Source: Pseudovibrio axinellae
Lineage (GTDB): Bacteria > Pseudomonadota > Alphaproteobacteria > Rhizobiales > Stappiaceae
Assembly (NCBI RefSeq): GCF_900110875.1
Contig: NZ_FOFM01000007.1
Location: forward strand, 186,001 to 250,000
Direction: 5' to 3'
Length of the DNA stretch: 64,000 nucleotides
Shown here: piece by piece, positions 1 through 64,000 of the stretch
How positions within the stretch are numbered: position 1 is the stretch's first letter
Layout: every line of letters begins with the position of its first letter
Notes under the pieces: model-generated
What the model saw: only the letters and a program-made list of their open reading frames with translations
Told to the model about the DNA's origin: nothing
Database searches by the model: none
Made by a program: the position numbers and the translations under genes

Positions 1-266
1 CACCATAGCCGTCCCCTTCTGCATTTCCGATTAGTGTCAAATCGCGTTTAACCAGAAAACCTAATTCAGCGGGAAGACTTCATCAACACCCACACGCCAC
101 AGCATGAGATTAAACAGGTACGCCACTGGTGCTTCACATCTCGACGCACACGTTCAGCAGAAGCTTAACACACTCAATCTATGAGGTTAAAACACACCCC
201 ACCTGCCTGCCCGGCGAAACTGATGTCCTCTTGAGCGAAATCCCAAATATGAAAGCAGTACGAGGC
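1..266. other. window edge without a recognisable gene
   Basis: I see no supported gene, RNA or terminator here. The short open frames lack ribosome binding sites and protein-like composition. It lies downstream of the minus-strand methyltransferase, so it may hold that gene's 3' untranslated region. Confidence 0.5.
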
Positions 267-908
267 TCAGCAAGGCAACTCGCCATAGACTTTGCGTGCA
301 ACAATCAGCCGACCCATTGGCGTTGCAGGGTAATTGCCGGTCTCAATAATTCTAAAGCCTGCTTGCTCGATGCTTTGTCCCAACGCTGTCTGCTGTAGGT
401 AAGAGACATATGGCGCATAGCCAACAGCACGCATGGCATGAATGAGCCCGCGCCAGTAAAATGCAACATCCCCCAGGCACGGCGTTTTCGAAATAAACAG
501 ACCACCGGGTTTCAACTGAGCATGTATTTGCTGAAGGACCCCAGTCATTTCCTTGATGAGATGCAGCACATTAAAAGCCATCACAACATCATAGGTTTGA
601 CCGTCAGAGGCAGTATTCTGCGCGCAAGAATGTGCAAAACTAACGTTCTCTATCCCGTCTTTACGCGCTTTCTCACGGCCAAATTCAATCATCTTTTCAG
701 AAAGATCACTCGCCGTTATGTGTTTGACATACTTTGATAAAAGCAGAGCTGTTGAACCACTTCCGCATCCCAGCTCCAGCACTTGTAGGTCTGGTGAAAG
801 GTAGGAGCGTACACGGTCCATTGCCTTCTCATAGGAGCCCACATCCTTTATCGGCCGCGCAATATACCCCGCCGCGTGTTTGTCCCAAAACTTCATGGAA
901 TCTTGCAT
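267..908 (-). CDS. class I SAM-dependent methyltransferase
   Basis: A 213-residue methyltransferase of the Rossmann-fold class I type. The SAM-binding motif I is visible as VLELGCGSG, followed by an acidic loop (ITASDLSEKMIE) and the FNVLHL and LKPGGLF segments typical of small-molecule or ubiquinone-type methyltransferases. The substrate cannot be told. The start at 908 is chosen over the in-frame codon at 995 because GAGGAG lies 7 nt upstream of it and the extra 29 residues look like read-through of the promoter. It is divergent from the LysR gene at 994, with an 85-bp shared promoter region containing a long inverted repeat, so the LysR protein is a likely regulator. The length is normal for the family. 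Confidence 0.85.
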   Translation of the reverse strand: MQDSMKFWDKHAAGYIARPIKDVGSYEKAMDRVRSYLSPDLQVLELGCGSGSTALLLSKYVKHITASDLSEKMIEFGREKARKDGIENVSFAHSCAQNTASDGQTYDVVMAFNVLHLIKEMTGVLQQIHAQLKPGGLFISKTPCLGDVAFYWRGLIHAMRAVGYAPYVSYLQQTALGQSIEQAGFRIIETGNYPATPMGRLIVARKVYGELPC

Positions 909-937
909 CAAAAGTCCTCCTCGCCCTCCACTGTACC

Positions 938-996
938 CATGCATATTCGCAAAACAAATTGCCAAAATACGCAGCTTGGTTATACAAATATGCATG
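938..996. promoter_or_regulatory. 10-bp perfect inverted repeat in divergent promoter region
   Basis: CATGCATATT at 938-947 and AATATGCATG at 987-996 are perfect inverted copies separated by 39 bp. They lie between the divergent methyltransferase and LysR genes, and the right arm covers the LysR start codon. This is a plausible autoregulatory LysR site, although the spacing is wider than the usual T-N11-A box. Inference only. Confidence 0.4.
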
Positions 997-1890
997 AATT
1001 GGCAGTCCGTCTCTTTCGATTGGAATCAAGCCCGTGCGTTCCTCGTCACTGCTGAGGAGGGCTCCCTGTCCGCTGCAGCAAGAGCTCTTGGACTCACCCA
1101 GCCTACACTGGGCCGACAAGTCTCTGCATTGGAAGCGGAATTGGGAGTAACCCTGTTTGAAAGGGTCGGCCGCTCGCTCACTCTCACCCAATCAGGTCTG
1201 GAATTGCTGGGCCATGTGAAGGCTATGGGAGAAGCCGCCAATCGCATCTCACTCACTGCATCCGGCCAATCTCAGGGAATCGACGGTCATGTCTGCATCA
1301 GTGCCAGTGATGCGGTGTCCTCCTACATCCTGCCCCCAATCCTCAAGCAACTCAGAGAAGCTGCTCCGGGAATCGAAATTGAAGTCCTTGCCACAAATTC
1401 GGTAAGTGACCTTCAGCAACGCGAAGCTGACATAGCGATCCGCCATGTGCGCCCAGAGCAGCCGGACCTCATCGCAAAACTGGTGCGCGAATCCTTCGCT
1501 CGCTTCTACGCCTCCAAAGCTTATCTGAACAAAAACGGACGTCCGCAAACCATCGATGATTTCGTAGGCCACGAATTCATTGGCTTCGACAGACCTGATC
1601 GTTTCTTAAAGCACTTCAGCGAAATCTACCTGCCCTTAACAACGCAAAACTTCAAACTCACAACAATGAGCGGGGTCGTCGGTTGGGAACTTGCCAGAAA
1701 CGATCTTGGCATCATCATCATGCTCGAGGATATCGGCAGGAACTTTGAGGATATGGAACAGGTTATACCGAGCTTTGAGCCTTTCCCCGTCCCAATCTGG
1801 CTGGCTACCCACCGCGAGCTTCACACCTCACGGCGCATCCGCCTGGTCTTTGACTTGCTCTCAGAGGCGTTATCGGCAGACAAATCTTAA
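994..1890 (+). CDS. LysR family transcriptional regulator
   Basis: A 298-residue LysR-type regulator. The N-terminal winged helix-turn-helix is clear (ARAFLVTAEEGSLSAAARAL, then QPTLGRQVSALEAELG), followed by a periplasmic-binding-protein-like effector domain from about residue 95. The start at 994 gives the family's usual N-terminus; the upstream in-frame codons would add 38 residues that read through the promoter. It is divergent from the methyltransferase at 267-908, the classical arrangement for LysR control of a neighbour. The ligand is unknown. The subgroup resembles one-domain regulators of the AmpR/GcvA kind, but I would not assign a name. Confidence 0.88.
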   Translation: MNWQSVSFDWNQARAFLVTAEEGSLSAAARALGLTQPTLGRQVSALEAELGVTLFERVGRSLTLTQSGLELLGHVKAMGEAANRISLTASGQSQGIDGHVCISASDAVSSYILPPILKQLREAAPGIEIEVLATNSVSDLQQREADIAIRHVRPEQPDLIAKLVRESFARFYASKAYLNKNGRPQTIDDFVGHEFIGFDRPDRFLKHFSEIYLPLTTQNFKLTTMSGVVGWELARNDLGIIIMLEDIGRNFEDMEQVIPSFEPFPVPIWLATHRELHTSRRIRLVFDLLSEALSADKS

Positions 1891-2202
1891 AACCACGGCT
1901 GGCTGTCATCCCATTATCTGCGCGCAGCCCCGGCATCTGCAGTCAGTCCATCTGCTCTCAGTGAAGACTATCCACAGTGAAACAACAAAAAGCACAGGTC
2001 CCCCAGCAGCTCCAACAAAGCAGAAGCTCAACGTTTCCCCGAAGAATTGATCAATTGTGGGCGGCTTACTTGATCCATATCACGGCAGTTCTACATCACA
2101 TAGGGAATCTTACGTATTCATCTTCCCTCCAGCCACTTGACCCACCATCGCCAATGGTAATAAGTCCAGATGGTCTAAACTCGGCAACCGAAGATAGCTC
2201 TG
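1891..2202. other. intergenic region upstream of copA
   Basis: About 310 bp without a supported gene. The only feature I can propose is the promoter-like dyad at 2137-2166 near the copA start. Confidence 0.5.
2137..2166 (+). promoter_or_regulatory. candidate MerR/CueR-type promoter of copA
   Basis: TTGACC at 2137-2142 is followed 18 bp later by TAAGTC. The dyad ACCAT-N5-ATGGT (2144-2148, 2154-2158) sits in the spacer. A stretched spacer with a centred dyad is typical of copper-responsive MerR-family promoters. No cueR gene is in the window, so this rests on pattern alone. Confidence 0.35.
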
Positions 2203-4428
2203 ATGAACGCACACACAGCCTCTGCAGCCCAAACCGTCAAACTCGATATTTCGGGAATGACATGCGCTGGTTGCGCATCCCGCTTGGAAAAAACCTTGCA
2301 AGCAACCGAAGGTGTGGTGAATGCCACCGTGAATTTTGCGCTCGAAACTGCAGAGGTAGAACACCTACCTCAGATTGTCGCAAACGATCTTGTTGACGCG
2401 GTCTCCTCAGCTGGCTTCGAAGCCAAACAACGCCGGGATGAGGCAGAGGCTGCAAAAAGAGCTCATGAAGAGCGCGACGCACAAAGCAACGCAGAAGAAC
2501 GCAAAACCTTTCAACTTTTCACACTTTCAACGCTACTTGCGATTCCTCTTGTGATTCCAATGGTCCTGATGGTTTTTGGGGTGCAATTCGAACTCCCAGG
2601 CCTGTTACAGTTTGCCTTGGCAACACCAATCCAGATTTTTGTTGGGGCACGATTCTATAAGGGCGCGTTTGCATCACTAAGGCACGGCGGTGCCAACATG
2701 GATGTTCTCGTATCGCTTGGCACATCAGCTGCTTACTTATACAGCGTTTATAACGTTTTCTTCGCAAGCGGAACTCAAAGCACGGACCTGTATTTTGAAG
2801 CCTCAGCTGTTATCCTAACCCTCATCTTGATGGGTAAGTATCTGGAAATTCGCGCAAAAAGATCCACCTCAGCAGCTGTACGTTCTTTGATTGCACTTCG
2901 CCCCACCACAGCAAATAAGATCGTTGGCGACAAAATTGTCCCCGTCAACATTTCTGACCTGCGCCTGGGCGATTACATAGTTGTCAAACCTGGCGAGCGT
3001 GTCCCAACCGACGGACTGATCGAAGAGGGCGAGAGTGAGCTGGATGAATCTATGCTCACCGGCGAAAGCCTCCCAGTGCACAAAAACACAGGAGATCAAG
3101 TAACCGGTGGAACAATCAACGGCTCAGGCGCTATTTTTGTGCGCACCACAGCTCTTGGAGAATCAACGCGCTTAGCGCAGATTATCCGCCTTGTTGAAGG
3201 TGCACAGACAACCAAAGCGCCCCTACAAAAATTAGTCGACAAAGTCGCCGCGATTTTTGTTCCCGTTATTGTGCTGATCGCACTTGCAACCTTCGCTGGC
3301 TGGATGTTGTACTCAGGCGACATTAGCACCGCCCTAGGCGCTAGTGTTGCAGTTCTCGTCATCGCCTGCCCTTGTGCGCTCGGACTTGCTACCCCAACAG
3401 CGCTCGTCGCAGGCACTGGCGCAGCCGCCAAGGCAGGGATACTTATTCGCGATATCGAAGCGCTGGAGCGGGCACACCAAGTCGACACTATTCTCTTTGA
3501 CAAAACCGGCACATTAACCGTCGGCAAGCCAGTTCTTACAGATGCTCAGGCATTTGACCGCAATGACGAGCGCTTACTTACAATTGCAGCCAGCGTTCAG
3601 CTCGGAAGTGAGCATCCACTTGCAAGCGCACTTATCCGCGCAGCAGAAGAGAAGAACCTGAAGCTCACACGCCCACGGCTCATCAAAGCTGTCCCCGGTA
3701 AAGGGATCATAGCTGAGCTAACAGGACAACAAGTCGCCATCGGCAACGCCGCACTCATGAACGACTTGCAAATCACCCCCTCAATGACGGGCGATGGTCT
3801 TGTAAAGACTTACGAATCTGCTGGTAAAACCGCTGTAACTGTCGCTCTCGGAGACCGAGCCATCGGCGTTCTCGCATTTGTCGATCAAGCCAGAGATTCA
3901 GCACGCGAAGCTATAGAAACCTTGAAAAATCAGGGCATTCGCACCGTATTGATCACCGGCGATACAGAGCTTGCTGCAAAGAACATTGCCGATCAAGTTG
4001 GAGTTGATGAGTTCCAGGCCCGCGTTCAACCAGAAGGTAAGAACGAAGTCGTAAATGACTTGAAGGAACAAGGGTATAGAGTAGCCATGGTTGGCGATGG
4101 CATCAACGATGCCCCTGCACTTGCCGCAGCTGATCTGGGTATTGCAATGGGTTCAGGCGCAGATGTTGCATTGGAAACCGCAGGAGTTACCCTCATGCGT
4201 TCCGAACCAAAAATGATCCCGGCAGCGCTAGATATTTCCAAGGCAACCCTCCGGAAAATAAGGCAGAATCTATTCTGGGCCTTTATCTATAACATCATCG
4301 GCATCCCGCTCGCAGCCTTCGGGTTACTCTCCCCCGTCATCGCAGGTGCGGCTATGGCAATGAGCTCGGTCTCAGTCGTCACCAACGCTATGCTATTGCG
4401 GCGATGGAAGCCGAAAAACATGAATTGA
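2203..4428 (+). CDS. copA: copper-translocating P1B-type ATPase
   Basis: A 741-residue heavy-metal ATPase that exports Cu(I) from the cytoplasm across the inner membrane. A single N-terminal metal-binding domain carries GMTCAGCAS (Cys21, Cys24). The membrane metal site is the CPC motif at residues 389-391, the phosphorylated aspartate is Asp433 in DKTGTLT, and the hinge is GDGINDAPA at about 631. The actuator loop TGES is present. Length and order match P1B-1 pumps. It is a single gene with a terminator at 4440-4471 and a possible CueR-type promoter upstream. No copper chaperone or cueR lies nearby in the window. Silver as substrate is possible, since the family does not discriminate strictly. 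Confidence 0.95.
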   Translation: MNAHTASAAQTVKLDISGMTCAGCASRLEKTLQATEGVVNATVNFALETAEVEHLPQIVANDLVDAVSSAGFEAKQRRDEAEAAKRAHEERDAQSNAEERKTFQLFTLSTLLAIPLVIPMVLMVFGVQFELPGLLQFALATPIQIFVGARFYKGAFASLRHGGANMDVLVSLGTSAAYLYSVYNVFFASGTQSTDLYFEASAVILTLILMGKYLEIRAKRSTSAAVRSLIALRPTTANKIVGDKIVPVNISDLRLGDYIVVKPGERVPTDGLIEEGESELDESMLTGESLPVHKNTGDQVTGGTINGSGAIFVRTTALGESTRLAQIIRLVEGAQTTKAPLQKLVDKVAAIFVPVIVLIALATFAGWMLYSGDISTALGASVAVLVIACPCALGLATPTALVAGTGAAAKAGILIRDIEALERAHQVDTILFDKTGTLTVGKPVLTDAQAFDRNDERLLTIAASVQLGSEHPLASALIRAAEEKNLKLTRPRLIKAVPGKGIIAELTGQQVAIGNAALMNDLQITPSMTGDGLVKTYESAGKTAVTVALGDRAIGVLAFVDQARDSAREAIETLKNQGIRTVLITGDTELAAKNIADQVGVDEFQARVQPEGKNEVVNDLKEQGYRVAMVGDGINDAPALAAADLGIAMGSGADVALETAGVTLMRSEPKMIPAALDISKATLRKIRQNLFWAFIYNIIGIPLAAFGLLSPVIAGAAMAMSSVSVVTNAMLLRRWKPKNMN

Positions 4429-4439
4429 TATAAGAACAT

Positions 4440-4471
4440 AGCCCTTGAAACCCAGTTTCAAGGGCTGTTTT
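4440..4471 (+). terminator. rho-independent terminator of copA
   Basis: Perfect 12-bp stem AGCCCTTGAAAC / GTTTCAAGGGCT with a 3-nt loop, followed by GTTTTGT, starting 11 nt after the copA stop codon. Confidence 0.85.
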
Positions 4472-4500
4472 GTATCTGCCCTTCAACCAGCCAATCCAGC

Positions 4501-4662
4501 ATCACGATAGTCACACGTCCAGGGGCAAAAGAGAGCATCAATAAGATGCTCACACATGGAGCGCTAGAATACAGCCAAATGGGGATTACACTTGAGATAG
4601 TTTTCCATAAACCTACTGCGCCCTTTACACAGCGAGAGCTTCGCGAGATGCTTACTAGGTAA
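4501..4662 (+). pseudogene. possible gene remnant without a start codon
   Basis: A 53-codon open stretch ending in TAA at 4660-4662 whose translation looks protein-like (TIVTRPGAKESINKML, GITLEIVFHKPTAP, FTQRELREML). The frame stays open back into the copA terminator, but no ATG, GTG or TTG start with a ribosome binding site precedes it. The first ATG in frame is at 4546, giving 38 residues. It may be the 3' end of a lost gene. I do not recognise the family. Confidence 0.3.
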
Positions 4663-4727
4663 AACCAACAGGAGTGGGATGGAATGATCTTCCGCTCGCA
4701 CGCTGTGCATAGGGTGGTCTTGAGATC

Positions 4728-6281
4728 ATGCACGAGATTGAACTGAAACTTTCAGTCGACAAAGCAACGCTTACGCGCCTGATAAAGGCAGAACCACCAA
4801 AGGGTTTTGCTGCAAACGAGCAATCCATAAACCGACTTCGATCAGTTTATTATGACACTCCCGACCACACTCTCCGAAAAGCCCGGGTTTCTCTTAGAAC
4901 ACGCTACAACGGGACCAATTGGATACAGACCGTCAAACAAGGCGGAGGCATGCAATCTGGCCTTTCCAGAAGAGTAGAACTTGAAGTTCCCATCGCCGGG
5001 GATAAACCAGACTTTGCAGCGATATCAGACCCAGACATTCGCAAATACCTGAAGAGTCTTTTGGCGGGGAAAGAGCTGGGTGTCCTTTTTGAAACCGTAA
5101 TCACACGCACCCTCATCTACTACACAGACGAAGCCGACACACGCATTGAAGTTGCCATGGATACCGGTTTCGCAAAAACGGAAAACCAACAGCACCCAAT
5201 TAATGAGGTCGAGCTGGAACTTCAATCCGGCCCCGTAGAAAACCTCTACCGCCTTGCAAATGAGCTGATGAAAGAGCGGACAATCCTGTTCTCCAACACC
5301 AATAAGGCAGGCATTGGATACCGCCTCGCAAGCGGAGAACCACCGGAGTTACAATCAGATGCACTCCATGCAAACCGCATATCTTTGACGGATGAAGACA
5401 CAGTAGGCTCAACATTTCAAAAAATATTGCGTGAATGCCTGAACCAGATCATTGCCAACCGCTCCTGTATCCTACAGCAAAACATTTCTGAAGGCCCCCA
5501 TCAGCTACGTGTGGGCCTGCGCCGATTAAGAAGTGCGTTCAATATCTACAAATCAGTTATGCCCGCAAACGCCATAATCGCCCGGTTAGATACCCGCGCA
5601 AAACAGCTGGCGACAACAGCAGGAAATCAACGGGACATAGATGTCTTATTGGAAGACATCATTACGCCTGTTATCCCCTTGTTGCCAAAAACACATTCGC
5701 TTGAACCTTTGTTGGAGGCGATCCAGCTTGCACACGAAGAAGCACAGGTTGAGCTGAAGAAAGACCTCGTCGATCCAAGCCTCAACACATTCCTTCTTGA
5801 TCTGGGTGAGATCTCCGAAAGTCCCGTTTGGGCAGATAACATTCAAATCAAGCACGCTAAAAAACTAAACCAGCCAATCAAAGACTTCGCACAAAATGCC
5901 CTAGGTAAACGCTGGAAGGCCTGTGAGAGGCGCGCTGAGAACCTACAGGATTTAACTATTGAACAGCGCCACGACCTGCGAAAAGCACTCAAAAAAATGC
6001 GTTATTCCGTTGAGTTCTTCCATTCACTGTATGAGCCTAATGACCTTCGCATTTTCCTTAAATGTTTGAAGAAGCTACAAAATACCTTTGGTTATTTGAA
6101 CGACGTTGCCATGGCAGAGCGCCTGGTCGCGATGAAGCTTCCCCACTCCTTACAAAACAACGAGGTTTCAACAGTGATCGGTTTTGTAGCTGGTTGGCAC
6201 CAGGCAAGAGCTGATAACGCATGGCTCGAAGCGCAAGAGCGGTGGAACGCCGCTGTTCACGCTCCCTACTACTGGCTATAA
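4728..6281 (+). CDS. CYTH and CHAD domain protein (inorganic triphosphatase-like)
   Basis: A 517-residue two-domain protein. The N-terminal CYTH domain (about 1-200) opens with the diagnostic EIELKL motif and has alternating charged beta strands (LRTRYNG, KQGGG, RVELEVPI, EVELELQSG) that line a triphosphate tunnel with divalent metal. The C-terminal CHAD domain (about 225-510) is helical and histidine/arginine rich (HQLRVGLRRLRSAF, HDLRKALKKMRYSVEFF) and is linked in the literature to polyphosphate binding. Together they suggest inorganic tripolyphosphate hydrolysis or polyphosphate-related work in the cytoplasm. It stands alone on the plus strand and runs convergently into phnF. The exact substrate is not proven. 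Confidence 0.88.
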   Translation: MHEIELKLSVDKATLTRLIKAEPPKGFAANEQSINRLRSVYYDTPDHTLRKARVSLRTRYNGTNWIQTVKQGGGMQSGLSRRVELEVPIAGDKPDFAAISDPDIRKYLKSLLAGKELGVLFETVITRTLIYYTDEADTRIEVAMDTGFAKTENQQHPINEVELELQSGPVENLYRLANELMKERTILFSNTNKAGIGYRLASGEPPELQSDALHANRISLTDEDTVGSTFQKILRECLNQIIANRSCILQQNISEGPHQLRVGLRRLRSAFNIYKSVMPANAIIARLDTRAKQLATTAGNQRDIDVLLEDIITPVIPLLPKTHSLEPLLEAIQLAHEEAQVELKKDLVDPSLNTFLLDLGEISESPVWADNIQIKHAKKLNQPIKDFAQNALGKRWKACERRAENLQDLTIEQRHDLRKALKKMRYSVEFFHSLYEPNDLRIFLKCLKKLQNTFGYLNDVAMAERLVAMKLPHSLQNNEVSTVIGFVAGWHQARADNAWLEAQERWNAAVHAPYYWL

Positions 6282-6288
6282 TCGTTGC

Positions 6289-7041
6289 TCATTCATTCCT
6301 GACTGTAAGATGCATCCTGTCAGCAGCAACGTAAGCTCGGCCAACCTGTATCGCTTTACCACCCTCAGTCACATTGATGGATTCCATTATAAGCACCGGC
6401 GCCCCCTCCGGTATTTTGAGCAATTCAGCATTCTCTGCGCTGCACAGCGCTGCTGTTATTCGCGTTTCCTTGCGTCGGTATTCTCCCAAACCATATTTCT
6501 CCATGATTTTGGTGATCGAACTGGTTTCCTTCAAATCAGCGGGAAGGTTTGGAAACCTCGATGCCTCGAACCAACGTGTTCCTGCAATAAGCGGCGTAGC
6601 ATCGGCATAGCTTACTGATTCACATTTGAACAAGGGCGTGCCAAGCTCCACGTTCAAAAGCTCCCCTGTGTAAGCATCAGCAACCACCTCTGAGACACGG
6701 AAGATATCCCCATAAACCTCTTGAGCCTGACCCGACAGGTTTTCAGTAAAGCGCGTGCGTGGGCCAATCGGATAGACAAGTGGGGCTTTAACGACAAAGG
6801 TCCCTCGCCCTTGGTCTGCCCGCAAAAACCCCTCCTCAATCAACGTTGAAATGGCGCGTCGGACAGTATGTCGGTTTACTCCAAAAGCATGCGCAAGCTC
6901 TTGCTCCGTCGGTATTTTTTCACCTGAAGACACCTCTGACCGTGAAAGAACGGCTCGCAGATTTTCAGCGATTTGTTTCCACATCGCGACACCGTTGCGT
7001 CGCTCGATTGGAGAAAACTCAAATTTCATCGGCTTCGTCAT
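6289..7041 (-). CDS. phnF: phosphonate operon regulator, GntR/HutC family
   Basis: A GntR-family repressor of about 250 residues. The N-terminal winged helix (PTEQELAHAFGVNRHTVRRAISTLIEEGFL) is followed by a UTRA ligand-binding domain of the HutC type. It is divergent from phnGHIJKL, the standard place of phnF, and the intergenic region holds a TGTA-N2-TACA palindrome of the HutC kind, so autoregulation and control of the C-P lyase operon are likely. Starts at 7062, 7041 and 7029 are all possible. I use 7041; the best-spaced GGAGG would also suit 7029. The family normally senses a phosphonate-pathway metabolite or phosphate state, but the ligand cannot be read from the sequence. Confidence 0.9.
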   Translation of the reverse strand: MTKPMKFEFSPIERRNGVAMWKQIAENLRAVLSRSEVSSGEKIPTEQELAHAFGVNRHTVRRAISTLIEEGFLRADQGRGTFVVKAPLVYPIGPRTRFTENLSGQAQEVYGDIFRVSEVVADAYTGELLNVELGTPLFKCESVSYADATPLIAGTRWFEASRFPNLPADLKETSSITKIMEKYGLGEYRRKETRITAALCSAENAELLKIPEGAPVLIMESINVTEGGKAIQVGRAYVAADRMHLTVRNE

Positions 7042-7085
7042 GCCTCCGTCATGAAACAACACTAATCAAGTGTCGAGCAAGATAT

Positions 7086-7111
7086 TTGTATATACAACTA
7101 GACAACATTGT
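7086..7111. promoter_or_regulatory. probable PhnF operator
   Basis: TTGTATATACAA at 7086-7097 is a perfect 12-bp palindrome containing TGTA-N2-TACA, the consensus known for HutC-type GntR regulators. A second imperfect dyad, ACAA-CA-TTGT (7102-7111), follows 4 bp later. Both lie in the AT-rich region between phnF and phnG. Confidence 0.6.
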
Positions 7112-7224
7112 ATTTTACTTAGCAACTGTAACCCACCGCACGGGCGCGGTGATCCAGAACAAACAAGCGTTACAACAACAATGCCCGGAGCCCCAGTTGG
7201 TTCCGGTAGTCTAAAGGGGCTGAG

Positions 7225-7695
7225 ATGAGGGCAAGTTCGCTCAAACAGCATTCACCGGAAATTGCAGCTAGACAGAATGCGATGGGCATTCTGGCAAAGG
7301 CATCAGCACAACAAATTTCCGATGTCTGGAAAACCCTCGGAATTGAACCGAGCTACTCTGTGATACGGCCAGCAGAAATCGGCCTTGTGATGGTACGTGG
7401 CCGTTCAGGCGGCACCGGCGCACCGTTCAATTTGTGCGAGGCCACTGTCACCAGATGCGTTGTCGCACTGGAAGATGGCACCACCGGTTTTGGTCAGGCA
7501 TTAGGCCGCGACAAAACCAAAGTCCTGCAAACAGCGCTGATTGATGCACTTTGGCAGCTCCCGGCTCATCGCGACAGTATTGAGAGCAAAGTTCTGGCAC
7601 CGCTCGCAAAATCTCAAGAACTTGCAGAGCAGGAAACTCGAGCTGAAGTCGCCGCCACAAAGGTTGATTTCTTCACCATGGTACGGGGAGAATAA
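7225..7695 (+). CDS. phnG: C-P lyase core subunit PhnG
   Basis: A 156-residue PhnG, the small alpha subunit of the PhnGHIJ core complex that transfers the alkylphosphonate to the ribose of a purine nucleotide. Recognised from the GLVMVRGRSGGTGAPFNLCE and TRCVVALEDGTTGFGQALGRD segments and from its place as first gene of a phn operon. Length is typical. AAAGGGG lies 5 nt before the ATG. The phnH gene starts 2 nt after its stop, so the two are probably translationally coupled. Expression is likely driven from the operator region between phnF and phnG. Confidence 0.95.
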   Translation: MRASSLKQHSPEIAARQNAMGILAKASAQQISDVWKTLGIEPSYSVIRPAEIGLVMVRGRSGGTGAPFNLCEATVTRCVVALEDGTTGFGQALGRDKTKVLQTALIDALWQLPAHRDSIESKVLAPLAKSQELAEQETRAEVAATKVDFFTMVRGE

Positions 7696-7697
7696 TC

Positions 7698-8330
7698 ATG
7701 ACCTCACAAGCTGCTTCCTCAATATTTGCCAAGGCACCATCCCCCGGCTTCACAGATGCCGTCCATGATGCGCAGTCAGTCTTTCGCGCTGCCATGAACG
7801 CCCTTGCGCAGCCAGGAACGATTCACCAGCTTAGCGAGCTTGCACTTACACCTCCCGCACCGCTTTCAGCCTCAGCAACAGCGCTGGTTCTAACACTTTG
7901 CGATTACGATACGCCTTTGTGGTTGGACCCCGATCTGGCGGCAAACGAGACGGTCAGAAGCTATATCCGATTCCATACCGCTGCACCGTTTGCAAAGAGC
8001 GCCGCAGAAGCAACATTCGCATTGGCCTCCAATTCCGAAAACCTGCCAGCTATTGCAGGCTTTGCAGCAGGAACTCCAGAATATCCAGACCGCTCAACCA
8101 CGATCATCTTGATGGTAGATGACATGGTATCGGGTAGCGGCGTCACTCTGAAAGGCCCCGGCATCAAGAACCAAAATCTGTTTTCAGCACACCCGCTACA
8201 AGCCTCGTTCTGGCAACAGATGCAAGCAAATAGCACACTCTATCCACTCGGGGTTGATGTGATTTTTGCCGGAAACAATCAGCTTGCTGGTCTGCCCCGC
8301 TCCACCAAAATAACCGGAACAGAGGCTTAA
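7698..8330 (+). CDS. phnH: C-P lyase core subunit PhnH
   Basis: A 210-residue PhnH, a structural subunit of the PhnGHIJ complex. The segment HDAQSVFRAAMNALAQPGT near the N-terminus and the C-terminal FPLGVDVIFA-like end (LYPLGVDVIFAGNNQLAGLP) are characteristic. GGGGAG lies about 8 nt before the start. It is followed after 3 nt by phnI. No catalytic residues are known in this subunit; it is folded like a PLP-dependent transferase but does not bind PLP. Confidence 0.94.
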   Translation: MTSQAASSIFAKAPSPGFTDAVHDAQSVFRAAMNALAQPGTIHQLSELALTPPAPLSASATALVLTLCDYDTPLWLDPDLAANETVRSYIRFHTAAPFAKSAAEATFALASNSENLPAIAGFAAGTPEYPDRSTTIILMVDDMVSGSGVTLKGPGIKNQNLFSAHPLQASFWQQMQANSTLYPLGVDVIFAGNNQLAGLPRSTKITGTEA

Positions 8331-8333
8331 CTC

Positions 8334-9449
8334 ATGTATGTTGCCGTTAAAGGTGGCGAGAAAGCCATCCGTAATGCTCACAAGCTCATGGCACGTGATC
8401 GCCGTGGTGATACAAAGGTCCCGTCAGTCAGCTTAAAGCAGCTTTCAGAGCAGCTTTACCTTTCAGTTTCTCGTGTCATGGCCGAAGGGTCTTTATACGA
8501 CGCAGAACTTGCAGCTCTTGGCATAAAGCAGTCCCGTGGTGACCTGATCGAAGCTGCATTCCTGATGCGTGCTTACAGGACAACACTGCCACGCTTTGGT
8601 TATTCCCAGCCAATAGACACAGCAAGAATGCTCATTCGCCGACGCATTTCAGCAACTTACAAAGATCTACCAGGAGGCCAGCTGCTTGGCCCAACCTTTG
8701 ATTACACCCAGCGCCTTCTAGATTTTAAGCTTGCAGCCGATGCTGAAGTCCCAAGCCCAGAAACGCAAACCTTCGAGAAGACGGAAGTCGTCCCACGTGT
8801 AACCGACCTTCTTAACGACGAAGGTCTGATCGAAGTGGACGAAGCACCTGCACCAGATACGCCGGTCGGTGACCTGACCCGAGAACCGCTAACGTTTCCA
8901 GCAGCTCGCGACTTGCGTTTGCAAAACCTCGCCCGTGGCGATGAAGGCTTCTTGCTCGCTCTCGGTTACTCCACACAACGAGGGTTCGGCCGAACACACC
9001 CATTTGCAGGCGAAATTCGCTTGGGTGAAGTGGAACTGGATTTCTTCATGGAAGAACTCGGCTTTGAAGTGCCTCTAGGCACGATGACTGTTTCTGAATG
9101 TCAAATGATCAATCAGTTTAAGGGCTCCGCAACTGCACCTCCGCAGTTCACACGCGGCTACGGACTGGTCCCAGGCCAAGGAGAACGGAAAGTCATGGCA
9201 ATGGCTTTGGTCGATCGATCCTTACGGGCACACGAGCTGGGCGAGGAAATAGACTCCCCTACGCAAGATCAGGAATTCGTTCTTTCTCACTCAGACAACG
9301 TGCAGGCAACAGGCTTTGTCGAACACCTGAAGCTTCCACACTACGTTGATTTCCAGTCAGAATTAGAACTCATCCGCAAAGTCCGCAAAGAGTGGCAGGA
9401 AAAGCAGGACGCTGCTGGGCAAGAGCTTCTGGGGGAGGCTGCACAATGA
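8334..9449 (+). CDS. phnI: C-P lyase core subunit PhnI
   Basis: A 371-residue PhnI, the nucleosidase-like subunit that, with PhnG, PhnH and PhnL, displaces the purine base by phosphonate at the ribose C1. It begins MYVAVKGGEKAI, a signature N-terminus, and holds the QLYLSVSRVMAEGSLYDAEL and LALGYSTQRGFGRTHPFAGEIR blocks of the family. Length is normal. It overlaps phnJ by 4 nt (ATGA), indicating coupled translation within the operon. Confidence 0.95.
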   Translation: MYVAVKGGEKAIRNAHKLMARDRRGDTKVPSVSLKQLSEQLYLSVSRVMAEGSLYDAELAALGIKQSRGDLIEAAFLMRAYRTTLPRFGYSQPIDTARMLIRRRISATYKDLPGGQLLGPTFDYTQRLLDFKLAADAEVPSPETQTFEKTEVVPRVTDLLNDEGLIEVDEAPAPDTPVGDLTREPLTFPAARDLRLQNLARGDEGFLLALGYSTQRGFGRTHPFAGEIRLGEVELDFFMEELGFEVPLGTMTVSECQMINQFKGSATAPPQFTRGYGLVPGQGERKVMAMALVDRSLRAHELGEEIDSPTQDQEFVLSHSDNVQATGFVEHLKLPHYVDFQSELELIRKVRKEWQEKQDAAGQELLGEAAQ

Positions 9450-10357
9450 CACAAACAGCAAAAACACAAGACATCTCCAGCCAGCACTACAACTTTGCTT
9501 ATCTGGATGAGCAAACGAAGCGGATGATCCGGCGCGCAATTCTAAAGGGCATTGCTGTTCCTGGTTATCAAGTTCCATTCGCAGCCCGCGAAATGCCAAT
9601 GCCATACGGTTGGGGCACAGGCGGCGTTCAGGTCACGGCTGCTGTCATTGGCAAACAGGACTGCCTAAAGATGATCGATCAGGGATCAGACGACACGACC
9701 AACGCAGTCGCCCTACGCACCTTCTTTGTTAAAACCACCGGTGTGGAGACAACGACGAAGACCAAAGAAGCCTCAATCATTCAGACCCGCCACCGCATTC
9801 CAGAGGAAGCTCTCACGGAAAATCAGGTGCTTGTGTATCAGGTACCAATTCCTGAACCACTGCGCTTTCTTGAGCCTCGCGAAACAGAAACCCGCAAAAT
9901 GCATGCGTTGGAAGAGTACGGTCTGATGCATGTGAAGCTGTACGAAGACATTGCGAAATACGGCCATATCGCCACCGCTTACGCCTATCCGGTTATGGTG
10001 CAGGACCGCTACGTCATGGACCCGTCCCCAACCCCCAAGTTCGACAACCCCAAGATGGACCAGATGGAAGCACTGCAGCTGTTCGGAGCAGGCCGCGAGA
10101 AGCGCATCTACGCGATCCCGCCGCACACGAAGGTTGTCAGCCTCGATTTCGAAGATCACCCCTTTGAAGTGAACCAGTTTGAAGAACCCTGTGCAATCTG
10201 CGGTGCCGAAGGCGCTTATCTGGATGAGGTCATTTTGGATGACCATGGAAAGCGCATGTTCGTTTGTTCAGATAGCGATTTTTGTGAAGACCGCCGTGCA
10301 GCAGGCCATGTTGGTCACCTTGGAACCAATCCGCTGGAAGCTGAAGGAAACGACTGA
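9446..10357 (+). CDS. phnJ: C-P lyase catalytic subunit PhnJ (radical SAM)
   Basis: A 303-residue PhnJ, the radical SAM enzyme that cleaves the carbon-phosphorus bond to give alkane and 5-phosphoribosyl 1,2-cyclic phosphate. All key residues are present: Cys249, Cys252, Cys274 and Cys280 correspond with a constant offset of 8 to the E. coli cluster and thiyl cysteines 241, 244, 266 and 272, and Gly40 in VPGYQVPF corresponds to the glycyl radical residue 32. The 9446 start overlaps phnI; an in-frame start at 9392 would lie well inside phnI and is unlikely. The stop overlaps the phnK start by 1 nt. The enzyme should be active as far as sequence can show. Confidence 0.96.
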   Translation: MTQTAKTQDISSQHYNFAYLDEQTKRMIRRAILKGIAVPGYQVPFAAREMPMPYGWGTGGVQVTAAVIGKQDCLKMIDQGSDDTTNAVALRTFFVKTTGVETTTKTKEASIIQTRHRIPEEALTENQVLVYQVPIPEPLRFLEPRETETRKMHALEEYGLMHVKLYEDIAKYGHIATAYAYPVMVQDRYVMDPSPTPKFDNPKMDQMEALQLFGAGREKRIYAIPPHTKVVSLDFEDHPFEVNQFEEPCAICGAEGAYLDEVILDDHGKRMFVCSDSDFCEDRRAAGHVGHLGTNPLEAEGND

Positions 10358-11154
10358 TGTCCGCAGTTAATCAAGGCACTGAAGACCTTCCGCTTCTTCA
10401 GGTTAGCAACACAACCAAACTCTACGGGGGCCGCATTGGCTGTAAAGATGTCAGTTTCGACCTTTATCCCGGTGAGGTACTGGCGATTGTAGGTGAAAGT
10501 GGCTCGGGCAAAACAACACTGCTCAACTGCCTTGCAACACGCCTCACACCAACCTCAGGCTCTGTAAGCTATCGCAACCGCATGGATCAGATGCGTAACC
10601 TCTACGAGATGAGTGAAGCTGAGCGTCGAATGCTCATGCGCACGGATTGGGGTTTTGTGCATCAACACCCTGCCGATGGCCTTCGCATGACGGTTTCAGC
10701 TGGTGCAAATGTGGGTGAGCGGTTGATGGCCGTTGGTGCGCGCAACTATGGCAACATTCGAGACACGGCGACAGATTGGCTCGGGCGTGTAGAAATCGCA
10801 GAGGACCGCATTGACGACGATCCGCGTGCATTCTCTGGTGGCATGCGCCAACGCCTTCAAATCGCACGTAACTTGGTTACAAGTCCGCGTCTGATTTTCA
10901 TGGATGAGCCAACGGGCGGTCTTGATGTTTCGGTACAGGCTCGCCTGCTCGACTTGCTACGCGGCCTCGTCGCAGACCTTGGCCTTTCCGTTATCATCGT
11001 TACCCATGATCTGGCAGTCGCCCGCCTCCTCTCACACCGCATTCTTGTCATGCGACACGGACATGTAATTGAGAGCGGGCTGACAGACCAAGTGCTTGAT
11101 GACCCGCAACAAAGCTACACCCAGCTTCTTGTGTCATCAATTCTACAGCCTTGA
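10357..11154 (+). CDS. phnK: C-P lyase ABC-type ATPase PhnK
   Basis: A 265-residue ABC ATPase that docks on the PhnGHIJ core through PhnJ rather than on a membrane permease. Walker A is GESGSGKTT, the signature is FSGGMRQRLQIAR, and Walker B is LIFMDEPTGGLD. It closely resembles oligopeptide-transport ATPases, but its position directly after phnJ (1-nt overlap) settles the assignment. It is followed 10 nt later by phnL. Confidence 0.94.
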   Translation: MSAVNQGTEDLPLLQVSNTTKLYGGRIGCKDVSFDLYPGEVLAIVGESGSGKTTLLNCLATRLTPTSGSVSYRNRMDQMRNLYEMSEAERRMLMRTDWGFVHQHPADGLRMTVSAGANVGERLMAVGARNYGNIRDTATDWLGRVEIAEDRIDDDPRAFSGGMRQRLQIARNLVTSPRLIFMDEPTGGLDVSVQARLLDLLRGLVADLGLSVIIVTHDLAVARLLSHRILVMRHGHVIESGLTDQVLDDPQQSYTQLLVSSILQP

Positions 11155-11164
11155 GGACAGAACA

Positions 11165-11875
11165 ATGTCAAACACTCCGAAGACGAAAATTCTAGTCTCA
11201 GATTTAGCAAAAACGTTCACAATGCACTTGCAGGATGGTTTGGAAATTCCGGTTGTATCGGGCGTAAATTTTTCTGTCGCAAGCGGCGAGTGCGTCGTGC
11301 TGGGCGGCCCTTCTGGGTCGGGCAAAAGTTCAATCCTTAAAATGATCTATGCCAACTACCGCTGCCAGAAAGGGCAAATCCTCATCACGGACCAAGATGA
11401 GATCATCAACGTGGCGCAAGCAACACCGCGCCGGATCATCCGCCTGCGCGAAAACACAATTGGCTACGTCTCCCAGTTCCTGCGCGCCATTCCCCGTGTA
11501 CCAGCTTTAACGTTGGTAGCAGAGCCGCTCATAGCGCAAGGCGTTGCTGAGGAAGAAGCACTTGCACGTGCAGGCAAGCTCCTTGCGCGCCTTAACGTAC
11601 CACAGCGTTTGTGGCAGCTGCCGCCCGCAACCTTCTCTGGTGGGGAACAACAGCGTGTAAACATCGCAAGAGGTTTTATCGCCCATTACCCAATTCTCCT
11701 TCTTGATGAGCCTACCGCTTCACTCGATGCGGCCAATAGAGCCGTCGTTGTTGAGCTCGTGGAGGAGAAGAAGGAGCAAGGCGTGGCAATGGTTGGCATT
11801 TTGCACGACCACGACGTACGCGATGCAATTGCAGACCGGATCGTAGACGTCACCTCATTCGCATCAGCGGCATAA
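11165..11875 (+). CDS. phnL: C-P lyase ABC-type ATPase PhnL
   Basis: A 236-residue ABC ATPase of the LolD-like branch, needed with PhnGHI for the nucleotide-phosphonate exchange step. Walker A GGPSGSGKSS, signature FSGGEQQRVNIAR and Walker B ILLLDEPTASLD are intact. The start at 11165 is preceded by GAGGACAG and lies 10 nt after phnK; an upstream in-frame start at 11096 would overlap phnK by about 60 nt. Length matches the family. Confidence 0.93.
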   Translation: MSNTPKTKILVSDLAKTFTMHLQDGLEIPVVSGVNFSVASGECVVLGGPSGSGKSSILKMIYANYRCQKGQILITDQDEIINVAQATPRRIIRLRENTIGYVSQFLRAIPRVPALTLVAEPLIAQGVAEEEALARAGKLLARLNVPQRLWQLPPATFSGGEQQRVNIARGFIAHYPILLLDEPTASLDAANRAVVVELVEEKKEQGVAMVGILHDHDVRDAIADRIVDVTSFASAA

Positions 11876-11890
11876 ACGGGAATTTACAGG

Positions 11891-12514
11891 ATGATAAAGC
11901 CTCCAAAAATCTCAAAGACAGTCGTAGAGCCAACCGTTTCTCAGCGCGAAACTCAGATCGGGCAGCAGTGCGAGGTGCTTGGTCCAACCCATTTGGAATA
12001 TTGTGAGCTTGGCGACTTTTCCTACATTGGCCCAAACAGCTCAGTTGCAGACACAGTTATTGGAAAGTTCACGGCCATCGCATCCAATGTCCGCTTGGGC
12101 CCTCCCAATCACCCTATGGAGCGAGTGTCCCAACACCGCTTTACATATACGCCAGAATATTATCGCAAGGACAAAGAAAGAGATCATACATTCTTTGCCA
12201 AACGACGTGCAGACCGGGTGATCATTGGTAATGATGTCTGGATTGGACATGGTGTCACGGTTCTGCCGGGCGTGACTGTAGGCGATGGGGCAGTTTTGGC
12301 AGCAGGAGCCGTCGTCGCGAAGGATGTCCCGCCCTATACAATCGTCGGCGGCGTTCCTGCAAAAACAATAAAACCTAGGTTTTCGAAGGATATCGCAAAT
12401 CGTTTGCTAACCCTCAAATGGTGGAACTGGGCACAAGATGAAATTTTTGAGCGTCTGCCACTCTTTCAATCGATGCCCGTGGAAAGATTTCTGGAACATT
12501 TCGAACCTGCCTAA
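11891..12514 (+). CDS. phosphonate-cluster hexapeptide-repeat acyltransferase
   Basis: A 207-residue left-handed beta-helix protein of the DapH/GlmU-like transferase type found in C-P lyase operons (the phosphonate-associated hexapeptide family). Hexapeptide repeats are visible from about residue 40 to 160 ([53 protein letters not shown]), ending in the usual [12 protein letters not shown]. It probably acetylates an amino-alkylphosphonate or an intermediate, a role played by PhnO in E. coli, although PhnO is of the unrelated GNAT fold. That assignment is inference from context. It lies 15 nt after phnL and should be in the same transcript. Confidence 0.85.
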
Positions 12515-12572
12515 AGTGTCATCATACAGACACTGACCCTCTGGTAAATCGAAGGGCAAGGATGTTTTACTA

Positions 12573-13271
12573 ATGCGTTATTCAATCTATTTCAGCCATC
12601 CGCATACTGCTGAGTTAACTCAACTGGGCAGTCAGTGGCTTGGCAGGTCTGCTTTTTGCAACAGCGCCCTCCCTCAGCCTTCTTTGCGAGAGGTAACGCG
12701 CCAGCGCTTACACAGCTTAACCGAAGAGGCGCGGCGTTACGGGTTCCACGCCACGATGAAACCTCCATTTCATCTAGCGGAAGGCAAAACACTTGAGGAT
12801 GTAAAGGCAGCCTTGCATAGCTTTGCCAAGAAGACCGCACCCTTCATCATAGAGGGACTTGCACCCAACCTTCTTGGCAAATTTCTTGCACTCACCCCGA
12901 CGAAGAGATCATCAGAACTCGATGACCTTGCAGCACGGTGCATCACTGAGTTTGACCACCTGCGCGCACCTTTACGCACCCAGGATATGGAACGTCGCCG
13001 TCAGGCCAACCTAACCCCAGAACAGGATGCCTACATGCAGACCTGGGGGTACCCATACATTTTCGAGTATTTCCGTTTTCATATGACACTGTCAAAACAG
13101 CTTGAAGATGAATCCGAACGCACAGCCCTTAAAGCCGCTGCCGAGGACCACTTCAAGCACGTTACCAACCAACCATTCCCAATTTCCCACCTCGCTCTGT
13201 GCATTGAGAGAGAGGCCGGGTCACCGTTCCAAATCATTGAAATAGCACCATTGGAAGGAACCACAGGATGA
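12573..13271 (+). CDS. DUF1045 2H-phosphoesterase-like protein of the phn operon
   Basis: A 232-residue member of the DUF1045 phosphonate-operon family. Two H-x-T motifs, HATMKP (His59, Thr61) and HMTLSK (His170, Thr172), match the paired HxT/S motifs of the 2H phosphoesterase superfamily, which hydrolyses cyclic phosphates. C-P lyase yields 5-phosphoribosyl 1,2-cyclic phosphate, which E. coli opens with PhnP. No phnP is seen here, so this protein is a candidate for that step. That is inference, not known for the family. AAGGATG lies upstream of the ATG, and the stop overlaps phnM by 4 nt, tying it to the operon. Confidence 0.85.
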   Translation: MRYSIYFSHPHTAELTQLGSQWLGRSAFCNSALPQPSLREVTRQRLHSLTEEARRYGFHATMKPPFHLAEGKTLEDVKAALHSFAKKTAPFIIEGLAPNLLGKFLALTPTKRSSELDDLAARCITEFDHLRAPLRTQDMERRRQANLTPEQDAYMQTWGYPYIFEYFRFHMTLSKQLEDESERTALKAAAEDHFKHVTNQPFPISHLALCIEREAGSPFQIIEIAPLEGTTG

Positions 13272-14461
13272 GCGACGTGATTGTAAACGAAGCGCCATAC
13301 CAGACATCAACTCTGGTAAAGCCACATACACCGATGGTTTTTAGCAATGCAAAACTGGTCCTGCCTGAAACAGTAATTAATGGGACACTGGCAGTCGATC
13401 GAGGCAAGATCTGCGACCTAAGTAAAGGCGGGGCAAGAAACGCTCTGGACTGTGAAGGGGACTACCTGCTCCCCGGTCTTGTAGAATTACACACGGACCA
13501 CTTGGAAAGCCACTACAAGCCTCGCCCAGGTGTAACTTGGAATGCTGTTTCAGCAGTACAGGCCCACGATGCGCAGATCGCGTGTTCAGGTATCACCACT
13601 GTGTTTGATGCACTTCGTGTTGGTATGGAAGATGACGCAGACCTGACCGCTCGCGACATGCGTGAGATGGCAGACGCCATTGAAATTGGTCAGCGGGAAG
13701 GTCGGTTGCGCGCAGACCACTTCATCCACCTACGCTGCGAAGTTTCAGCAGACAATTGCGTGGACGGCTTCGATCTATTCAAGGATGACCCGCGCGTTCG
13801 CCTGGCCTCCTTAATGGACCACACACCGGGTCAACGCCAATTTACATCACTGGACCAGTTTGAGCTCTACTACAAAACCCAAAAAGGGTTTTCTGATCAG
13901 CAAATGAAAGAGTTCACGGAACAGATGCAAACCCGTGCCAAACGAAACTCCAACAAGAACCGACTGGCGATTGCAGAGCGAGCTAAAGCCGCCGGTATGA
14001 TGCTGGCAAGCCATGATGATGCAACACTTGCTCATGTCAAAGAGGCGACCCACTTCGGCATCAATGTTGCAGAATTTCCGACGACTCTGGAGGCTGCAAA
14101 AGCTTCTCATGAAGCTGGCATGGCAGTGCTTATGGGTGCACCGAATGTGGTGCGTGGGAAATCTCATTCCGGCAACATCTCAGCCAGAGAGTTGGCAGAG
14201 GCTGGATACCTTGACGTTCTTTCCTCCGATTACGTGCCCGTCTCTCTGCTTCAGGCTGCATTTCGACTCGAACAGCAAATCGAGAGCATTTCTCTTCCAG
14301 AAGCCGTACAGAAGGTAACCCGCATTCCTGCGCAAGCCGTTGGCCTGTCAGACCGTGGCGCGTTGGAAGAAGGCCGCCGGGCCGATTTGATACAGGTGCG
14401 CATGGTGGGCGACGTACCAATCGTTCGCGGTGTCTGGCGCGAAGGGTACCGGGTGGCTTAA
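13268..14461 (+). CDS. phnM: alpha-D-ribose 1-methylphosphonate 5-triphosphate diphosphatase
   Basis: A 397-residue amidohydrolase-superfamily enzyme that removes diphosphate from the ribose methylphosphonate triphosphate made by PhnGHIL, giving the substrate of PhnJ. The metal-binding segment GLVELHTDHLESHYKPRPGV, the SHDDAT region and the late VLSSDYVPVSLL segment are typical of PhnM. Length is normal. It starts inside the last codon of the upstream DUF1045 gene (ATGA overlap) and is followed 27 nt later by phnN. Confidence 0.94.
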   Translation: MSDVIVNEAPYQTSTLVKPHTPMVFSNAKLVLPETVINGTLAVDRGKICDLSKGGARNALDCEGDYLLPGLVELHTDHLESHYKPRPGVTWNAVSAVQAHDAQIACSGITTVFDALRVGMEDDADLTARDMREMADAIEIGQREGRLRADHFIHLRCEVSADNCVDGFDLFKDDPRVRLASLMDHTPGQRQFTSLDQFELYYKTQKGFSDQQMKEFTEQMQTRAKRNSNKNRLAIAERAKAAGMMLASHDDATLAHVKEATHFGINVAEFPTTLEAAKASHEAGMAVLMGAPNVVRGKSHSGNISARELAEAGYLDVLSSDYVPVSLLQAAFRLEQQIESISLPEAVQKVTRIPAQAVGLSDRGALEEGRRADLIQVRMVGDVPIVRGVWREGYRVA

Positions 14462-14488
14462 CGCCACCGGGTAAAGGGGAAAACAGTC

Positions 14489-15082
14489 GTGACATTCATG
14501 GCAAACACACCGCGAAGAACAAATAAGCTTGGCCCAGGCGCTCTCATTATGGTTGTCGGGCCAAGTGGAGCGGGCAAAGACACGCTGATCTATGGCTACA
14601 AAGAGCGTTGCGCAAATGACGAAAACATCTTGTTCGCGCAACGCCTCATCACACGTCCGGAAGATGCCGGTTCTGAGCCGCACAAGGCGATCGATCATCA
14701 GGAAATGTCATTGCTCATTGACCAACAGCGTGTCGCCTTATCATGGCCAGCCCATGGCTTAATATACGCCCTTCCAAAGTGCGTAGATGAGCACATCGCC
14801 AAGGGCGGAATTGCTGTCGCCAATGGTTCTCGTGGCGCGCTTGCACAAGCTGTGACCAAATACCAGAAGCTACTGGTGGTCCACATCACGGCTCCAATAC
14901 ATATTCTAGCAAAACGCCTTGCTGAAAGAGGCAGAGAAACAGTCGAAGATATTGAACAACGCTTGCAACGAGCCGATCTATCCCTGCCTGATCTCCCTCA
15001 CATGGTGGAGATACAGAACACAGCCGCCCCTCAAATTGGAATTGAACGTCTGGATCAAGCAATCAAAGCATTTATGCGCTAA
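14489..15082 (+). CDS. phnN: ribose 1,5-bisphosphate phosphokinase
   Basis: A 197-residue P-loop kinase of the guanylate-kinase fold that phosphorylates ribose 1,5-bisphosphate to PRPP, returning the C-P lyase sugar product to metabolism. Walker A is GPSGAGKD, followed by the family's RLITRP and LSWPAHGLIYALP blocks. The GTG start at 14489 has AAGGGGA 8 nt upstream; an ATG three codons later is the alternative. It is the last gene of the phn operon and ends in an 11-bp convergent overlap with tetR. Confidence 0.93.
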   Translation: MTFMANTPRRTNKLGPGALIMVVGPSGAGKDTLIYGYKERCANDENILFAQRLITRPEDAGSEPHKAIDHQEMSLLIDQQRVALSWPAHGLIYALPKCVDEHIAKGGIAVANGSRGALAQAVTKYQKLLVVHITAPIHILAKRLAERGRETVEDIEQRLQRADLSLPDLPHMVEIQNTAAPQIGIERLDQAIKAFMR

Positions 15083-15734
15083 GCTCTTTCACACTTTCAA
15101 GGCCTAGAAGGTGCGCAGTGATCAGGCCAAATAAAGCTGGCGCAAACTCCTGACGAAACGGGGCGAACTCTTGTTCATTATACAGTGTGACCAGAATTGG
15201 AGACGGGTTTGTGATTGGCCAAAGGCCAGCCACAAACACATGAATGCTGAGAAAGACGGCCATCGCCTCTTCTCCACGTAGCCAGGGCAGCCCCCGCTGC
15301 AATACAACAGATGCCCGCTCAGCTTCAGCCAGCAAGGCTCGCTTAAAGTGGCGAACACATTCAATGGAGACGTTTTTTTCCAGTGTTGGCGCAATCTGGC
15401 TCATCAACTCGCATAAGCGTTTGCGAGAGGCAAACAGGTCTGCCAGCAGTTGCGCCATAGCAGCTGGTGTCATCTCTTTTGTGACCTGCTTCTCAAGCTC
15501 TTCGATAACTTCAACAAAATCACGCAACAACAACTCAACCAAAATTGCTTCGCGTGTCTCGAAGTATCTATAGATATTGGACTTTACAACACCGGCACGG
15601 CTGGCAATCGCCTGCAAAGTCAGCCCATCGACGCCGTCCTGCTCAAGAACACCGGTCGCGGCCTGTATAAGATCCTCATGACGCTGCGCTTTTGCGGCAG
15701 CTGATCTAGCGCGCTGAAAATTCTGGTAGGTCAT
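15072..15734 (-). CDS. TetR family transcriptional regulator
   Basis: A 220-residue TetR-type repressor. The N-terminal helix-turn-helix is clear (DGLTLQAIASRAGVVKSNIYRYF), followed by an all-helical ligand domain with poor conservation. The ATG at 15734 lies where transcription is predicted to begin, 6 nt after a TATCAC -10 box, so its mRNA may be leaderless. A TTG at 15758 is the alternative but falls upstream of that promoter. It is divergent from the iorAB-like operon and probably represses it. Its last 11 bp overlap the end of phnN. Confidence 0.88.
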   Translation of the reverse strand: MTYQNFQRARSAAAKAQRHEDLIQAATGVLEQDGVDGLTLQAIASRAGVVKSNIYRYFETREAILVELLLRDFVEVIEELEKQVTKEMTPAAMAQLLADLFASRKRLCELMSQIAPTLEKNVSIECVRHFKRALLAEAERASVVLQRGLPWLRGEEAMAVFLSIHVFVAGLWPITNPSPILVTLYNEQEFAPFRQEFAPALFGLITAHLLGLESVKELSA

Positions 15735-15740
15735 AAGCCT

Positions 15741-15769
15741 GTGATAGGTCCCAATCAAATTGCTGTCAA
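15741..15769 (-). promoter_or_regulatory. tetR promoter
   Basis: On the minus strand, TTGACA (15769-15764), a 17-bp spacer and TATCAC (15746-15741) form a near-consensus sigma70 promoter. The expected start falls at or next to the A of the tetR ATG at 15734. Confidence 0.6.
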
Positions 15770-15787
15770 TAAATCGTGGCAGACTGC

Positions 15788-15816
15788 ATTGACAAACTAC
15801 CGCTAGATCATAAGTT
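15788..15816 (+). promoter_or_regulatory. iorAB promoter and possible TetR operator
   Basis: TTGACA (15789-15794), a 16-bp spacer and TAAGTT (15811-15816) form a sigma70-like promoter for the operon starting at 15865. The -35 box is part of ATTGACA, which with TGTCAAT at 15764-15770 forms a perfect 7-bp inverted repeat 17 bp apart, linking both divergent -35 elements. Confidence 0.55.
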
Positions 15817-15864
15817 AAGAGAACGACATTCTCCTAATAGTAATTTTACGGGATCGCGAAACAA

Positions 15865-16329
15865 ATGTACCCGAAACAAAACCTGACAGTGAATGGCCAG
15901 ACGAAAGAGATTGAAGCCGATCCAGAAATGCCACTGCTCTGGGCACTTCGGGACATTCTCGATATCAAAGGCCCGAAATTCGGATGTGGTATCGCTGCTT
16001 GTGGCGCGTGTACCGTTATGATTGACGGGGAAGCTGTACGCTCCTGTGTCCAGCCTGTTGGCGATGTAACAGGCGCGATTACGACCATCGAAGGGATTTC
16101 ACAGGGCGATGAACTGCACGCGGTTCAGCAAGCCTGGGTGAAGCACTCTGTCCCACAATGCGGATACTGTCAGTCTGGCCAGATCATGGCTGCAGTCGCG
16201 CTGCTGGAGGAAATTCCGGATCCGACTGATGAAGACATCAGCGATGCGATGACCAATCTGTGCCGCTGTGGAACGTATCCAAAAATTCGCGCAGCTATCA
16301 AAGACGCCGCACAAGCACTGGGAGCCTAA
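15865..16329 (+). CDS. iorA: 2Fe-2S subunit of a molybdenum hydroxylase (isoquinoline 1-oxidoreductase alpha-like)
   Basis: A 154-residue electron-transfer subunit with two [2Fe-2S] clusters. The N-terminal plant-ferredoxin domain carries [11 protein letters not shown] and a later Cys in VRSC. The C-terminal helical domain carries CGYCQSGQ and LCRCGTY. It passes electrons from the molybdopterin subunit encoded 2 nt downstream. Length and motif order fit the small subunit of the isoquinoline oxidoreductase and periplasmic aldehyde oxidoreductase group. It lacks its own signal and would be exported, if at all, by hitchhiking on the Tat-bearing large subunit. The substrate is not certain. Confidence 0.88.
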
Positions 16330-16331
16330 CA

Positions 16332-18614
16332 ATGAGCCGTTTGGGAAAATACACCCGCCGGGCCTTTCTTGGGCTAGGTGTTGCAGCAGCTGGTGGCCTC
16401 GCTGTTGGCTATTATTTCTACCAGAAACCCTATGCAAACCCTCTTGATGCAAAGAAGGCAGAAGGTGAGACGCCCTTTAACCCATACGTGATGATTGATG
16501 CAGATAACACCATCACTATCATCGCTCCACGAGCAGAGATGGGCCAAGGCGTTCACACCACACTGGCAGCACTCGTCGCTGAGGAGCTGGAAGTTCCGCT
16601 TGAGCAGGTCAAAGTGGAGCACGGGCCATCCAGCCCAGCCTACTTTAACGCTGCATTGCTGGAAGATGGCACGCCCTTCCCGTTTTACGACGAAAGTGTT
16701 TTGGCGGAATTGGCGCGCGGCTCTATGAAGATCGTCGCAAAGTTTTTGGGCATCAATGCCACTGGTGGCTCAACCTCCACAACAGACGCCTTCGTTAAAA
16801 TGCGCGAAGCTGGGTATGCAGCAAGATACGTGCTGATTAAAGCAGCTGAAGAGCACTTTGGCACAACAAAAGACAATCTGATCGTGGCTGATGCGACAAT
16901 CACCGAAAAATCGTCTGGCAAAAGTGTAACTTACGGTGAACTCGCAAGCAAAGCTGTCGCTATTTCCCCGCCAACTGAGATGAAACTGAAGAAGGCCAGC
17001 GACTGGAAAATTCTTGGCAAATCCCAGGACCGCGTGGAACTCAAAGACAAGGTCACCGGCGGCCGGATCTTCGGAATTGATATGCAACTGCCGGACATGC
17101 TGTACGGCACCGTAAGAATGGCGCCACGCAAGGGTGTCAGCCTCAAAAGCTACGATAAGACCGCAGCTCTTGCGATCCCGGGCGTTAAAGACGTTGTAGA
17201 AATCAAAACTGCTACTGGCGAGGGCCTCGGGATTATCGCCGAGAACACCTGGGCTGCCTTCCAAGGCTCACAAGCTTTGGTAATCGAATGGGACGACCCA
17301 CTCACTCTTCAAAACTCTGACCAAATGTGGAATGCGCTGGAGACCGCTCTTACAAAAGAGGCAACTTTCGAGCTGGGAGGAACCGGATCCGATCCAGAGG
17401 TTTTCGCCTCAATTCCAGAGAAAGAGACCCTTTCAGCGCAGTACCGTGTGCCCTTCCTTGCCCATGCAACCATGGAGCCGATGAATGCCACGGCACAGCA
17501 TGAGGGTGACACAATCTATATTTGGACAGGAACTCAAGCCCCAGGGCTGGTTCAGTCAGCTGTCGCCAGCCATTTTGACATGGACAGCGCAGATATCGAC
17601 ATCACCACAACCCGTCTTGGTGGTGGGTTTGGCCGCCGCCTTGAAGTGGACTTCTCACTTTACGCTGCCGTGATTGCAAAAGCGACCGCGCCGTACCCGG
17701 TAAAGGTTACTTGGACAAGAGAAGAGGATACCCAGCATGATACATATCGCCCAATGGCCATAGCCGAAATCAAAGGGCAGATCACACCATCGGGAACTCT
17801 CAAAACCTTTGATATGCACGTGGCCTCTCCGTCCATCGTCAAAAGCGTCATGGCAAGAACCTTCCCAGGGCTTAGCCCAGTCGGTCCAGATAACTCTGTC
17901 TTGGATGGAGCATTCAACCAGCCGCTTGATGCAGAGAACCAGCGCTACCAAGCGCATGTGTCAGACCTTCTGGTACCAGTGGGTTTCTGGCGCTCGGTCG
18001 GCAACTCCGTCAATGGCTTCTTCCATGAAAGCTTTATGGATGAAGCTGCCCACAAAGCAGGCGTAGATCCGGTAGAATTCCGCCTTGCTCAAATGACGAA
18101 TGACGAGTTCATGCCAGCTCGGGAAGTGTTGAAGCGGGTCGCAGAAATCTCAGGCTGGGGAACGCCCCTGCCAGCTGGAAAAGGCCGAGGCGTTGCACAT
18201 GTGCTTTCCTTTGGCACATGGACAGCACAAGTGGTTCAGGTGGATGTTACTGACGAAACAGTGACGATTGAAGAAGTTTGGGCCGTTGCCGACCCCGGCA
18301 TTGTACTGGACCCTGGCCTGTTCAAAGATCAGATCATGTCCGGCATCAACTTCGGCCTCAGCCAAGCGTTCGGCGAGGAAATCACATGGTCTGACGGAGA
18401 AGTCGAGCAAGCAAACTTCGATACTTTCGACGCTATGCGGATGTATCAGGCCCCAAAGATTACGGTTGAGGTTCTCGAGAACTCTCCAAAGATGGGAGGA
18501 GCCGGTGAACCAGGTACACCTCCGTCTACTCCAGCTCTGGCAAACGCAATCTTTGCTGCAACAGGCAAACGCATCAGGCAAATGCCACTCAGCAACGAAA
18601 TAGACTTCATCTAA
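16332..18614 (+). CDS. iorB: molybdopterin subunit of a Tat-exported hydroxylase (isoquinoline 1-oxidoreductase beta-like)
   Basis: A 760-residue xanthine-oxidase-family catalytic subunit. The N-terminus TRRAFLGLGVAAAGGLAV is a twin-arginine signal, so the enzyme is probably periplasmic or membrane-anchored. Cofactor segments EMGQGVHTTLA, GGGFGRRLEVDF and the catalytic glutamate region GGAGEPGTPP are present. The start at 16332 directly after iorA gives the proper Tat leader. Family members oxidise N-heterocycles or aldehydes; which one applies here cannot be read. No cofactor-insertion gene (xdhC-like) is adjacent. A strong terminator follows at 18623. Confidence 0.9.
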   Translation: MSRLGKYTRRAFLGLGVAAAGGLAVGYYFYQKPYANPLDAKKAEGETPFNPYVMIDADNTITIIAPRAEMGQGVHTTLAALVAEELEVPLEQVKVEHGPSSPAYFNAALLEDGTPFPFYDESVLAELARGSMKIVAKFLGINATGGSTSTTDAFVKMREAGYAARYVLIKAAEEHFGTTKDNLIVADATITEKSSGKSVTYGELASKAVAISPPTEMKLKKASDWKILGKSQDRVELKDKVTGGRIFGIDMQLPDMLYGTVRMAPRKGVSLKSYDKTAALAIPGVKDVVEIKTATGEGLGIIAENTWAAFQGSQALVIEWDDPLTLQNSDQMWNALETALTKEATFELGGTGSDPEVFASIPEKETLSAQYRVPFLAHATMEPMNATAQHEGDTIYIWTGTQAPGLVQSAVASHFDMDSADIDITTTRLGGGFGRRLEVDFSLYAAVIAKATAPYPVKVTWTREEDTQHDTYRPMAIAEIKGQITPSGTLKTFDMHVASPSIVKSVMARTFPGLSPVGPDNSVLDGAFNQPLDAENQRYQAHVSDLLVPVGFWRSVGNSVNGFFHESFMDEAAHKAGVDPVEFRLAQMTNDEFMPAREVLKRVAEISGWGTPLPAGKGRGVAHVLSFGTWTAQVVQVDVTDETVTIEEVWAVADPGIVLDPGLFKDQIMSGINFGLSQAFGEEITWSDGEVEQANFDTFDAMRMYQAPKITVEVLENSPKMGGAGEPGTPPSTPALANAIFAATGKRIRQMPLSNEIDFI

Positions 18615-18622
18615 CACCAAAC

Positions 18623-18655
18623 AAAAAGCCCGGAGCATTCCACTCCGGGCTTTTT
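18623..18655. terminator. bidirectional rho-independent terminator
   Basis: AAAAAGCCCGGAG and CTCCGGGCTTTTT flank a 7-nt loop, giving A- and T-tracts on both sides. It ends the iorAB transcript and may also serve the convergent AsmA-like gene. Confidence 0.9.
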
Positions 18656-18775
18656 GTTGTCTATTGCAACCTGCCCTAAAGCGTAGCGCATAAAAGTGCG
18701 ACCCGGTTTTAAGATACAACTCCACCGAACACGGGCAAAATCAGCTCAAGGATTTCAACTCAGATGCGAACTGCT

Positions 18776-21742
18776 TTAGTCAGTCAAAAAGCCAGCTGGC
18801 ATTCCAAAAGCTTCCTCTAAAGACGTCAACGTTGCATCCGTGTCGGCGGTTCCTGCTGCCACGGCCTCAACATCAACATTGCCAGGCCCACGCGGCACAA
18901 CATCACGGCGCTTCAAGTCGCGTTTTGGTGCCCCTGTAAGCTTGCTCTTTCGCGGAGTCTTCACCTCATTTGCAGCAACCGCAGTCCCTTCTGGCTTGGC
19001 AACCGGTATCACGATAGCCGAAGAAGCGTCAGCACTTGGTATCTCGCCATCTGCAAGCAGTGGCAGGTCTCCTGTACCGATAGAGGCCGTATTTTCCCCC
19101 TCGGTCCCCTCTTCCAAGTCTGATGCGCTTACAAGCTCCGCTCCAGAAGCAAGCTGTGAGCGATCCGCAGCTTCCTTCGCCGCTGAAGCTCTTAAACGCT
19201 GCGCATCTTTAACCGTCTTGGCTGTCACAAGATCCTGCGCTAATTTCTCGGAGACCTTCTTTGTTTCCTTAACATCCCCAAAGGATGCATCCGCATACTC
19301 TTGATGGCCAACCTTCTCAAAGCTTGGAAGACCGATCGAGCCTCGGATTTTAAGTGGCGCCAGATCAGAGGTCTGCGTTGAAGGTTCACCGTTCAGCTTG
19401 GACTTATCCAGGAGGCTTGGCTGCAAATACCACAGAACTTCGCCATCCTTGATGTTGATCGCCCCACGCCCTTCAACAAGTGCAGTTTTACTTTGCAACG
19501 TCAAAGCCTGAAATTCTGCGGTACCACGGTCAAAGATAACATCTGCACCCCAGCTGGAGAACGATGTTCGGTCAGCTTCCTCAAACGGCCAACCAGTAAT
19601 GCCACCATTGCCCACCGACGCGACCAGACGGTCAACATCCAGCTCGTGTAGCGTGCCGTTGCCAAGCTGGAAACTCAGGGCTCCGCCCATGTTGACCCAA
19701 AGATCACTTGGTGTTTGGCCAGATGTATTCACATCCACCTCAGCATACAGGTTCCCGTCAACGCGTGGCATATCGCCAAGAGATGCAAGGAAGGGAGCAG
19801 CATCAATACCTTGCAATGAGAACTCTGCAGAGATCCCCGGTTTAACAGTTGCGCCATTCAAAAGAAGCTTACCTGCCCCTTCACCCTTATAAAGGTCCAC
19901 TTGGGTAACCTCTAAAGCAAGGCGCCCATCAGAGAGCTCAGCTTTCAAATCAGCATTCTGCCCCTTTAAAGCACCAAGCTTCAGGTCCTTGATGGATAGA
20001 TCGACATCGAGATCAAAACTTCGTAAAACAGAGAAATCATAAGCGCTCTCTCCCTTTGCGTTTTTGGCATCGGAACGAGAGAACATCTTATCAAATGAGG
20101 CATTTGCGACCTCCAGCCTACCACTGATCTTGGGAACTTCAGCAGTATCTATGCGCCCGCTTCCCTTAATGGTGGTCTGATCCAGCTTAAATTGTGCATC
20201 TTTAAAGGCCACACCATTTGCATCTGCATCAAAAACGCCCGCCAGCTCCAATTGTTTCCCATGCAGGTATCGCGGAAGCGGCCGTCCATACCACCGCGCA
20301 AAATTGCTAAAATCATCTGTCTGGAACGCAAGTATCCCGCCAAACCCGTCTTTCAGAGAATAAGGTCCAGTCACGCTTCCTGAGAACATCTCGCTTGAGA
20401 ACGCAAGGTCGATATTTGCATCAGAACGCAACCCTCCCTGCAACCAAACCTGCTCCCCCTGCCAGCGGGCAGTTCCTTTCAGCTCCAACGGGTTAGAAAG
20501 CCCTGAGAAAACGAAACTTAGGTCCATATCATCAAGAGCTTCCTGCCGGTCTTCAACAGCAAGCAGTTCAGGCAATTGAATGCTGGCAATACGGCCCTTA
20601 CGCAAAATCGCCCCGCCATCAATTTCGAGAGCAGAGACCAGTTCATCATAAGATTGCCCAACGCTGTAGAAGGAGGCATCAACATTAGCAAAACCTGAGG
20701 CAGGAAAGTTTAAGCCTGCCAAGCGAATGAGCTGCTCAAAGTCCAAGGACTTGCCATTGACTTGCCCCTTTAGCTCAAACCCGTCTTCCAGATAATTCAA
20801 AGCGACATCGCCACCAAACCCAACCGAGCCAATCGTGATTGACAGGTCTTTGCTTCGCATCCCACGTTGCCGGAACTGCACTTCACTGGTGAGCACTCCA
20901 TTGCCAACATCCTCAGGAAGCTCAACGTTATGCTGTGCCGCCACTTCCGAAAGGCTTGGCACTTCAACTAAGACTTGCACGGTCCCAACAGGGCGAGCGC
21001 CAAACGCAAGCTGGCCCGTAAAACCTACTTTTTCTTGAGACGGCCCAATCAAATGAGCTTCGACCGACGTCGCACGAGCCTCACTCAATGCGGAAACCGA
21101 CCCGACACGGCCACGAACAGCATACCGCTCGCCACCTTGAGTGAACGCGCCGTCCGCTGTCAAAGCATCACCACCATGCTCAAAGTTGAGCATCATCGAG
21201 ATCTCTGAGAAAAGCAGCGGGGATTCCTGTTTCAATTCGCTATAGGTAACGACTCCATCATTCAGCTTGACTGTATCCAGATCCAGCTGGCGCATGAAGC
21301 TTGCAACGCGGCCCGCAATATTTGCGCCGATATGAGCCCCTTCTCCATCACCAGAAAGCAACGGCTGCCAAGAGGCGCTCCCTTCCTGATCAAACTCAAG
21401 AGTCCATTTTGGTTTGAACAACTCGATGTTTCGAATGATATTGCCGCCAGTCAGCAAACGCAGAGAATTCAGCTCAAACCGCGCCCGGTCAACCTGAGCA
21501 AACTCAATTCCATCCGCGCGCGCTGCACCAGCAACACCAACATTTTCAATCTCGATTGCCAATGTAGGAAACAGGTCAACGCTCGTTCTGCCATCAAGGC
21601 GCAGCTTCCATCCAGTTGCAGTCTCGAAAGTTTGCGCAATTTGGGCCTTGAGTTGTTGTTGTGGAACGAGAAGCGGTGCAAGCACCAGGCCACAAACCAC
21701 AAGGGCGGCAAGAGCTCCAAAAATAATAAGCGAGCGTTTCAT
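18776..21742 (-). CDS. AsmA family protein
   Basis: A 988-residue AsmA-like protein. One N-terminal transmembrane segment (LIIFGALAALVVCGLVLAPLLV) anchors it in the inner membrane, and the rest is predicted to be beta-rich repeats in the periplasm. The opening TFETATGWKLRLDGRTSVDL and the LDKSKL, LKIRGSIGLPSF segments near residues 830-860 are typical. Relatives (AsmA, TamB, YhdP) act in lipid transport or outer-membrane homeostasis. The last 130 residues are low-complexity and basic (KTPRKSKLTG, RDLKRRD), an extension with no assigned role. It stands alone. Confidence 0.88.
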   Translation of the reverse strand: MKRSLIIFGALAALVVCGLVLAPLLVPQQQLKAQIAQTFETATGWKLRLDGRTSVDLFPTLAIEIENVGVAGAARADGIEFAQVDRARFELNSLRLLTGGNIIRNIELFKPKWTLEFDQEGSASWQPLLSGDGEGAHIGANIAGRVASFMRQLDLDTVKLNDGVVTYSELKQESPLLFSEISMMLNFEHGGDALTADGAFTQGGERYAVRGRVGSVSALSEARATSVEAHLIGPSQEKVGFTGQLAFGARPVGTVQVLVEVPSLSEVAAQHNVELPEDVGNGVLTSEVQFRQRGMRSKDLSITIGSVGFGGDVALNYLEDGFELKGQVNGKSLDFEQLIRLAGLNFPASGFANVDASFYSVGQSYDELVSALEIDGGAILRKGRIASIQLPELLAVEDRQEALDDMDLSFVFSGLSNPLELKGTARWQGEQVWLQGGLRSDANIDLAFSSEMFSGSVTGPYSLKDGFGGILAFQTDDFSNFARWYGRPLPRYLHGKQLELAGVFDADANGVAFKDAQFKLDQTTIKGSGRIDTAEVPKISGRLEVANASFDKMFSRSDAKNAKGESAYDFSVLRSFDLDVDLSIKDLKLGALKGQNADLKAELSDGRLALEVTQVDLYKGEGAGKLLLNGATVKPGISAEFSLQGIDAAPFLASLGDMPRVDGNLYAEVDVNTSGQTPSDLWVNMGGALSFQLGNGTLHELDVDRLVASVGNGGITGWPFEEADRTSFSSWGADVIFDRGTAEFQALTLQSKTALVEGRGAINIKDGEVLWYLQPSLLDKSKLNGEPSTQTSDLAPLKIRGSIGLPSFEKVGHQEYADASFGDVKETKKVSEKLAQDLVTAKTVKDAQRLRASAAKEAADRSQLASGAELVSASDLEEGTEGENTASIGTGDLPLLADGEIPSADASSAIVIPVAKPEGTAVAANEVKTPRKSKLTGAPKRDLKRRDVVPRGPGNVDVEAVAAGTADTDATLTSLEEAFGMPAGFLTD

Positions 21743-22108
21743 CTAGTCTCAGTATCCTAATGGACGATTTCAGCAAGGCCCGGGAGGGTCTCTAATGTAA
21801 GCAGCTTTCACTCAACAAATACAGCGCAACAAGCTCGTAGAAAACGTCTAAATTATGATTAGTTAAAGCCTTTCATGACTGCGCATAAAAGGACTAAGTA
21901 ATCTGAACGACAAACCCCTATCATATTTGCTCCCAATTGTCGTAGTAATGCGTGGCTGCAAATTGGCGTATATTGGTGCTTTTCTTTGGCAATTGTAACT
22001 ATTTTTGCGTATCAATAATATCTCATTCAGACCTGATTGACCTTTAAGCACCTCCAAAAAGCACTAAATATAAGTGCAACAAAACAAATAGATGCACGGA
22101 GCACATGC
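21743..22108. other. AT-rich intergenic region
   Basis: This 366-bp divergent gap between the AsmA-like and TerB-like genes should hold both promoters. I find no convincing gene or stable terminator in it. Confidence 0.5.
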
Positions 22109-22573
22109 ATGCTAGACGCCCTGAAAAAGTTCTTCAAAGAGCTGTCTATAGATAAAGAAGACACAAATCGTTTTTCTGAGGATGATGAGCGACTGGCAGT
22201 GGCCGCGCTGATGTTCCATATTATTGCGGTGGATGGTGATATTGAGCAGCAAGAACTAGATCAGTTAAAACGCGTCTTACAGCAACAATACGAGCTGAAT
22301 GAGGAAGACACAAAAGAGCTGATGCAGCTCGCAAAAGAACGTGATGAAGAAGCCGTTGATCTTTACCGCTTCACCTCAGTTCTCAAACGCAAGCTAGAAC
22401 CAGCACAACGCCTGAAGGTCATCGAGTCACTTTGGGAGATGGGGTTCGCTGACGGGTCCGTTCACGAATTTGAAGACAATACAATTTGGCGGGTTGCAGA
22501 GCTTTTGGGCGTATCATCCAGAGACCGTATGCAGCTTAAACAACAGGTGGCTCGGCGCCATTCAGGCAGCTAG
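22109..22573 (+). CDS. TerB-like tellurite resistance domain protein
   Basis: A 154-residue all-helical protein of the TerB/DjlA-N type. Conserved acidic motifs are visible: MFHIIAVDGDIEQQEL in the first half and MGFADGSVHEFEDNTIWRVAELLGV in the second, matching the metal-binding helical repeats of the family. The start at 22109 has GGAG 7 nt upstream. The role in alphaproteobacteria is unknown; membrane-associated stress or metal sensing is the usual guess. It is followed 31 nt later by a glutamine amidotransferase, possibly in the same transcript. Confidence 0.85.
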   Translation: MLDALKKFFKELSIDKEDTNRFSEDDERLAVAALMFHIIAVDGDIEQQELDQLKRVLQQQYELNEEDTKELMQLAKERDEEAVDLYRFTSVLKRKLEPAQRLKVIESLWEMGFADGSVHEFEDNTIWRVAELLGVSSRDRMQLKQQVARRHSGS

Positions 22574-22604
22574 CTCTTTCTGTGATTAAAGGTATAAGTT
22601 TGTA

Positions 22605-23354
22605 ATGTTAGAACGGAATACCCAGCACAAACCCAAAATGCTCGTTGTGCTGCATCAGGAAAACTCAAACCCAGGTCGCGTCGGACAACAGCTGGTCAAA
22701 CGTGGGTTTGAGCTGGATATTCGTCGCCCTCGCTTTGGTGATGCACTCCCGCATACGCTGGCCGATCACGCAGGATCTGTCATTTTTGGCGGCCCGATGA
22801 GCGCCAATGACCGCGATGATTTTGTAAAACAAGAAATCGACTGGATCAGCGTCCCACTAAAGGAAAACAAACCTTTCCTTGGTATCTGCCTGGGCGCTCA
22901 AATGCTCTCTAAAAATCTCGGCGGACACGTGACTGGCCGTGATGATGGCCTGGTCGAAATTGGTTACTACCCTTTGCAACCAACGCAGAAAGGGACGAGC
23001 CTGATGGACTGGCCCAAACAAGTCTACCAATGGCACCGCGAAGGTTTCTCGCTTCCCTCAGGTTCAGAGCTTCTTGCTTCCAGCCCGACCTACGAAAATC
23101 AGGCTATCCGTGTCGGCAAAAATGCATTCGGCATTCAGTTCCACCCAGAACTTACATACGCCATGATGAACCGTTGGACGACCCGCGCTGCAAGTCGCCT
23201 GGTGCTCCCTGGAGCACGCAAACGTGGAGAACATTTCCGCGAGCGCTTCGTGCACGACCCTTCCGTTCTTCACTGGCTTGAGACATTCATGGACCAGTGG
23301 ATCGGTTACGCATCCGAACCTGCTGGAAACTGGTCTTCCAACATCTGCAGATAA
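22605..23354 (+). CDS. class I glutamine amidotransferase-like protein
   Basis: A 249-residue GMP-synthase-type glutamine amidotransferase domain without a synthetase partner. The catalytic triad is visible: nucleophile Cys in FLGICLGAQML, and His plus Glu in GIQFHPELTY. FGGPMSAND corresponds to the oxyanion strand. Homologues include gamma-glutamyl hydrolases of polyamine degradation, but most are unassigned. The start is uncertain: 22605 gives 249 residues, and an ATG at 22638 would start directly at the first beta strand. A terminator follows at 23357. Confidence 0.85.
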   Translation: MLERNTQHKPKMLVVLHQENSNPGRVGQQLVKRGFELDIRRPRFGDALPHTLADHAGSVIFGGPMSANDRDDFVKQEIDWISVPLKENKPFLGICLGAQMLSKNLGGHVTGRDDGLVEIGYYPLQPTQKGTSLMDWPKQVYQWHREGFSLPSGSELLASSPTYENQAIRVGKNAFGIQFHPELTYAMMNRWTTRAASRLVLPGARKRGEHFRERFVHDPSVLHWLETFMDQWIGYASEPAGNWSSNICR

Positions 23355-23356
23355 AA

Positions 23357-23383
23357 AAAAGCCCGGTCATATGCCGGGCTTTT
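23357..23383. terminator. bidirectional terminator between convergent genes
   Basis: AAAAGCCCGG and CCGGGCTTTT with a 7-nt loop, placed between the amidotransferase (plus) and the acetate permease (minus). Confidence 0.85.
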
Positions 23384-23403
23384 CTGCAAATTTTCTGATT
23401 TAA

Positions 23404-24009
23404 CTATTCTGCTGCAACTGCTTCAGGTGAAGGCATTTTTTCACCCGGTTGTAAGATTGGAGATCCAACAGGCAGGACATCACGACCACATACATCTTTG
23501 TAGATGATGTGCGCCATCACGTACCAGGCACAAAAAGAGCATACGATCAGCACATAACCTGCGATTACGTTAAAGAACGCTGGACCAAAGTGGCCAAGAA
23601 CCAGCAGGAAGAAGCCAAGGAAAAGGCTGCCAAAGATAGAAGCTTCACCTTTGTGCACATGCAATGCACCGTAGAACATAATGCCAGTGTAGATGGTGAA
23701 CGGAATCAGGAAGAAACCAATATCGGCGTGCGTTGACTCATAAAAGCCCAGCTCATTGCCTGTAAGAATACCTGCAAAAGCCAGCCAAAAGGCGCCGTAG
23801 ATCGTAAATGCACTGTAGCCGAAATTGTTACCAGTCTTACCTGTCTGGAAGCCTGCAACCAACTGTGCCAGTCCACCAACGAAGACACCCAACCAGAGAA
23901 CTGGCCCCATATTCTGTAGGAGACCAATGTTTGCCATTTGCAGAACAAAGGTCGTCATACCAAATCCAGCCAGACCAATAACTGCTGGGTTTCCTGTTTT
24001 AGTTTGCAC
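23404..24009 (-). CDS. satP: acetate/succinate permease, GPR1/FUN34/YaaH family
   Basis: A 201-residue inner-membrane transporter with six predicted hydrophobic segments. The family signature NPAVIGLAGFGM is at residues 7-18, and the later FYGALHVHKG and GHFGPAFFNVIAGYVLIV segments are also typical. YaaH/SatP proteins carry acetate or succinate with protons. Length is normal. It is a single gene; its upstream region (24010-24343) contains a perfect CTACGT-A-ACGTAG palindrome that could be an operator. The exact substrate is inferred from the family. Confidence 0.9.
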   Translation of the reverse strand: MQTKTGNPAVIGLAGFGMTTFVLQMANIGLLQNMGPVLWLGVFVGGLAQLVAGFQTGKTGNNFGYSAFTIYGAFWLAFAGILTGNELGFYESTHADIGFFLIPFTIYTGIMFYGALHVHKGEASIFGSLFLGFFLLVLGHFGPAFFNVIAGYVLIVCSFCAWYVMAHIIYKDVCGRDVLPVGSPILQPGEKMPSPEAVAAE

Positions 24010-24232
24010 GTTCGCACCCTCAATAAAAAACCCAACCCCATCGTGGTAGGACGTAAGCTCCTTGACAACAGAAATTGGGAAAAACTCTCTATTTAGCTGG
24101 GGCGCTCAATACATAAGGGCTCACATAGCGACAACCGCACTACTACGTAACGTAGCAATACCTAACTCACAAAAGAGCAACTCTATTCCTTTTAATAGAT
24201 TGTAAAATATAGATAATTTTAAACACAAGACA
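24010..24232. other. upstream region of the acetate permease
   Basis: No gene seen. It should hold the permease promoter (minus strand) and contains one notable palindrome at 24143-24155. Confidence 0.5.
24143..24155. promoter_or_regulatory. 13-bp palindrome, possible operator
   Basis: CTACGT-A-ACGTAG is a perfect inverted repeat with a single central base, 134 bp upstream of the acetate permease start. No cognate regulator is identifiable. Confidence 0.3.
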
Positions 24233-24284
24233 AAATAGCCAGCAACGCATAGTGCCCATGCACCAAACGCATTGCTGGCTATTT
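24233..24284 (-). terminator. likely terminator of pyc
   Basis: AAATAGCCAGCAA and TTGCTGGCTATTT pair over 13 bp with a 26-nt internal region. On the minus strand the stem ends in TATTTTG, about 60 nt after the pyc stop. Confidence 0.6.
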
Positions 24285-24343
24285 GCAATTAACAAGCTCA
24301 AACAAATTGTCTGAGCCCCAAATGGTGTCTCGCGTGAGAGCGA

Positions 24344-27790
<3,447 letters not shown>

Positions 27791-28071
27791 AGTATGTCCC
27801 CCAGTCTCTATGTATTTTGGGGCTTTATAGTCGAGTAAACACCTCTATGAAAAGATTAATTTATAGTCACTATTGTCATTACTATATTTAATGCCGCAAA
27901 AATCACTGAAGAAATGGCGAAGTCCAAGGGATTTTGCCGTACCATTGAGAAAATCTAAACACGTAAAAATATATACACAGATACATCAAATTTTGTCTTC
28001 GTTAATATATCTCAGTAGATATTTCTACTTCCCCCAACAAAGATGAGCGGGCTGAATAGAGCTCGCCACGT
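27791..28071. other. AT-rich intergenic region upstream of pyc
   Basis: Contains the pyc promoter region on the minus strand. No gene or clear regulatory site is visible. Confidence 0.5.
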
Positions 28072-28110
28072 GTGCTTGGCAGGCCTCGCAATGCGAAACC
28101 TGCCAAGCAC
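28072..28110. terminator. strong hairpin downstream of the LuxR gene
   Basis: GTGCTTGGCAGG (28072-28083) and CCTGCCAAGCAC (28099-28110) form a perfect 12-bp stem with a 15-nt loop, 21 nt after the luxR-type stop. There is no T-tract on the minus side, so it may terminate weakly or protect the 3' end. Confidence 0.6.
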
Positions 28111-28131
28111 TTTATAAGACGCCAATCAAGC

Positions 28132-28851
28132 CTACCGAATAAGGCCTAGTCGGAATCCTTCTGCCACTGCATGAGTTCTGTTTGCAGCATGCAATTTCCT
28201 AGCTGCCGAAGCCAGATACCAGTCGGCAGTATGCTGTGAGATACTAAGGATCTGGCTGATCTCCCAACTTGTCTTACCAGCAGCAGACCACTTCAGACAC
28301 TCAAGCTCGCGAGGTGTAAGGCGATGGCGAGGGCGATTGGTGTTGGCACCAACCAGCTCACGTACCTTGTTACTCGCATATATGCCGACGAGATGAAGAA
28401 CGCTGATTTCACGCTCATTCAGACGCACTTCCGGCCCGCCAAAGATAAGCATACCTTGATAACCTTGCAGGCCATGAACTGGTACGCAAACACCGTCATA
28501 CATTCCGTAATCACGGGCTTCAGTTAGGACTTGCTGTGCAGCAGCGGAAAGATTGCGATCACGAGCTACGCTGGACCATAAGAATGGACGACTGGCTGTC
28601 CGTGCTTTCGCAACAATAGGATCGTTTTGTACATAGTCACGGTCGAGATAACGTTGCTGCCACTCAGGACGCCAACCACTCAACATAATAGACCCATCAA
28701 AAGATGCGCCGGATTCCGGGATCGCAGCGAGACAGAAACTCGTAAAGCCAAAAGATTGACCAAGTTCCCCAATTCGCTTTGAAACACCATCAGGAGTTTC
28801 TTCGTTATTAATAGATTCAACAAATTCAAGTGCAGCAGTCAACGGATTCAT
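28132..28851 (-). CDS. LuxR-type quorum-sensing regulator
   Basis: A 239-residue LuxR protein. The N-terminal half is an autoinducer-binding domain with the conserved pattern W-x3-Y, Y-x2-NDP and PFLW (GWRPEWQQRYLDRDYVQNDP, RPFLWSS). The C-terminal half is a LuxR helix-turn-helix (LTPRELECLKWSAAGKTSWEISQILSIS split over residues 180-210). The start at 28851 has AGGGG 8 nt upstream; a GTG at 28860 is the alternative. No luxI synthase lies in the window, so it is a solo as far as can be seen here. It is preceded by a 0.9-kb AT-rich gap. Confidence 0.9.
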   Translation of the reverse strand: MNPLTAALEFVESINNEETPDGVSKRIGELGQSFGFTSFCLAAIPESGASFDGSIMLSGWRPEWQQRYLDRDYVQNDPIVAKARTASRPFLWSSVARDRNLSAAAQQVLTEARDYGMYDGVCVPVHGLQGYQGMLIFGGPEVRLNEREISVLHLVGIYASNKVRELVGANTNRPRHRLTPRELECLKWSAAGKTSWEISQILSISQHTADWYLASAARKLHAANRTHAVAEGFRLGLIR

Positions 28852-29546
28852 TTTATACACCCCTACATATTATGCCTCCAACAACCTTACTCTACGCAAT
28901 ATCCACCTAATATAGAAGGTGTATCTATAACCCATCTTCAATTCTTGGTTAGTTGCTTTCATATAGGGAAATAAATCTATTCGATTTATCTAAACTACCC
29001 GTATATTTACGTCCAAATATTTTAACATTGTAAAATTGCACTATGTTTTTTTCTGAAAATCGCGTGTCCCAAACCTTTAAAGTTAAAATAAAAATATGGA
29101 GCATGGCCGAAAAAGTCATTGCTAGAAGCGGTTTAACATTTTATTAACCATATTTAAGCAGCAAAAGAAGATGCATGCGCATGTAATTTGGGAATATTAT
29201 TCTCCAACTTCGCAGTAGTTTTCGGTTGAATTTCATGTTTCTTTTCGCCCTGCATAGATGCAAAAAATTTAACGATAGATCCAAGGGGAAAGCGGGGATA
29301 ACTTCTTCCCGAAAAAAATTACTGGTTAAAACAGAAGTGGCAACTTGCCCCCGTTACTTACTTATTCATAGGCAAATTGGATTAGAGAAATTTTACCTAA
29401 TACTAAGCAATTATTAATAAAATAGGTTAGCAATAAGTTATAGAGCAATGAGCGCAACCTCAAGAACGCTTGAATTTCTGGCGCAATATCGCGCAGTTTC
29501 GCATGACCAATAGGTCACATGCCTCCATTAAAAGGTCACATCATAT
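28852..29546. other. long AT-rich intergenic region
   Basis: Nearly 700 bp of AT-rich DNA between the LuxR gene and the small frame at 29547. Short open frames occur on plus (for example 29235-29417), but they lack ribosome binding sites and have biased basic composition. I see no gene I can support. It should hold the luxR-type promoter. Confidence 0.5.
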
Positions 29547-29690
29547 TCAGCTACAACTGCGGAGCGAATATAACGTATACTTAAAAGGCGCTTTTGAAAC
29601 GCCATTAATCTTGCCGTTCATACCAGCATTCATCATCAGCATTTTGGGGCTTTCTTCATTCCAGAGCTTTACAGCGCTTTTCTCTGCCAT
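29547..29690 (-). CDS. candidate 47-residue protein
   Basis: An ATG-started frame with a protein-like sequence (MAEKSAVKLWNEESPKML..., ending SLRSCS). It begins 110 bp upstream of, and divergent from, the Suv3-like helicase gene. There is no strong ribosome binding site; a GAAGTGG sequence is 11 nt upstream. The balanced use of charged, small and aromatic residues is unlike the neighbouring non-coding frames. No family recognised. It could be a true small protein, a peptide precursor, or the leftover of a longer gene. Confidence 0.35.
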   Translation of the reverse strand: MAEKSAVKLWNEESPKMLMMNAGMNGKINGVSKAPFKYTLYSLRSCS

Positions 29691-29800
29691 ATAAATGCCA
29701 CTTCATTGGGCGAGGCACCGCACGGGCATTTTCAGTATCCCAGCCAAAAATTTAAGTGCCGAGATACATTTGGCCATAGAATACGGAACTGCATTTCTAG

Positions 29801-32779
29801 ATGAATAAAAACATGCTGCACAGAACGAACCGATCCCGATCCGTCACAGCAATCTTGGGGCCAACCAACACCGGCAAGACGCACTTGGCCATCGAGCGGA
29901 TGAGCGCTTACTCATCTGGATTGATCGGATTGCCGCTCCGTTTGCTGGCAAGGGAAGTCTATGGCCGCCTCGTCGAGAAAAAAGGCGCTGATCTTGTTGC
30001 ACTGATCACAGGTGAAGAGAAGATCATCCCCAAGTCTCCTCGCTTCTGGGTTTCCACCGTGGAAGCGATGCCCAAAGACTTGAACGTAGACTTTGTTGCT
30101 ATCGATGAAGTGCAGCTTGCGGGCGACCTGGAACGCGGCCACGTCTTTACAGATCGCATTCTAAACCTGCGCGGAAGAGAAGAGACACTCCTGCTCGGCT
30201 CGTCAACAATTCGCCCGCTGCTTGAAAAGCTGATCCCAGGGCTGGATGTAATTACCAGACCGCGCATGTCCATATTGACATACGCAGGCTCAAAAAAGAT
30301 CACCCGTCTGCCGCGCCGTTCCGCAATCGTCGCTTTTTCTTCAGATGAAGTTTACGCCATTGCAGAACTGGTCCGCCGCCAACGTGGTGGAGCCGCTGTT
30401 GTCCTCGGATCCCTTTCTCCGCGAACACGAAACGCCCAGGTCGACCTTTTCCAAAATGGCGACGTTGATTGGCTGATTGCCACCGACGCCGTCGGTATGG
30501 GTTTGAATCTGGATGTGGATCACATTGCCTTTGCAGGGCACCGCAAATTCGATGGCTATCAGTACCGACAATTGACCCCTGCAGAAACGGGACAGATTGC
30601 CGGTCGTGCAGGACGACATCTGCGAGATGGTACTTTTGGAGTAACTGGGCGAGTCCCTGGTTTTGATGACGAACTCGTCCATCAACTCGAATCTCATCAG
30701 TTTGACCCACTTAAAGTGCTGCAGTGGCGCAACCCAAACTTAGATTTTTCCTCGATTCGTGCACTTTTGCGCAGTTTGGAGCATTCTCCGCAAGAAGAGG
30801 GCTTGACCAAAGCCCCTCCGGCGGAGGATATCGGAGTTCTCGAACTTGCCAATCGTGACAGGGACATTCTTTCCCTTGCGACAACACAAGAGAGAGTTTC
30901 ATTACTGTGGGATACCTGTCAGGTTCCAGACTATCGCAAGATAGCCCCGGCAAACCATGCAGATCTCGTCACAGGGATATATTCTCATCTGGTCAAAGAT
31001 GGGGCCATTCCAGATGAATGGTTCAACAGTCAGATAAAACTGGCAGATCGGACAGATGGGGATATCGACACATTGGCGAACCGGATAGCACATATCCGTA
31101 CGTGGACCTTTGTGGCAAACCGTGCCGATTGGCTGAACGACCCTGCTCACTGGCAAGGCGTGACGCGCGGCATAGAAGATCGTTTATCAGATGCCCTTCA
31201 CGAACGGCTTACACAGCGGTTTGTGGACCGGCGAACCAGCGTATTGATGCGACGTCTGAGAGAGAACAAAATGCTCGAAGCGGAGATCACCGCAACCGGA
31301 GACGTCCTTGTTGAAGGACAGCACATCGGCCAGCTTCATGGTTTCCGATTTGCTCCGGATGCAACGGCAGAAGGACAGGAAGAAAAAGCTGTCCGTGCTG
31401 CGGCACAAAAAGCACTAGCTAGTGAGATAGAAAACCGCGCCGAGCGGTTATCTCGCGCGCCTAACGAAGAGTTCATTCTCTCCGCAGACGGCACATTAAG
31501 ATGGCAAGGCGAATCTATCGCCCGCCTGACAGCTGGTGAACAGACTTTACGCCCGACCCTGATCATTCTTGCTGATGAGCAATTGACAGGGCCTGCGCGC
31601 GACCAAGTGCAGGAACGGCTTGACCTTTGGATCAAGACCCAAATTGAAACGCTGCTCAAGCCGCTTTTCGATTTGGAACAGGCTGAGGAAGTCGAAGGTA
31701 TTGCTCGTGGAGTGGCATTCCGCCTAACCGAGAATCTCGGGATCCTAGAGCGCCAGGAAATTACGGATGATATTCGTCAGCTCGACCAGCAGATGCGCGG
31801 TTCACTCCGCAAACTCGGTGTTCGTTTTGGCGCTTACCACATCTATGTCCCTGCTCTTTTGAAACCAGCGCCAAGCCAGCTGCTTGCTCAGCTCTGGGCA
31901 CTGAAAGAGGGCAAAGGCGACATCAAAGGCCTGACTGAACTCCCTCAACTGTCTGCGTCTGGCCGCACATCGGTACCTGTAGACCCTGAAATCGAAGCTG
32001 CGCTTTATCGTGTGGTTGGTTTCCGCGTCTGTGGCCCACGTGCAGTTCGCGTTGATATTTTGGAGCGTCTGGCAGACATCATTCGTCCGCTGGTTGCCTG
32101 GAAGCCTCTCGAAGAAGGCGTTGAGCCCCCTGAAGGCGCATTGGCAGCTGGCGGTGCATTCACTGTCACAGTCTCCATGACCTCCCTGCTGGGTTGCGCT
32201 GGCGAAGATTTCTCGAGTATTTTGAAATCTCTCGGCTATCGTTTGGAAACACGCGAAGAACAGCGCCCGGTCATCAAGCCTGCTGAAGCTTCGGCGAATG
32301 CAACTGAAGTTGCTGATGCAGAACCAGTAGAGCAGACCGACGCAGAGCCAGCTAGTCCTGCTGCTGAAGAGAGTGCTGTGCAGACAGCGGACGAAACAGC
32401 AAAGACAGTGGCTTCTGATGAGGCGGCTGCAGATGTTGCTTCTGAAGGCAGCTCAGACGAACCAGAAATGGAAACGGTTACCGTTGAAATCTGGCGTCCA
32501 GGTCGCTTCGGAGGCCGTCGCAACACCAACGAGCGTCAGCAACGCAATACGCGCGGTGCACCCGAACGCCGCGGTGCTGCAACGCCGCGCAGCAACAATA
32601 ACCAGCAGCGTCGCAACGTTGGTAAACCGGGCGGCAAAGGCCGTGGATTTAGCAAGGACCAGAGCCGTAGCCATCAGGCGACGAAACCTGCTCCGCGCAA
32701 AGACAAGCCATTGGATCCGGATTCTCCATTTGCAGCGCTAATGTCCCTAAAACAAAACTTGGAAAAGGGCGACAAATAG
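29801..32779 (+). CDS. Suv3-like ATP-dependent RNA helicase
   Basis: A 992-residue superfamily 2 helicase related to mitochondrial SUV3. Motif I is GPTNTGKT (20-27), motif II is the atypical DEVQ in VAIDEVQLAGD, and motif VI is QIAGRAGR. The N-terminal half follows the Suv3 domain order, including the GLPLRLLAREVY segment. The C-terminal 170 residues are an alanine/glutamate-rich acidic stretch followed by an arginine/glycine/asparagine-rich basic tail (PGRFGGRRNTNERQ), likely RNA-binding. In mitochondria Suv3 works with PNPase in RNA decay; the bacterial role is inferred to be similar. The S4-domain gene follows 22 nt later, suggesting an RNA-related pair. Confidence 0.88.
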   Translation: MNKNMLHRTNRSRSVTAILGPTNTGKTHLAIERMSAYSSGLIGLPLRLLAREVYGRLVEKKGADLVALITGEEKIIPKSPRFWVSTVEAMPKDLNVDFVAIDEVQLAGDLERGHVFTDRILNLRGREETLLLGSSTIRPLLEKLIPGLDVITRPRMSILTYAGSKKITRLPRRSAIVAFSSDEVYAIAELVRRQRGGAAVVLGSLSPRTRNAQVDLFQNGDVDWLIATDAVGMGLNLDVDHIAFAGHRKFDGYQYRQLTPAETGQIAGRAGRHLRDGTFGVTGRVPGFDDELVHQLESHQFDPLKVLQWRNPNLDFSSIRALLRSLEHSPQEEGLTKAPPAEDIGVLELANRDRDILSLATTQERVSLLWDTCQVPDYRKIAPANHADLVTGIYSHLVKDGAIPDEWFNSQIKLADRTDGDIDTLANRIAHIRTWTFVANRADWLNDPAHWQGVTRGIEDRLSDALHERLTQRFVDRRTSVLMRRLRENKMLEAEITATGDVLVEGQHIGQLHGFRFAPDATAEGQEEKAVRAAAQKALASEIENRAERLSRAPNEEFILSADGTLRWQGESIARLTAGEQTLRPTLIILADEQLTGPARDQVQERLDLWIKTQIETLLKPLFDLEQAEEVEGIARGVAFRLTENLGILERQEITDDIRQLDQQMRGSLRKLGVRFGAYHIYVPALLKPAPSQLLAQLWALKEGKGDIKGLTELPQLSASGRTSVPVDPEIEAALYRVVGFRVCGPRAVRVDILERLADIIRPLVAWKPLEEGVEPPEGALAAGGAFTVTVSMTSLLGCAGEDFSSILKSLGYRLETREEQRPVIKPAEASANATEVADAEPVEQTDAEPASPAAEESAVQTADETAKTVASDEAAADVASEGSSDEPEMETVTVEIWRPGRFGGRRNTNERQQRNTRGAPERRGAATPRSNNNQQRRNVGKPGGKGRGFSKDQSRSHQATKPAPRKDKPLDPDSPFAALMSLKQNLEKGDK

Positions 32780-32801
32780 TCACCCCATCAGGACAGGGCA
32801 T

Positions 32802-33203
32802 ATGACACATCCAGAGCCACAAGGCACTATTCGTATAGACAAGTGGCTCTGGTATGCGCGCATTACAAAGTCACGGACACTGGCACAAAAGCTGGCAGTG
32901 TCCGGGCATGTGAGACTAAACAAAGAGAAGATCGCGGCAGCAAAACAAGCCGTCAAGCCCGGTGATATCCTTACGATCACCATGCCTCGGCGCCTTTTGG
33001 TCCTTAAGGTTTTGCAGCTTGGAACTCGTCGAGGCCCTGCCCCCGAAGCGCAGACGCTTTACGAAGACATGTCACCGCCGCCTCCCCCCAAAGAAGAAGC
33101 CATTCCAGTTGCCAAGCGAGAAGCTGGTGCAGGACGTCCAACCAAGAAAGATCGCCGCCAGATCGCACGTATTCGCGGGTTCAACGAAATCGATCCTTTT
33201 TAG
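32802..33203 (+). CDS. S4 RNA-binding domain protein, Hsp15 (HslR) type
   Basis: A 133-residue protein with an N-terminal S4 domain (IRIDKWLWYARITKSRTLAQ, then GHVRLNKEKIAAAKQAVKPGD) and a basic C-terminus (AGAGRPTKKDRRQ). In E. coli, Hsp15 binds free 50S subunits carrying stalled nascent chains. It starts 22 nt after the Suv3-like helicase and is probably in the same transcript. Confidence 0.88.
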   Translation: MTHPEPQGTIRIDKWLWYARITKSRTLAQKLAVSGHVRLNKEKIAAAKQAVKPGDILTITMPRRLLVLKVLQLGTRRGPAPEAQTLYEDMSPPPPPKEEAIPVAKREAGAGRPTKKDRRQIARIRGFNEIDPF

Positions 33204-33390
33204 TGCCGATTTTGCGCAAATTTTGCCCCAATAATACAATCTCTTCGCTCAGTTCAGCGCTTGCGCTACCTAATGAAAACCGGTAGCAAAGAGCACAAAG
33301 TTTAATGGACGAAAAAACCGTCAGGGCGATGAAAGCCCATGCCATTTGTCTTCAGACAAGCATGCAGCGCCAAAGACTAAGAGGATTGCG

Positions 33391-33729
33391 ATGACATACG
33401 TCGTCACAGACAATTGCATTAAGTGCAAATACACCGACTGTGTTGAAGTTTGCCCGGTCGATTGCTTTTACGAAGGCGAGAACATGCTCGTCATCCACCC
33501 AGATGAATGTATCGACTGTGGCGTATGTGAGCCCGAATGCCCTGCGGACGCGATTCTTCCAGATACAGAGCCTGGATTAGAAAAGTGGGTCGAGCTCAAC
33601 GCAGAGTATGCTGAGAAGTGGCCGAATCTGACCGTCAAGAAAGAGCAGCTTCCAGAAGCAGCTGAGTTTGATGGCGTTAAAGAAAAACTGGAAAAGCACT
33701 TTTCTGAAAAACCAGGCGCTGGCGACTAA
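33391..33729 (+). CDS. fdxA: 7Fe ferredoxin FdxA
   Basis: A 112-residue [3Fe-4S][4Fe-4S] ferredoxin. The first cluster site is [17 protein letters not shown] and the second is [16 protein letters not shown], with the C-terminal extension of the alphaproteobacterial FdxA type ([20 protein letters not shown]). It is a soluble one-electron carrier whose partner is not known. The start at 33391 is preceded by AAGAGG. It lies upstream of carD and rpoH on the same strand but is separated from them by a terminator at 33880. Confidence 0.95.
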
Positions 33730-33777
33730 GCTCGCTGTATCCCTGGCCTGACCAGATATTTATCATTTGCCAAACAG

Positions 33778-33834
33778 TATCCGCGGGTGTCCGAATTCCT
33801 CTCTTTCTTGAGAGAGGTTGGAAATCCGTGGATA
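33778..33834. other. structured stem-loop element between fdxA and carD
   Basis: TATCCGCGG (33778-33786) pairs over 9 positions (one G-T) with CCGTGGATA (33826-33834), enclosing a second perfect 7-bp hairpin CCTCTCT / AGAGAGG (33798-33804, 33811-33817). It could be a small RNA or part of the fdxA 3' region. No T-tract follows. Confidence 0.4.
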
Positions 33835-33879
33835 ATGTGCTATACAGTTTTTTACAGTCATTTGGCAGGCTGGTTGCAT

Positions 33880-33901
33880 CCTCCCGCTCGGAGGTTTTTT
33901 T
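33880..33901 (+). terminator. rho-independent terminator after fdxA
   Basis: CCTCC-CGCTC-GGAGG followed by seven Ts. It is about 150 nt after the fdxA stop. Confidence 0.7.
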
Positions 33902-34141
33902 ATGATCGCAGTTCAGCAGAAAAGCGGTCAAGAATTGAGCCCGGCATTCGCTGAAATAGCCAACACAGAGAATTCGACTGATCACATCTGAACGCGGAAT
34001 CAAATAGTGCGAGAGGAAGCTTTTCGCACATATTGAACGTTTCACGTTTTTCTTAGGAGAAAGATGCGGCGAACGCGCTGCATCTAGGTTGTTTTTGTCT
34101 CCCGGACAATGAGCAACCACTGCGCAGGAGAAGTATAGCGT

Positions 34142-34726
34142 ATGGCCACACCCGCAAAAAAGACCGCGCAGCGTCAGGGGTTTAAAACAGGCGAGCACAT
34201 CATTTATCCATCTCACGGTGTTGGATTGATTACTGCACTCGAAGAGCAGACCGTAGCTGGATATTCTCTTGAACTTCTCGTAATCGAATTTGAACAGGAT
34301 AAGATGACGCTCCGCGTCCCTGTTGCAAAAATTGCATCGGTTGGAATGCGCAAGCTTTCTGAAGCATCTACCGTTAAAAAATCACTTGAAACCATTGCTG
34401 GCAAGCCGCGTGTAAAACGCACCATGTGGAGCCGTCGCGCTCAAGAATATGAAGCAAAGATCAATTCTGGCGATCTCGTTTCAACCGCCGAAGTTGTTCG
34501 GGACCTATACCGCTCAGAGTCTCAGCCAGAGCAATCCTATTCTGAACGACAGCTCTATGAAGCTGCCTTGGACCGCATGGCACGTGAAATTGCTGCAGTT
34601 CAAAAGCAAACTGATACAGAAGCAGTTCGTCAGATTGAAGGTGTCCTTGCCACATCTCCAGGTCGTGCAGCGAAAGTTGCGCCTACGACCGACGGTGAAG
34701 GCGGAGGTCAGGAAGAAGCCGCTTAA
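34142..34726 (+). CDS. carD: CarD family transcription factor
   Basis: A 194-residue CarD/CdnL-type protein that binds the beta subunit of RNA polymerase and stabilises open promoter complexes. The N-terminal RNAP-interacting domain begins FKTGEHIIYPSHGVGLITAL and continues with VIEFEQDKMTLRVPV. The C-terminal helical domain contains AGKPRVKRTMWSRRAQEYEAK. The last 25 residues are low-complexity. It has a 412-bp leader region after fdxA, is ended by its own terminator, and precedes rpoH, a common alphaproteobacterial arrangement. Confidence 0.94.
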   Translation: MATPAKKTAQRQGFKTGEHIIYPSHGVGLITALEEQTVAGYSLELLVIEFEQDKMTLRVPVAKIASVGMRKLSEASTVKKSLETIAGKPRVKRTMWSRRAQEYEAKINSGDLVSTAEVVRDLYRSESQPEQSYSERQLYEAALDRMAREIAAVQKQTDTEAVRQIEGVLATSPGRAAKVAPTTDGEGGGQEEAA

Positions 34727-34754
34727 TCAGCGCTTTCTTACTTGCTACCGGTTT

Positions 34755-34786
34755 AAAAGCCCCGCCTTTTGTGCGGGGCTTTTTTT
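34755..34786 (+). terminator. rho-independent terminator of carD
   Basis: AAAAGCCCCGC / GCGGGGCTTTT stem with a 7-nt loop and continuing T-tract, between carD and rpoH. Confidence 0.92.
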
Positions 34787-34844
34787 GTCTCTGGAGATCC
34801 AAAGTCAAGCAGCTGTCGTATTTAAAACATTGATGGAGGCTTTT

Positions 34845-35696
34845 ATGGCACAATATGACAGAGATACAATGCTCAGCCGCCTTGCTCTTACAGCAAGAAA
34901 AGCTTCCTATCTGACTAAGGAAGAAGAGTACCAGCTGCTCGAAAGCTGGATTATGGACAGAGACGATGACGCCCTTAATCAACTATCACTCTCACATTCC
35001 CGGTTGGTGATAGCACAAGCATTGCGTTTTAGGTCTTTCGGCGTTCCCCTCTCCGACTTGATTCAGGAAGGCCATATGGGTCTCATGGAGGCCGCCAATC
35101 GCTTTAACTTGTCAAAAGACGTCAGGTTCGCGACCTACGCGATGTGGTGGATCAAGTCGTTCATCCAAGACTTTGTTCTCCGCAATCAATCCATTGTCAG
35201 AAGCGGTACGTCTTCGCGGCAGAAAAGGCTGTTCTTCGGTTACAAACGCATGCATGCAGACGCTGCTGCCAAGCATCCTGATCTTTGCGAGGAACAACTG
35301 CACCACAAGATCTCAAAAAAGACAGGCATTAAAGTCAATGAGATTAGTATGATGTCTGCCAGGTTAAAAACAGATACTTCCCTAAATGCAGCCATAAAAA
35401 ACAGCGACGCAAAACTTGAACTTCAGGACACGATTGCAACAAATGATCCTCTCCCAGATGAGATTGTAGAACTACAACTGGACGCAGAGCGCTCACAGCG
35501 CAAGTTGAACGACGCCCTCGGTACATTGCTGCCCCGTGAGCAACGCGTAATCCGTGATCGCAAACTCAAAGAAGAGAGAATCACTTTAGAAGCCCTGGGA
35601 AAAGAATTGGGTGTATCCAAAGAACGAGTTCGTCAGATAGAAGTGAAAGCAATGGATAAGCTCAGACTAGCCCTTGTGCTTACGGACGCTCAATAA
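34845..35696 (+). CDS. rpoH: RNA polymerase sigma-32-type factor (RpoH2-like)
   Basis: A 283-residue sigma70-family factor. Region 2 is clear (DLIQEGHMGLMEAANRFN, RFATYAMWWIKSFIQDFVLR), the RpoH box appears as QKRLFFGYKRM, and region 4 has TLEALGKELGVSKERVRQIE. Alphaproteobacteria often carry several RpoH proteins; the neighbourhood with carD fits the RpoH2 type that acts in oxidative or photooxidative stress. The start at 34845 has GGAGG 5 nt upstream; earlier in-frame starts would run back through the carD terminator. It ends 38 bp before the convergent M48 gene. Confidence 0.93.
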   Translation: MAQYDRDTMLSRLALTARKASYLTKEEEYQLLESWIMDRDDDALNQLSLSHSRLVIAQALRFRSFGVPLSDLIQEGHMGLMEAANRFNLSKDVRFATYAMWWIKSFIQDFVLRNQSIVRSGTSSRQKRLFFGYKRMHADAAAKHPDLCEEQLHHKISKKTGIKVNEISMMSARLKTDTSLNAAIKNSDAKLELQDTIATNDPLPDEIVELQLDAERSQRKLNDALGTLLPREQRVIRDRKLKEERITLEALGKELGVSKERVRQIEVKAMDKLRLALVLTDAQ

Positions 35697-35734
35697 ATCA
35701 CCAGATGGCGAACCCACGCCAAGGCAGCAGGTCC

Positions 35735-37204
35735 TTAGTCTGTAATAACTTTCAAGAGCTCACCCGACTTCATACGCTGGTTTGCCTTCACTTGATTGAG
35801 GATTGTAAACAGTTCCAACCGGCGGGACGGCTCTACACCGCTCATACCGACAGCCAGCTTACGAGCGGTCTCTCCACCCGACGCCTGAATAATCTTAACT
35901 CGAAGTGGGTTAAGACGCGCTTGTTCGGTCGGGCTAAGCTGCCTGAAACTACCGAGGACCTTTTCAAAATCTCTTGTAAATACAGCTGTTGGGGAGCGAT
36001 TTGCAAAAATGAACCTATATCCAGTTAACCCTATCCGCACCACACCAATTCGGAAAGACCAACCATCTGTAATTGCAGAACCAATCACCGCTGGTAATCC
36101 GTTAATGGTAGTTGGCCGAACGCTGTTGTCGATCAGACCGTTGATCCAGCCAGATAACATGTAATCGGTTAAGCTGGCATATCCGGTAAGGTCAGCGCCA
36201 TCAAAGCGCATGGCAGTTCCTGAATTATTACTAGCCAAAACTGCCTCGGCTGAATTCTCAAGAACAAACCCGTTGGGAACACTAAAGGAGATGCCAAGTC
36301 CTTTATGCAGGAACTGGCGACCACGAATATAGCCTTCCAGCGGGTCGTCGCCAAACAGCATCCCATCCAGACTTATCAGGTACTCTTCGCTTCCATTCAG
36401 GCCAATGCCAGGAGCTCCAATTTGCCGCGCACTGCGAACAGCACGACGAATACGCTCTGGCGTATTAGGATGGGAAGATAGAAAATCTGGCGCAGAACTA
36501 CTCTGCCCACCCAATTGCTGATAGCGAGCAAACTGCGCCATCGTATTCAGGAAGCGCGACGCAGCATAAGGATCATACCCAGCACCGGCGAGCGTTCTCA
36601 CGCCCACATCATCAGCTTCAAGCTCTTGCTCCTGAGAGAACCGAGCAAACTGCACCTGTTTTTCTTTAACAGCTGCATCAATCGTCTGTTGGTCCTTACC
36701 AATCTTTGTCATCACTTTCGTGACAAACTCAGCTTCTTCAGCCTGACGCTGGCGCTTGATAGCATGACGCGCTGTCACGTGTGCCATTTCGTGCGCAAGA
36801 ACAGCAGCAAGCTCAGACCTATCATTCGCCAGGGCCAGTAATCCACGCGTAACATAAAGATACCCGCCAGGAAGCGCAAATGCGTTCACAGCAGGGCTAT
36901 TGAGTAGAGTAATGCGGTAGTGTGCTCCAGGGTCCTCGGATGCGGCAACCAAACCGCCAACAACACGCGCAATCGCTGTTTCAGCTTTGGCGTCTTTGTA
37001 CACCCCACCATATGTGGCAACAACGCGTGGGTGCTCACGCGCCCCAACATCACTGGCCAGACCGCTACGTAAACTTCCAGGTTTTTGTGCGCCGAGATTG
37101 GTAGAGCCGGTCAGCTGACACGCAACAAGCGTTGCGGCCACTGCAGATACCGTTAAAATTCTCAGGCTTGTCTGTAGCCCAGACAATGCACTACTCAATG
37201 TCAT
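35735..37204 (-). CDS. M48 family metalloprotease lipoprotein
   Basis: A 489-residue zinc protease related to BepA/YfgC and Loi proteins. The N-terminus is a lipoprotein signal ending LVAC, so the mature protein is tethered in the periplasm. The catalytic HEMAH is in LAAVLAHEMAHVTARHA, and the third ligand Glu lies in EQELEADDVGVRTL. The C-terminal half resembles the extension of alphaproteobacterial members and may bind substrate. Probable function is quality control of outer-membrane proteins. It ends near rpoH, and a SNase-like gene lies 20 bp upstream on the same strand. Confidence 0.9.
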   Translation of the reverse strand: MTLSSALSGLQTSLRILTVSAVAATLVACQLTGSTNLGAQKPGSLRSGLASDVGAREHPRVVATYGGVYKDAKAETAIARVVGGLVAASEDPGAHYRITLLNSPAVNAFALPGGYLYVTRGLLALANDRSELAAVLAHEMAHVTARHAIKRQRQAEEAEFVTKVMTKIGKDQQTIDAAVKEKQVQFARFSQEQELEADDVGVRTLAGAGYDPYAASRFLNTMAQFARYQQLGGQSSSAPDFLSSHPNTPERIRRAVRSARQIGAPGIGLNGSEEYLISLDGMLFGDDPLEGYIRGRQFLHKGLGISFSVPNGFVLENSAEAVLASNNSGTAMRFDGADLTGYASLTDYMLSGWINGLIDNSVRPTTINGLPAVIGSAITDGWSFRIGVVRIGLTGYRFIFANRSPTAVFTRDFEKVLGSFRQLSPTEQARLNPLRVKIIQASGGETARKLAVGMSGVEPSRRLELFTILNQVKANQRMKSGELLKVITD

Positions 37205-37224
37205 CGTTGTTTCCGGCTGTTACC

Positions 37225-37977
37225 CTAATCCAGAAGCTCCAACTGCGCTGGGTGTCTAAGCTCAATCATTGGCCCTTGGTCCATTTGCAAGACGCCCCTA
37301 AGGCGAACCCGCTTACCACTCATTGCTGAAAGATCATGCCCGAATTCCAAAAATTCTTCCAACATTCCCCTTTGAATAATCCCGGTTAAATCCTCTGTCC
37401 AGCGTTCTCCAAAATTCAGGTAGGTTTTAGATCGTGTTTGCCCGACGGAAATCAACCTAACCTCTAAAATCTCATAGAGTCCAAAACGCTCGTAGCCTAT
37501 TGACAAATAGTCATTAATTACATTTTTAACGGCCCATATTCCCGCTTTTTCCCGCCGTGCTGTCCGCTCTAAATTAATAAGGAATTTCAAGCAATTGAAA
37601 GCTCTAAATTGTGGCCTAACCATGGCCATTCCACTTTCCACGAGCTCACTCGACAAGTCTCTGCGATTTTGATCAAGAAGAATTGCAGGTCTACGCCCCC
37701 ACCGATCCATCTCATCTGCCAAAGGTTTCACAGATACAAAGTTATTAGCCGTGAACTTTTTCACCTCAGGCGAGTCATCCCCGATAACCTTCAAGTCTGA
37801 AAGATAATAGGGTGCCCCGTCACTTGCCACGAATCTTTGAGGATTCTCAAAAACTGCCTCCATAAAGACACGCGGCATCACCTGCTCATCACCTAGCCCC
37901 GCCTCACACGGGCCAGCATGAACTTCAGCCCAAGATAGGAAAATCAAACTGACCATAGCTAAGCATTGCTTGAGCAT
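37225..37977 (-). CDS. secreted SNase-like (thermonuclease-fold) protein
   Basis: A 250-residue exported protein. The start at 37977 has GGGAGGG 5 nt upstream and gives a signal peptide ending about AEVHAG. Residues 35-150 follow the staphylococcal-nuclease pattern (DGAPYYL, LKVIGDDSPE, DRWGRRPAILL, ELVESGMAMV, EKAGIWA), but the first catalytic Arg appears as Lys and the DGD motif as DGA, so nuclease activity is doubtful. A second OB-like segment (TYLNFGERWTEDLTGII, KRVRLRGVLQMDQG) follows. It lies 20 bp upstream of the M48 gene and is probably co-transcribed with it. Confidence 0.7.
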   Translation of the reverse strand: MLKQCLAMVSLIFLSWAEVHAGPCEAGLGDEQVMPRVFMEAVFENPQRFVASDGAPYYLSDLKVIGDDSPEVKKFTANNFVSVKPLADEMDRWGRRPAILLDQNRRDLSSELVESGMAMVRPQFRAFNCLKFLINLERTARREKAGIWAVKNVINDYLSIGYERFGLYEILEVRLISVGQTRSKTYLNFGERWTEDLTGIIQRGMLEEFLEFGHDLSAMSGKRVRLRGVLQMDQGPMIELRHPAQLELLD

Positions 37978-38197
37978 AAGCACCCTCCCTGCATAGATAG
38001 GTGCTAATAATACCAAGCAAACCGCGCTGGAGCGCCCCTCAGAACTCGATAAACGGAGTTCTCATAACCTGACCGCAAAGCTCCTTCTCACTCAACTGAA
38101 ACCTAGCCTGTTCACAGCCGAGCAATCAGTCTCGCATCCCCATTGTTTTCGTGATATTTGAAAAATCTCGGCTTCATACAGACACTGACTGTATCTT

Positions 38198-38274
38198 GGC
38201 CCCGTAGCTCAGCTGGATAGAGCGGCCGCCTCCTAAGCGGCAGGTCACAGGTTCGAATCCTGTCGGGGTCACCA
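38198..38274 (+). tRNA. tRNA-Arg(CCT)
   Basis: Complete cloverleaf: acceptor GGCCCCG / CGGGGTC, D-arm GCTC/GAGC, anticodon stem GCCGC/GCGGC with loop CTCCTAA (anticodon CCT), T-arm ACAGG-TTCGAAT-CCTGT, discriminator A and encoded CCA. Confidence 0.97.
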
Positions 38275-38384
38275 CTTTGTGCATACAGCGTCCGACGCAG
38301 AACATCGTTGAACCCATCTAGAACTCTCAAACTACATTGGACGCAGTAAGTGTGTCAGCTGATTGTTATCCTGTCATTGTAGGT

Positions 38385-38455
38385 TGGCTGTCGCATTTCA
38401 GGTCGTATCGCCCCGTAGAGCGATAGAAACACGAGACAGACATGCCGTGCAGCCA
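38385..38455. other. nested hairpin downstream of small secreted gene
   Basis: TGGCTG / CAGCCA (38385-38390, 38450-38455) encloses TATCGC / GCGATA (38406-38411, 38420-38425). It lies just 3' of the gene at 38468-38746 (minus) and may be its transcript end. Confidence 0.3.
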
Positions 38456-38467
38456 GCTTTGAGAGAA

Positions 38468-38746
38468 CTAATCGTCGGTCACTTGGATACACTCAAGATA
38501 CTCCGAAAGCTCCTTTAAATCGGCTGCTTTCCTTATGATCGTGGCCATTTCTTTTCGGCCAACGCCTGAGCCAGTATAAGGATCAACTGCCGACTTTAAG
38601 AGACTGGTAAGACGGTCATGCAAGTCCTGACACTCTTGTGACACCCCGTTAAACTGGGTACCAGGTTTCGTCTCACTCGCAGCTGCACTACCTGCCCAGA
38701 AGAGCGCCAACACCACAAAAAGAGTCCTCTTAGGTTTTACAGTCAT
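38468..38746 (-). CDS. small secreted hypothetical protein
   Basis: A 92-residue protein with an N-terminal signal peptide (LFVVLALFWAGSAAAS) and a mature part of about 70 residues with two cysteines (QECQDLHDRL, YLECIQVTDD), which may form a disulfide in the periplasm. AAAGGAG lies 9 nt before the ATG. It lies 38 bp downstream of the beta-propeller gene on the same strand and may be in its operon. No family recognised. Confidence 0.7.
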   Translation of the reverse strand: MTVKPKRTLFVVLALFWAGSAAASETKPGTQFNGVSQECQDLHDRLTSLLKSAVDPYTGSGVGRKEMATIIRKAADLKELSEYLECIQVTDD

Positions 38747-38784
38747 TTACATGCTCCTTTATCACTCACTTCAAGGATAGTGCT

Positions 38785-41070
38785 TTAAGGCACGACGACC
38801 GTCTCGATAACGCTGGTGTTATTGCCGGGATTGGCGTCTTGGGCGAGGCTGCTCACATTTGCGATGTCACGCAAAGCCGCATTCGGTTCAAGATTATTTA
38901 TCTCGAAGACGAGCAGCAGCGCTCCAAAGTTAACTGTTTTAGTAGCACCAGGCGCAAGCTCACCAACTTCAACTTCAAAAGTGGACAAGGAAGGCGACAC
39001 AATTTCAGAGTTTGTGAGAGAAGCTCCTGGCGGCAGATCTATCGCATCAAATGCTATTGCTGATGCCCCCAAAGCATTTGTAACGTCAAGCAACAGCTCA
39101 TCACGCAATATGACACCACTCGCCGTATCAGGTCCTGTATTACTGATCCCGATCGTGTAAAGCGCAATATAAAAGGTCGCCTGATCCGACACTTCAGCAA
39201 AAGGTGCCACAAAAGCCGTTTTCGTAACCATAAGGTCAGCGCTACGTTGCCGTTCAGCGACCTGTTCAATATCGATACTGCTTTGTAAAACACGTTCAGG
39301 TGCTTCAGGGTCCATTTGCGCAGAAGTATAAACCGCGATCACATCCAGCGGCCCCTGACTTTCAAACACAAGAAAGCCTTCAATGAAATCCTCAGGGAAC
39401 CCCTGTGAGAAGAGCCGCAAACGCAAATCATCGCAATCCACGGCCAACGCCTGATCATATTCAAGTTCATGAACATCAATTGGCATAATCGCGCCTGGCT
39501 CTTGCCTTCCAGGCGGAATTGAAAGCGCTAGTTTCTTAGAGAAAGCGACCTCTGCGGGCTTAGGATTATGAACATTCACAGTGGTTGCATAACGGCCTTG
39601 GGTTAGCTGCAAGTTTTCCGCATCCGCCTGATCGCCGCAAACAATCTTGGCTGCATATTCATATGGGTGAGCAGACGGAAGAATGTCGCCAGTTGCAAAA
39701 ACGTCAGGCAGGTTATTACTGTCGTCTGGGACTAGATTGTCTGCCGCACTGGCAAAAACCACAACTCTGCCATCCTCACTGATTGAGGTATCCTCTGATT
39801 GCTCGCTCCCTGCACCTCCCAATAGCCCCCGGCTCAAAAGCCGTGTCTCTCCGGTAGCTCGTTCGTGCCGGTATACGTCCCGCTCTTCATTCTCGTCCTC
39901 GTCCACAAGGGCGTCGGAGTCAGAATCAAACATAATAAAGCGCCCATCCTGCGATATGTTTTTCCCATAACTTAGGGAGGCTGTATCCAGCTCTCCATCT
40001 ATGAGCTCCTCTGGATCAAGCAATATTCGTTCTGTCGTTTGGGCAACCAGGTCACGAACATAAAGACCGATCTCCCCTTCCTCTGCATCAGGTACCAGAT
40101 TAGTTGCACTGGAGGTAAAGACCACATACCGTCCATCAGCTCCAATCGATCCAAGGTGGCTCGGGCCGTTAGCCTCAGAGTCATCATGCGCAACACTCAC
40201 CCGGATGGTGGTTGCACTTAAAGTATCTCGTAAGAAGATATCTCTGGCGTCATTCGTATCATCAAGCACCAAGTTTGGCGCACGAGTATCAAAAACGACG
40301 TAGCGTCCATCTCCGGATATATCCAGATTCACGATATTATTTACGTTGGTGTCGCCTCCGGGAGCCGATTGCTCCCCCGCGCTGTTCAAATTTACAAGCT
40401 CTGAGGTTCCCTCTTGCCGGTCTCTCATCACCGCATCAATGAAAGTAACATCGTCTCCAGTATCGTAGGAACTATCCGCAGTCAGGTAGACGACATACCG
40501 GCCGTCATCGCTTATCCCAACAACATCATTGGAAAAGGCCGGAGAAGGATCTCCATCCGCTGTAAAGCTAATAAGTTCTGTTTGTTCTGTCTCGCGGTCA
40601 CGCAGGTAAACACCTGATAAACTATCTGCATTGTCACCAGGTACCAGGTTTGATGCTCCAGATTCAAAAACCACAAACCGGCCATCGGGAGTTATGTCCA
40701 TTCTTCTAAAAGAACCTGCAAAGCTATGGCCACTCCAGTCATTTCCCTGAGTGTTATCACTGGCAACACTTATGAGTTCGACCTCTCCAGTTTCGCGGTC
40801 TTTCAGGAAAACATCGGGATGGCCATTTACATCTCCTTCAACAAGATTTGTGGCATTCGAGACAAACACAACATAGCGACCATCACGGGAGGCAACCGCA
40901 AACGCACTCTCGCCATTGGCCTCTTCTCCAGCTTCATTGACACTGATCCGCTCAATGGGGGCAGCAGCTGCGGGGCCTAAAACGGTAATGTAAATAATCA
41001 CTCCAAGCACTTTTTGAAGAATATGCTGCGAAGGACGAAGCCAATCCAGAACTGCACCTACCACCTTCAT
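38785..41070 (-). CDS. exported beta-propeller (PD40/WD40-like) protein with DUF11-type C-terminus
   Basis: A 761-residue exported protein. After an N-terminal hydrophobic leader come about seven repeats with the TolB-like core DGRYVVF followed by S-x-A-TNLV and D-x-F-LRDR motifs (residues 50-420), typical of PD40 propellers. The C-terminal 250 residues resemble DUF11/CARDB beta-sandwich modules (DLMVTKTAFVAPFAEVSDQ, ALYTIGISNTGPDTASGV). The start at 41070 follows a G-rich sequence; a TTG at 41088 is the alternative. The role is unknown; surface or periplasmic binding is likely. It is followed by a small secreted protein. Confidence 0.8.
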   Translation of the reverse strand: MKVVGAVLDWLRPSQHILQKVLGVIIYITVLGPAAAAPIERISVNEAGEEANGESAFAVASRDGRYVVFVSNATNLVEGDVNGHPDVFLKDRETGEVELISVASDNTQGNDWSGHSFAGSFRRMDITPDGRFVVFESGASNLVPGDNADSLSGVYLRDRETEQTELISFTADGDPSPAFSNDVVGISDDGRYVVYLTADSSYDTGDDVTFIDAVMRDRQEGTSELVNLNSAGEQSAPGGDTNVNNIVNLDISGDGRYVVFDTRAPNLVLDDTNDARDIFLRDTLSATTIRVSVAHDDSEANGPSHLGSIGADGRYVVFTSSATNLVPDAEEGEIGLYVRDLVAQTTERILLDPEELIDGELDTASLSYGKNISQDGRFIMFDSDSDALVDEDENEERDVYRHERATGETRLLSRGLLGGAGSEQSEDTSISEDGRVVVFASAADNLVPDDSNNLPDVFATGDILPSAHPYEYAAKIVCGDQADAENLQLTQGRYATTVNVHNPKPAEVAFSKKLALSIPPGRQEPGAIMPIDVHELEYDQALAVDCDDLRLRLFSQGFPEDFIEGFLVFESQGPLDVIAVYTSAQMDPEAPERVLQSSIDIEQVAERQRSADLMVTKTAFVAPFAEVSDQATFYIALYTIGISNTGPDTASGVILRDELLLDVTNALGASAIAFDAIDLPPGASLTNSEIVSPSLSTFEVEVGELAPGATKTVNFGALLLVFEINNLEPNAALRDIANVSSLAQDANPGNNTSVIETVVVP

Positions 41071-41353
41071 TGCCCGCCCCCATTTCAAGATAGTAAAATC
41101 ACAAAACCTTTGTTCCTTTTGGAATAACGAATAAAGCGCAGCAGATCGTGCCCCAGATTTAGCCTAGGTATTTAGGCGAGAGCCGGAATTCAGTTACTTG
41201 GTTTAGCTGGGCGCCACAGCCAGATTATTTGGCAACTCGAGCACTGATGACCGCTCTGGTAGACGCAAGTCTAAGGCTTGTTTTGTTGACATATCACTCG
41301 GACGTGCAATCCCTCTATAGATAGAAACTAGTGTTTCGGGGGGAGGCTCGTAG

Positions 41354-42508
41354 ATGGCACCAATTCTAGAAATTAAAGACCTGAAAGAACTTGCACGCAA
41401 ACGCGTACCAAAAATGTTCTTTGACTACGCCGATTCTGGTTCATGGACGGAAAGCACGTATCAGGCGAACGAAACTGACTTCGGCAAGATAAAGCTCCGG
41501 CAACGCGTTGCTGTCGACATGACCAACCGCAGCCTTGCCACCAAGATGATCGGGCAAGACGTATCCATGCCTGTCGCACTGGCACCCACCGGCCTCACCG
41601 GAATGCAACATGCAGACGGCGAGATCCTTGCAGCACAGGCGGCGGAAGAGTTCGGAGTGCCCTTCACTCTTTCAACCATGAGCATTTGCTCTCTAGAGGC
41701 GGTTGCAGCAAAGACCCAAAAGCCATTTTGGTTCCAGCTTTATGTGATGAAGGATCGCGACTTCATCAACGCATTGATAGACCGCGCAAAGAATGCAGGC
41801 TGCTCTGCATTGGTACTCACATTCGATCTTCAGATTTTAGGCCAACGCCATAAAGATTTGCGCAACGGGTTGTCCACCCCACCCAAGTTCACCCCTAAAC
41901 ACATCTGGCAAATGGCAACGCGTCCCGCGTGGTGCATGAAAATGCTCACTACAAAAAATCACAGCTTCGGCAATATCGTCGGCCATGCAAAAGACGTTGA
42001 AGACCTGTCCTCTCTCTCCTCCTGGACAGCCGAGCAGTTTGATCCTCGCTTAAGTTGGGATGACATCGAGTGGATCAAGAAGAAGTGGGGCGGACCGCTC
42101 ATCCTGAAAGGTATTTTAGACAAGGAGGATGCTCACTGTGCCGCTGAATCTGGCTGCGACGCAATTATCGTCTCCAACCACGGCGGCCGTCAGCTGGACG
42201 GGGCTCCCTCTTCAATCGAGATTCTGCCAGAAATCGTAGATGCGGTGGGTGATAAGGTGGAGATCCACATCGACGGCGGCATTCGCTCCGGACAGGATGT
42301 GCTTAAAGCCATATGCCTTGGCGCTAAGGGCACCTATATTGGCCGGCCCTTCCTGTATGGATTGGGCGCTGGTGGTAAAAAAGGCGTCACTCAGGCGCTG
42401 GAGATTATTCAAAAGGAACTGGATACCACCATGGCCCTATGTGGCCGTCGCGACCTAAATACACTCAATCGTGACAACCTGTATTCCATCGACGGCGTCA
42501 AAGTCTAA
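41354..42508 (+). CDS. lldD: FMN-dependent L-lactate dehydrogenase
   Basis: A 384-residue alpha-hydroxy-acid dehydrogenase that oxidises L-lactate to pyruvate and passes electrons to the respiratory chain. The FMN barrel shows PVALAPTGLTGM, PFWFQLYV and ALVLTFDLQILGQRHKDLRNG. The catalytic His is in SNHGGRQLDGAPS, and the phosphate site is HIDGGIRSG. GGGAGG lies 7 nt before the ATG. It is a single gene that ends 14 bp from the convergent oxidoreductase. Lactate specificity is the most likely, but other 2-hydroxy acids such as mandelate or glycolate cannot be ruled out. Confidence 0.9.
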   Translation: MAPILEIKDLKELARKRVPKMFFDYADSGSWTESTYQANETDFGKIKLRQRVAVDMTNRSLATKMIGQDVSMPVALAPTGLTGMQHADGEILAAQAAEEFGVPFTLSTMSICSLEAVAAKTQKPFWFQLYVMKDRDFINALIDRAKNAGCSALVLTFDLQILGQRHKDLRNGLSTPPKFTPKHIWQMATRPAWCMKMLTTKNHSFGNIVGHAKDVEDLSSLSSWTAEQFDPRLSWDDIEWIKKKWGGPLILKGILDKEDAHCAAESGCDAIIVSNHGGRQLDGAPSSIEILPEIVDAVGDKVEIHIDGGIRSGQDVLKAICLGAKGTYIGRPFLYGLGAGGKKGVTQALEIIQKELDTTMALCGRRDLNTLNRDNLYSIDGVKV

Positions 42509-42522
42509 CGCAACACATATGA

Positions 42523-43527
42523 TCAGCTGAGAGGCGCAACGCTCTCCCAGCTGTTATTTCGTTCAGAGCGCACAATCGCGTCCAAAATTTCCATATTTTG
42601 GATCGCATCAGCAATCCCGTATGGCAAATCCTCTTGGCCTTTGACCACACGCGAGAAAAGCTCACCCTGCAAGGTATATTGATCACAGGCCGGAATACGC
42701 TCCACTTCGAGTGCACCATCACCCGGCACGCTTCCACAATCGAGACGCAGGATTGTCTCTTCGCCCGCTGGCGCATTAAACGGAATGAGAATTTCCAGCC
42801 GTTTTGCAGTACCCACAAGGTTGATACGTTGATAAGCAACTGACTGCGTAGAGACTGTAAACTGCGCCTGCCGTCCCTCACCAAAGTCCATCATCACACT
42901 GCTCAAACGGTCTGTGCCAAAGTTCCTATCACGATCAACAAGGCTCACAACCCGCGAAGGCTCAGCATTAAAGAAGTAACGCGAGGCCACGATTGGGTAG
43001 CAACCGATATCCATCAGACCGCCACCACCAAACTCAGCCCTATTGCGAATATTCAGTGGGTCCTGATTGTCGTAGCCAAAAAACGCTTGAATAGACTGTA
43101 GCTTGCCAAGTTCGCCCGATTCCGCAATTTCCAAAGCTCGTTGCCATTGAGGGTGAGCGCGAACCATAAAAGCTTCCATGACAAAACGATCATCGGGGAT
43201 CTCCAGCAGCTGGCGAGCCTCAGTTGAATCAAGCCCGATAGGCTTTTCACAAAGCACATGCTTACCAGCTTTCGCCGCGGCAATGGTCATCGGCACGTGC
43301 ATGTGGTTTGGGAGCGGGTTGTAAATCACCTCGATATCAGGATCAGCAAGCAATGCTTCATAAGAACCATAGGCCTTAGGAATTCCAAGTTCCGTTGCAA
43401 CCTTTTTCGCGTTCTCTTCGTCACGAGAAGCAATAGCCACAACATCAACACCACGTGCCTTCTGAAGGGCAGGAATAACTTTTTTACGGCCAATCCGTGC
43501 AGTTGATAGAACACCCCATTTAACCAC
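42523..43527 (-). CDS. Gfo/Idh/MocA family oxidoreductase
   Basis: A 334-residue NAD(P)-dependent sugar oxidoreductase. The N-terminal Rossmann fold carries WGVLSTARIGRKKVIPAL and the conserved EKP of VLCEKPIGLD. The C-terminal domain contains GGGGLMDIGCYPI. The GTG start at 43527 has GGAGA 6 nt upstream. It is 32 bp downstream of an AGE-family epimerase on the same strand, so both probably act on one sugar or sugar alcohol. The substrate is unknown. Confidence 0.9.
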   Translation of the reverse strand: MVKWGVLSTARIGRKKVIPALQKARGVDVVAIASRDEENAKKVATELGIPKAYGSYEALLADPDIEVIYNPLPNHMHVPMTIAAAKAGKHVLCEKPIGLDSTEARQLLEIPDDRFVMEAFMVRAHPQWQRALEIAESGELGKLQSIQAFFGYDNQDPLNIRNRAEFGGGGLMDIGCYPIVASRYFFNAEPSRVVSLVDRDRNFGTDRLSSVMMDFGEGRQAQFTVSTQSVAYQRINLVGTAKRLEILIPFNAPAGEETILRLDCGSVPGDGALEVERIPACDQYTLQGELFSRVVKGQEDLPYGIADAIQNMEILDAIVRSERNNSWESVAPLS

Positions 43528-43559
43528 TAGTAGTCTCCAGCTCTATTCTCTTGGAAAAG

Positions 43560-44759
43560 CTATTTAATCAACTCAAATGCAGCCATTTTCTGCCCGACTT
43601 CCGTTTTTAAGAAGCGGTCAAGTTCAGAGATAGCGGAGACAATATGATAAAGCGAGCTTGCAGGCGCTGCTTCATTTACAAAGCTGCCGTCCTCTAAGCA
43701 CTTATCTTTCCAAAGCCCAAAAGGAACATCCTTTAGGAACATTTCAAGAGCACCCAACGCGTCTGACAGAGACGCTTGGTAACGCGGCCATTCCTCTTCA
43801 GGGGTACATTCAAGCATCGCAATAGAAGCCTTCAGCCACTCTGCCTGACACCACAAACGGGCCATAGTATCACGTGGAGAGAAATCATCATTAATGCCCA
43901 TCATGATGACACCACGCTCACGGTCCACACCATGAGTTTCAGCAATCTCAAAAAGCCGCATAGCAGCAGCTTTTGCCCGTTCATCACCGCGCAGCTTACT
44001 CCAGCGCAAAAGCAACCAGGCCCACTCCATGTGATGTCCTGGCTCAAGCTCTTTGCCCGCAGCACCCAGCGCTGGCGTCCAGTCCAACGCAAAGAACTCC
44101 CGAAGGCCACCTGTCTTGGAGCAAATCAAATGCGTCAGACACAGATCACCCAGCTCATCTGCCAGAGCTACCCAGACAGCTTTTTGTTCGGCACTTAGGT
44201 TTTCAGAGGATTCCCAGTCAAGACACATCTCAAACAGGTGCATATGCGGGTTGGCCCGAAGTGGGGCACGAGGTGGTTCAGCCTCCTGAAAACCCGCAAT
44301 TGGGTGCTTAAAGCGACTGTTTAACACATCCAGTAAAGCAGCAGCTTTTGTACAGGCCTGCGAACGCATGTCACTGTTCACATCAGCAATATTGTAAAGA
44401 GCAAGCAGCGCAAATGCCTGATTGTAAAGACCAAAAGAAGCATCAACCAGTTCACCGGCAGGGGAAGCAAGTGCGCCGATATAGCCCTGAGACGTGCCAA
44501 AGACCCGCTCGATATAGGCTTGCGTTCTTAAAGCTACGTCCATCCATGGGCCATCCCAACCTAGGCGCCCGGCCTCACAATACACAAACACCATACGTGG
44601 ATTGACACGGCCACGCCTAAGATCCGCACTTCCAAGACAATCCAGAGTGACTGTTTCAGAAAATCCACCGTTCTCAGAATCTTCGCCCACCTTCAGCCAA
44701 AGCGGCAAAGCACCCTCAAACAACCAGGTGCGCAACTCTTTTAAATGATCGACAATCAT
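43560..44759 (-). CDS. AGE family epimerase/isomerase
   Basis: A 399-residue (alpha/alpha)6-barrel protein of the N-acylglucosamine 2-epimerase family. Conserved blocks include RGRVNPRMVFVYCEAGRLGW, NPHMHLFEMCLDW, the active-site GHHMEWAWLLLRW and RLWCQAEWLKASI. Family members interconvert mannose, glucose, fructose or N-acylated hexosamines; ManA-type phosphomannose isomerase is another option. GGAG is upstream of the ATG. It is first gene of a two-gene operon with the downstream oxidoreductase. Confidence 0.88.
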   Translation of the reverse strand: MIVDHLKELRTWLFEGALPLWLKVGEDSENGGFSETVTLDCLGSADLRRGRVNPRMVFVYCEAGRLGWDGPWMDVALRTQAYIERVFGTSQGYIGALASPAGELVDASFGLYNQAFALLALYNIADVNSDMRSQACTKAAALLDVLNSRFKHPIAGFQEAEPPRAPLRANPHMHLFEMCLDWESSENLSAEQKAVWVALADELGDLCLTHLICSKTGGLREFFALDWTPALGAAGKELEPGHHMEWAWLLLRWSKLRGDERAKAAAMRLFEIAETHGVDRERGVIMMGINDDFSPRDTMARLWCQAEWLKASIAMLECTPEEEWPRYQASLSDALGALEMFLKDVPFGLWKDKCLEDGSFVNEAAPASSLYHIVSAISELDRFLKTEVGQKMAAFELIK

Positions 44760-44950
44760 TTCTGGTGCTCCATGCCATCAGCCTACCGCTCCACTACAAT
44801 CCGCGATCGCCTCATATCTGTTAATGGAATCTGAGTGCTCCAAGGTTCAACAAAGCAGCCCACAGAACACGGTCCAAATCTCGACTTGCAAGCGATTAAG
44901 AAACCCAAGCTAACAAGTTTTTGCAGCATTATGAAGTAATGGGGAATCAG

Positions 44951-45026
44951 TGGTGCCGCTGATAGGACTCGAACCTACGACCCCATCATTACGAATGACG
45001 TGCTCTACCATCTGAGCTACAGCGGC
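44951..45026 (-). tRNA. tRNA-Thr(CGT)
   Basis: Complete cloverleaf on the minus strand: acceptor GCCGCTG / CAGCGGC, D-arm GCTC/GAGC, anticodon loop TTCGTAA (anticodon CGT), T-arm TAGG-TTCGAGT-CCTA, encoded CCA. Confidence 0.96.
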
Positions 45027-45144
45027 ATTCCAAATGACGCGATGAACGCATCTGGAAAGTGGAAGCTTGATAACCAAGCTATTAATAAGATGCAAGCCTG
45101 ATTTGCAAAAGTGAAGGACGCATCCACCACCTATCGACATCTAC

Positions 45145-45176
45145 TTGGAAGCTAAGAAAAACTCCTTAGCTTCCAA
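45145..45176 (-). terminator. hairpin after hemY
   Basis: Perfect 12-bp stem TTGGAAGCTAAG / CTTAGCTTCCAA with an 8-nt loop, 10 nt beyond the hemY stop. No T-tract follows on the minus strand, so termination is probable rather than certain. Confidence 0.6.
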
Positions 45177-45186
45177 CGAAATACGA

Positions 45187-46959
45187 CTAGCGAAAGAACT
45201 TAAAGCTTGTGGCCGTAGGAGCCTTGGGGTCATCGTCATCAGGGTCAGGCCCCGGATCATCAGGAAGATGGGAGAGTGGAAATTCAACCATCGATTCATC
45301 CTTCGCGTCGGCGTCCTTTTCATCCGATGCGCCTGCGGCAGGTTGAGAAGTACTGGTCGTGCCCGCCTCCCCCTTCTGCTCGGCCTTGGTTGGCGCCCAG
45401 CTTGAAGCTTCGACGGGAACCACAGTTGCCGGAGGCCCGGATGGCTTCACAGCCTCCTCAGCTTTATGCGGCTCAACTGGCACCTTTTGGGGCTCCTCCT
45501 GCTTGTCATCAGCAGCTGTTTGATCCTTGCTTGATTCAGACTTTTCGCTCTCGCTTGCCTTCGCCATAACAATGTCTGCATCAACAGCTTCATTAAGCAC
45601 AACAACCGGCGCAGCAAGTTCAGGTGGCTCAAACAACTTCTCGTCAATCACTTCAATTGACTGTTCCAAGTCACTAACACTTTCAGGCGCTGCCCATTCA
45701 TAAGCGTCTACTCGCCCCGTCCTTGGGGAAACAGGAGCCCAGTTTGCAGAAACCACACCATCTGCAACCCACACCTTATCCTGAGGAGCTCGCACAGCAC
45801 GGGCCAGCCACTCACGAATGCGCCCTTGATCACCGTGTTCACGCTCTTCAAGGTCAGCCATCAGCAAAAATGCGCGCTGCGTTGGCTCGGAGCGTAACAC
45901 CCGTTTCAGCTGTTCACGCGCTTCATCAAACTTCTTGGCCTCAATGGCAGCAACGGCAATTGCAATTGCCCCCTCAGAAGAATAAGCCCGCATACTTGCC
46001 AATGTGCGTGCACGGCTCAAACGGTCCGTCACAGAGTCACCCGGACGCACATGCGCATAGGCTTCTGCTAGATCTGGGTGTGGGTTAAGCTTCCACGTCG
46101 CTTCAATGATCTTAGTTGCCTTGCGAATGTCACCAGCACGGATACGCAGACGAGCAGCAACAATTGCGGCAGGCACAAGCGAAGGCGCCAGGCCATGCGC
46201 CTCTACTGCAAGTGTCCTGGCGCGATCTGGGTTTTCGTCTTCCAGCTCAAGTGCACGAGCTGTTAACAGGACAGCTTTTTGGCGGCGCAGAGTTTTCTTG
46301 TCCAACATGCGAGCAGCATAATTGCGCTCAAGCGTAGCGATAGCTTCTTCCCAGTCGCCAGAAACAGCTTGATACCCAAGCACCGCATTACCGGCCCAAC
46401 GTAGTCCAGGCACCAGATTAAAAGCTTCCTCCGCAAAGTGACGGGCGGCAGCAGGCTCATTTTCACGTTCAGCTTCAATGTAGAGGCCATGCAGGCCCAC
46501 AGCCATTGAACGGCTGTCTTCCAGCATTTGTTCAAAACGCAAACGGCTGTCACTATGGTCCCCGTCCAGCTGCGCAGTTTGCGCCAAAAGCAGCAAAGCA
46601 GCAGGCTCTCCGCCATCCAGCAGTTTCTCGGCCTTAAGGCCAAACTTACGCGCATGCAGCGTGTCGCCAGCCCCAAGTGCCAACAAGCCCTGCGAAAGCG
46701 CGTCATAGCCCTTGTCTTTGCGGCGGCGTTGCATGAAACGGGAAGCCAGTGTTGGAGATTTCCAGAGCAGTCGCCCAAACCCCCAAATTGCAATTGACGC
46801 AACAATCGAAAGACCGAACGCCACAACGGTCGTCAGCAAGCTTGCCTGAATTACGTATCCTTGCCATTCAAGCGTAACAACTCCTGGACGATCTGCCATC
46901 CAGGCACCGCCAAGAGCCAGCGCGAATATAAACGCGAAAAAGATGAGAACGCGGACCAT
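45187..46959 (-). CDS. hemY: HemY-like TPR membrane protein
   Basis: A 590-residue inner-membrane protein of the enterobacterial HemY type, which is distinct from the protoporphyrinogen oxidase of the same name. Two N-terminal membrane segments (VLIFFAFIFALALGGAWMA and LLTTVVAFGLSIVASIAIWG) precede a tetratricopeptide-repeat region (about 110-430). The last 140 residues are acidic, proline-rich and low-complexity. It is downstream of mic60, 21 bp away, in the heme cluster. AAGGAG precedes the ATG. Its biochemical function is unclear. Confidence 0.9.
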   Translation of the reverse strand: MVRVLIFFAFIFALALGGAWMADRPGVVTLEWQGYVIQASLLTTVVAFGLSIVASIAIWGFGRLLWKSPTLASRFMQRRRKDKGYDALSQGLLALGAGDTLHARKFGLKAEKLLDGGEPAALLLLAQTAQLDGDHSDSRLRFEQMLEDSRSMAVGLHGLYIEAERENEPAAARHFAEEAFNLVPGLRWAGNAVLGYQAVSGDWEEAIATLERNYAARMLDKKTLRRQKAVLLTARALELEDENPDRARTLAVEAHGLAPSLVPAAIVAARLRIRAGDIRKATKIIEATWKLNPHPDLAEAYAHVRPGDSVTDRLSRARTLASMRAYSSEGAIAIAVAAIEAKKFDEAREQLKRVLRSEPTQRAFLLMADLEEREHGDQGRIREWLARAVRAPQDKVWVADGVVSANWAPVSPRTGRVDAYEWAAPESVSDLEQSIEVIDEKLFEPPELAAPVVVLNEAVDADIVMAKASESEKSESSKDQTAADDKQEEPQKVPVEPHKAEEAVKPSGPPATVVPVEASSWAPTKAEQKGEAGTTSTSQPAAGASDEKDADAKDESMVEFPLSHLPDDPGPDPDDDDPKAPTATSFKFFR

Positions 46960-46980
46960 GTCCTTCGCTCCTTTCCGATA

Positions 46981-48798
46981 CTACTTGTTTTCAGAAACAA
47001 GCGACTTCAAAACTTGCGCGGTGATTTTCTTCACCAATTCATCAGCAGCTAAACGAGCTTTCACCTGTACAGCCCACGCTGCACCAGCCTTTTTCATAGG
47101 CTCAGGCAACGCATCATAGGCTTTCATTGCACCCGAAAGATCGCCCGCTGCTACGCGGGACTCCATCGTGCCCAACAGTTCGTTGGAGCTGGTGCCCTCG
47201 CTATCACTCGGTTTACGAATTGAAACGAGAGACTTGGCACTGGAGAACAAGCGGTCGACAACATCGTCGTTTTCGCTTGTCAGCGAAACTGCACTCATAT
47301 CGCGAGCAACCTTAGCAAAGCCGGCAATCAACTCAGCCGAAGACGGAATACCGTTAGCCGCACCTGCCTTCAATGAAGCCAGCTCTCGCGCATCACTTGG
47401 AAGCACTGTCTCCACAGCGGCCAATTCAGCTTCGTAACTCTCACCAGAATCTACAGCATTGCGAAGAGAAGCGATCGCGATCGCCCGTGCAGCACGTTCC
47501 TGCGCACTTGCTGAACCCAGAGCTTTCGCTAAGCCGTCCACGCGATCGTTTAGCAGCTTATTGGCTTCAGCATCTCTTTGAACAAGAACGTCAACCTTGC
47601 CTTCCAAAGTTTGCTGCTCAGCCGCGAGCTTCCCAATCTGGGCAGCCGTCTCATCAACCTTGGTGCTCACAAGTGCCAGTTGATCACCAAAATCTTTAAG
47701 CTGGACCGGCGCTTCTTTCATGGCCTGAAACTGGTTCTGTAAAACGGCAAGATTGCTTTGTATTGCGCTCAAAACCTGTTCAACATTCTTTTGAGAAGAG
47801 GACGACAGCGTCGCAACCTGTTTGGCAAGTTGATCTTGCGTCCTCTTTAAACTTGCAAGTGCCGCACCATCACCGGCCGTACCACTTGCAATAAAGTCAT
47901 TAAGCTGTTTGATCTCCGCACCCAGCGTCGTAGCTTCCTGTTGCACACGGTTTGTTACACCAGAGATCGCATCCTTGAGCTTTGCGCTGGTTTCTTTCTG
48001 AACGACGTCCAGCTGAGTTGTCAGGTTCTGAATAGTCTCTTTTGCAGCATAACTGTCAGCAGCACGATCTTTGAGCGCAGTAATTTCCTGCTGTAGCTGA
48101 GAGTATTGCCGCTTAGAGCTTTCCAGCAGCGCTTCAATCTCGCTGGTATTTTGTACAGAACCCGCACTCACCATCTGCAACATACCGACCCGATGAAGGC
48201 CCAAACCTGCTCCACCAACAATCAGCGCACCAATAACACCGGCAGCAAGCATCGCACCAAAACCAGCACCTGGCTTAGGTGGACGCGCAGGCTCGTCAGG
48301 GGGAGTACCGCTGCCCTTACCAGATGGCGGCGGTGGTGGTGGCGCTCCAGTTCCTTTAGGCCCAGCCTTGTCAGCCTGACCGTTCCCAGAGCCCTTGGCG
48401 CTAGCAGCTGTGGTTTTATCAGCTGTGGATTGGCCTGTTGCACTGGTCTGAGCAGCCGTTTTAGTATCAGCAGATGGGCGCGCCGACGCGGCAGCGGTCT
48501 TGACGTCAGCTGCAGCCTTTGCATCTGTAGTTGATTGAGCACTAGCTGCGGAAGTTGATTGCCGCTTGCCGGAAGATGGCACAGCACTGGTGCGAGAAGC
48601 GGTTGCTTTTCCTGCTGGCTGTTTGGCGGCACGCTTCACTTTTGATGCAGCAGTCTCAGTTTTGGACACATCTTTCGCGGATAAATCAATTGTCACAGGC
48701 TTTCGGGACCCGCCAGAAAGCGGAGATTTCCGAGAAGGTGTTCCACCACCCGAGCCTGCTCCGGCGGATGTCCCACCTTTTTTGTCTTCAGCAGCCAT
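46981..48798 (-). CDS. alphaproteobacterial Mic60/mitofilin homologue
   Basis: A 605-residue protein with the Mic60 layout: a long alanine/serine/proline-rich N-terminus (1-180), one membrane segment (MLAAGVIGALIVGGAGLGL, about 190), an extended coiled coil (about 215-430) and a conserved C-terminal mitofilin-like domain (about 480-605). In mitochondria Mic60 shapes cristae; the alphaproteobacterial version is linked to intracytoplasmic membranes and envelope contacts. Its place between hemD and hemY is the synteny described for this family. The start at 48798 has AGGAGG 5 nt upstream. Identification rests on architecture and neighbours. Confidence 0.8.
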   Translation of the reverse strand: MAAEDKKGGTSAGAGSGGGTPSRKSPLSGGSRKPVTIDLSAKDVSKTETAASKVKRAAKQPAGKATASRTSAVPSSGKRQSTSAASAQSTTDAKAAADVKTAAASARPSADTKTAAQTSATGQSTADKTTAASAKGSGNGQADKAGPKGTGAPPPPPPSGKGSGTPPDEPARPPKPGAGFGAMLAAGVIGALIVGGAGLGLHRVGMLQMVSAGSVQNTSEIEALLESSKRQYSQLQQEITALKDRAADSYAAKETIQNLTTQLDVVQKETSAKLKDAISGVTNRVQQEATTLGAEIKQLNDFIASGTAGDGAALASLKRTQDQLAKQVATLSSSSQKNVEQVLSAIQSNLAVLQNQFQAMKEAPVQLKDFGDQLALVSTKVDETAAQIGKLAAEQQTLEGKVDVLVQRDAEANKLLNDRVDGLAKALGSASAQERAARAIAIASLRNAVDSGESYEAELAAVETVLPSDARELASLKAGAANGIPSSAELIAGFAKVARDMSAVSLTSENDDVVDRLFSSAKSLVSIRKPSDSEGTSSNELLGTMESRVAAGDLSGAMKAYDALPEPMKKAGAAWAVQVKARLAADELVKKITAQVLKSLVSENK

Positions 48799-48987
48799 CA
48801 AAACCTCCTACAACGGCGCGTTTCAAGCGGATTCCAGCCGCGCCAATTTTAATACGTATGCAATCACTAAGAACCTCACCAATAGGCCCAGCAATCAACA
48901 TAAACACCCTGGAAGCAAGTTGCTATCAGGGAGAATTAGCACCTTGCTAAACAGAGTATGCTCTCACCCAAGGCCAAATCACCACAC

Positions 48988-49698
48988 TCAGCCCTGTAAA
49001 GATGTGAGAAGTTCAAACAAACTCTCCTCGCTAGGCGTTTTGGCTACAAGCACCTCGCCAAACGATGCAGCATGTTCTGCAACTCGCTTAGAAACACATA
49101 ATGCTTTCATAGAGTTAAGAAACACTATGGTTTTTTCAAGATTTGAAACATTGAGAAAAGCTTGAACTGTGCGCGCTGAGTAAAACAACGCACAATCAAC
49201 CCCCCCGGCCTGGAGCTGATCTCGGGTGATCTGAGAAAGCTTTGCAGCAGCAACCATTTGGTAGGTTTCAACCATTCGGCATGCGACGCCCTGCTGCATT
49301 AACCGTCCGGCAAGGTCTCCACTACGATCAACGGCAGCTGGATAAAAGAAGGGACCTTTCAAGTGACTTTCAACAATCAGCTTCGCAAGAGAGTCAACAT
49401 CTCCATGCGCCCTCATAACCCTATGAAAGCCAGCAAACTCAGCAGCTTTCGCAGTCGCGTCCCCGACACAAAAGACAGGGAGCTGTTGTAGCGAGCTGAC
49501 CAAATCATTGAAAACAAGCGCTTCAATTGCTTTCGCACTCGTAACTGCAATCGCTTTTGCGTCTCCAGCCACACCACCACAAAGGGAAAGCGGCTGGAAG
49601 TGCAGCATCGGCTCAATGACAACCTCGTGTCCCATAGCAACCAGTCGCCGCGCAGTTTTATCGGCTTCCGGTTGAGGACGGGTCACGAGTATTTTCAT
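48988..49698 (-). CDS. hemD: uroporphyrinogen-III synthase
   Basis: A 236-residue cytoplasmic enzyme that closes and inverts ring D of hydroxymethylbilane to give uroporphyrinogen III. The sequence is poorly conserved, as usual for HemD, but the opening [19 protein letters not shown] and the AIAVTSAKAIEAL and VFCVGDATAKAA segments are typical. Its ATG shares an A with the hemC stop (TGATG), so the two are translationally coupled. Confidence 0.92.
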   Translation of the reverse strand: MKILVTRPQPEADKTARRLVAMGHEVVIEPMLHFQPLSLCGGVAGDAKAIAVTSAKAIEALVFNDLVSSLQQLPVFCVGDATAKAAEFAGFHRVMRAHGDVDSLAKLIVESHLKGPFFYPAAVDRSGDLAGRLMQQGVACRMVETYQMVAAAKLSQITRDQLQAGGVDCALFYSARTVQAFLNVSNLEKTIVFLNSMKALCVSKRVAEHAASFGEVLVAKTPSEESLFELLTSLQG

Positions 49699-50621
49699 CA
49701 AAGCTCCAGAAAGTTCGGTCCAGATTTCGCTTTAAGCTCTTTTCCAAGCTCACGGCCAAGTTCTTCCGCATCGCTCACCAACCCTTCACCTTCAATAGTG
49801 TGGGTCTGGCTTCCGTCCGGCTTGATAACTTCACCACGGAAGCGAATGCGATCGCCCTCAACATGGGAAAGACCAGCAATTGGTGTCCGGCAGGAACCAT
49901 CCATCTCAGCCAGATAAGCGCGCTCCAACAAAAGGCGGCTCTCGGTCTCTGCATGATGGATCGGCGCAAGAATGCGCGCAGTCTCTTCATCACCAAGACG
50001 CGCCTCAATACCAATCGCGCCCTGCCCGACAGCTGGAAGAAAGTGCTCCACATCCATCAACGAGGTCACAAGATCCCCCTGCCCCAAACGACGCAAGCCA
50101 GCGTAGGCAAGGAAAGTTGCATCAACCACACCTTCATCTAGTTTGCGCAGGCGAGTCTGCAAATTGCCGCGGTACATCACAACATCCAGATCAGGGCGCA
50201 AGCGCTTAATCTGTGCCTGACGACGCAAACTGGAAGATCCAACCACAGCCCCCTGTGGAAGATCCGTGAGTTTTTCCACACTCGGAGAAATAAATGCATC
50301 ACGCACATCTTCTCGAGGAAGGTAAGCAGTCATGCCCAGGCCATCGGGCAAAACTGTTGGCATATCCTTGGAAGAGTGCACAGCCAGATCAATAGACTTA
50401 TCCAGCAAAGCTTCCTCAATTTCCTTTGTGAACAAGCCTTTACCGCCTGCTTCGGAAAGAGGCCTATCTTGAATTTGGTCTCCAGTTGTTTTTATAACAA
50501 CAATCTCGAAGTCATCATCAGTCAGACCGTGTGCCTTCGCGAGACGAGCGCGTGTTTCATGCGCCTGGGCAAGGGCCAGAGCGCTACCACGTGTACCAAT
50601 TCTTATAGGTTTTGTTTGCAA
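49698..50621 (-). CDS. hemC: hydroxymethylbilane synthase (porphobilinogen deaminase)
   Basis: A 307-residue enzyme that polymerises four porphobilinogens in tetrapyrrole synthesis. The dipyrromethane cofactor Cys is in [34 protein letters not shown] and [10 protein letters not shown] are the substrate- and cofactor-binding arginine motifs. The start appears to be a TTG at 50621, since the only nearby ATG is followed by a stop. It heads the hemC-hemD-mic60-hemY series and is divergent from tsaD, with about 120 bp between starts. Confidence 0.95.
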
Positions 50622-50744
50622 GGATCACATTCCCAATGCTAGGGGCTCATGTTAAATGAGCGACATAAAATCATAGGCCCGCGAAATCAACTGCCCATTA
50701 TGGATAGAAGACCGACAAAAACCATGGGCCAAAGGAGACCAGAC

Positions 50745-51860
50745 TTGCTGACCATCCTCGGCATCGAAACGAGTTGTGACGAAACTGCCGCCGCTGTCCT
50801 TGAGATTGATCAAGATGGCAACTGCGAAATTTTGTCCAACGTGGTGCATTCACAAATCGATGAACACACACCCTTCGGCGGTGTTGTACCAGAGATTGCA
50901 GCGCGCGCCCATATTCAGTTGCTAGATGGGATCGTAGAACAAGCGATGAAGTCAGCAAATATGAGTTGGTCCAACCTTTCAGCGGTTGCAGCAACTGCTG
51001 GCCCCGGCCTTATCGGCGGCGTAATTGTTGGCTTGATGACCGCGAAATCTATTTCCATGGCTATCAATAAGCCATTGATTGCAGTGAATCATTTGGAAGG
51101 CCACGCTCTCACCGCTCGTATGACGGATCAGGTTGAATTCCCATTCCTGCTGCTCCTCGTCTCAGGTGGTCACACCCAGTATCTCCTCGTAAAAGCTCTT
51201 GGGGAATACGAAAGATTGGGCACAACCATTGATGACGCGATTGGTGAAGCGTTTGACAAAACAGCCAAACTGCTCGGCCTGCCTTATCCCGGTGGTCCGG
51301 CTGTAGAAAAAGCTGCAAAACTTGGTGATCCAACCCAATTCAAGCTGCCACGCCCACTTCTTGATCGCCCCGGTCTGGACATGTCATTTGCTGGGTTAAA
51401 GACAGCGGTCCGCACAGCAGCGCTGAAAGAAGAGCCGGTGAGTGAGCAGGTCGTCAACAATCTGTGCGCCTCGTTCCAGGAAGCTGTTGCAGATGTCGTT
51501 GGACAGCGCAGCGCCAGGGCCTTTGATCTTTTCAAGGAACGTTATCCCGGCACCCCTCCAAAGATGGTTATTGCGGGCGGCGTTGCAGCCAATGAGGCAA
51601 TTCGGACCCGCCTCACCGCAGTCGCAGCCGAACATGATGCGGAGCTGATCGCGCCGCCACACAAACTATGTACCGACAACGCAGCTATGATTGCGTGGGC
51701 AGGTGCAGAACGCTTGAAGAAACTAGCAGCAGAAAACCCGGAAATTCTGGAGAAAAGCGGCAAGGGAGACGACATGCATGTGTCCCCTCGCCCCCGCTGG
51801 CCACTGGACAAAATCTCCGAAAGCGTCGTTGGCTTTGGCAAAAAAGGCGCGAAGGTTTAA
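50745..51860 (+). CDS. tsaD: tRNA N6-threonylcarbamoyladenosine transferase
   Basis: A 371-residue ASKHA-fold enzyme that, with TsaB and TsaE, adds threonylcarbamoyl to A37 of ANN-decoding tRNAs. [18 protein letters not shown] opens the domain, VNHLEGH supplies the metal-binding histidines, and [10 protein letters not shown] and [14 protein letters not shown] follow. I choose a TTG at 50745, which has AAAGGAG 8 nt upstream and places the first strand directly at the N-terminus. ATGs at 50724, 50700 and 50649 are alternatives that lack good ribosome binding sites. It is divergent from hemC. Confidence 0.94.
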
Positions 51861-51959
51861 TCAACCCAGCCTTCCTGAAACCGAGGCATGTTGCAAGCTG
51901 CAAAGCCGCAGGTAAAAGCAGTTCTGCTGTTTCCCTGCAACCGCGAACAGCTTCAACTG

Positions 51960-52742
51960 TTACCGTTTGGCGCTGGCTGCTGATCCCGCCAGAAGTCCTC
52001 CATCAATAGTCAGCTCAGCCCCAGTCATATAAGTAGCCTCATCTGAGGCAAGCAACACGGCCAGCGCGGCAATCTCTTCAGGCTGCCCAAATCGTTTCAT
52101 CGGGGTATCCGCAACCAACGCTGCTATCCGCTCTTTTCTGTCCGGCCCATCACCAAACATTGGCTCCCAAATCGGGGTCATAATCGCGGCAGGTTGGATT
52201 GAGTTGCAACGAATATTCCACCCCTGTTCAGCACAGTACAGAGCGACTGTTTTCGTATGATTACGCACAGCTGCCTTCGAGGATGCATAAGCAGCAGCAG
52301 CAGGGATGCCCACCATTCCGGACCGTGACGAAATATTGATAATAGACCCGACTTGTTTCACACGCATTGCGCCAATTGCGTAGCGACAACCAAGAAACAC
52401 ACCATCAAGGTTCACAGCATGAACCGCCCGCCAGTCAGAAAGCGCAGCTTTTTCAGGATCATGCGCACGCATCTCACCTTCAAAACCTGTAATACCTGCA
52501 TTATTCACGAGCACGTCGAGCTCTAAAACCTCTCTGGCAATCGCCTGCCAGTCAGCCTCACTAGATACATCAAGCTGAAAAAATGGCATGTCAAGTGCAC
52601 GGGCTGTTTCACGACCTGCTGCAACATCAATATCGGTGAGAATAACGTTTGCGCCTTCAGCTACAAACATACGGGAGATTGCCTCTCCAATGCCGCGCGC
52701 AGCACCGGTCACAAGGCAAGTTTTGCCTGATAATCTGGGCAT
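51960..52742 (-). CDS. SDR family NAD(P)-dependent oxidoreductase
   Basis: A 260-residue classical short-chain dehydrogenase. The cofactor motif is TGAARGIG, followed by NNAG and the catalytic Ser and Tyr-x3-Lys in [20 protein letters not shown]. Asp at the end of the second strand (LTDIDVAAG) favours NAD over NADP. The C-terminus [11 protein letters not shown] is typical. AAGGA lies before the ATG. The substrate is unknown. It stands alone between tsaD and the repeat element, on the opposite strand. Confidence 0.9.
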
Positions 52743-52920
52743 AAAAATCCTTAAGGTGAAATGAAGAAATTATCGGTTCAGGAACCCGAATTACCGGTCA
52801 CGCCTATCCATGTTCCTACCTTCCTCTATTAAGTTGTTTAAGCTAGGCTATTCCAGGGCCAGAAGCAATTTCAGATTTTGCACATTAAAATAACTTATCC
52901 CCCCGGCCAACCACTGCCCT
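52743..52920. other. intergenic DNA before repeat copy A
   Basis: Promoter region of the SDR gene (minus strand). No other feature seen. Confidence 0.5.
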
Positions 52921-53286
52921 ATTCTAAATCCTGTGCTCACGTATTCGGGCAGCTGATGGACCGCCCATCAGTGCGGCGTGGGCTGGGCGGGGCTACCGGG
53001 TGAAGTAACGCATCATCCGGCGGGTTCGTTGAAACACCCCTTGAAAGTCTTTAGTGCAGGGACCAAGCGGAAGCTGGTCACCCGAAGGGCGTCTACACTG
53101 GCAGGCGTTTAGCTATCATCGACTATCGCATTTTCCTCTGGCAAGTGTGTGCATCGTTGACAGTGCCTGCTCCCAGTGCCTTTCGGAGGAGACCTTGTTT
53201 CATACAAAAACGCCCGGGCAAGGCGAGCAGCCAATGCCGAAGAAACTAATTTACTCACAATGCGCAGGCACTGCCTGCTCGCCTTG
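52921..53286 (+). repeat. structured mosaic repeat, copy A
   Basis: Related to the inverted copy at 63414-63843. Module 1 (52921-53103, 183 bp) and module 2 (53168-53242, 75 bp) match copy B without gaps at roughly 90% by hand count. The 64-bp core between them (53104-53167) does not align end to end. Conserved hairpins are CTGATGG/CCATCAG (52953-52959, 52965-52971), CCGGGTGA/TCATCCGG, a GACC-AGC stem with GGAA loop, and CAAGGCGAGCAG/CTGCTCGCCTTG (53219-53230, 53275-53286). Paired base changes between copies support a conserved fold. It lies 170 nt upstream of the NUDIX gene on the same strand. Confidence 0.85.
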
Positions 53287-53456
53287 CTCACACCCGAACT
53301 TTCGGGGCATTCAGTTCCACACTGCAGGTAAAGCCATGCGGTGCTAAAGCGCGTGTCATGCCGCTATTTATGTGCAAACTGCTATAATGCCTTGCTTGCA
53401 ACAAACTCCTGCAAATAACATCTGCCAAATTCAAACAACATTGATTTGATTGATTC

Positions 53457-53939
53457 ATGGTGGAAATGACATTGCAGCCTCGGCACAAAGCCTACGTTTA
53501 TATGACCTGCGGCACACATCTTCTCGTTTTTGACGAACCGGAAACCGACATCGCAGGCACATTGCAGGTGCCAGGTGGAACACTGGATCCGGGCGAAAGC
53601 TATCTGCAAGCTGCCAAACGCGAGTTTGAAGAAGAAACCGGCCTCAGTGTTTCCGGCGCTCTTGAACAGTTCATAGGCCATGATTTCCTATATGACGATG
53701 CTCTCACTTCAGGTCCGGAGCTACACCGCCGCAAATTTTTTCATCTCAAAATTCAGAAAAAAGCAAAGCAGACTTGGGATCATTACGAAATGAGCCCAAA
53801 TGACGGTGGAGATCCTATCCTGTTTCGCTTCTTCTGGGTTGATTTGGCAGATAACGAAACTAAGTCCAAGCTAACAATGCATGGCGGGTTCGATCTCCCA
53901 TTGCAAATGCTTTGCGAACGACTGAACATCACGCAATAA
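53457..53939 (+). CDS. NUDIX hydrolase
   Basis: A 160-residue pyrophosphohydrolase. The Nudix box is exact (G-x5-E-x7-REFEEETGL, in GTLDPGESYLQAAKREFEEE). Members cleave nucleoside diphosphates linked to another moiety; the substrate is not predictable here. An alternative ATG lies three codons in. It is 10 bp upstream of gpsA and probably co-transcribed. A structured repeat lies upstream in the same orientation. Confidence 0.9.
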   Translation: MVEMTLQPRHKAYVYMTCGTHLLVFDEPETDIAGTLQVPGGTLDPGESYLQAAKREFEEETGLSVSGALEQFIGHDFLYDDALTSGPELHRRKFFHLKIQKKAKQTWDHYEMSPNDGGDPILFRFFWVDLADNETKSKLTMHGGFDLPLQMLCERLNITQ

Positions 53940-53949
53940 GGAAAATAAT

Positions 53950-54960
53950 ATGGTCACTGCTCTAAACAAGATTGCTGTACTGGGCGGAGGATCCTGGGGA
54001 ACCGCACTGGCGCTGGCAGCAGCAAGAGCTGGCCGTGAGGTGATGATCTGGGCGCGTGATGCAGAGACCATCAACGCCATAAATACATCCAAGACCAACC
54101 CAAAGTATTTGCCTGGAATCGAGTGGACCGAGCAAATTTCTGCCACGTCTTCTTTAGAGCTGGCAGTCAGCAGCGCAGATGCAATCCTGCTCGTCACACC
54201 AGCGCAAACGACCCGTGTGATGATGGAGGAAATCAAAACCTTCCTCCCTGCAAATACGCCCGTTGTTCTCTGCGCCAAGGGTATTGAGCAATCAACTGGC
54301 AGCTTGCTTTCAGAGGTCATCAAGTCAGTAACAAACAACGCTACTCCGGCAGCACTTTCCGGTCCAAGTTTCGGGCATGATGTTGCCAAAGGGTTGCCAA
54401 CAGCGGTCACCATCGCCGCTGAGGACGGTGCTGTTGCGGACCAGCTTTCTTTCGCCCTCGCTTCCGAGAGCTTTCGACCATATGCAACCGACGACTTAAC
54501 AGGCGTCCAGATCGGTGGGGCACTTAAGAACGTTCTTGCAATCGCATGTGGTGCAGCAATCGGCTACGGCCTTGGCGCCAGCGCACAGGCAGCCCTGACC
54601 GCTCGCGGTTTTGCAGAGCTAACCCGCCTCGGCATGGCGATGAATGCAAGGAGTGAAACGCTCACTGGTTTGTCCGGCCTGGGCGATCTGGTGCTCTGCT
54701 GCTCATCCACCCAATCACGCAATTTCGCATTCGGTCTCAAGATCGGTCAGGGCAGAACACCCGAAGAACTCCTCGCACCAGGCCAGAAGCTTGCAGAAGG
54801 CGCACACTCTGCCAGCATCGCTGTGACTCTGGCTGCAGAACACAGCGTTGACATGCCGATTGCCGAGGCGGTTTCACAAATCCTGACAGGTAAAATCGAC
54901 GTCGCACAGGCCTTGAGCGGCTTAATGACTCGCCCCCTGAAACGAGAGAACCACCCCTAG
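53950..54960 (+). CDS. gpsA: NAD(P)-dependent glycerol-3-phosphate dehydrogenase
   Basis: A 336-residue enzyme reducing dihydroxyacetone phosphate to sn-glycerol 3-phosphate for phospholipid synthesis. The N-terminal nucleotide motif is VLGGGSWGTALAL, the catalytic lysine is in VLCAKGIEQST, and NVLAIACGAAIGYGLG and MGRARTE-like segments (MNARSETLTGLSGLGDLVLC) follow. AAGGA precedes the ATG. It is in a plus-strand run with NUDIX, a YciI-like gene and an EVE-domain gene. Confidence 0.95.
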   Translation: MVTALNKIAVLGGGSWGTALALAAARAGREVMIWARDAETINAINTSKTNPKYLPGIEWTEQISATSSLELAVSSADAILLVTPAQTTRVMMEEIKTFLPANTPVVLCAKGIEQSTGSLLSEVIKSVTNNATPAALSGPSFGHDVAKGLPTAVTIAAEDGAVADQLSFALASESFRPYATDDLTGVQIGGALKNVLAIACGAAIGYGLGASAQAALTARGFAELTRLGMAMNARSETLTGLSGLGDLVLCCSSTQSRNFAFGLKIGQGRTPEELLAPGQKLAEGAHSASIAVTLAAEHSVDMPIAEAVSQILTGKIDVAQALSGLMTRPLKRENHP

Positions 54961-55046
54961 TAGAAACCCTTTAAAGTAATAACTGCCTGATTATCTATCA
55001 AAAAATCAAATGGTTAGGCTAAAAACCTGCGACTGGAGTATCCAAC

Positions 55047-55337
55047 ATGCTGTACGCACTCATCTGCACTGATAAGGCTCATTCTGAAGGCATTCGGCAA
55101 GAGAACCGGCAGAGCCACCTCGAATTTCTAAACGGCCTTGGTACTCGTTTGAAGGCAGCTGGACCTTTTATGTCTGATGACCTGGTATCCCCCACAGGTT
55201 CGCTGGTCTTGGTTGAGGCTGCAAACAGGGAGGAAGCAATGGCTGTCGCAAATGAAGACCCTTATGCACTTGCCGGCCTCTTTGAATCTGTTGAAATCCG
55301 ACCTTGGAACTGGGTACTTAAGAACCCGGAAGCCTAA
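55047..55337 (+). CDS. YciI-like protein
   Basis: A 96-residue ferredoxin-like-fold protein of the YCII family. Conserved elements are YALICTDK at the start, the HLEFLNGLG turn with its histidine, and AVANEDPYALAGLFESVEIRPWN, with the active-site-like Asp-Pro. Function is unknown, although some relatives act as dehydrochlorinase-like enzymes. GGAG is 8 nt before the ATG. A terminator follows at 55371. Confidence 0.9.
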   Translation: MLYALICTDKAHSEGIRQENRQSHLEFLNGLGTRLKAAGPFMSDDLVSPTGSLVLVEAANREEAMAVANEDPYALAGLFESVEIRPWNWVLKNPEA

Positions 55338-55370
55338 ATTTGCTGTAAGTATTACAACATAGCAATCAGG

Positions 55371-55407
55371 GAGCACCCGTCTCACGCTGCAAACAGGTGC
55401 TCTTTTT
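55371..55407 (+). terminator. rho-independent terminator after yciI-like gene
   Basis: GAGCACC (55371-55377) and GGTGCTC (55396-55402) stem with an 18-nt loop and a following T-tract. Confidence 0.75.
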
Positions 55408-55483
55408 AAAAGTATTCCCGAAAAGTGCGTCCGGCTTTCGAGTAGGAATGCGCGTGAAACAAACTGCTTTAAAGGAGGCAAAG

Positions 55484-55912
55484 TTGCAATACTGGCTGTT
55501 CAAATCCGAACCTAACAAGTGGTCTTGGGACCAGCAAAAAGCCAAGGGCGAACAAGGCGAAGAGTGGGACGGCGTACGCAACTATCAAGCCCGTAACTTC
55601 ATGCGCGACATGAAAATTGGCGATCTTGGTTTCTTTTACCACTCCAACATCGGCAAGGAAGTTGTCGGTATCGTAGAAGTCTGCGCCCTCGCCCACTCAG
55701 ATTCCACAACCGATGACCCACGTTGGGAATGTGTAGATATTAAAGCTGTTAAAGGCCTGCCGCAGACAGTTACTCTGGCACAGGTGAAAGCTGAAGAGCG
55801 CCTGCAAGACATGGCACTTGTAACTAGCATGCGTTTGTCAGTGCAGCCAGTAAAGCCGGAAGAATGGGCCATCGTGCTGGAAATGGCCGGCATGGATCCA
55901 TCGCAGGTCTAG
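55484..55912 (+). CDS. EVE domain protein (thymocyte nuclear protein 1-like)
   Basis: A 142-residue EVE/PUA-like protein. YWLFKSEP at the N-terminus, WDGVRNYQARNFMRDMKIGD and the FFYHSN strand are diagnostic. EVE domains bind modified bases in DNA or RNA. The start is a TTG at 55484 with an excellent AAAGGAGG 5 nt upstream; the frame upstream of it (from 55397) is terminator sequence. It is followed 5 nt later by a methyltransferase gene. Confidence 0.9.
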   Translation: MQYWLFKSEPNKWSWDQQKAKGEQGEEWDGVRNYQARNFMRDMKIGDLGFFYHSNIGKEVVGIVEVCALAHSDSTTDDPRWECVDIKAVKGLPQTVTLAQVKAEERLQDMALVTSMRLSVQPVKPEEWAIVLEMAGMDPSQV

Positions 55913-55917
55913 CCACG

Positions 55918-56577
55918 ATGCAACTAACGGATCGGCGCAAGTTTATACTGGAACAAACTCGTATTCACCCTGTTCCACATGCGCCATCTATTTCTCTTCA
56001 TTTAGCTGATGAAGACGTCGACCTGTGGCACATGGGCGAAGATGAGCTGGAAGCACTGGGGCTTCCCTCCCCGTTCTGGGCCTTTGCCTGGGCCGGAGGA
56101 CAAGCCCTAGCCCGCTATATCCTCGACAATCCAGAGGTCGTTGCAGGTAAGCACATATTGGACTTTGCTAGCGGTTCTGGCCTCGTCGCCATCGCGGCGA
56201 TAAAAGCAGGCGCCAGGTCTGCTGTCGCAGCAGATATCGACCCGTTCGCTGCAGACGCAGCGCTTATCAACGCAACACTAAACTCAGTTACAATCAAAAG
56301 CACAACAGAAGACCTGCTTAACAAGCCTCCATCCCAATACGATCTGATTTGTTGTGGTGATGTGTTTTATGATCCGGACATGACCAAAAGGGTTCTTAAC
56401 TGGCTGCATAGCAGCGACCGATCGAAACCAACTCACATATTGGTCGGAGACCCGCAACGCTCCTATTTTCCAGCCTCGCAGCTCACACACCTGCAAACCT
56501 ACGAAATCCCGGTTCAGCGAGAACTAGAGGACAACGAGACAAAGAAGACATCAGTCTTTACTTTTTTGCCTCAATAA
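55918..56577 (+). CDS. class I methyltransferase, ETF-beta lysine methyltransferase-like
   Basis: A 219-residue methyltransferase of the METTL20/Nnt1 group. The hallmark is LPSPFWAFAWAGGQALARYILD followed by motif I LDFASGSGLVAIAA and DIDPFA, with CCGDVFYDPDM in the active-site region. Bacterial relatives methylate lysines of the electron transfer flavoprotein beta subunit; that substrate is inferred. The start at 55918 follows the EVE stop by 5 nt. It converges with a hypothetical gene 9 bp away. Confidence 0.85.
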   Translation: MQLTDRRKFILEQTRIHPVPHAPSISLHLADEDVDLWHMGEDELEALGLPSPFWAFAWAGGQALARYILDNPEVVAGKHILDFASGSGLVAIAAIKAGARSAVAADIDPFAADAALINATLNSVTIKSTTEDLLNKPPSQYDLICCGDVFYDPDMTKRVLNWLHSSDRSKPTHILVGDPQRSYFPASQLTHLQTYEIPVQRELEDNETKKTSVFTFLPQ

Positions 56578-56586
56578 AGACAGCGC

Positions 56587-56952
56587 TCACTGGTTAGGAC
56601 TACTCATTTGCTCAAAAAACAAAGCAAGCGATTCCACATTTGCTCCGCTTTGATAGTGCGAAGTTAACGCGCACTCCACAACCAACGTGCGCTTTTCAAC
56701 CTGCAGCGAGAAGTCACTGGTTAAAGGCCACAGGCTCCAGCTGTCGCGCAATGAATTGTAACGCAATGATGTGCCGAAGAGGCCTCCATTCACGAGGAGG
56801 TTGACTGACACGTTGCGGCGAAAATCAAAAGGCCCTGTTTCATACTCGGATTTGGCTGATAACCAACTAACGTACCGATTGGCTTTATTAAGAAACATCC
56901 AGTGCTGCTTTTCATCTGTGTTATTGCGAAAAACACTCCGATAAATCGTCAT
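56587..56952 (-). CDS. hypothetical protein
   Basis: A 121-residue protein without signal peptide or membrane segment, rich in aromatic residues and likely mostly beta (FDFRRNVSVNLLVNGGLFG, RDSWSLWPLTSDFSLQVEKR, LVVECALTSHYQSG). GAGG lies 4 nt before the ATG, which supports expression. No family recognised. It is monocistronic and converges with the methyltransferase. Confidence 0.65.
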   Translation of the reverse strand: MTIYRSVFRNNTDEKQHWMFLNKANRYVSWLSAKSEYETGPFDFRRNVSVNLLVNGGLFGTSLRYNSLRDSWSLWPLTSDFSLQVEKRTLVVECALTSHYQSGANVESLALFFEQMSSPNQ

Positions 56953-57190
56953 ATCGCCTCACCATTTTATCGTTTAAACACATGCAATATGTGAACAGAC
57001 GTCAGCGATTCCATGATGTGATTGAGGTGACGCCTAGGTAGTTAATGCGTCATCGCTCTGGTATGTTTAATTGTTCTCAACTAACGACAATCCAGCTAAT
57101 TTACCCTTGCAATAGATCTCAGCACCAGTTCAAAGTAGGATGCATTTTCTGAACTCAATAAGAATCCGAAGTTTTTGAGGGAGCCCTCCT

Positions 57191-58363
57191 ATGCCAACCA
57201 TTAATCGCCTTGCAGAAATGCACGATGAAATCACCGCTTGGCGCCGTGATATTCATGAACATCCCGAAGTTCTTTACGAAACTCACCGCACATCCGCAAA
57301 AGTTGCCAAGATCCTGCAAGAGATTGGCGTTGATGAAGTAGCAACTGGTATCGGCCACACAGGTGTCGTTGGCGTTATCAAAGGACGCAATGGCGGCGCT
57401 GGCAAATCTATTGCCCTTCGCGCTGACATGGACGCTCTTCCGATGTCAGAAGAGACTGGCAAAGAATACGCATCCCAACACGAAGGCGCGATGCACGCCT
57501 GTGGCCACGATGGTCACACAGCTATGCTGCTGGGCACCGCAAAGTACCTCGCTGAAACCCGCAACTTTGATGGCACGGTGATTCTTGTATTCCAGCCAGC
57601 TGAAGAAGGCGGCGCAGGCGCAAAAGCGATGATGGACGACGGTCTCTTCACACGCTGGCAGGTGGACGAAATTTACGGCCTGCATAACTTGCCAGGAACC
57701 CCGATCGACCAATTCGAAACCCGCTCTGGCGCCTTGATGGCCTCAACAGACGAGTTTACGATCACTATCAAAGGCGTCGGCGGACACGCTGCATACCCGC
57801 ATAAGACAATCGACCCGGTCGTTGTTGGATCTCAGGTCGTATCTGCGTTGCAGTCCATCACCTCACGAAATGTCGGTCCATTGGAATCCTCTGTGGTTTC
57901 AGTCACCTTCTTCAATGCCGGCACCGCTTACAACATCATTCCAGACTCAGCAAAGCTGGGCGGTACAATCCGCACACTCAATCAGGATGTCCGCACACAG
58001 GTCGCTGAGCGCGTAAGGCAAGTCGTTGATGGCGTTTGTGCTGCACATGGTGCTGGTGTGGACTTTGATTTCAAGGATGGATACCCAACCACCACAAACC
58101 ACCCAGACCAAACCAAATTTGCGACCAAAATCGCGGCAGAAATTGCTGGTAGCGTCGAAAAAGTTGATTCAAATGCTGAACCAACCATGGGCGGTGAAGA
58201 CTTCGCGTATTATCTGGAAGAAAAGCCGGGAGCCTTCATGTTTATGGGCAACGGTGACTCTGCAGGGTTGCATCATCCGAAGTACGACTTCAACGATGAG
58301 GCTATTCCTTATGGATGTTCCTATTTCATCAAACTCATAGAAACCGCAATGCCTGCTGCTTAA
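57191..58363 (+). CDS. M20 family amidohydrolase (hippurate hydrolase/IAA-amino acid hydrolase-like)
   Basis: A 390-residue metallohydrolase that removes acyl groups from N-acyl amino acids. Metal and active-site motifs are ALRADMDALPM, HACGHDGHTAML, FQPAEEGGAGAK and EPTMGGEDFAYYLE. The lid domain begins around GVGGHAAYPHK. Length is typical. GAGGGAG precedes the ATG. It is followed by a terminator and then by a serine/threonine dehydratase, suggesting amino acid scavenging. Confidence 0.92.
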   Translation: MPTINRLAEMHDEITAWRRDIHEHPEVLYETHRTSAKVAKILQEIGVDEVATGIGHTGVVGVIKGRNGGAGKSIALRADMDALPMSEETGKEYASQHEGAMHACGHDGHTAMLLGTAKYLAETRNFDGTVILVFQPAEEGGAGAKAMMDDGLFTRWQVDEIYGLHNLPGTPIDQFETRSGALMASTDEFTITIKGVGGHAAYPHKTIDPVVVGSQVVSALQSITSRNVGPLESSVVSVTFFNAGTAYNIIPDSAKLGGTIRTLNQDVRTQVAERVRQVVDGVCAAHGAGVDFDFKDGYPTTTNHPDQTKFATKIAAEIAGSVEKVDSNAEPTMGGEDFAYYLEEKPGAFMFMGNGDSAGLHHPKYDFNDEAIPYGCSYFIKLIETAMPAA

Positions 58364-58382
58364 TTTACAGTTAGCATTCTAA

Positions 58383-58415
58383 AGAAGCCTCGGTTTTGCC
58401 GAGGCTTCTCTTTAT
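58383..58415 (+). terminator. rho-independent terminator
   Basis: AGAAGCCTCGG / CCGAGGCTTCT 11-bp stem, TTTTG loop and following CTTTATT, 19 nt after the amidohydrolase stop. Confidence 0.85.
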
Positions 58416-58436
58416 TCAAAATATCAGGCCATTACA

Positions 58437-59387
58437 GTGTACATATCCAAACAAGAAATTGAAAACGCGCATCAACGCATTCAAAAATACATTCGTAAAA
58501 CACCTTCAATTATCAGTGGCTTCGGAACGTTCGGCCTGAAACGCTCCATTTCACTAAAGCTAGAGCACCTCCAGCACTCTGGTTCATTCAAAGCACGCGG
58601 TGCATTCAACTCATTGTTAAACTGCACAGTGCCCAAAGCCGGCGTTGCAGCCGCTTCCGGAGGAAACCACGGTGCAGCGGTAGCATGTGCTGCACATGCG
58701 CTCGGCATAAAAGCCAAGATCTTTGTTCCCGAAATCTCAAACCCTGCAAAAATCGATAAGATCCGTAGCTTTGGGGCAGATGTGCATATTGAAGGAGCGG
58801 CCTATGCAGACGCCGCTGCCATATGCACAAAATTTCAGCAGCAAACTGGCGCAATTGATATCCACCCGTACGACGCAGTGAATACAATCAACGGTCAGGG
58901 TACCGTTGCACTGGAATGGGCTGAACAAAACCCTGATATGGACACAATCCTAGTAGCAGTCGGCGGTGGCGGCCTCGCAGCTGGTGTTGCAAGTTTTTAC
59001 GCAGGTACTTCAACCAGAGTGATTGCAATTGAACCATACGGCTCCTGCTCCATGCACGCGGCACTAAAAGCTGGCAGACCAGTCGATGTGGAATTGAACA
59101 GTGTTGCAGCGAATGCGTTGGGGGCAAAATGCTGTGGCACCCGCCCCTTCGAGATTGCAAGCAAACACATTGCAAAGTCTGTTCTTGTTGAAGACGAAGC
59201 TATTCTGGCCGCACAGCGGCGCTTATGGAGGGAAATGCAGCTCGTTGTAGAGCCGGGCGGCGCAACAGCGTTAGCTGCGCTGATTTCAGGTGCTTATAAG
59301 CCAGAGGATGGAGAACGTATCGGTGTTCTTCTTTGTGGCGGCAACGCCGAGCTAATTCAGGTCAACAACACATTGTCTGGCCGATAA
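58437..59387 (+). CDS. PLP-dependent serine/threonine dehydratase
   Basis: A 316-residue fold-type II PLP enzyme. The cofactor lysine is in SGSFKARGAF, the substrate loop is ASGGNHGAAVA, and the phosphate-binding loop is VGGGGLAAG. There is no C-terminal ACT regulatory domain, so it is of the catabolic or serine-racemase-like type. The start is a GTG at 58437; no strong ribosome binding site is visible. It converges with the amino acid ABC transporter. Confidence 0.9.
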   Translation: MYISKQEIENAHQRIQKYIRKTPSIISGFGTFGLKRSISLKLEHLQHSGSFKARGAFNSLLNCTVPKAGVAAASGGNHGAAVACAAHALGIKAKIFVPEISNPAKIDKIRSFGADVHIEGAAYADAAAICTKFQQQTGAIDIHPYDAVNTINGQGTVALEWAEQNPDMDTILVAVGGGGLAAGVASFYAGTSTRVIAIEPYGSCSMHAALKAGRPVDVELNSVAANALGAKCCGTRPFEIASKHIAKSVLVEDEAILAAQRRLWREMQLVVEPGGATALAALISGAYKPEDGERIGVLLCGGNAELIQVNNTLSGR

Positions 59388-59392
59388 CAAAA

Positions 59393-59424
59393 AAGAGCAG
59401 CACTCTGATTGATAATGCTGCTCT
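59393..59424 (-). terminator. terminator of the amino acid ABC operon
   Basis: AGAGCAGCA / TGCTGCTCT stem (59394-59402, 59416-59424); on the minus strand it ends in a run of Ts, 10 nt after the ATPase stop. Confidence 0.8.
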
Positions 59425-59433
59425 CAAAACACT

Positions 59434-60165
59434 CTACAAGATCTTGCGTAAAAAACTGCGGGTTCTTGGATCTTCTGGATTTGTGAAGATCTTTTCGGGA
59501 GGGCCTTGTTCAACAATACGCCCGCCTTCCATAAACAGAACACGATCTGCAATTTCTTTCGCAAACGCCATTTCGTGTGTCACAATCAACATGGTTTGAT
59601 GTGCCTGCGCAACGCGTGTCAGCAGCTGCAGCACCTCATCAACCCACTCAGGATCAAGAGCAGAAGTCGGCTCATCAACAAGCATCAGCTCTGCATCGCT
59701 CGCCATCGCACGGCCGATGCCCACACGTTGCTGCTGTCCGCCAGAAAGGGAGGCAGGATACGCATCAGCCTTATCTGCCAGGCCAATATCTTGCAGGATA
59801 TGATCAGCACGCTCTAACGCACGTTCTTTTGCGACTCCGCGCACGGTAATCAGACCTTCGGCGATATTATCACGCGCAGTCTTGTTGGCGAATAACGCGT
59901 AATTTTGGAATATAAACGCTGTCCTCAGGCGCATCTCTTTAATCTGAGCAGCTTTTGCCTTTTGAACGTCGATCATTTTTCCATCAAGGATGTACTCACC
60001 CTTTTCTGGCGTTTCCAGGAAGTTGAGACAACGCAACAATGTAGACTTTCCCGTCCCTGAAGGGCCGATAATAGCTATGCGTTCGCCTTTTTTGATATCA
60101 AGGTCGATTCCATTGAGCACAGGAACACCATTATAGATCTTTGTGAGCCCGCGGATCTGGATCAT
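59434..60165 (-). CDS. polar amino acid ABC transporter ATP-binding protein
   Basis: A 243-residue ABC ATPase of the GlnQ/HisP group. Walker A GPSGTGKST, Q-loop FQNYALF, signature LSGGQQQRVGIGRAM and Walker B LMLVDEPTSALD are intact. It starts with a 4-bp overlap in the permease gene and is the last gene of a three-gene import operon ending in a terminator. The transported amino acid cannot be read. Confidence 0.93.
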   Translation of the reverse strand: MIQIRGLTKIYNGVPVLNGIDLDIKKGERIAIIGPSGTGKSTLLRCLNFLETPEKGEYILDGKMIDVQKAKAAQIKEMRLRTAFIFQNYALFANKTARDNIAEGLITVRGVAKERALERADHILQDIGLADKADAYPASLSGGQQQRVGIGRAMASDAELMLVDEPTSALDPEWVDEVLQLLTRVAQAHQTMLIVTHEMAFAKEIADRVLFMEGGRIVEQGPPEKIFTNPEDPRTRSFLRKIL

Positions 60166-60836
60166 CTGGAAACAGCCTTTGATAGTCGGTTTTCAATTTG
60201 GGACTGAACGAAAGCAAGGCTTTCAACAACAAGCCAGTAGAGTACAGCAACGACGATAAACGTCTCAAAGTAAAGGAAACTTCCCGCAGCCTCTTTTTGG
60301 GCAGCCCCCATCAGCTCAGTAACACCAAGTGTAAAGGCCAGGCTGGTGCTCTTGATGAGATCAATAAAGTAGTTGATCAAAGTCGGCGCGGCCACACGTG
60401 CAGCCTGCGGAAGAATGATCCGGCGCATCATCTGCCCGGTGCTCATTCCGATGGACTTGGAGGCCTCCCACTGGCTGCGGTCGACGCCCAGAATTGCAGC
60501 ACGAATACTCTCGGCCATGTAGGCAGAAAAGTGCAGTGTTAATCCGATAATAGCAGCCGAAATACCGTCAATCAGTGTTAGGGACGGAAACAGCTGCGGT
60601 AAGCCGTAGTAGAACAGAAACAGCTGAACGAGCAGCGGCGTACCGCGAAAGAAGCTGATGAAGAGCCGCGTGACCCAATCCAAAACCGGAAAACGGACCA
60701 CGCGGATAATCGCAAACAACGATGCAAGTATAAGCGCCAGGACCATAGACACACTTGCCATACCCAAAGTGAGGGGTAGGTATTTTAAGAGGACCGGCAA
60801 AAGGCCGAGCATATAATCCAGATCTAAGGCGCGCAT
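60162..60836 (-). CDS. polar amino acid ABC transporter permease
   Basis: A 224-residue HisMQ-type inner-membrane permease with about five membrane segments. The conserved cytoplasmic coupling loop is EASKSIGMSTGQMMRRIILP followed by QAARVAAP, and FRGTPLLVQLFLFYYGLP is the typical early motif. It overlaps the ATPase gene by 4 bp and follows the binding-protein gene by 39 bp. One permease probably forms a homodimer. Confidence 0.93.
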   Translation of the reverse strand: MRALDLDYMLGLLPVLLKYLPLTLGMASVSMVLALILASLFAIIRVVRFPVLDWVTRLFISFFRGTPLLVQLFLFYYGLPQLFPSLTLIDGISAAIIGLTLHFSAYMAESIRAAILGVDRSQWEASKSIGMSTGQMMRRIILPQAARVAAPTLINYFIDLIKSTSLAFTLGVTELMGAAQKEAAGSFLYFETFIVVAVLYWLVVESLAFVQSQIENRLSKAVSR

Positions 60837-60875
60837 AATCAGGTCTTATTATTGTTAGTTTGGAAAACAGAGCAG

Positions 60876-61622
60876 TTAGTCAGCTTTGGTAATATCTGCG
60901 CCAAACCACTTTTCAGAAATCTCGGCAAGTTTGCCAGATTGTTTAAGTTCGGTGATAGCAACATCTACCTTAGCAGCCAAAGCTTTACCATCTTCATCAC
61001 TGCGGAATGGCAATGCATTGCGAATTTCAGAGAACGGTGAGCCAGCCAGAGCCAGTGGCAGCGGAGTTTCTTTGATCACCTGAGACGCACTCACACGGTC
61101 CATCACAAAAGCATCTACGCGTCCGAGAGCTGTTTCCTGCTCAAGATTGCTATCATAGGTCTTTATTTGGATCTCGTCAGCATAAGGCAGCTCACGCAGA
61201 AGCGCTTCAAAGTTAGAACCAAGGTTCACAGCAACGCTCTTGCCTTTCAGGTCTTCAACGCCTGAAATTTCTGCATTACCTGCTTTTACAACAACCTGTG
61301 CACCATCATAAACATACGGCTGAGAGAAGGTGAATTTCTGCTCACGCTCAGGAGTAATGGTGATCTGGTTTGCAACAGTATCGATGCGGCCTGCTTCAAG
61401 CGCGCCGATCAAACCAGAAAAGCTCATGGTGACAAATTCAACGTCGTCACCTGTCTGCTCAACAATCGCGCGAGCAACGTCAACTTCAAAGCCCTGCAGG
61501 ACATCCTGCTTGACAAAAGTGAATGGGAAATACCCACCAGACATACCCACACGGATTGTTTCAGCCTGTGCAGGAACAGCCACGAGAAGGGCAAGGGCAG
61601 CAACAGTAGAACGAGAGAACAT
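60876..61622 (-). CDS. amino acid ABC transporter substrate-binding protein
   Basis: A 248-residue periplasmic binding protein of family 3. A Sec signal ends at PAQA-E (about residue 20). The mature protein opens with IRVGMSGGYFPFTF and has the family segment GRIDTVANQITITPEREQKF. AAGGA precedes the ATG. It is first gene of the operon. Its ligand is a polar or aromatic amino acid by family, not more precisely known. Confidence 0.92.
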   Translation of the reverse strand: MFSRSTVAALALLVAVPAQAETIRVGMSGGYFPFTFVKQDVLQGFEVDVARAIVEQTGDDVEFVTMSFSGLIGALEAGRIDTVANQITITPEREQKFTFSQPYVYDGAQVVVKAGNAEISGVEDLKGKSVAVNLGSNFEALLRELPYADEIQIKTYDSNLEQETALGRVDAFVMDRVSASQVIKETPLPLALAGSPFSEIRNALPFRSDEDGKALAAKVDVAITELKQSGKLAEISEKWFGADITKAD

Positions 61623-61930
61623 ATCTATTCCTTAGTCATATTTTGTTGAGCCTGTTCTAGCAGATAGAGGAAAATTTTCTACAATTTCGCACAACAAACA
61701 GCCAACTAAATCAAATAAACTACCAATAGTTGATATTAATAGAACAAAGTTCCAACCGGCCCGTTGTTTTTAAAAAATGCATCCCGCATCTGATGAATCC
61801 TTAAAATCTAATTTGACAAAATCCTACTGATTTCTGCAATTTTCGAGATAAATCACGAAGATGTTACAAGCAAAAGGCGCAATTAACGCCGTATCTGGGC
61901 AAAACGTATAGGTCAGGCGACACGGCACGA
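61623..61930. other. promoter region of the amino acid transporter
   Basis: About 300 AT-rich bases upstream of the binding-protein gene. A perfect 11-bp palindrome GAAC-AAA-GTTC (61742-61752) is the only notable element. Confidence 0.4.
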
Positions 61931-61964
61931 AAAAAAATGCTCCACGCAAGATAGGGAGCATTTT
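61931..61964 (-). terminator. terminator of tenA
   Basis: TGCTCC (61938-61943) and GGAGCA (61955-61960), extended by A/T pairs; on the minus strand it ends in eight Ts, about 25 nt after the tenA stop. Confidence 0.8.
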
Positions 61965-61986
61965 CTATCAGAACTAAGGGTTGGGA

Positions 61987-62679
61987 TCAGCTCACCATAT
62001 CGAAGAATTCAGCTTCAAGTTCACACATATGGGTGAAACTCTCTGAGATTTCGCTTTGGCGCTTCTCACGTTCCTCTTCGCCAATAGTATTCACTTCCTG
62101 CTTGACCCAATCGATAAACGCACCGAGTTCATCTGTTGAGAGAACCCCGAGCAATTCAGCAAGGTAAGCCCGTTCTGGTCGCGGCTTCAAGGCTTCGCGC
62201 ATGCCCCATTCGCGATAGATCCACTCAGAAGCAAGCAGCGTTGCCATGCCATCAACATAGTGCCCTTTACCTGCGGTGGAGAGCAAAGTCGCACCAATTG
62301 CACGGGTCACAGTGTTTGGTTTCGTATTCAAATACACTTCAGGTTCTACACCCAGTTCTTTGAATGTTCGCACAAAGTAATCGAGTTCCTCGCAAGTCAC
62401 ATGGCTGGCAAAGTCTGCAAGCCGCGCCTTTGCAGCCATTGTTGGGGCTTTGGCGATTAGGAAGCCAAGAGCTGAGGCCAGGTCTTGAATATAATGATAG
62501 TCCTCAAGCATATACCGGGTAAACACCTCAGTACTTACCGTGTCATTGCCAACTGCACTGGTGAAAGGGTGTTCAATGGCCCTACTCCATAAAGGCCCTG
62601 CAGATTTTACCAGCCAATCAGTAAAAGTCTCATCGCGATGAGCAGCCTTATAATTGGCATAACTTGCAGTTTTCAGCAT
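61987..62679 (-). CDS. tenA: TenA family protein, probably TenA_E type
   Basis: A 230-residue all-helical TenA protein. The family N-terminal blocks are visible (HPFTSAVGNDTVSTEVFTRYM, EDYHYIQDL), and the C-terminal catalytic-site glutamate lies in CELEAEFFD. In the segment where thiaminase II enzymes carry the nucleophilic Cys (PCF in Bacillus), this protein has MATLLASEWIYREWG, with no Cys, which places it with the TenA_E subgroup of thiamine salvage. The start at 62679 has GGGAGG 9 nt upstream; a TTG at 62685 is the alternative. No TPP riboswitch motif is visible upstream. Confidence 0.82.
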   Translation of the reverse strand: MLKTASYANYKAAHRDETFTDWLVKSAGPLWSRAIEHPFTSAVGNDTVSTEVFTRYMLEDYHYIQDLASALGFLIAKAPTMAAKARLADFASHVTCEELDYFVRTFKELGVEPEVYLNTKPNTVTRAIGATLLSTAGKGHYVDGMATLLASEWIYREWGMREALKPRPERAYLAELLGVLSTDELGAFIDWVKQEVNTIGEEEREKRQSEISESFTHMCELEAEFFDMVS

Positions 62680-62774
62680 TCTCAAGTGCCTCCCAACACA
62701 GTGTCCAAGAATTGACGTCGTTCAAACAATGCCACTCAGAGAAAGCCGAGACCAGACGGAAATCACCGTATATG

Positions 62775-62794
62775 ACCCCTGATATTTAAGGGGT
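62775..62794. other. short dyad upstream of tenA
   Basis: ACCCCT (62775-62780) and AGGGGT (62789-62794) flank an AT-rich 8-nt centre in the gap between the GNAT stop and the tenA start. It could be an operator; no regulator is identified. Confidence 0.3.
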
Positions 62795-62852
62795 ATAGTT
62801 CTAACGTATCTGCCTTCGACTCATGCACAGTACCGCTCAATGCGATGGCAAC

Positions 62853-63302
62853 TCAGGCCCGCCATTCATACAAAATATCCGGGGCGCCTTCTTCATTCTC
62901 CGAACCGCTTGTCCTCTTCACTTCCTTAAAGCCGTGAACTTCATAAAATGACCTGGCAGCGCTATTCTCAACGAAACACATAAGCCTCAGCTTACCCGAG
63001 GATTTCGCTTTAGCTTGGCTCAAGAGTTCAGAACCAATCCCTTTGCGCAAATGTGTTGGGTCCAGATAAAGCTGTTCTATCCAGTCATCTTGAGTAGCCA
63101 TCATACCGATGATTTGACCGTCACTTATGACATTAATCAGTTCACAGCTCTCAAAAACAACATTCTGGAAATACCAGAGATCTTCTTTTGGACTATATCG
63201 GTTGGGTAAGAACGAAAGACACCTGTCACGCGAATGCCGATACATGCGAGCAACCGCTGGCAATTCATTATAGTGTGCCGATCTTATCTCAAGTGTCTGC
63301 AT
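62853..63302 (-). CDS. GNAT family N-acetyltransferase
   Basis: A 149-residue acetyltransferase. The acetyl-CoA motif A is IEQLYLDPTHLRKGIGSELL, followed by KLRLMCFVENSAARSFYEVHGF. It resembles ElaA/RimI-like small GNATs that act on amino groups; the substrate is unknown. The start at 63302 has AGAGG 5 nt upstream; the longer frame to 63371 lacks one. A structured repeat lies 112 nt upstream in the same orientation. It precedes tenA by about 170 bp. Confidence 0.88.
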   Translation of the reverse strand: MQTLEIRSAHYNELPAVARMYRHSRDRCLSFLPNRYSPKEDLWYFQNVVFESCELINVISDGQIIGMMATQDDWIEQLYLDPTHLRKGIGSELLSQAKAKSSGKLRLMCFVENSAARSFYEVHGFKEVKRTSGSENEEGAPDILYEWRA

Positions 63303-63413
63303 GCTGCCTCTCTCATGAGGAAAGCCTAGCATGGGTCGCACGCAACGTATCTGCACAAACACCTTTTGCACCGCATAGAACCCATGCAGTGGTGAGACTT
63401 AAAACGAGGTGGA

Positions 63414-63843
63414 CAAGGCGAGCAGGCAATACCTGCGCTACTTGGATAAATATGAGTCTTCGGCATCAGCTACTCGCCTTGCCCGGGCGTTTTTGTATGA
63501 AACAAGGTCTCCACCAAAAGGCATTGGGAGCACGTGCCTAGTCATCGACGTGAGCTCCAACAAACACAAGTTTTGCTAAGAGCCGCACATTTCAGGCCAG
63601 TTTACTGTCAATGATAGTCACGCCTATCAGGATAGTTGTAGCTATCAAAACAGTTACACATGCCAGTGTAGACGCCCTTCGGGTGACCAGCTTCCGCTTG
63701 GCCCCTGCACTAAAGGCTTTCAAGGGGTGTTTCAACGAACCCGCCAGATGATGCGTTACTTCACCTGATAGCCCCGCCCAGCCCACGCCGAACTAAAGGA
63801 CGGTCCCTTAGCTGCCCGTTTACGTGAACATGAAATTTAGAAT
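63414..63843 (-). repeat. structured mosaic repeat, copy B
   Basis: Inverted relative of 52921-53286. Module 1 is 63661-63843 and module 2 is 63458-63532, the same lengths as in copy A. The core (63533-63660, 128 bp) is twice as long. In the first hairpin (63793-63799, 63805-63811), changes at two positions occur on both arms; the CAAGGCGAGTAG/CTGCTCGCCTTG stem keeps pairing through a G-T. It is oriented toward the GNAT gene. Confidence 0.85.
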
Positions 63844-63844
63844 A

Positions 63845-63929
63845 AGGGAGGTCACGGTAAGGGGAGTAACTTTATGATAGCCGAAGCGGAGCAGCCTTAG
63901 CTTCATAAAGCAGAGCACTTACCCTCCCT
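63845..63929. other. 85-nt nested inverted repeat next to copy B
   Basis: AGGGAG (63845-63850) pairs with CTCCCT (63924-63929), GGTAAG (63856-63861) with CTTACC (63918-63923), and CTTTATGA (63870-63877) with TCATAAAG (63903-63910). The three stems nest in register. No equivalent lies beside copy A. It may be a small RNA or part of a larger mobile element running off the window. Confidence 0.55.
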
Positions 63930-64000
63930 CATCGCCATTCGCTACAGGGTAAAACCTAGTTCAACATCAAGACGAGCTTTGCTTGCGCCAGGAACCAATA

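Follow-up and report, generated by a model that had tools for sequence, protein, structure and literature searches.

A stretch of 64,000 nucleotides from the genome of Pseudovibrio axinellae, a marine bacterium (hereafter the window), carries two related intergenic repeats. This raises the question of whether they are genes for a structured RNA, mobile elements, leaders of the genes that follow them, or repeats that act as DNA. An earlier note, made from the letters of the window alone, had placed two copies at 52921-53286 (plus) and 63414-63843 (minus), sharing modules of 183 and 75 bp whose hairpins differed by paired changes. It had suggested an undescribed structured RNA or a mobile element, and had proposed a search of this and related genomes, a covariation test across further copies and an Rfam covariance search.

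The two window copies and the repeated unit

Both repeats were present at the places given, but their extent had been drawn too short: profile alignment carried both copies further outwards (Table 1), and the added sequence comprised promoter-like boxes on the 5' side and a terminal hairpin on the 3' side. The hand count of 13 mismatches in the 166 inner positions of module 1 proved exact. Over the full 183 bp of this module there were 18 mismatches between the two window copies, and 69 of 75 positions were identical in the best ungapped 75-mer of module 2. Inspection by eye recovered the paired hairpin changes, with CTGATGG/CCATCAG in copy 1 and CTAAGGG/CCTTTAG in copy 2, as well as the G-C to A-T change in the second stem.

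BLAST with a 366-bp query returned 24 pieces from the source genome (G000, 5.13 Mb), which were joined to 19 places, two of them in the window. With 24 such pieces, and with matches in 14 of 16 genomes of the genus, the similarity of the repeats is far beyond chance. We aligned 18 units of the source genome with their flanks, leaving out the divergent L024. These units measured 413-512 bp each by profile, and their similarity reached CTTATCCCC upstream and, downstream, a hairpin of the type CACTGCATGG..CCATGCGGTG. The plan of the unit is that of promoter-like boxes, a predicted RNA of ~370-470 nt and an end hairpin. In total the profile gave 157 full-length matches, 104 of them distinct; L193 and L208 were without the anchor. 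A partial copy with the 5' module only (L033:834-1009) was seen ~260 nt before a full copy.

Table 1. Features of the two window copies and of the predicted fold of copy 1 (window coordinates)
Feature	Position	Strand	Evidence
Copy 1, whole unit (boxes, RNA, terminal hairpin)	52888..53345	+	Profile alignment, 421 bits
Copy 2, whole unit	63368..63875	-	Profile alignment, 387 bits
Promoter-like box TTATCC	52895..52900	+	Box pattern in 89/105 copies; copy 1 also matched by pattern
-10-like box TATTCT, 19 nt after TTATCC	52920..52925	+	Spacing 19 or 20 in 82/89 copies
5' hairpin domain: P1 52935-52942/52976-52983 around P1a 52953-52959/52965-52971	52935..52983	+	13/15 pairs change both sides, 43 copies
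Central multibranched domain, long-range closing stem 52985-52989/53211-53215	52985..53215	+	4 double events at 3/5 pairs
P3 hairpin, GTAACG loop: 52990-52994/53023-53027 and 52996-53003/53013-53020	52990..53027	+	9/13 pairs change both sides
P8, the 3' arm: 53216-53238/53267-53289, loop GAAGA...GCGCA	53216..53289	+	8/18 pairs change both sides
Terminal hairpin, possible terminator	53320..53343	+	25 double events in 9 pairs

Substitution patterns point to selection on base pairing

RNAalifold folded the 105 distinct Pseudovibrio transcripts into a structure of 101 pairs. When changes were reconstructed on the tree of these copies, 131 double changes that keep canonical pairs were found, at 56 of the 101 pairs. 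In 200 tree-aware shuffles, in which the same substitutions on the same tree were relocated among columns of similar rate, the mean number of such changes was 12.1 and the maximum 23. The proportion of paired cells was 91%, against a null mean of 67%. Sliding the partner strand left 5-18 double events, a control biased toward the fold, which came from this very alignment. For the hairpins of the earlier note, 22 of 28 pairs changed on both sides in an alignment of 43 of the 105 copies (A3), and none of 500 shuffles scored as high on any of five measures. The same was true of the 3' arm (8 of 18 pairs; 0 of 500 shuffles on five measures). In contrast, a corrected G-test over all pairs was weak: against a null of similar design, which the deep subfamilies widen, one pair alone reached E<0.05, and this pair lies inside the fold.

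The paired columns held 1703 G-U cells and 165 A-C cells. This excess is partly built in, since the folding software allows G-U, and it points to an RNA of the sense strand. In the P8 loop, CCGAAGA and GCGCAGG were invariant in all 46 aligned copies, five of them from outside Pseudovibrio (alignment A1, with the other 41 taken from 100 distinct arms). Judged by these substitution patterns, the pairing is under selection and the family is almost certainly a structured RNA. An open reading frame in the P8 arm (ATGCCGAAGAAA...) was considered and rejected, as its start codon and reading length, compared by eye, differ between subfamilies; the longest sense frame per copy ranged from 26 to 130 codons.

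The RNA family is apparently undescribed. A scan of the whole window with Rfam 15 (4227 families) at gathering scores returned two tRNAs only. In permissive scans to E=1, no match overlapped copy 1, nor a copy at any of nine further copy loci (L101, L133, L166, L038, L035, L048, L005, L020 and L239). Searches of the literature on RNAs and repeats of Pseudovibrio and Labrenzia, and of the general literature on large or multicopy RNAs, gave no counterpart.

Distribution across genomes

BLAST matches were found in 15 of 41 genomes: 14 of 16 Pseudovibrio (the source genome included), one of nine others of the family and none of 16 others of the order. A covariance model built from 46 sequences of the 3' arm (R1) found matches in 34 of the family's 87 genomes. 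Of these, 14 are among the 16 Pseudovibrio genomes and 20 among the other 71, where one or two matches per genome were the rule. Two relatives, G004 and G015, held 24 copies each at E<=1e-8; looser counts of 28-36 (E up to 0.01) include antisense matches of the near-palindromic 3' arm. Two of the 16 Pseudovibrio genomes had no copy at all, so the family is not essential to the genus.

Roseibium and Labrenzia genomes had 1-4 matches each at E up to 0.01, some of them weak (G062, E 0.003; G075, E 4e-5). Diverged copies were recognised at four Roseibium/Labrenzia loci (L097, L101, L133 and L166) and at L038 in G022. The CCGAAGAAAC..GCGCAGGC arm was common to all five, GGTAACG to L101, L166, L133 and L038, and the boxes CTTATCCAC...TATACT to L101, L166 and L038, and a GC hairpin followed by TTTT ended L101, L133, L097 and L166.

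Across the order, R1 matched 13 of 397 genomes and a second model, R2, matched 10 of 397. One genome (G344, 430 contigs), which belongs to a different family of the order, had four matches, three of which were inspected and convincing by eye. R1, which was not trained on G344, gave three matches there at 21-31 bits; the R2 scores for this genome are not independent, since three of the four matches were in the training set of R2. At L239 and L256 of G344 the 5' side was apparently cut and the 3' arm kept; retroposition with 5' truncation could leave such copies. G345 and G412 gave weak matches (32-33 bits) that were not taken as real, and G359 was dropped because its sequence was unlike the family on reading.

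A model search of a class sample matched one of 385 genomes, the source genome alone. Nothing matched in collections of plasmids and phages, and three viral contigs that fitted the pattern fell short of the profile. In a pattern scan of GTDB, none of the matches listed (at least 114 stretches) from outside Pseudovibrio, Roseibium and Labrenzia reached the profile.

Promoter-like boxes, 3' ends and neighbouring genes

TTATCC-like and TAnnCT/CATAnT boxes were present in 89 of 105 copies, 82 of them with a spacing of 19 or 20. Mean identity between copies was 94% and 74% in the boxes and 37% in the spacer, and this free change between two fixed boxes gives them the appearance of a promoter. TTATCC stands farther from the -10-like box than is usual for the -35 box of a sigma-70 promoter, and its 3' part may therefore be shared with the true -35. 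A simple promoter scan did not report the box pair. In three genomes the boxes were found in 17 of 18, 21 of 24 and 24 of 24 copies. At the other end of the unit, the 13 nt that follow the final hairpin contained 42% T, against 23% in the flanks; the T-run is weak in Pseudovibrio. The Roseibium/Labrenzia form of the TTATCC box is TTATCCAC (L101, L166 and L038; the window example is at 52895-52900), which is close to the DnaA box consensus.

Both window copies precede a gene on the same strand (NUDIX and GNAT), and cis-regulation of these genes was therefore considered. Neighbours were called for 114 distinct copies, orthologues kept, with an in-house hexamer-scorer that misses some genes, including the GNAT gene of copy 2. 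Of the 111 next downstream genes called, 67 lay on the strand opposite to the copy. Among the 96 copies with both neighbours called, 39 were in convergent, 28 and 18 in the two tandem and 11 in divergent arrangement. These counts are those expected of a gene in its own right rather than of a leader, and the neighbouring genes were of unlike function. On the strands of these neighbours we rejected cis-regulation, and the copies are in all likelihood not gene leaders.

Shared sites and exchange between copies

All 24 copies of G004 had at least one flank matching a G015 copy, and one of the 24 G015 copies was unmatched. Matched flanks were 78-98% identical, mostly above 87%. A few of these sites had recombined flanks; L272, for example, has an upstream flank that matches one G015 copy and a downstream flank that matches another. 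At the shared site L266/L290 the two copies were only 75% identical and belonged to different subfamilies, and L266 had a paralogue 95% identical to it. Of 21 of the 24 G004 copies compared with G015 by percent identity, 11 were nearer to their site counterpart, nine to a paralogue and one was a tie, which indicates that homogenisation is partial. In the source genome, nine of 12 copies at shared sites were nearer to a paralogue of their own genome (12 of the 13 shared sites with an own copy; L012 was left out). The simplest reading of this closeness between paralogues would be gene conversion between existing sites; independent insertions, more than one at a given site, are a less likely account.

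At the NUDIX site the unit was present in G000, G002, G003, G004, G006 and G009, at a near-constant distance from the gene in these six genomes. It was absent from G005, and 98 bp of its 3' end were found in G008. A GC-rich near-palindromic stretch (TCATCCCGGGCGAAGCGCAGCGAAGACCCGGGACCCATAACCCC) that looks like another repeat lies 5' of the unit at this site in G006 and G009 (L173 and L174).

In a tally of shared-site neighbours, 66 pairs had kept both neighbours, 76 the downstream one only and 16 the upstream one only, which would fit especially frequent gene turnover on the 5' side. The tally covered 105 copies from ten genomes with at least 1 kb of both flanks, a set that differs from the 105 folded transcripts, and its pairs are not independent. 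An initial tally, in which 78 pairs had kept both neighbours, 133 the downstream and 27 the upstream one alone, was skewed by the use of the 3' end to find copies and by copies at contig ends.

Alternative explanations

The suggestion of an undescribed structured RNA drew good support from the covariation over many copies, the large excess of G-U over A-C, the lack of an overlapping Rfam match, the promoter-like boxes and the T-rich end after the hairpin. The suggestion of a mobile element found little support. On that reading the copies would be a non-autonomous element and not a host gene, the fold being needed for mobility and the spread being due to a transposase or to a reverse transcriptase acting on the RNA. 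The many dispersed copies, the uneven copy number with two species lacking any, the presence or absence of the unit at the NUDIX site and the copies in the genome of another family, two of the three inspected there being apparently cut at the 5' side, all suit such an element, and the patchy occurrence and amplification indicate that the family did spread at some time. However, the sites are mostly common to two related species, given the flanks that all G004 copies share with G015, and most copies in three genomes keep both boxes and arm. Terminal inverted repeats and target-site duplications, as in a MITE, were not found beyond controls in 105 copies, in a test outside which IS families with neither feature lie. 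The TnpB domain PF07282, as expected for IS605, was present in none of nine Pseudovibrio genomes. RVT_1, as expected for a group II intron or retron, was present in three of the nine and absent from the source genome despite its 19 copies. We consider a mobile element unlikely, while giving it some weight.

Two further explanations appear highly improbable. A cis-acting leader or attenuator of the following gene would fit the two same-strand genes of the window and the near-constant distance at the NUDIX site, but not the majority of opposite-strand downstream genes, nor, for a riboswitch, the unlike functions of the neighbours. A repeat that acts at the level of DNA, as a recombination or chromosome-organising site whose single strands can fold without any RNA function, would account for the visible recombination between copies, as at L272, and for upstream contexts that change oftener than downstream ones. 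Against this, sense-strand G-U cells are tenfold more frequent than A-C cells (in part through the folding itself), and the units carry promoter-like boxes and a T-rich end. We give such a DNA repeat hardly more than token credence, and the leader no greater a share.

We therefore favour a family of stand-alone, trans-acting structured RNA genes with recombination between the copies, a reading to which we assign a probability of about 0.6.

Proposed function and significance

In the stand-alone RNA gene reading, the copies are likely to be independent trans-acting genes, each of which would be transcribed into a structured non-coding RNA of ~370-470 nt. This RNA may act in trans, either within an RNA-protein particle or as an RNA-RNA regulator. 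Our guess is that it acts through the invariant P8 loop, with CCGAAGA/GCGCAGG as the putative contact site. Many copies could serve to increase the dose of the RNA or to vary its loops, in the way of multicopy sRNA families. A bolder proposal, which we regard as a long shot, is that the RNA is highly expressed from dozens of partly homogenised copies, amplified on the chromosome and kept as rRNA genes are, and that it assembles into large particles for a new cellular purpose, either by itself, with the invariant GCGC loop core as the contact, or together with protein.

Many long structured RNAs of bacteria have turned out to work as catalysts, scaffolds or particles. The family also offers a natural system in which to follow how a multicopy, non-ribosomal RNA gene evolves, since Pseudovibrio genomes with 24, few or no copies can be compared.

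Comparison with known RNA systems

HEARO and OMEGA RNAs and the RNAs of ORF-less elements are structured, some hundred nucleotides long and dispersed in copies, and the Pseudovibrio RNA resembles them in these respects. Unlike HEARO and OMEGA RNAs, it has no Rfam match, and the TnpB domain is lacking from the nine genomes searched. Ribosomal RNA genes likewise occur as dispersed copies that are apparently homogenised by recombination, as the Pseudovibrio copies appear to be; the family differs from them in having no Rfam match and in its absence from two of 16 genomes of the genus.

Closest among the known kinds are the large ornate RNAs and the multicopy sibling sRNAs. The OLE, GOLLD and ROOL families are present in Rfam. 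OLE, GOLLD and ROOL are large ornate bacterial RNAs, of which GOLLD and ROOL reside in phages and prophages (PMC12286853). The Pseudovibrio RNA resembles them as a long intergenic RNA with a complex multibranched fold and a poorly understood function (PMC12286853). As in RNAs of this type, its large multibranched fold is backed by covariation, and the palindromic GCGC core of its invariant loop could kiss. It is unlike them in having no Rfam or phage match and many chromosomal copies. Homo-oligomeric RNA complexes are a mark of the ornate RNAs. With the sibling sRNAs, such as the CsrB copies and LhrC1-5, it shares several gene copies per genome of an RNA that acts in trans, an action that in Pseudovibrio is presumed. 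In contrast to these siblings, the Pseudovibrio family has far more copies (19-24), and its RNA is longer and more highly folded.
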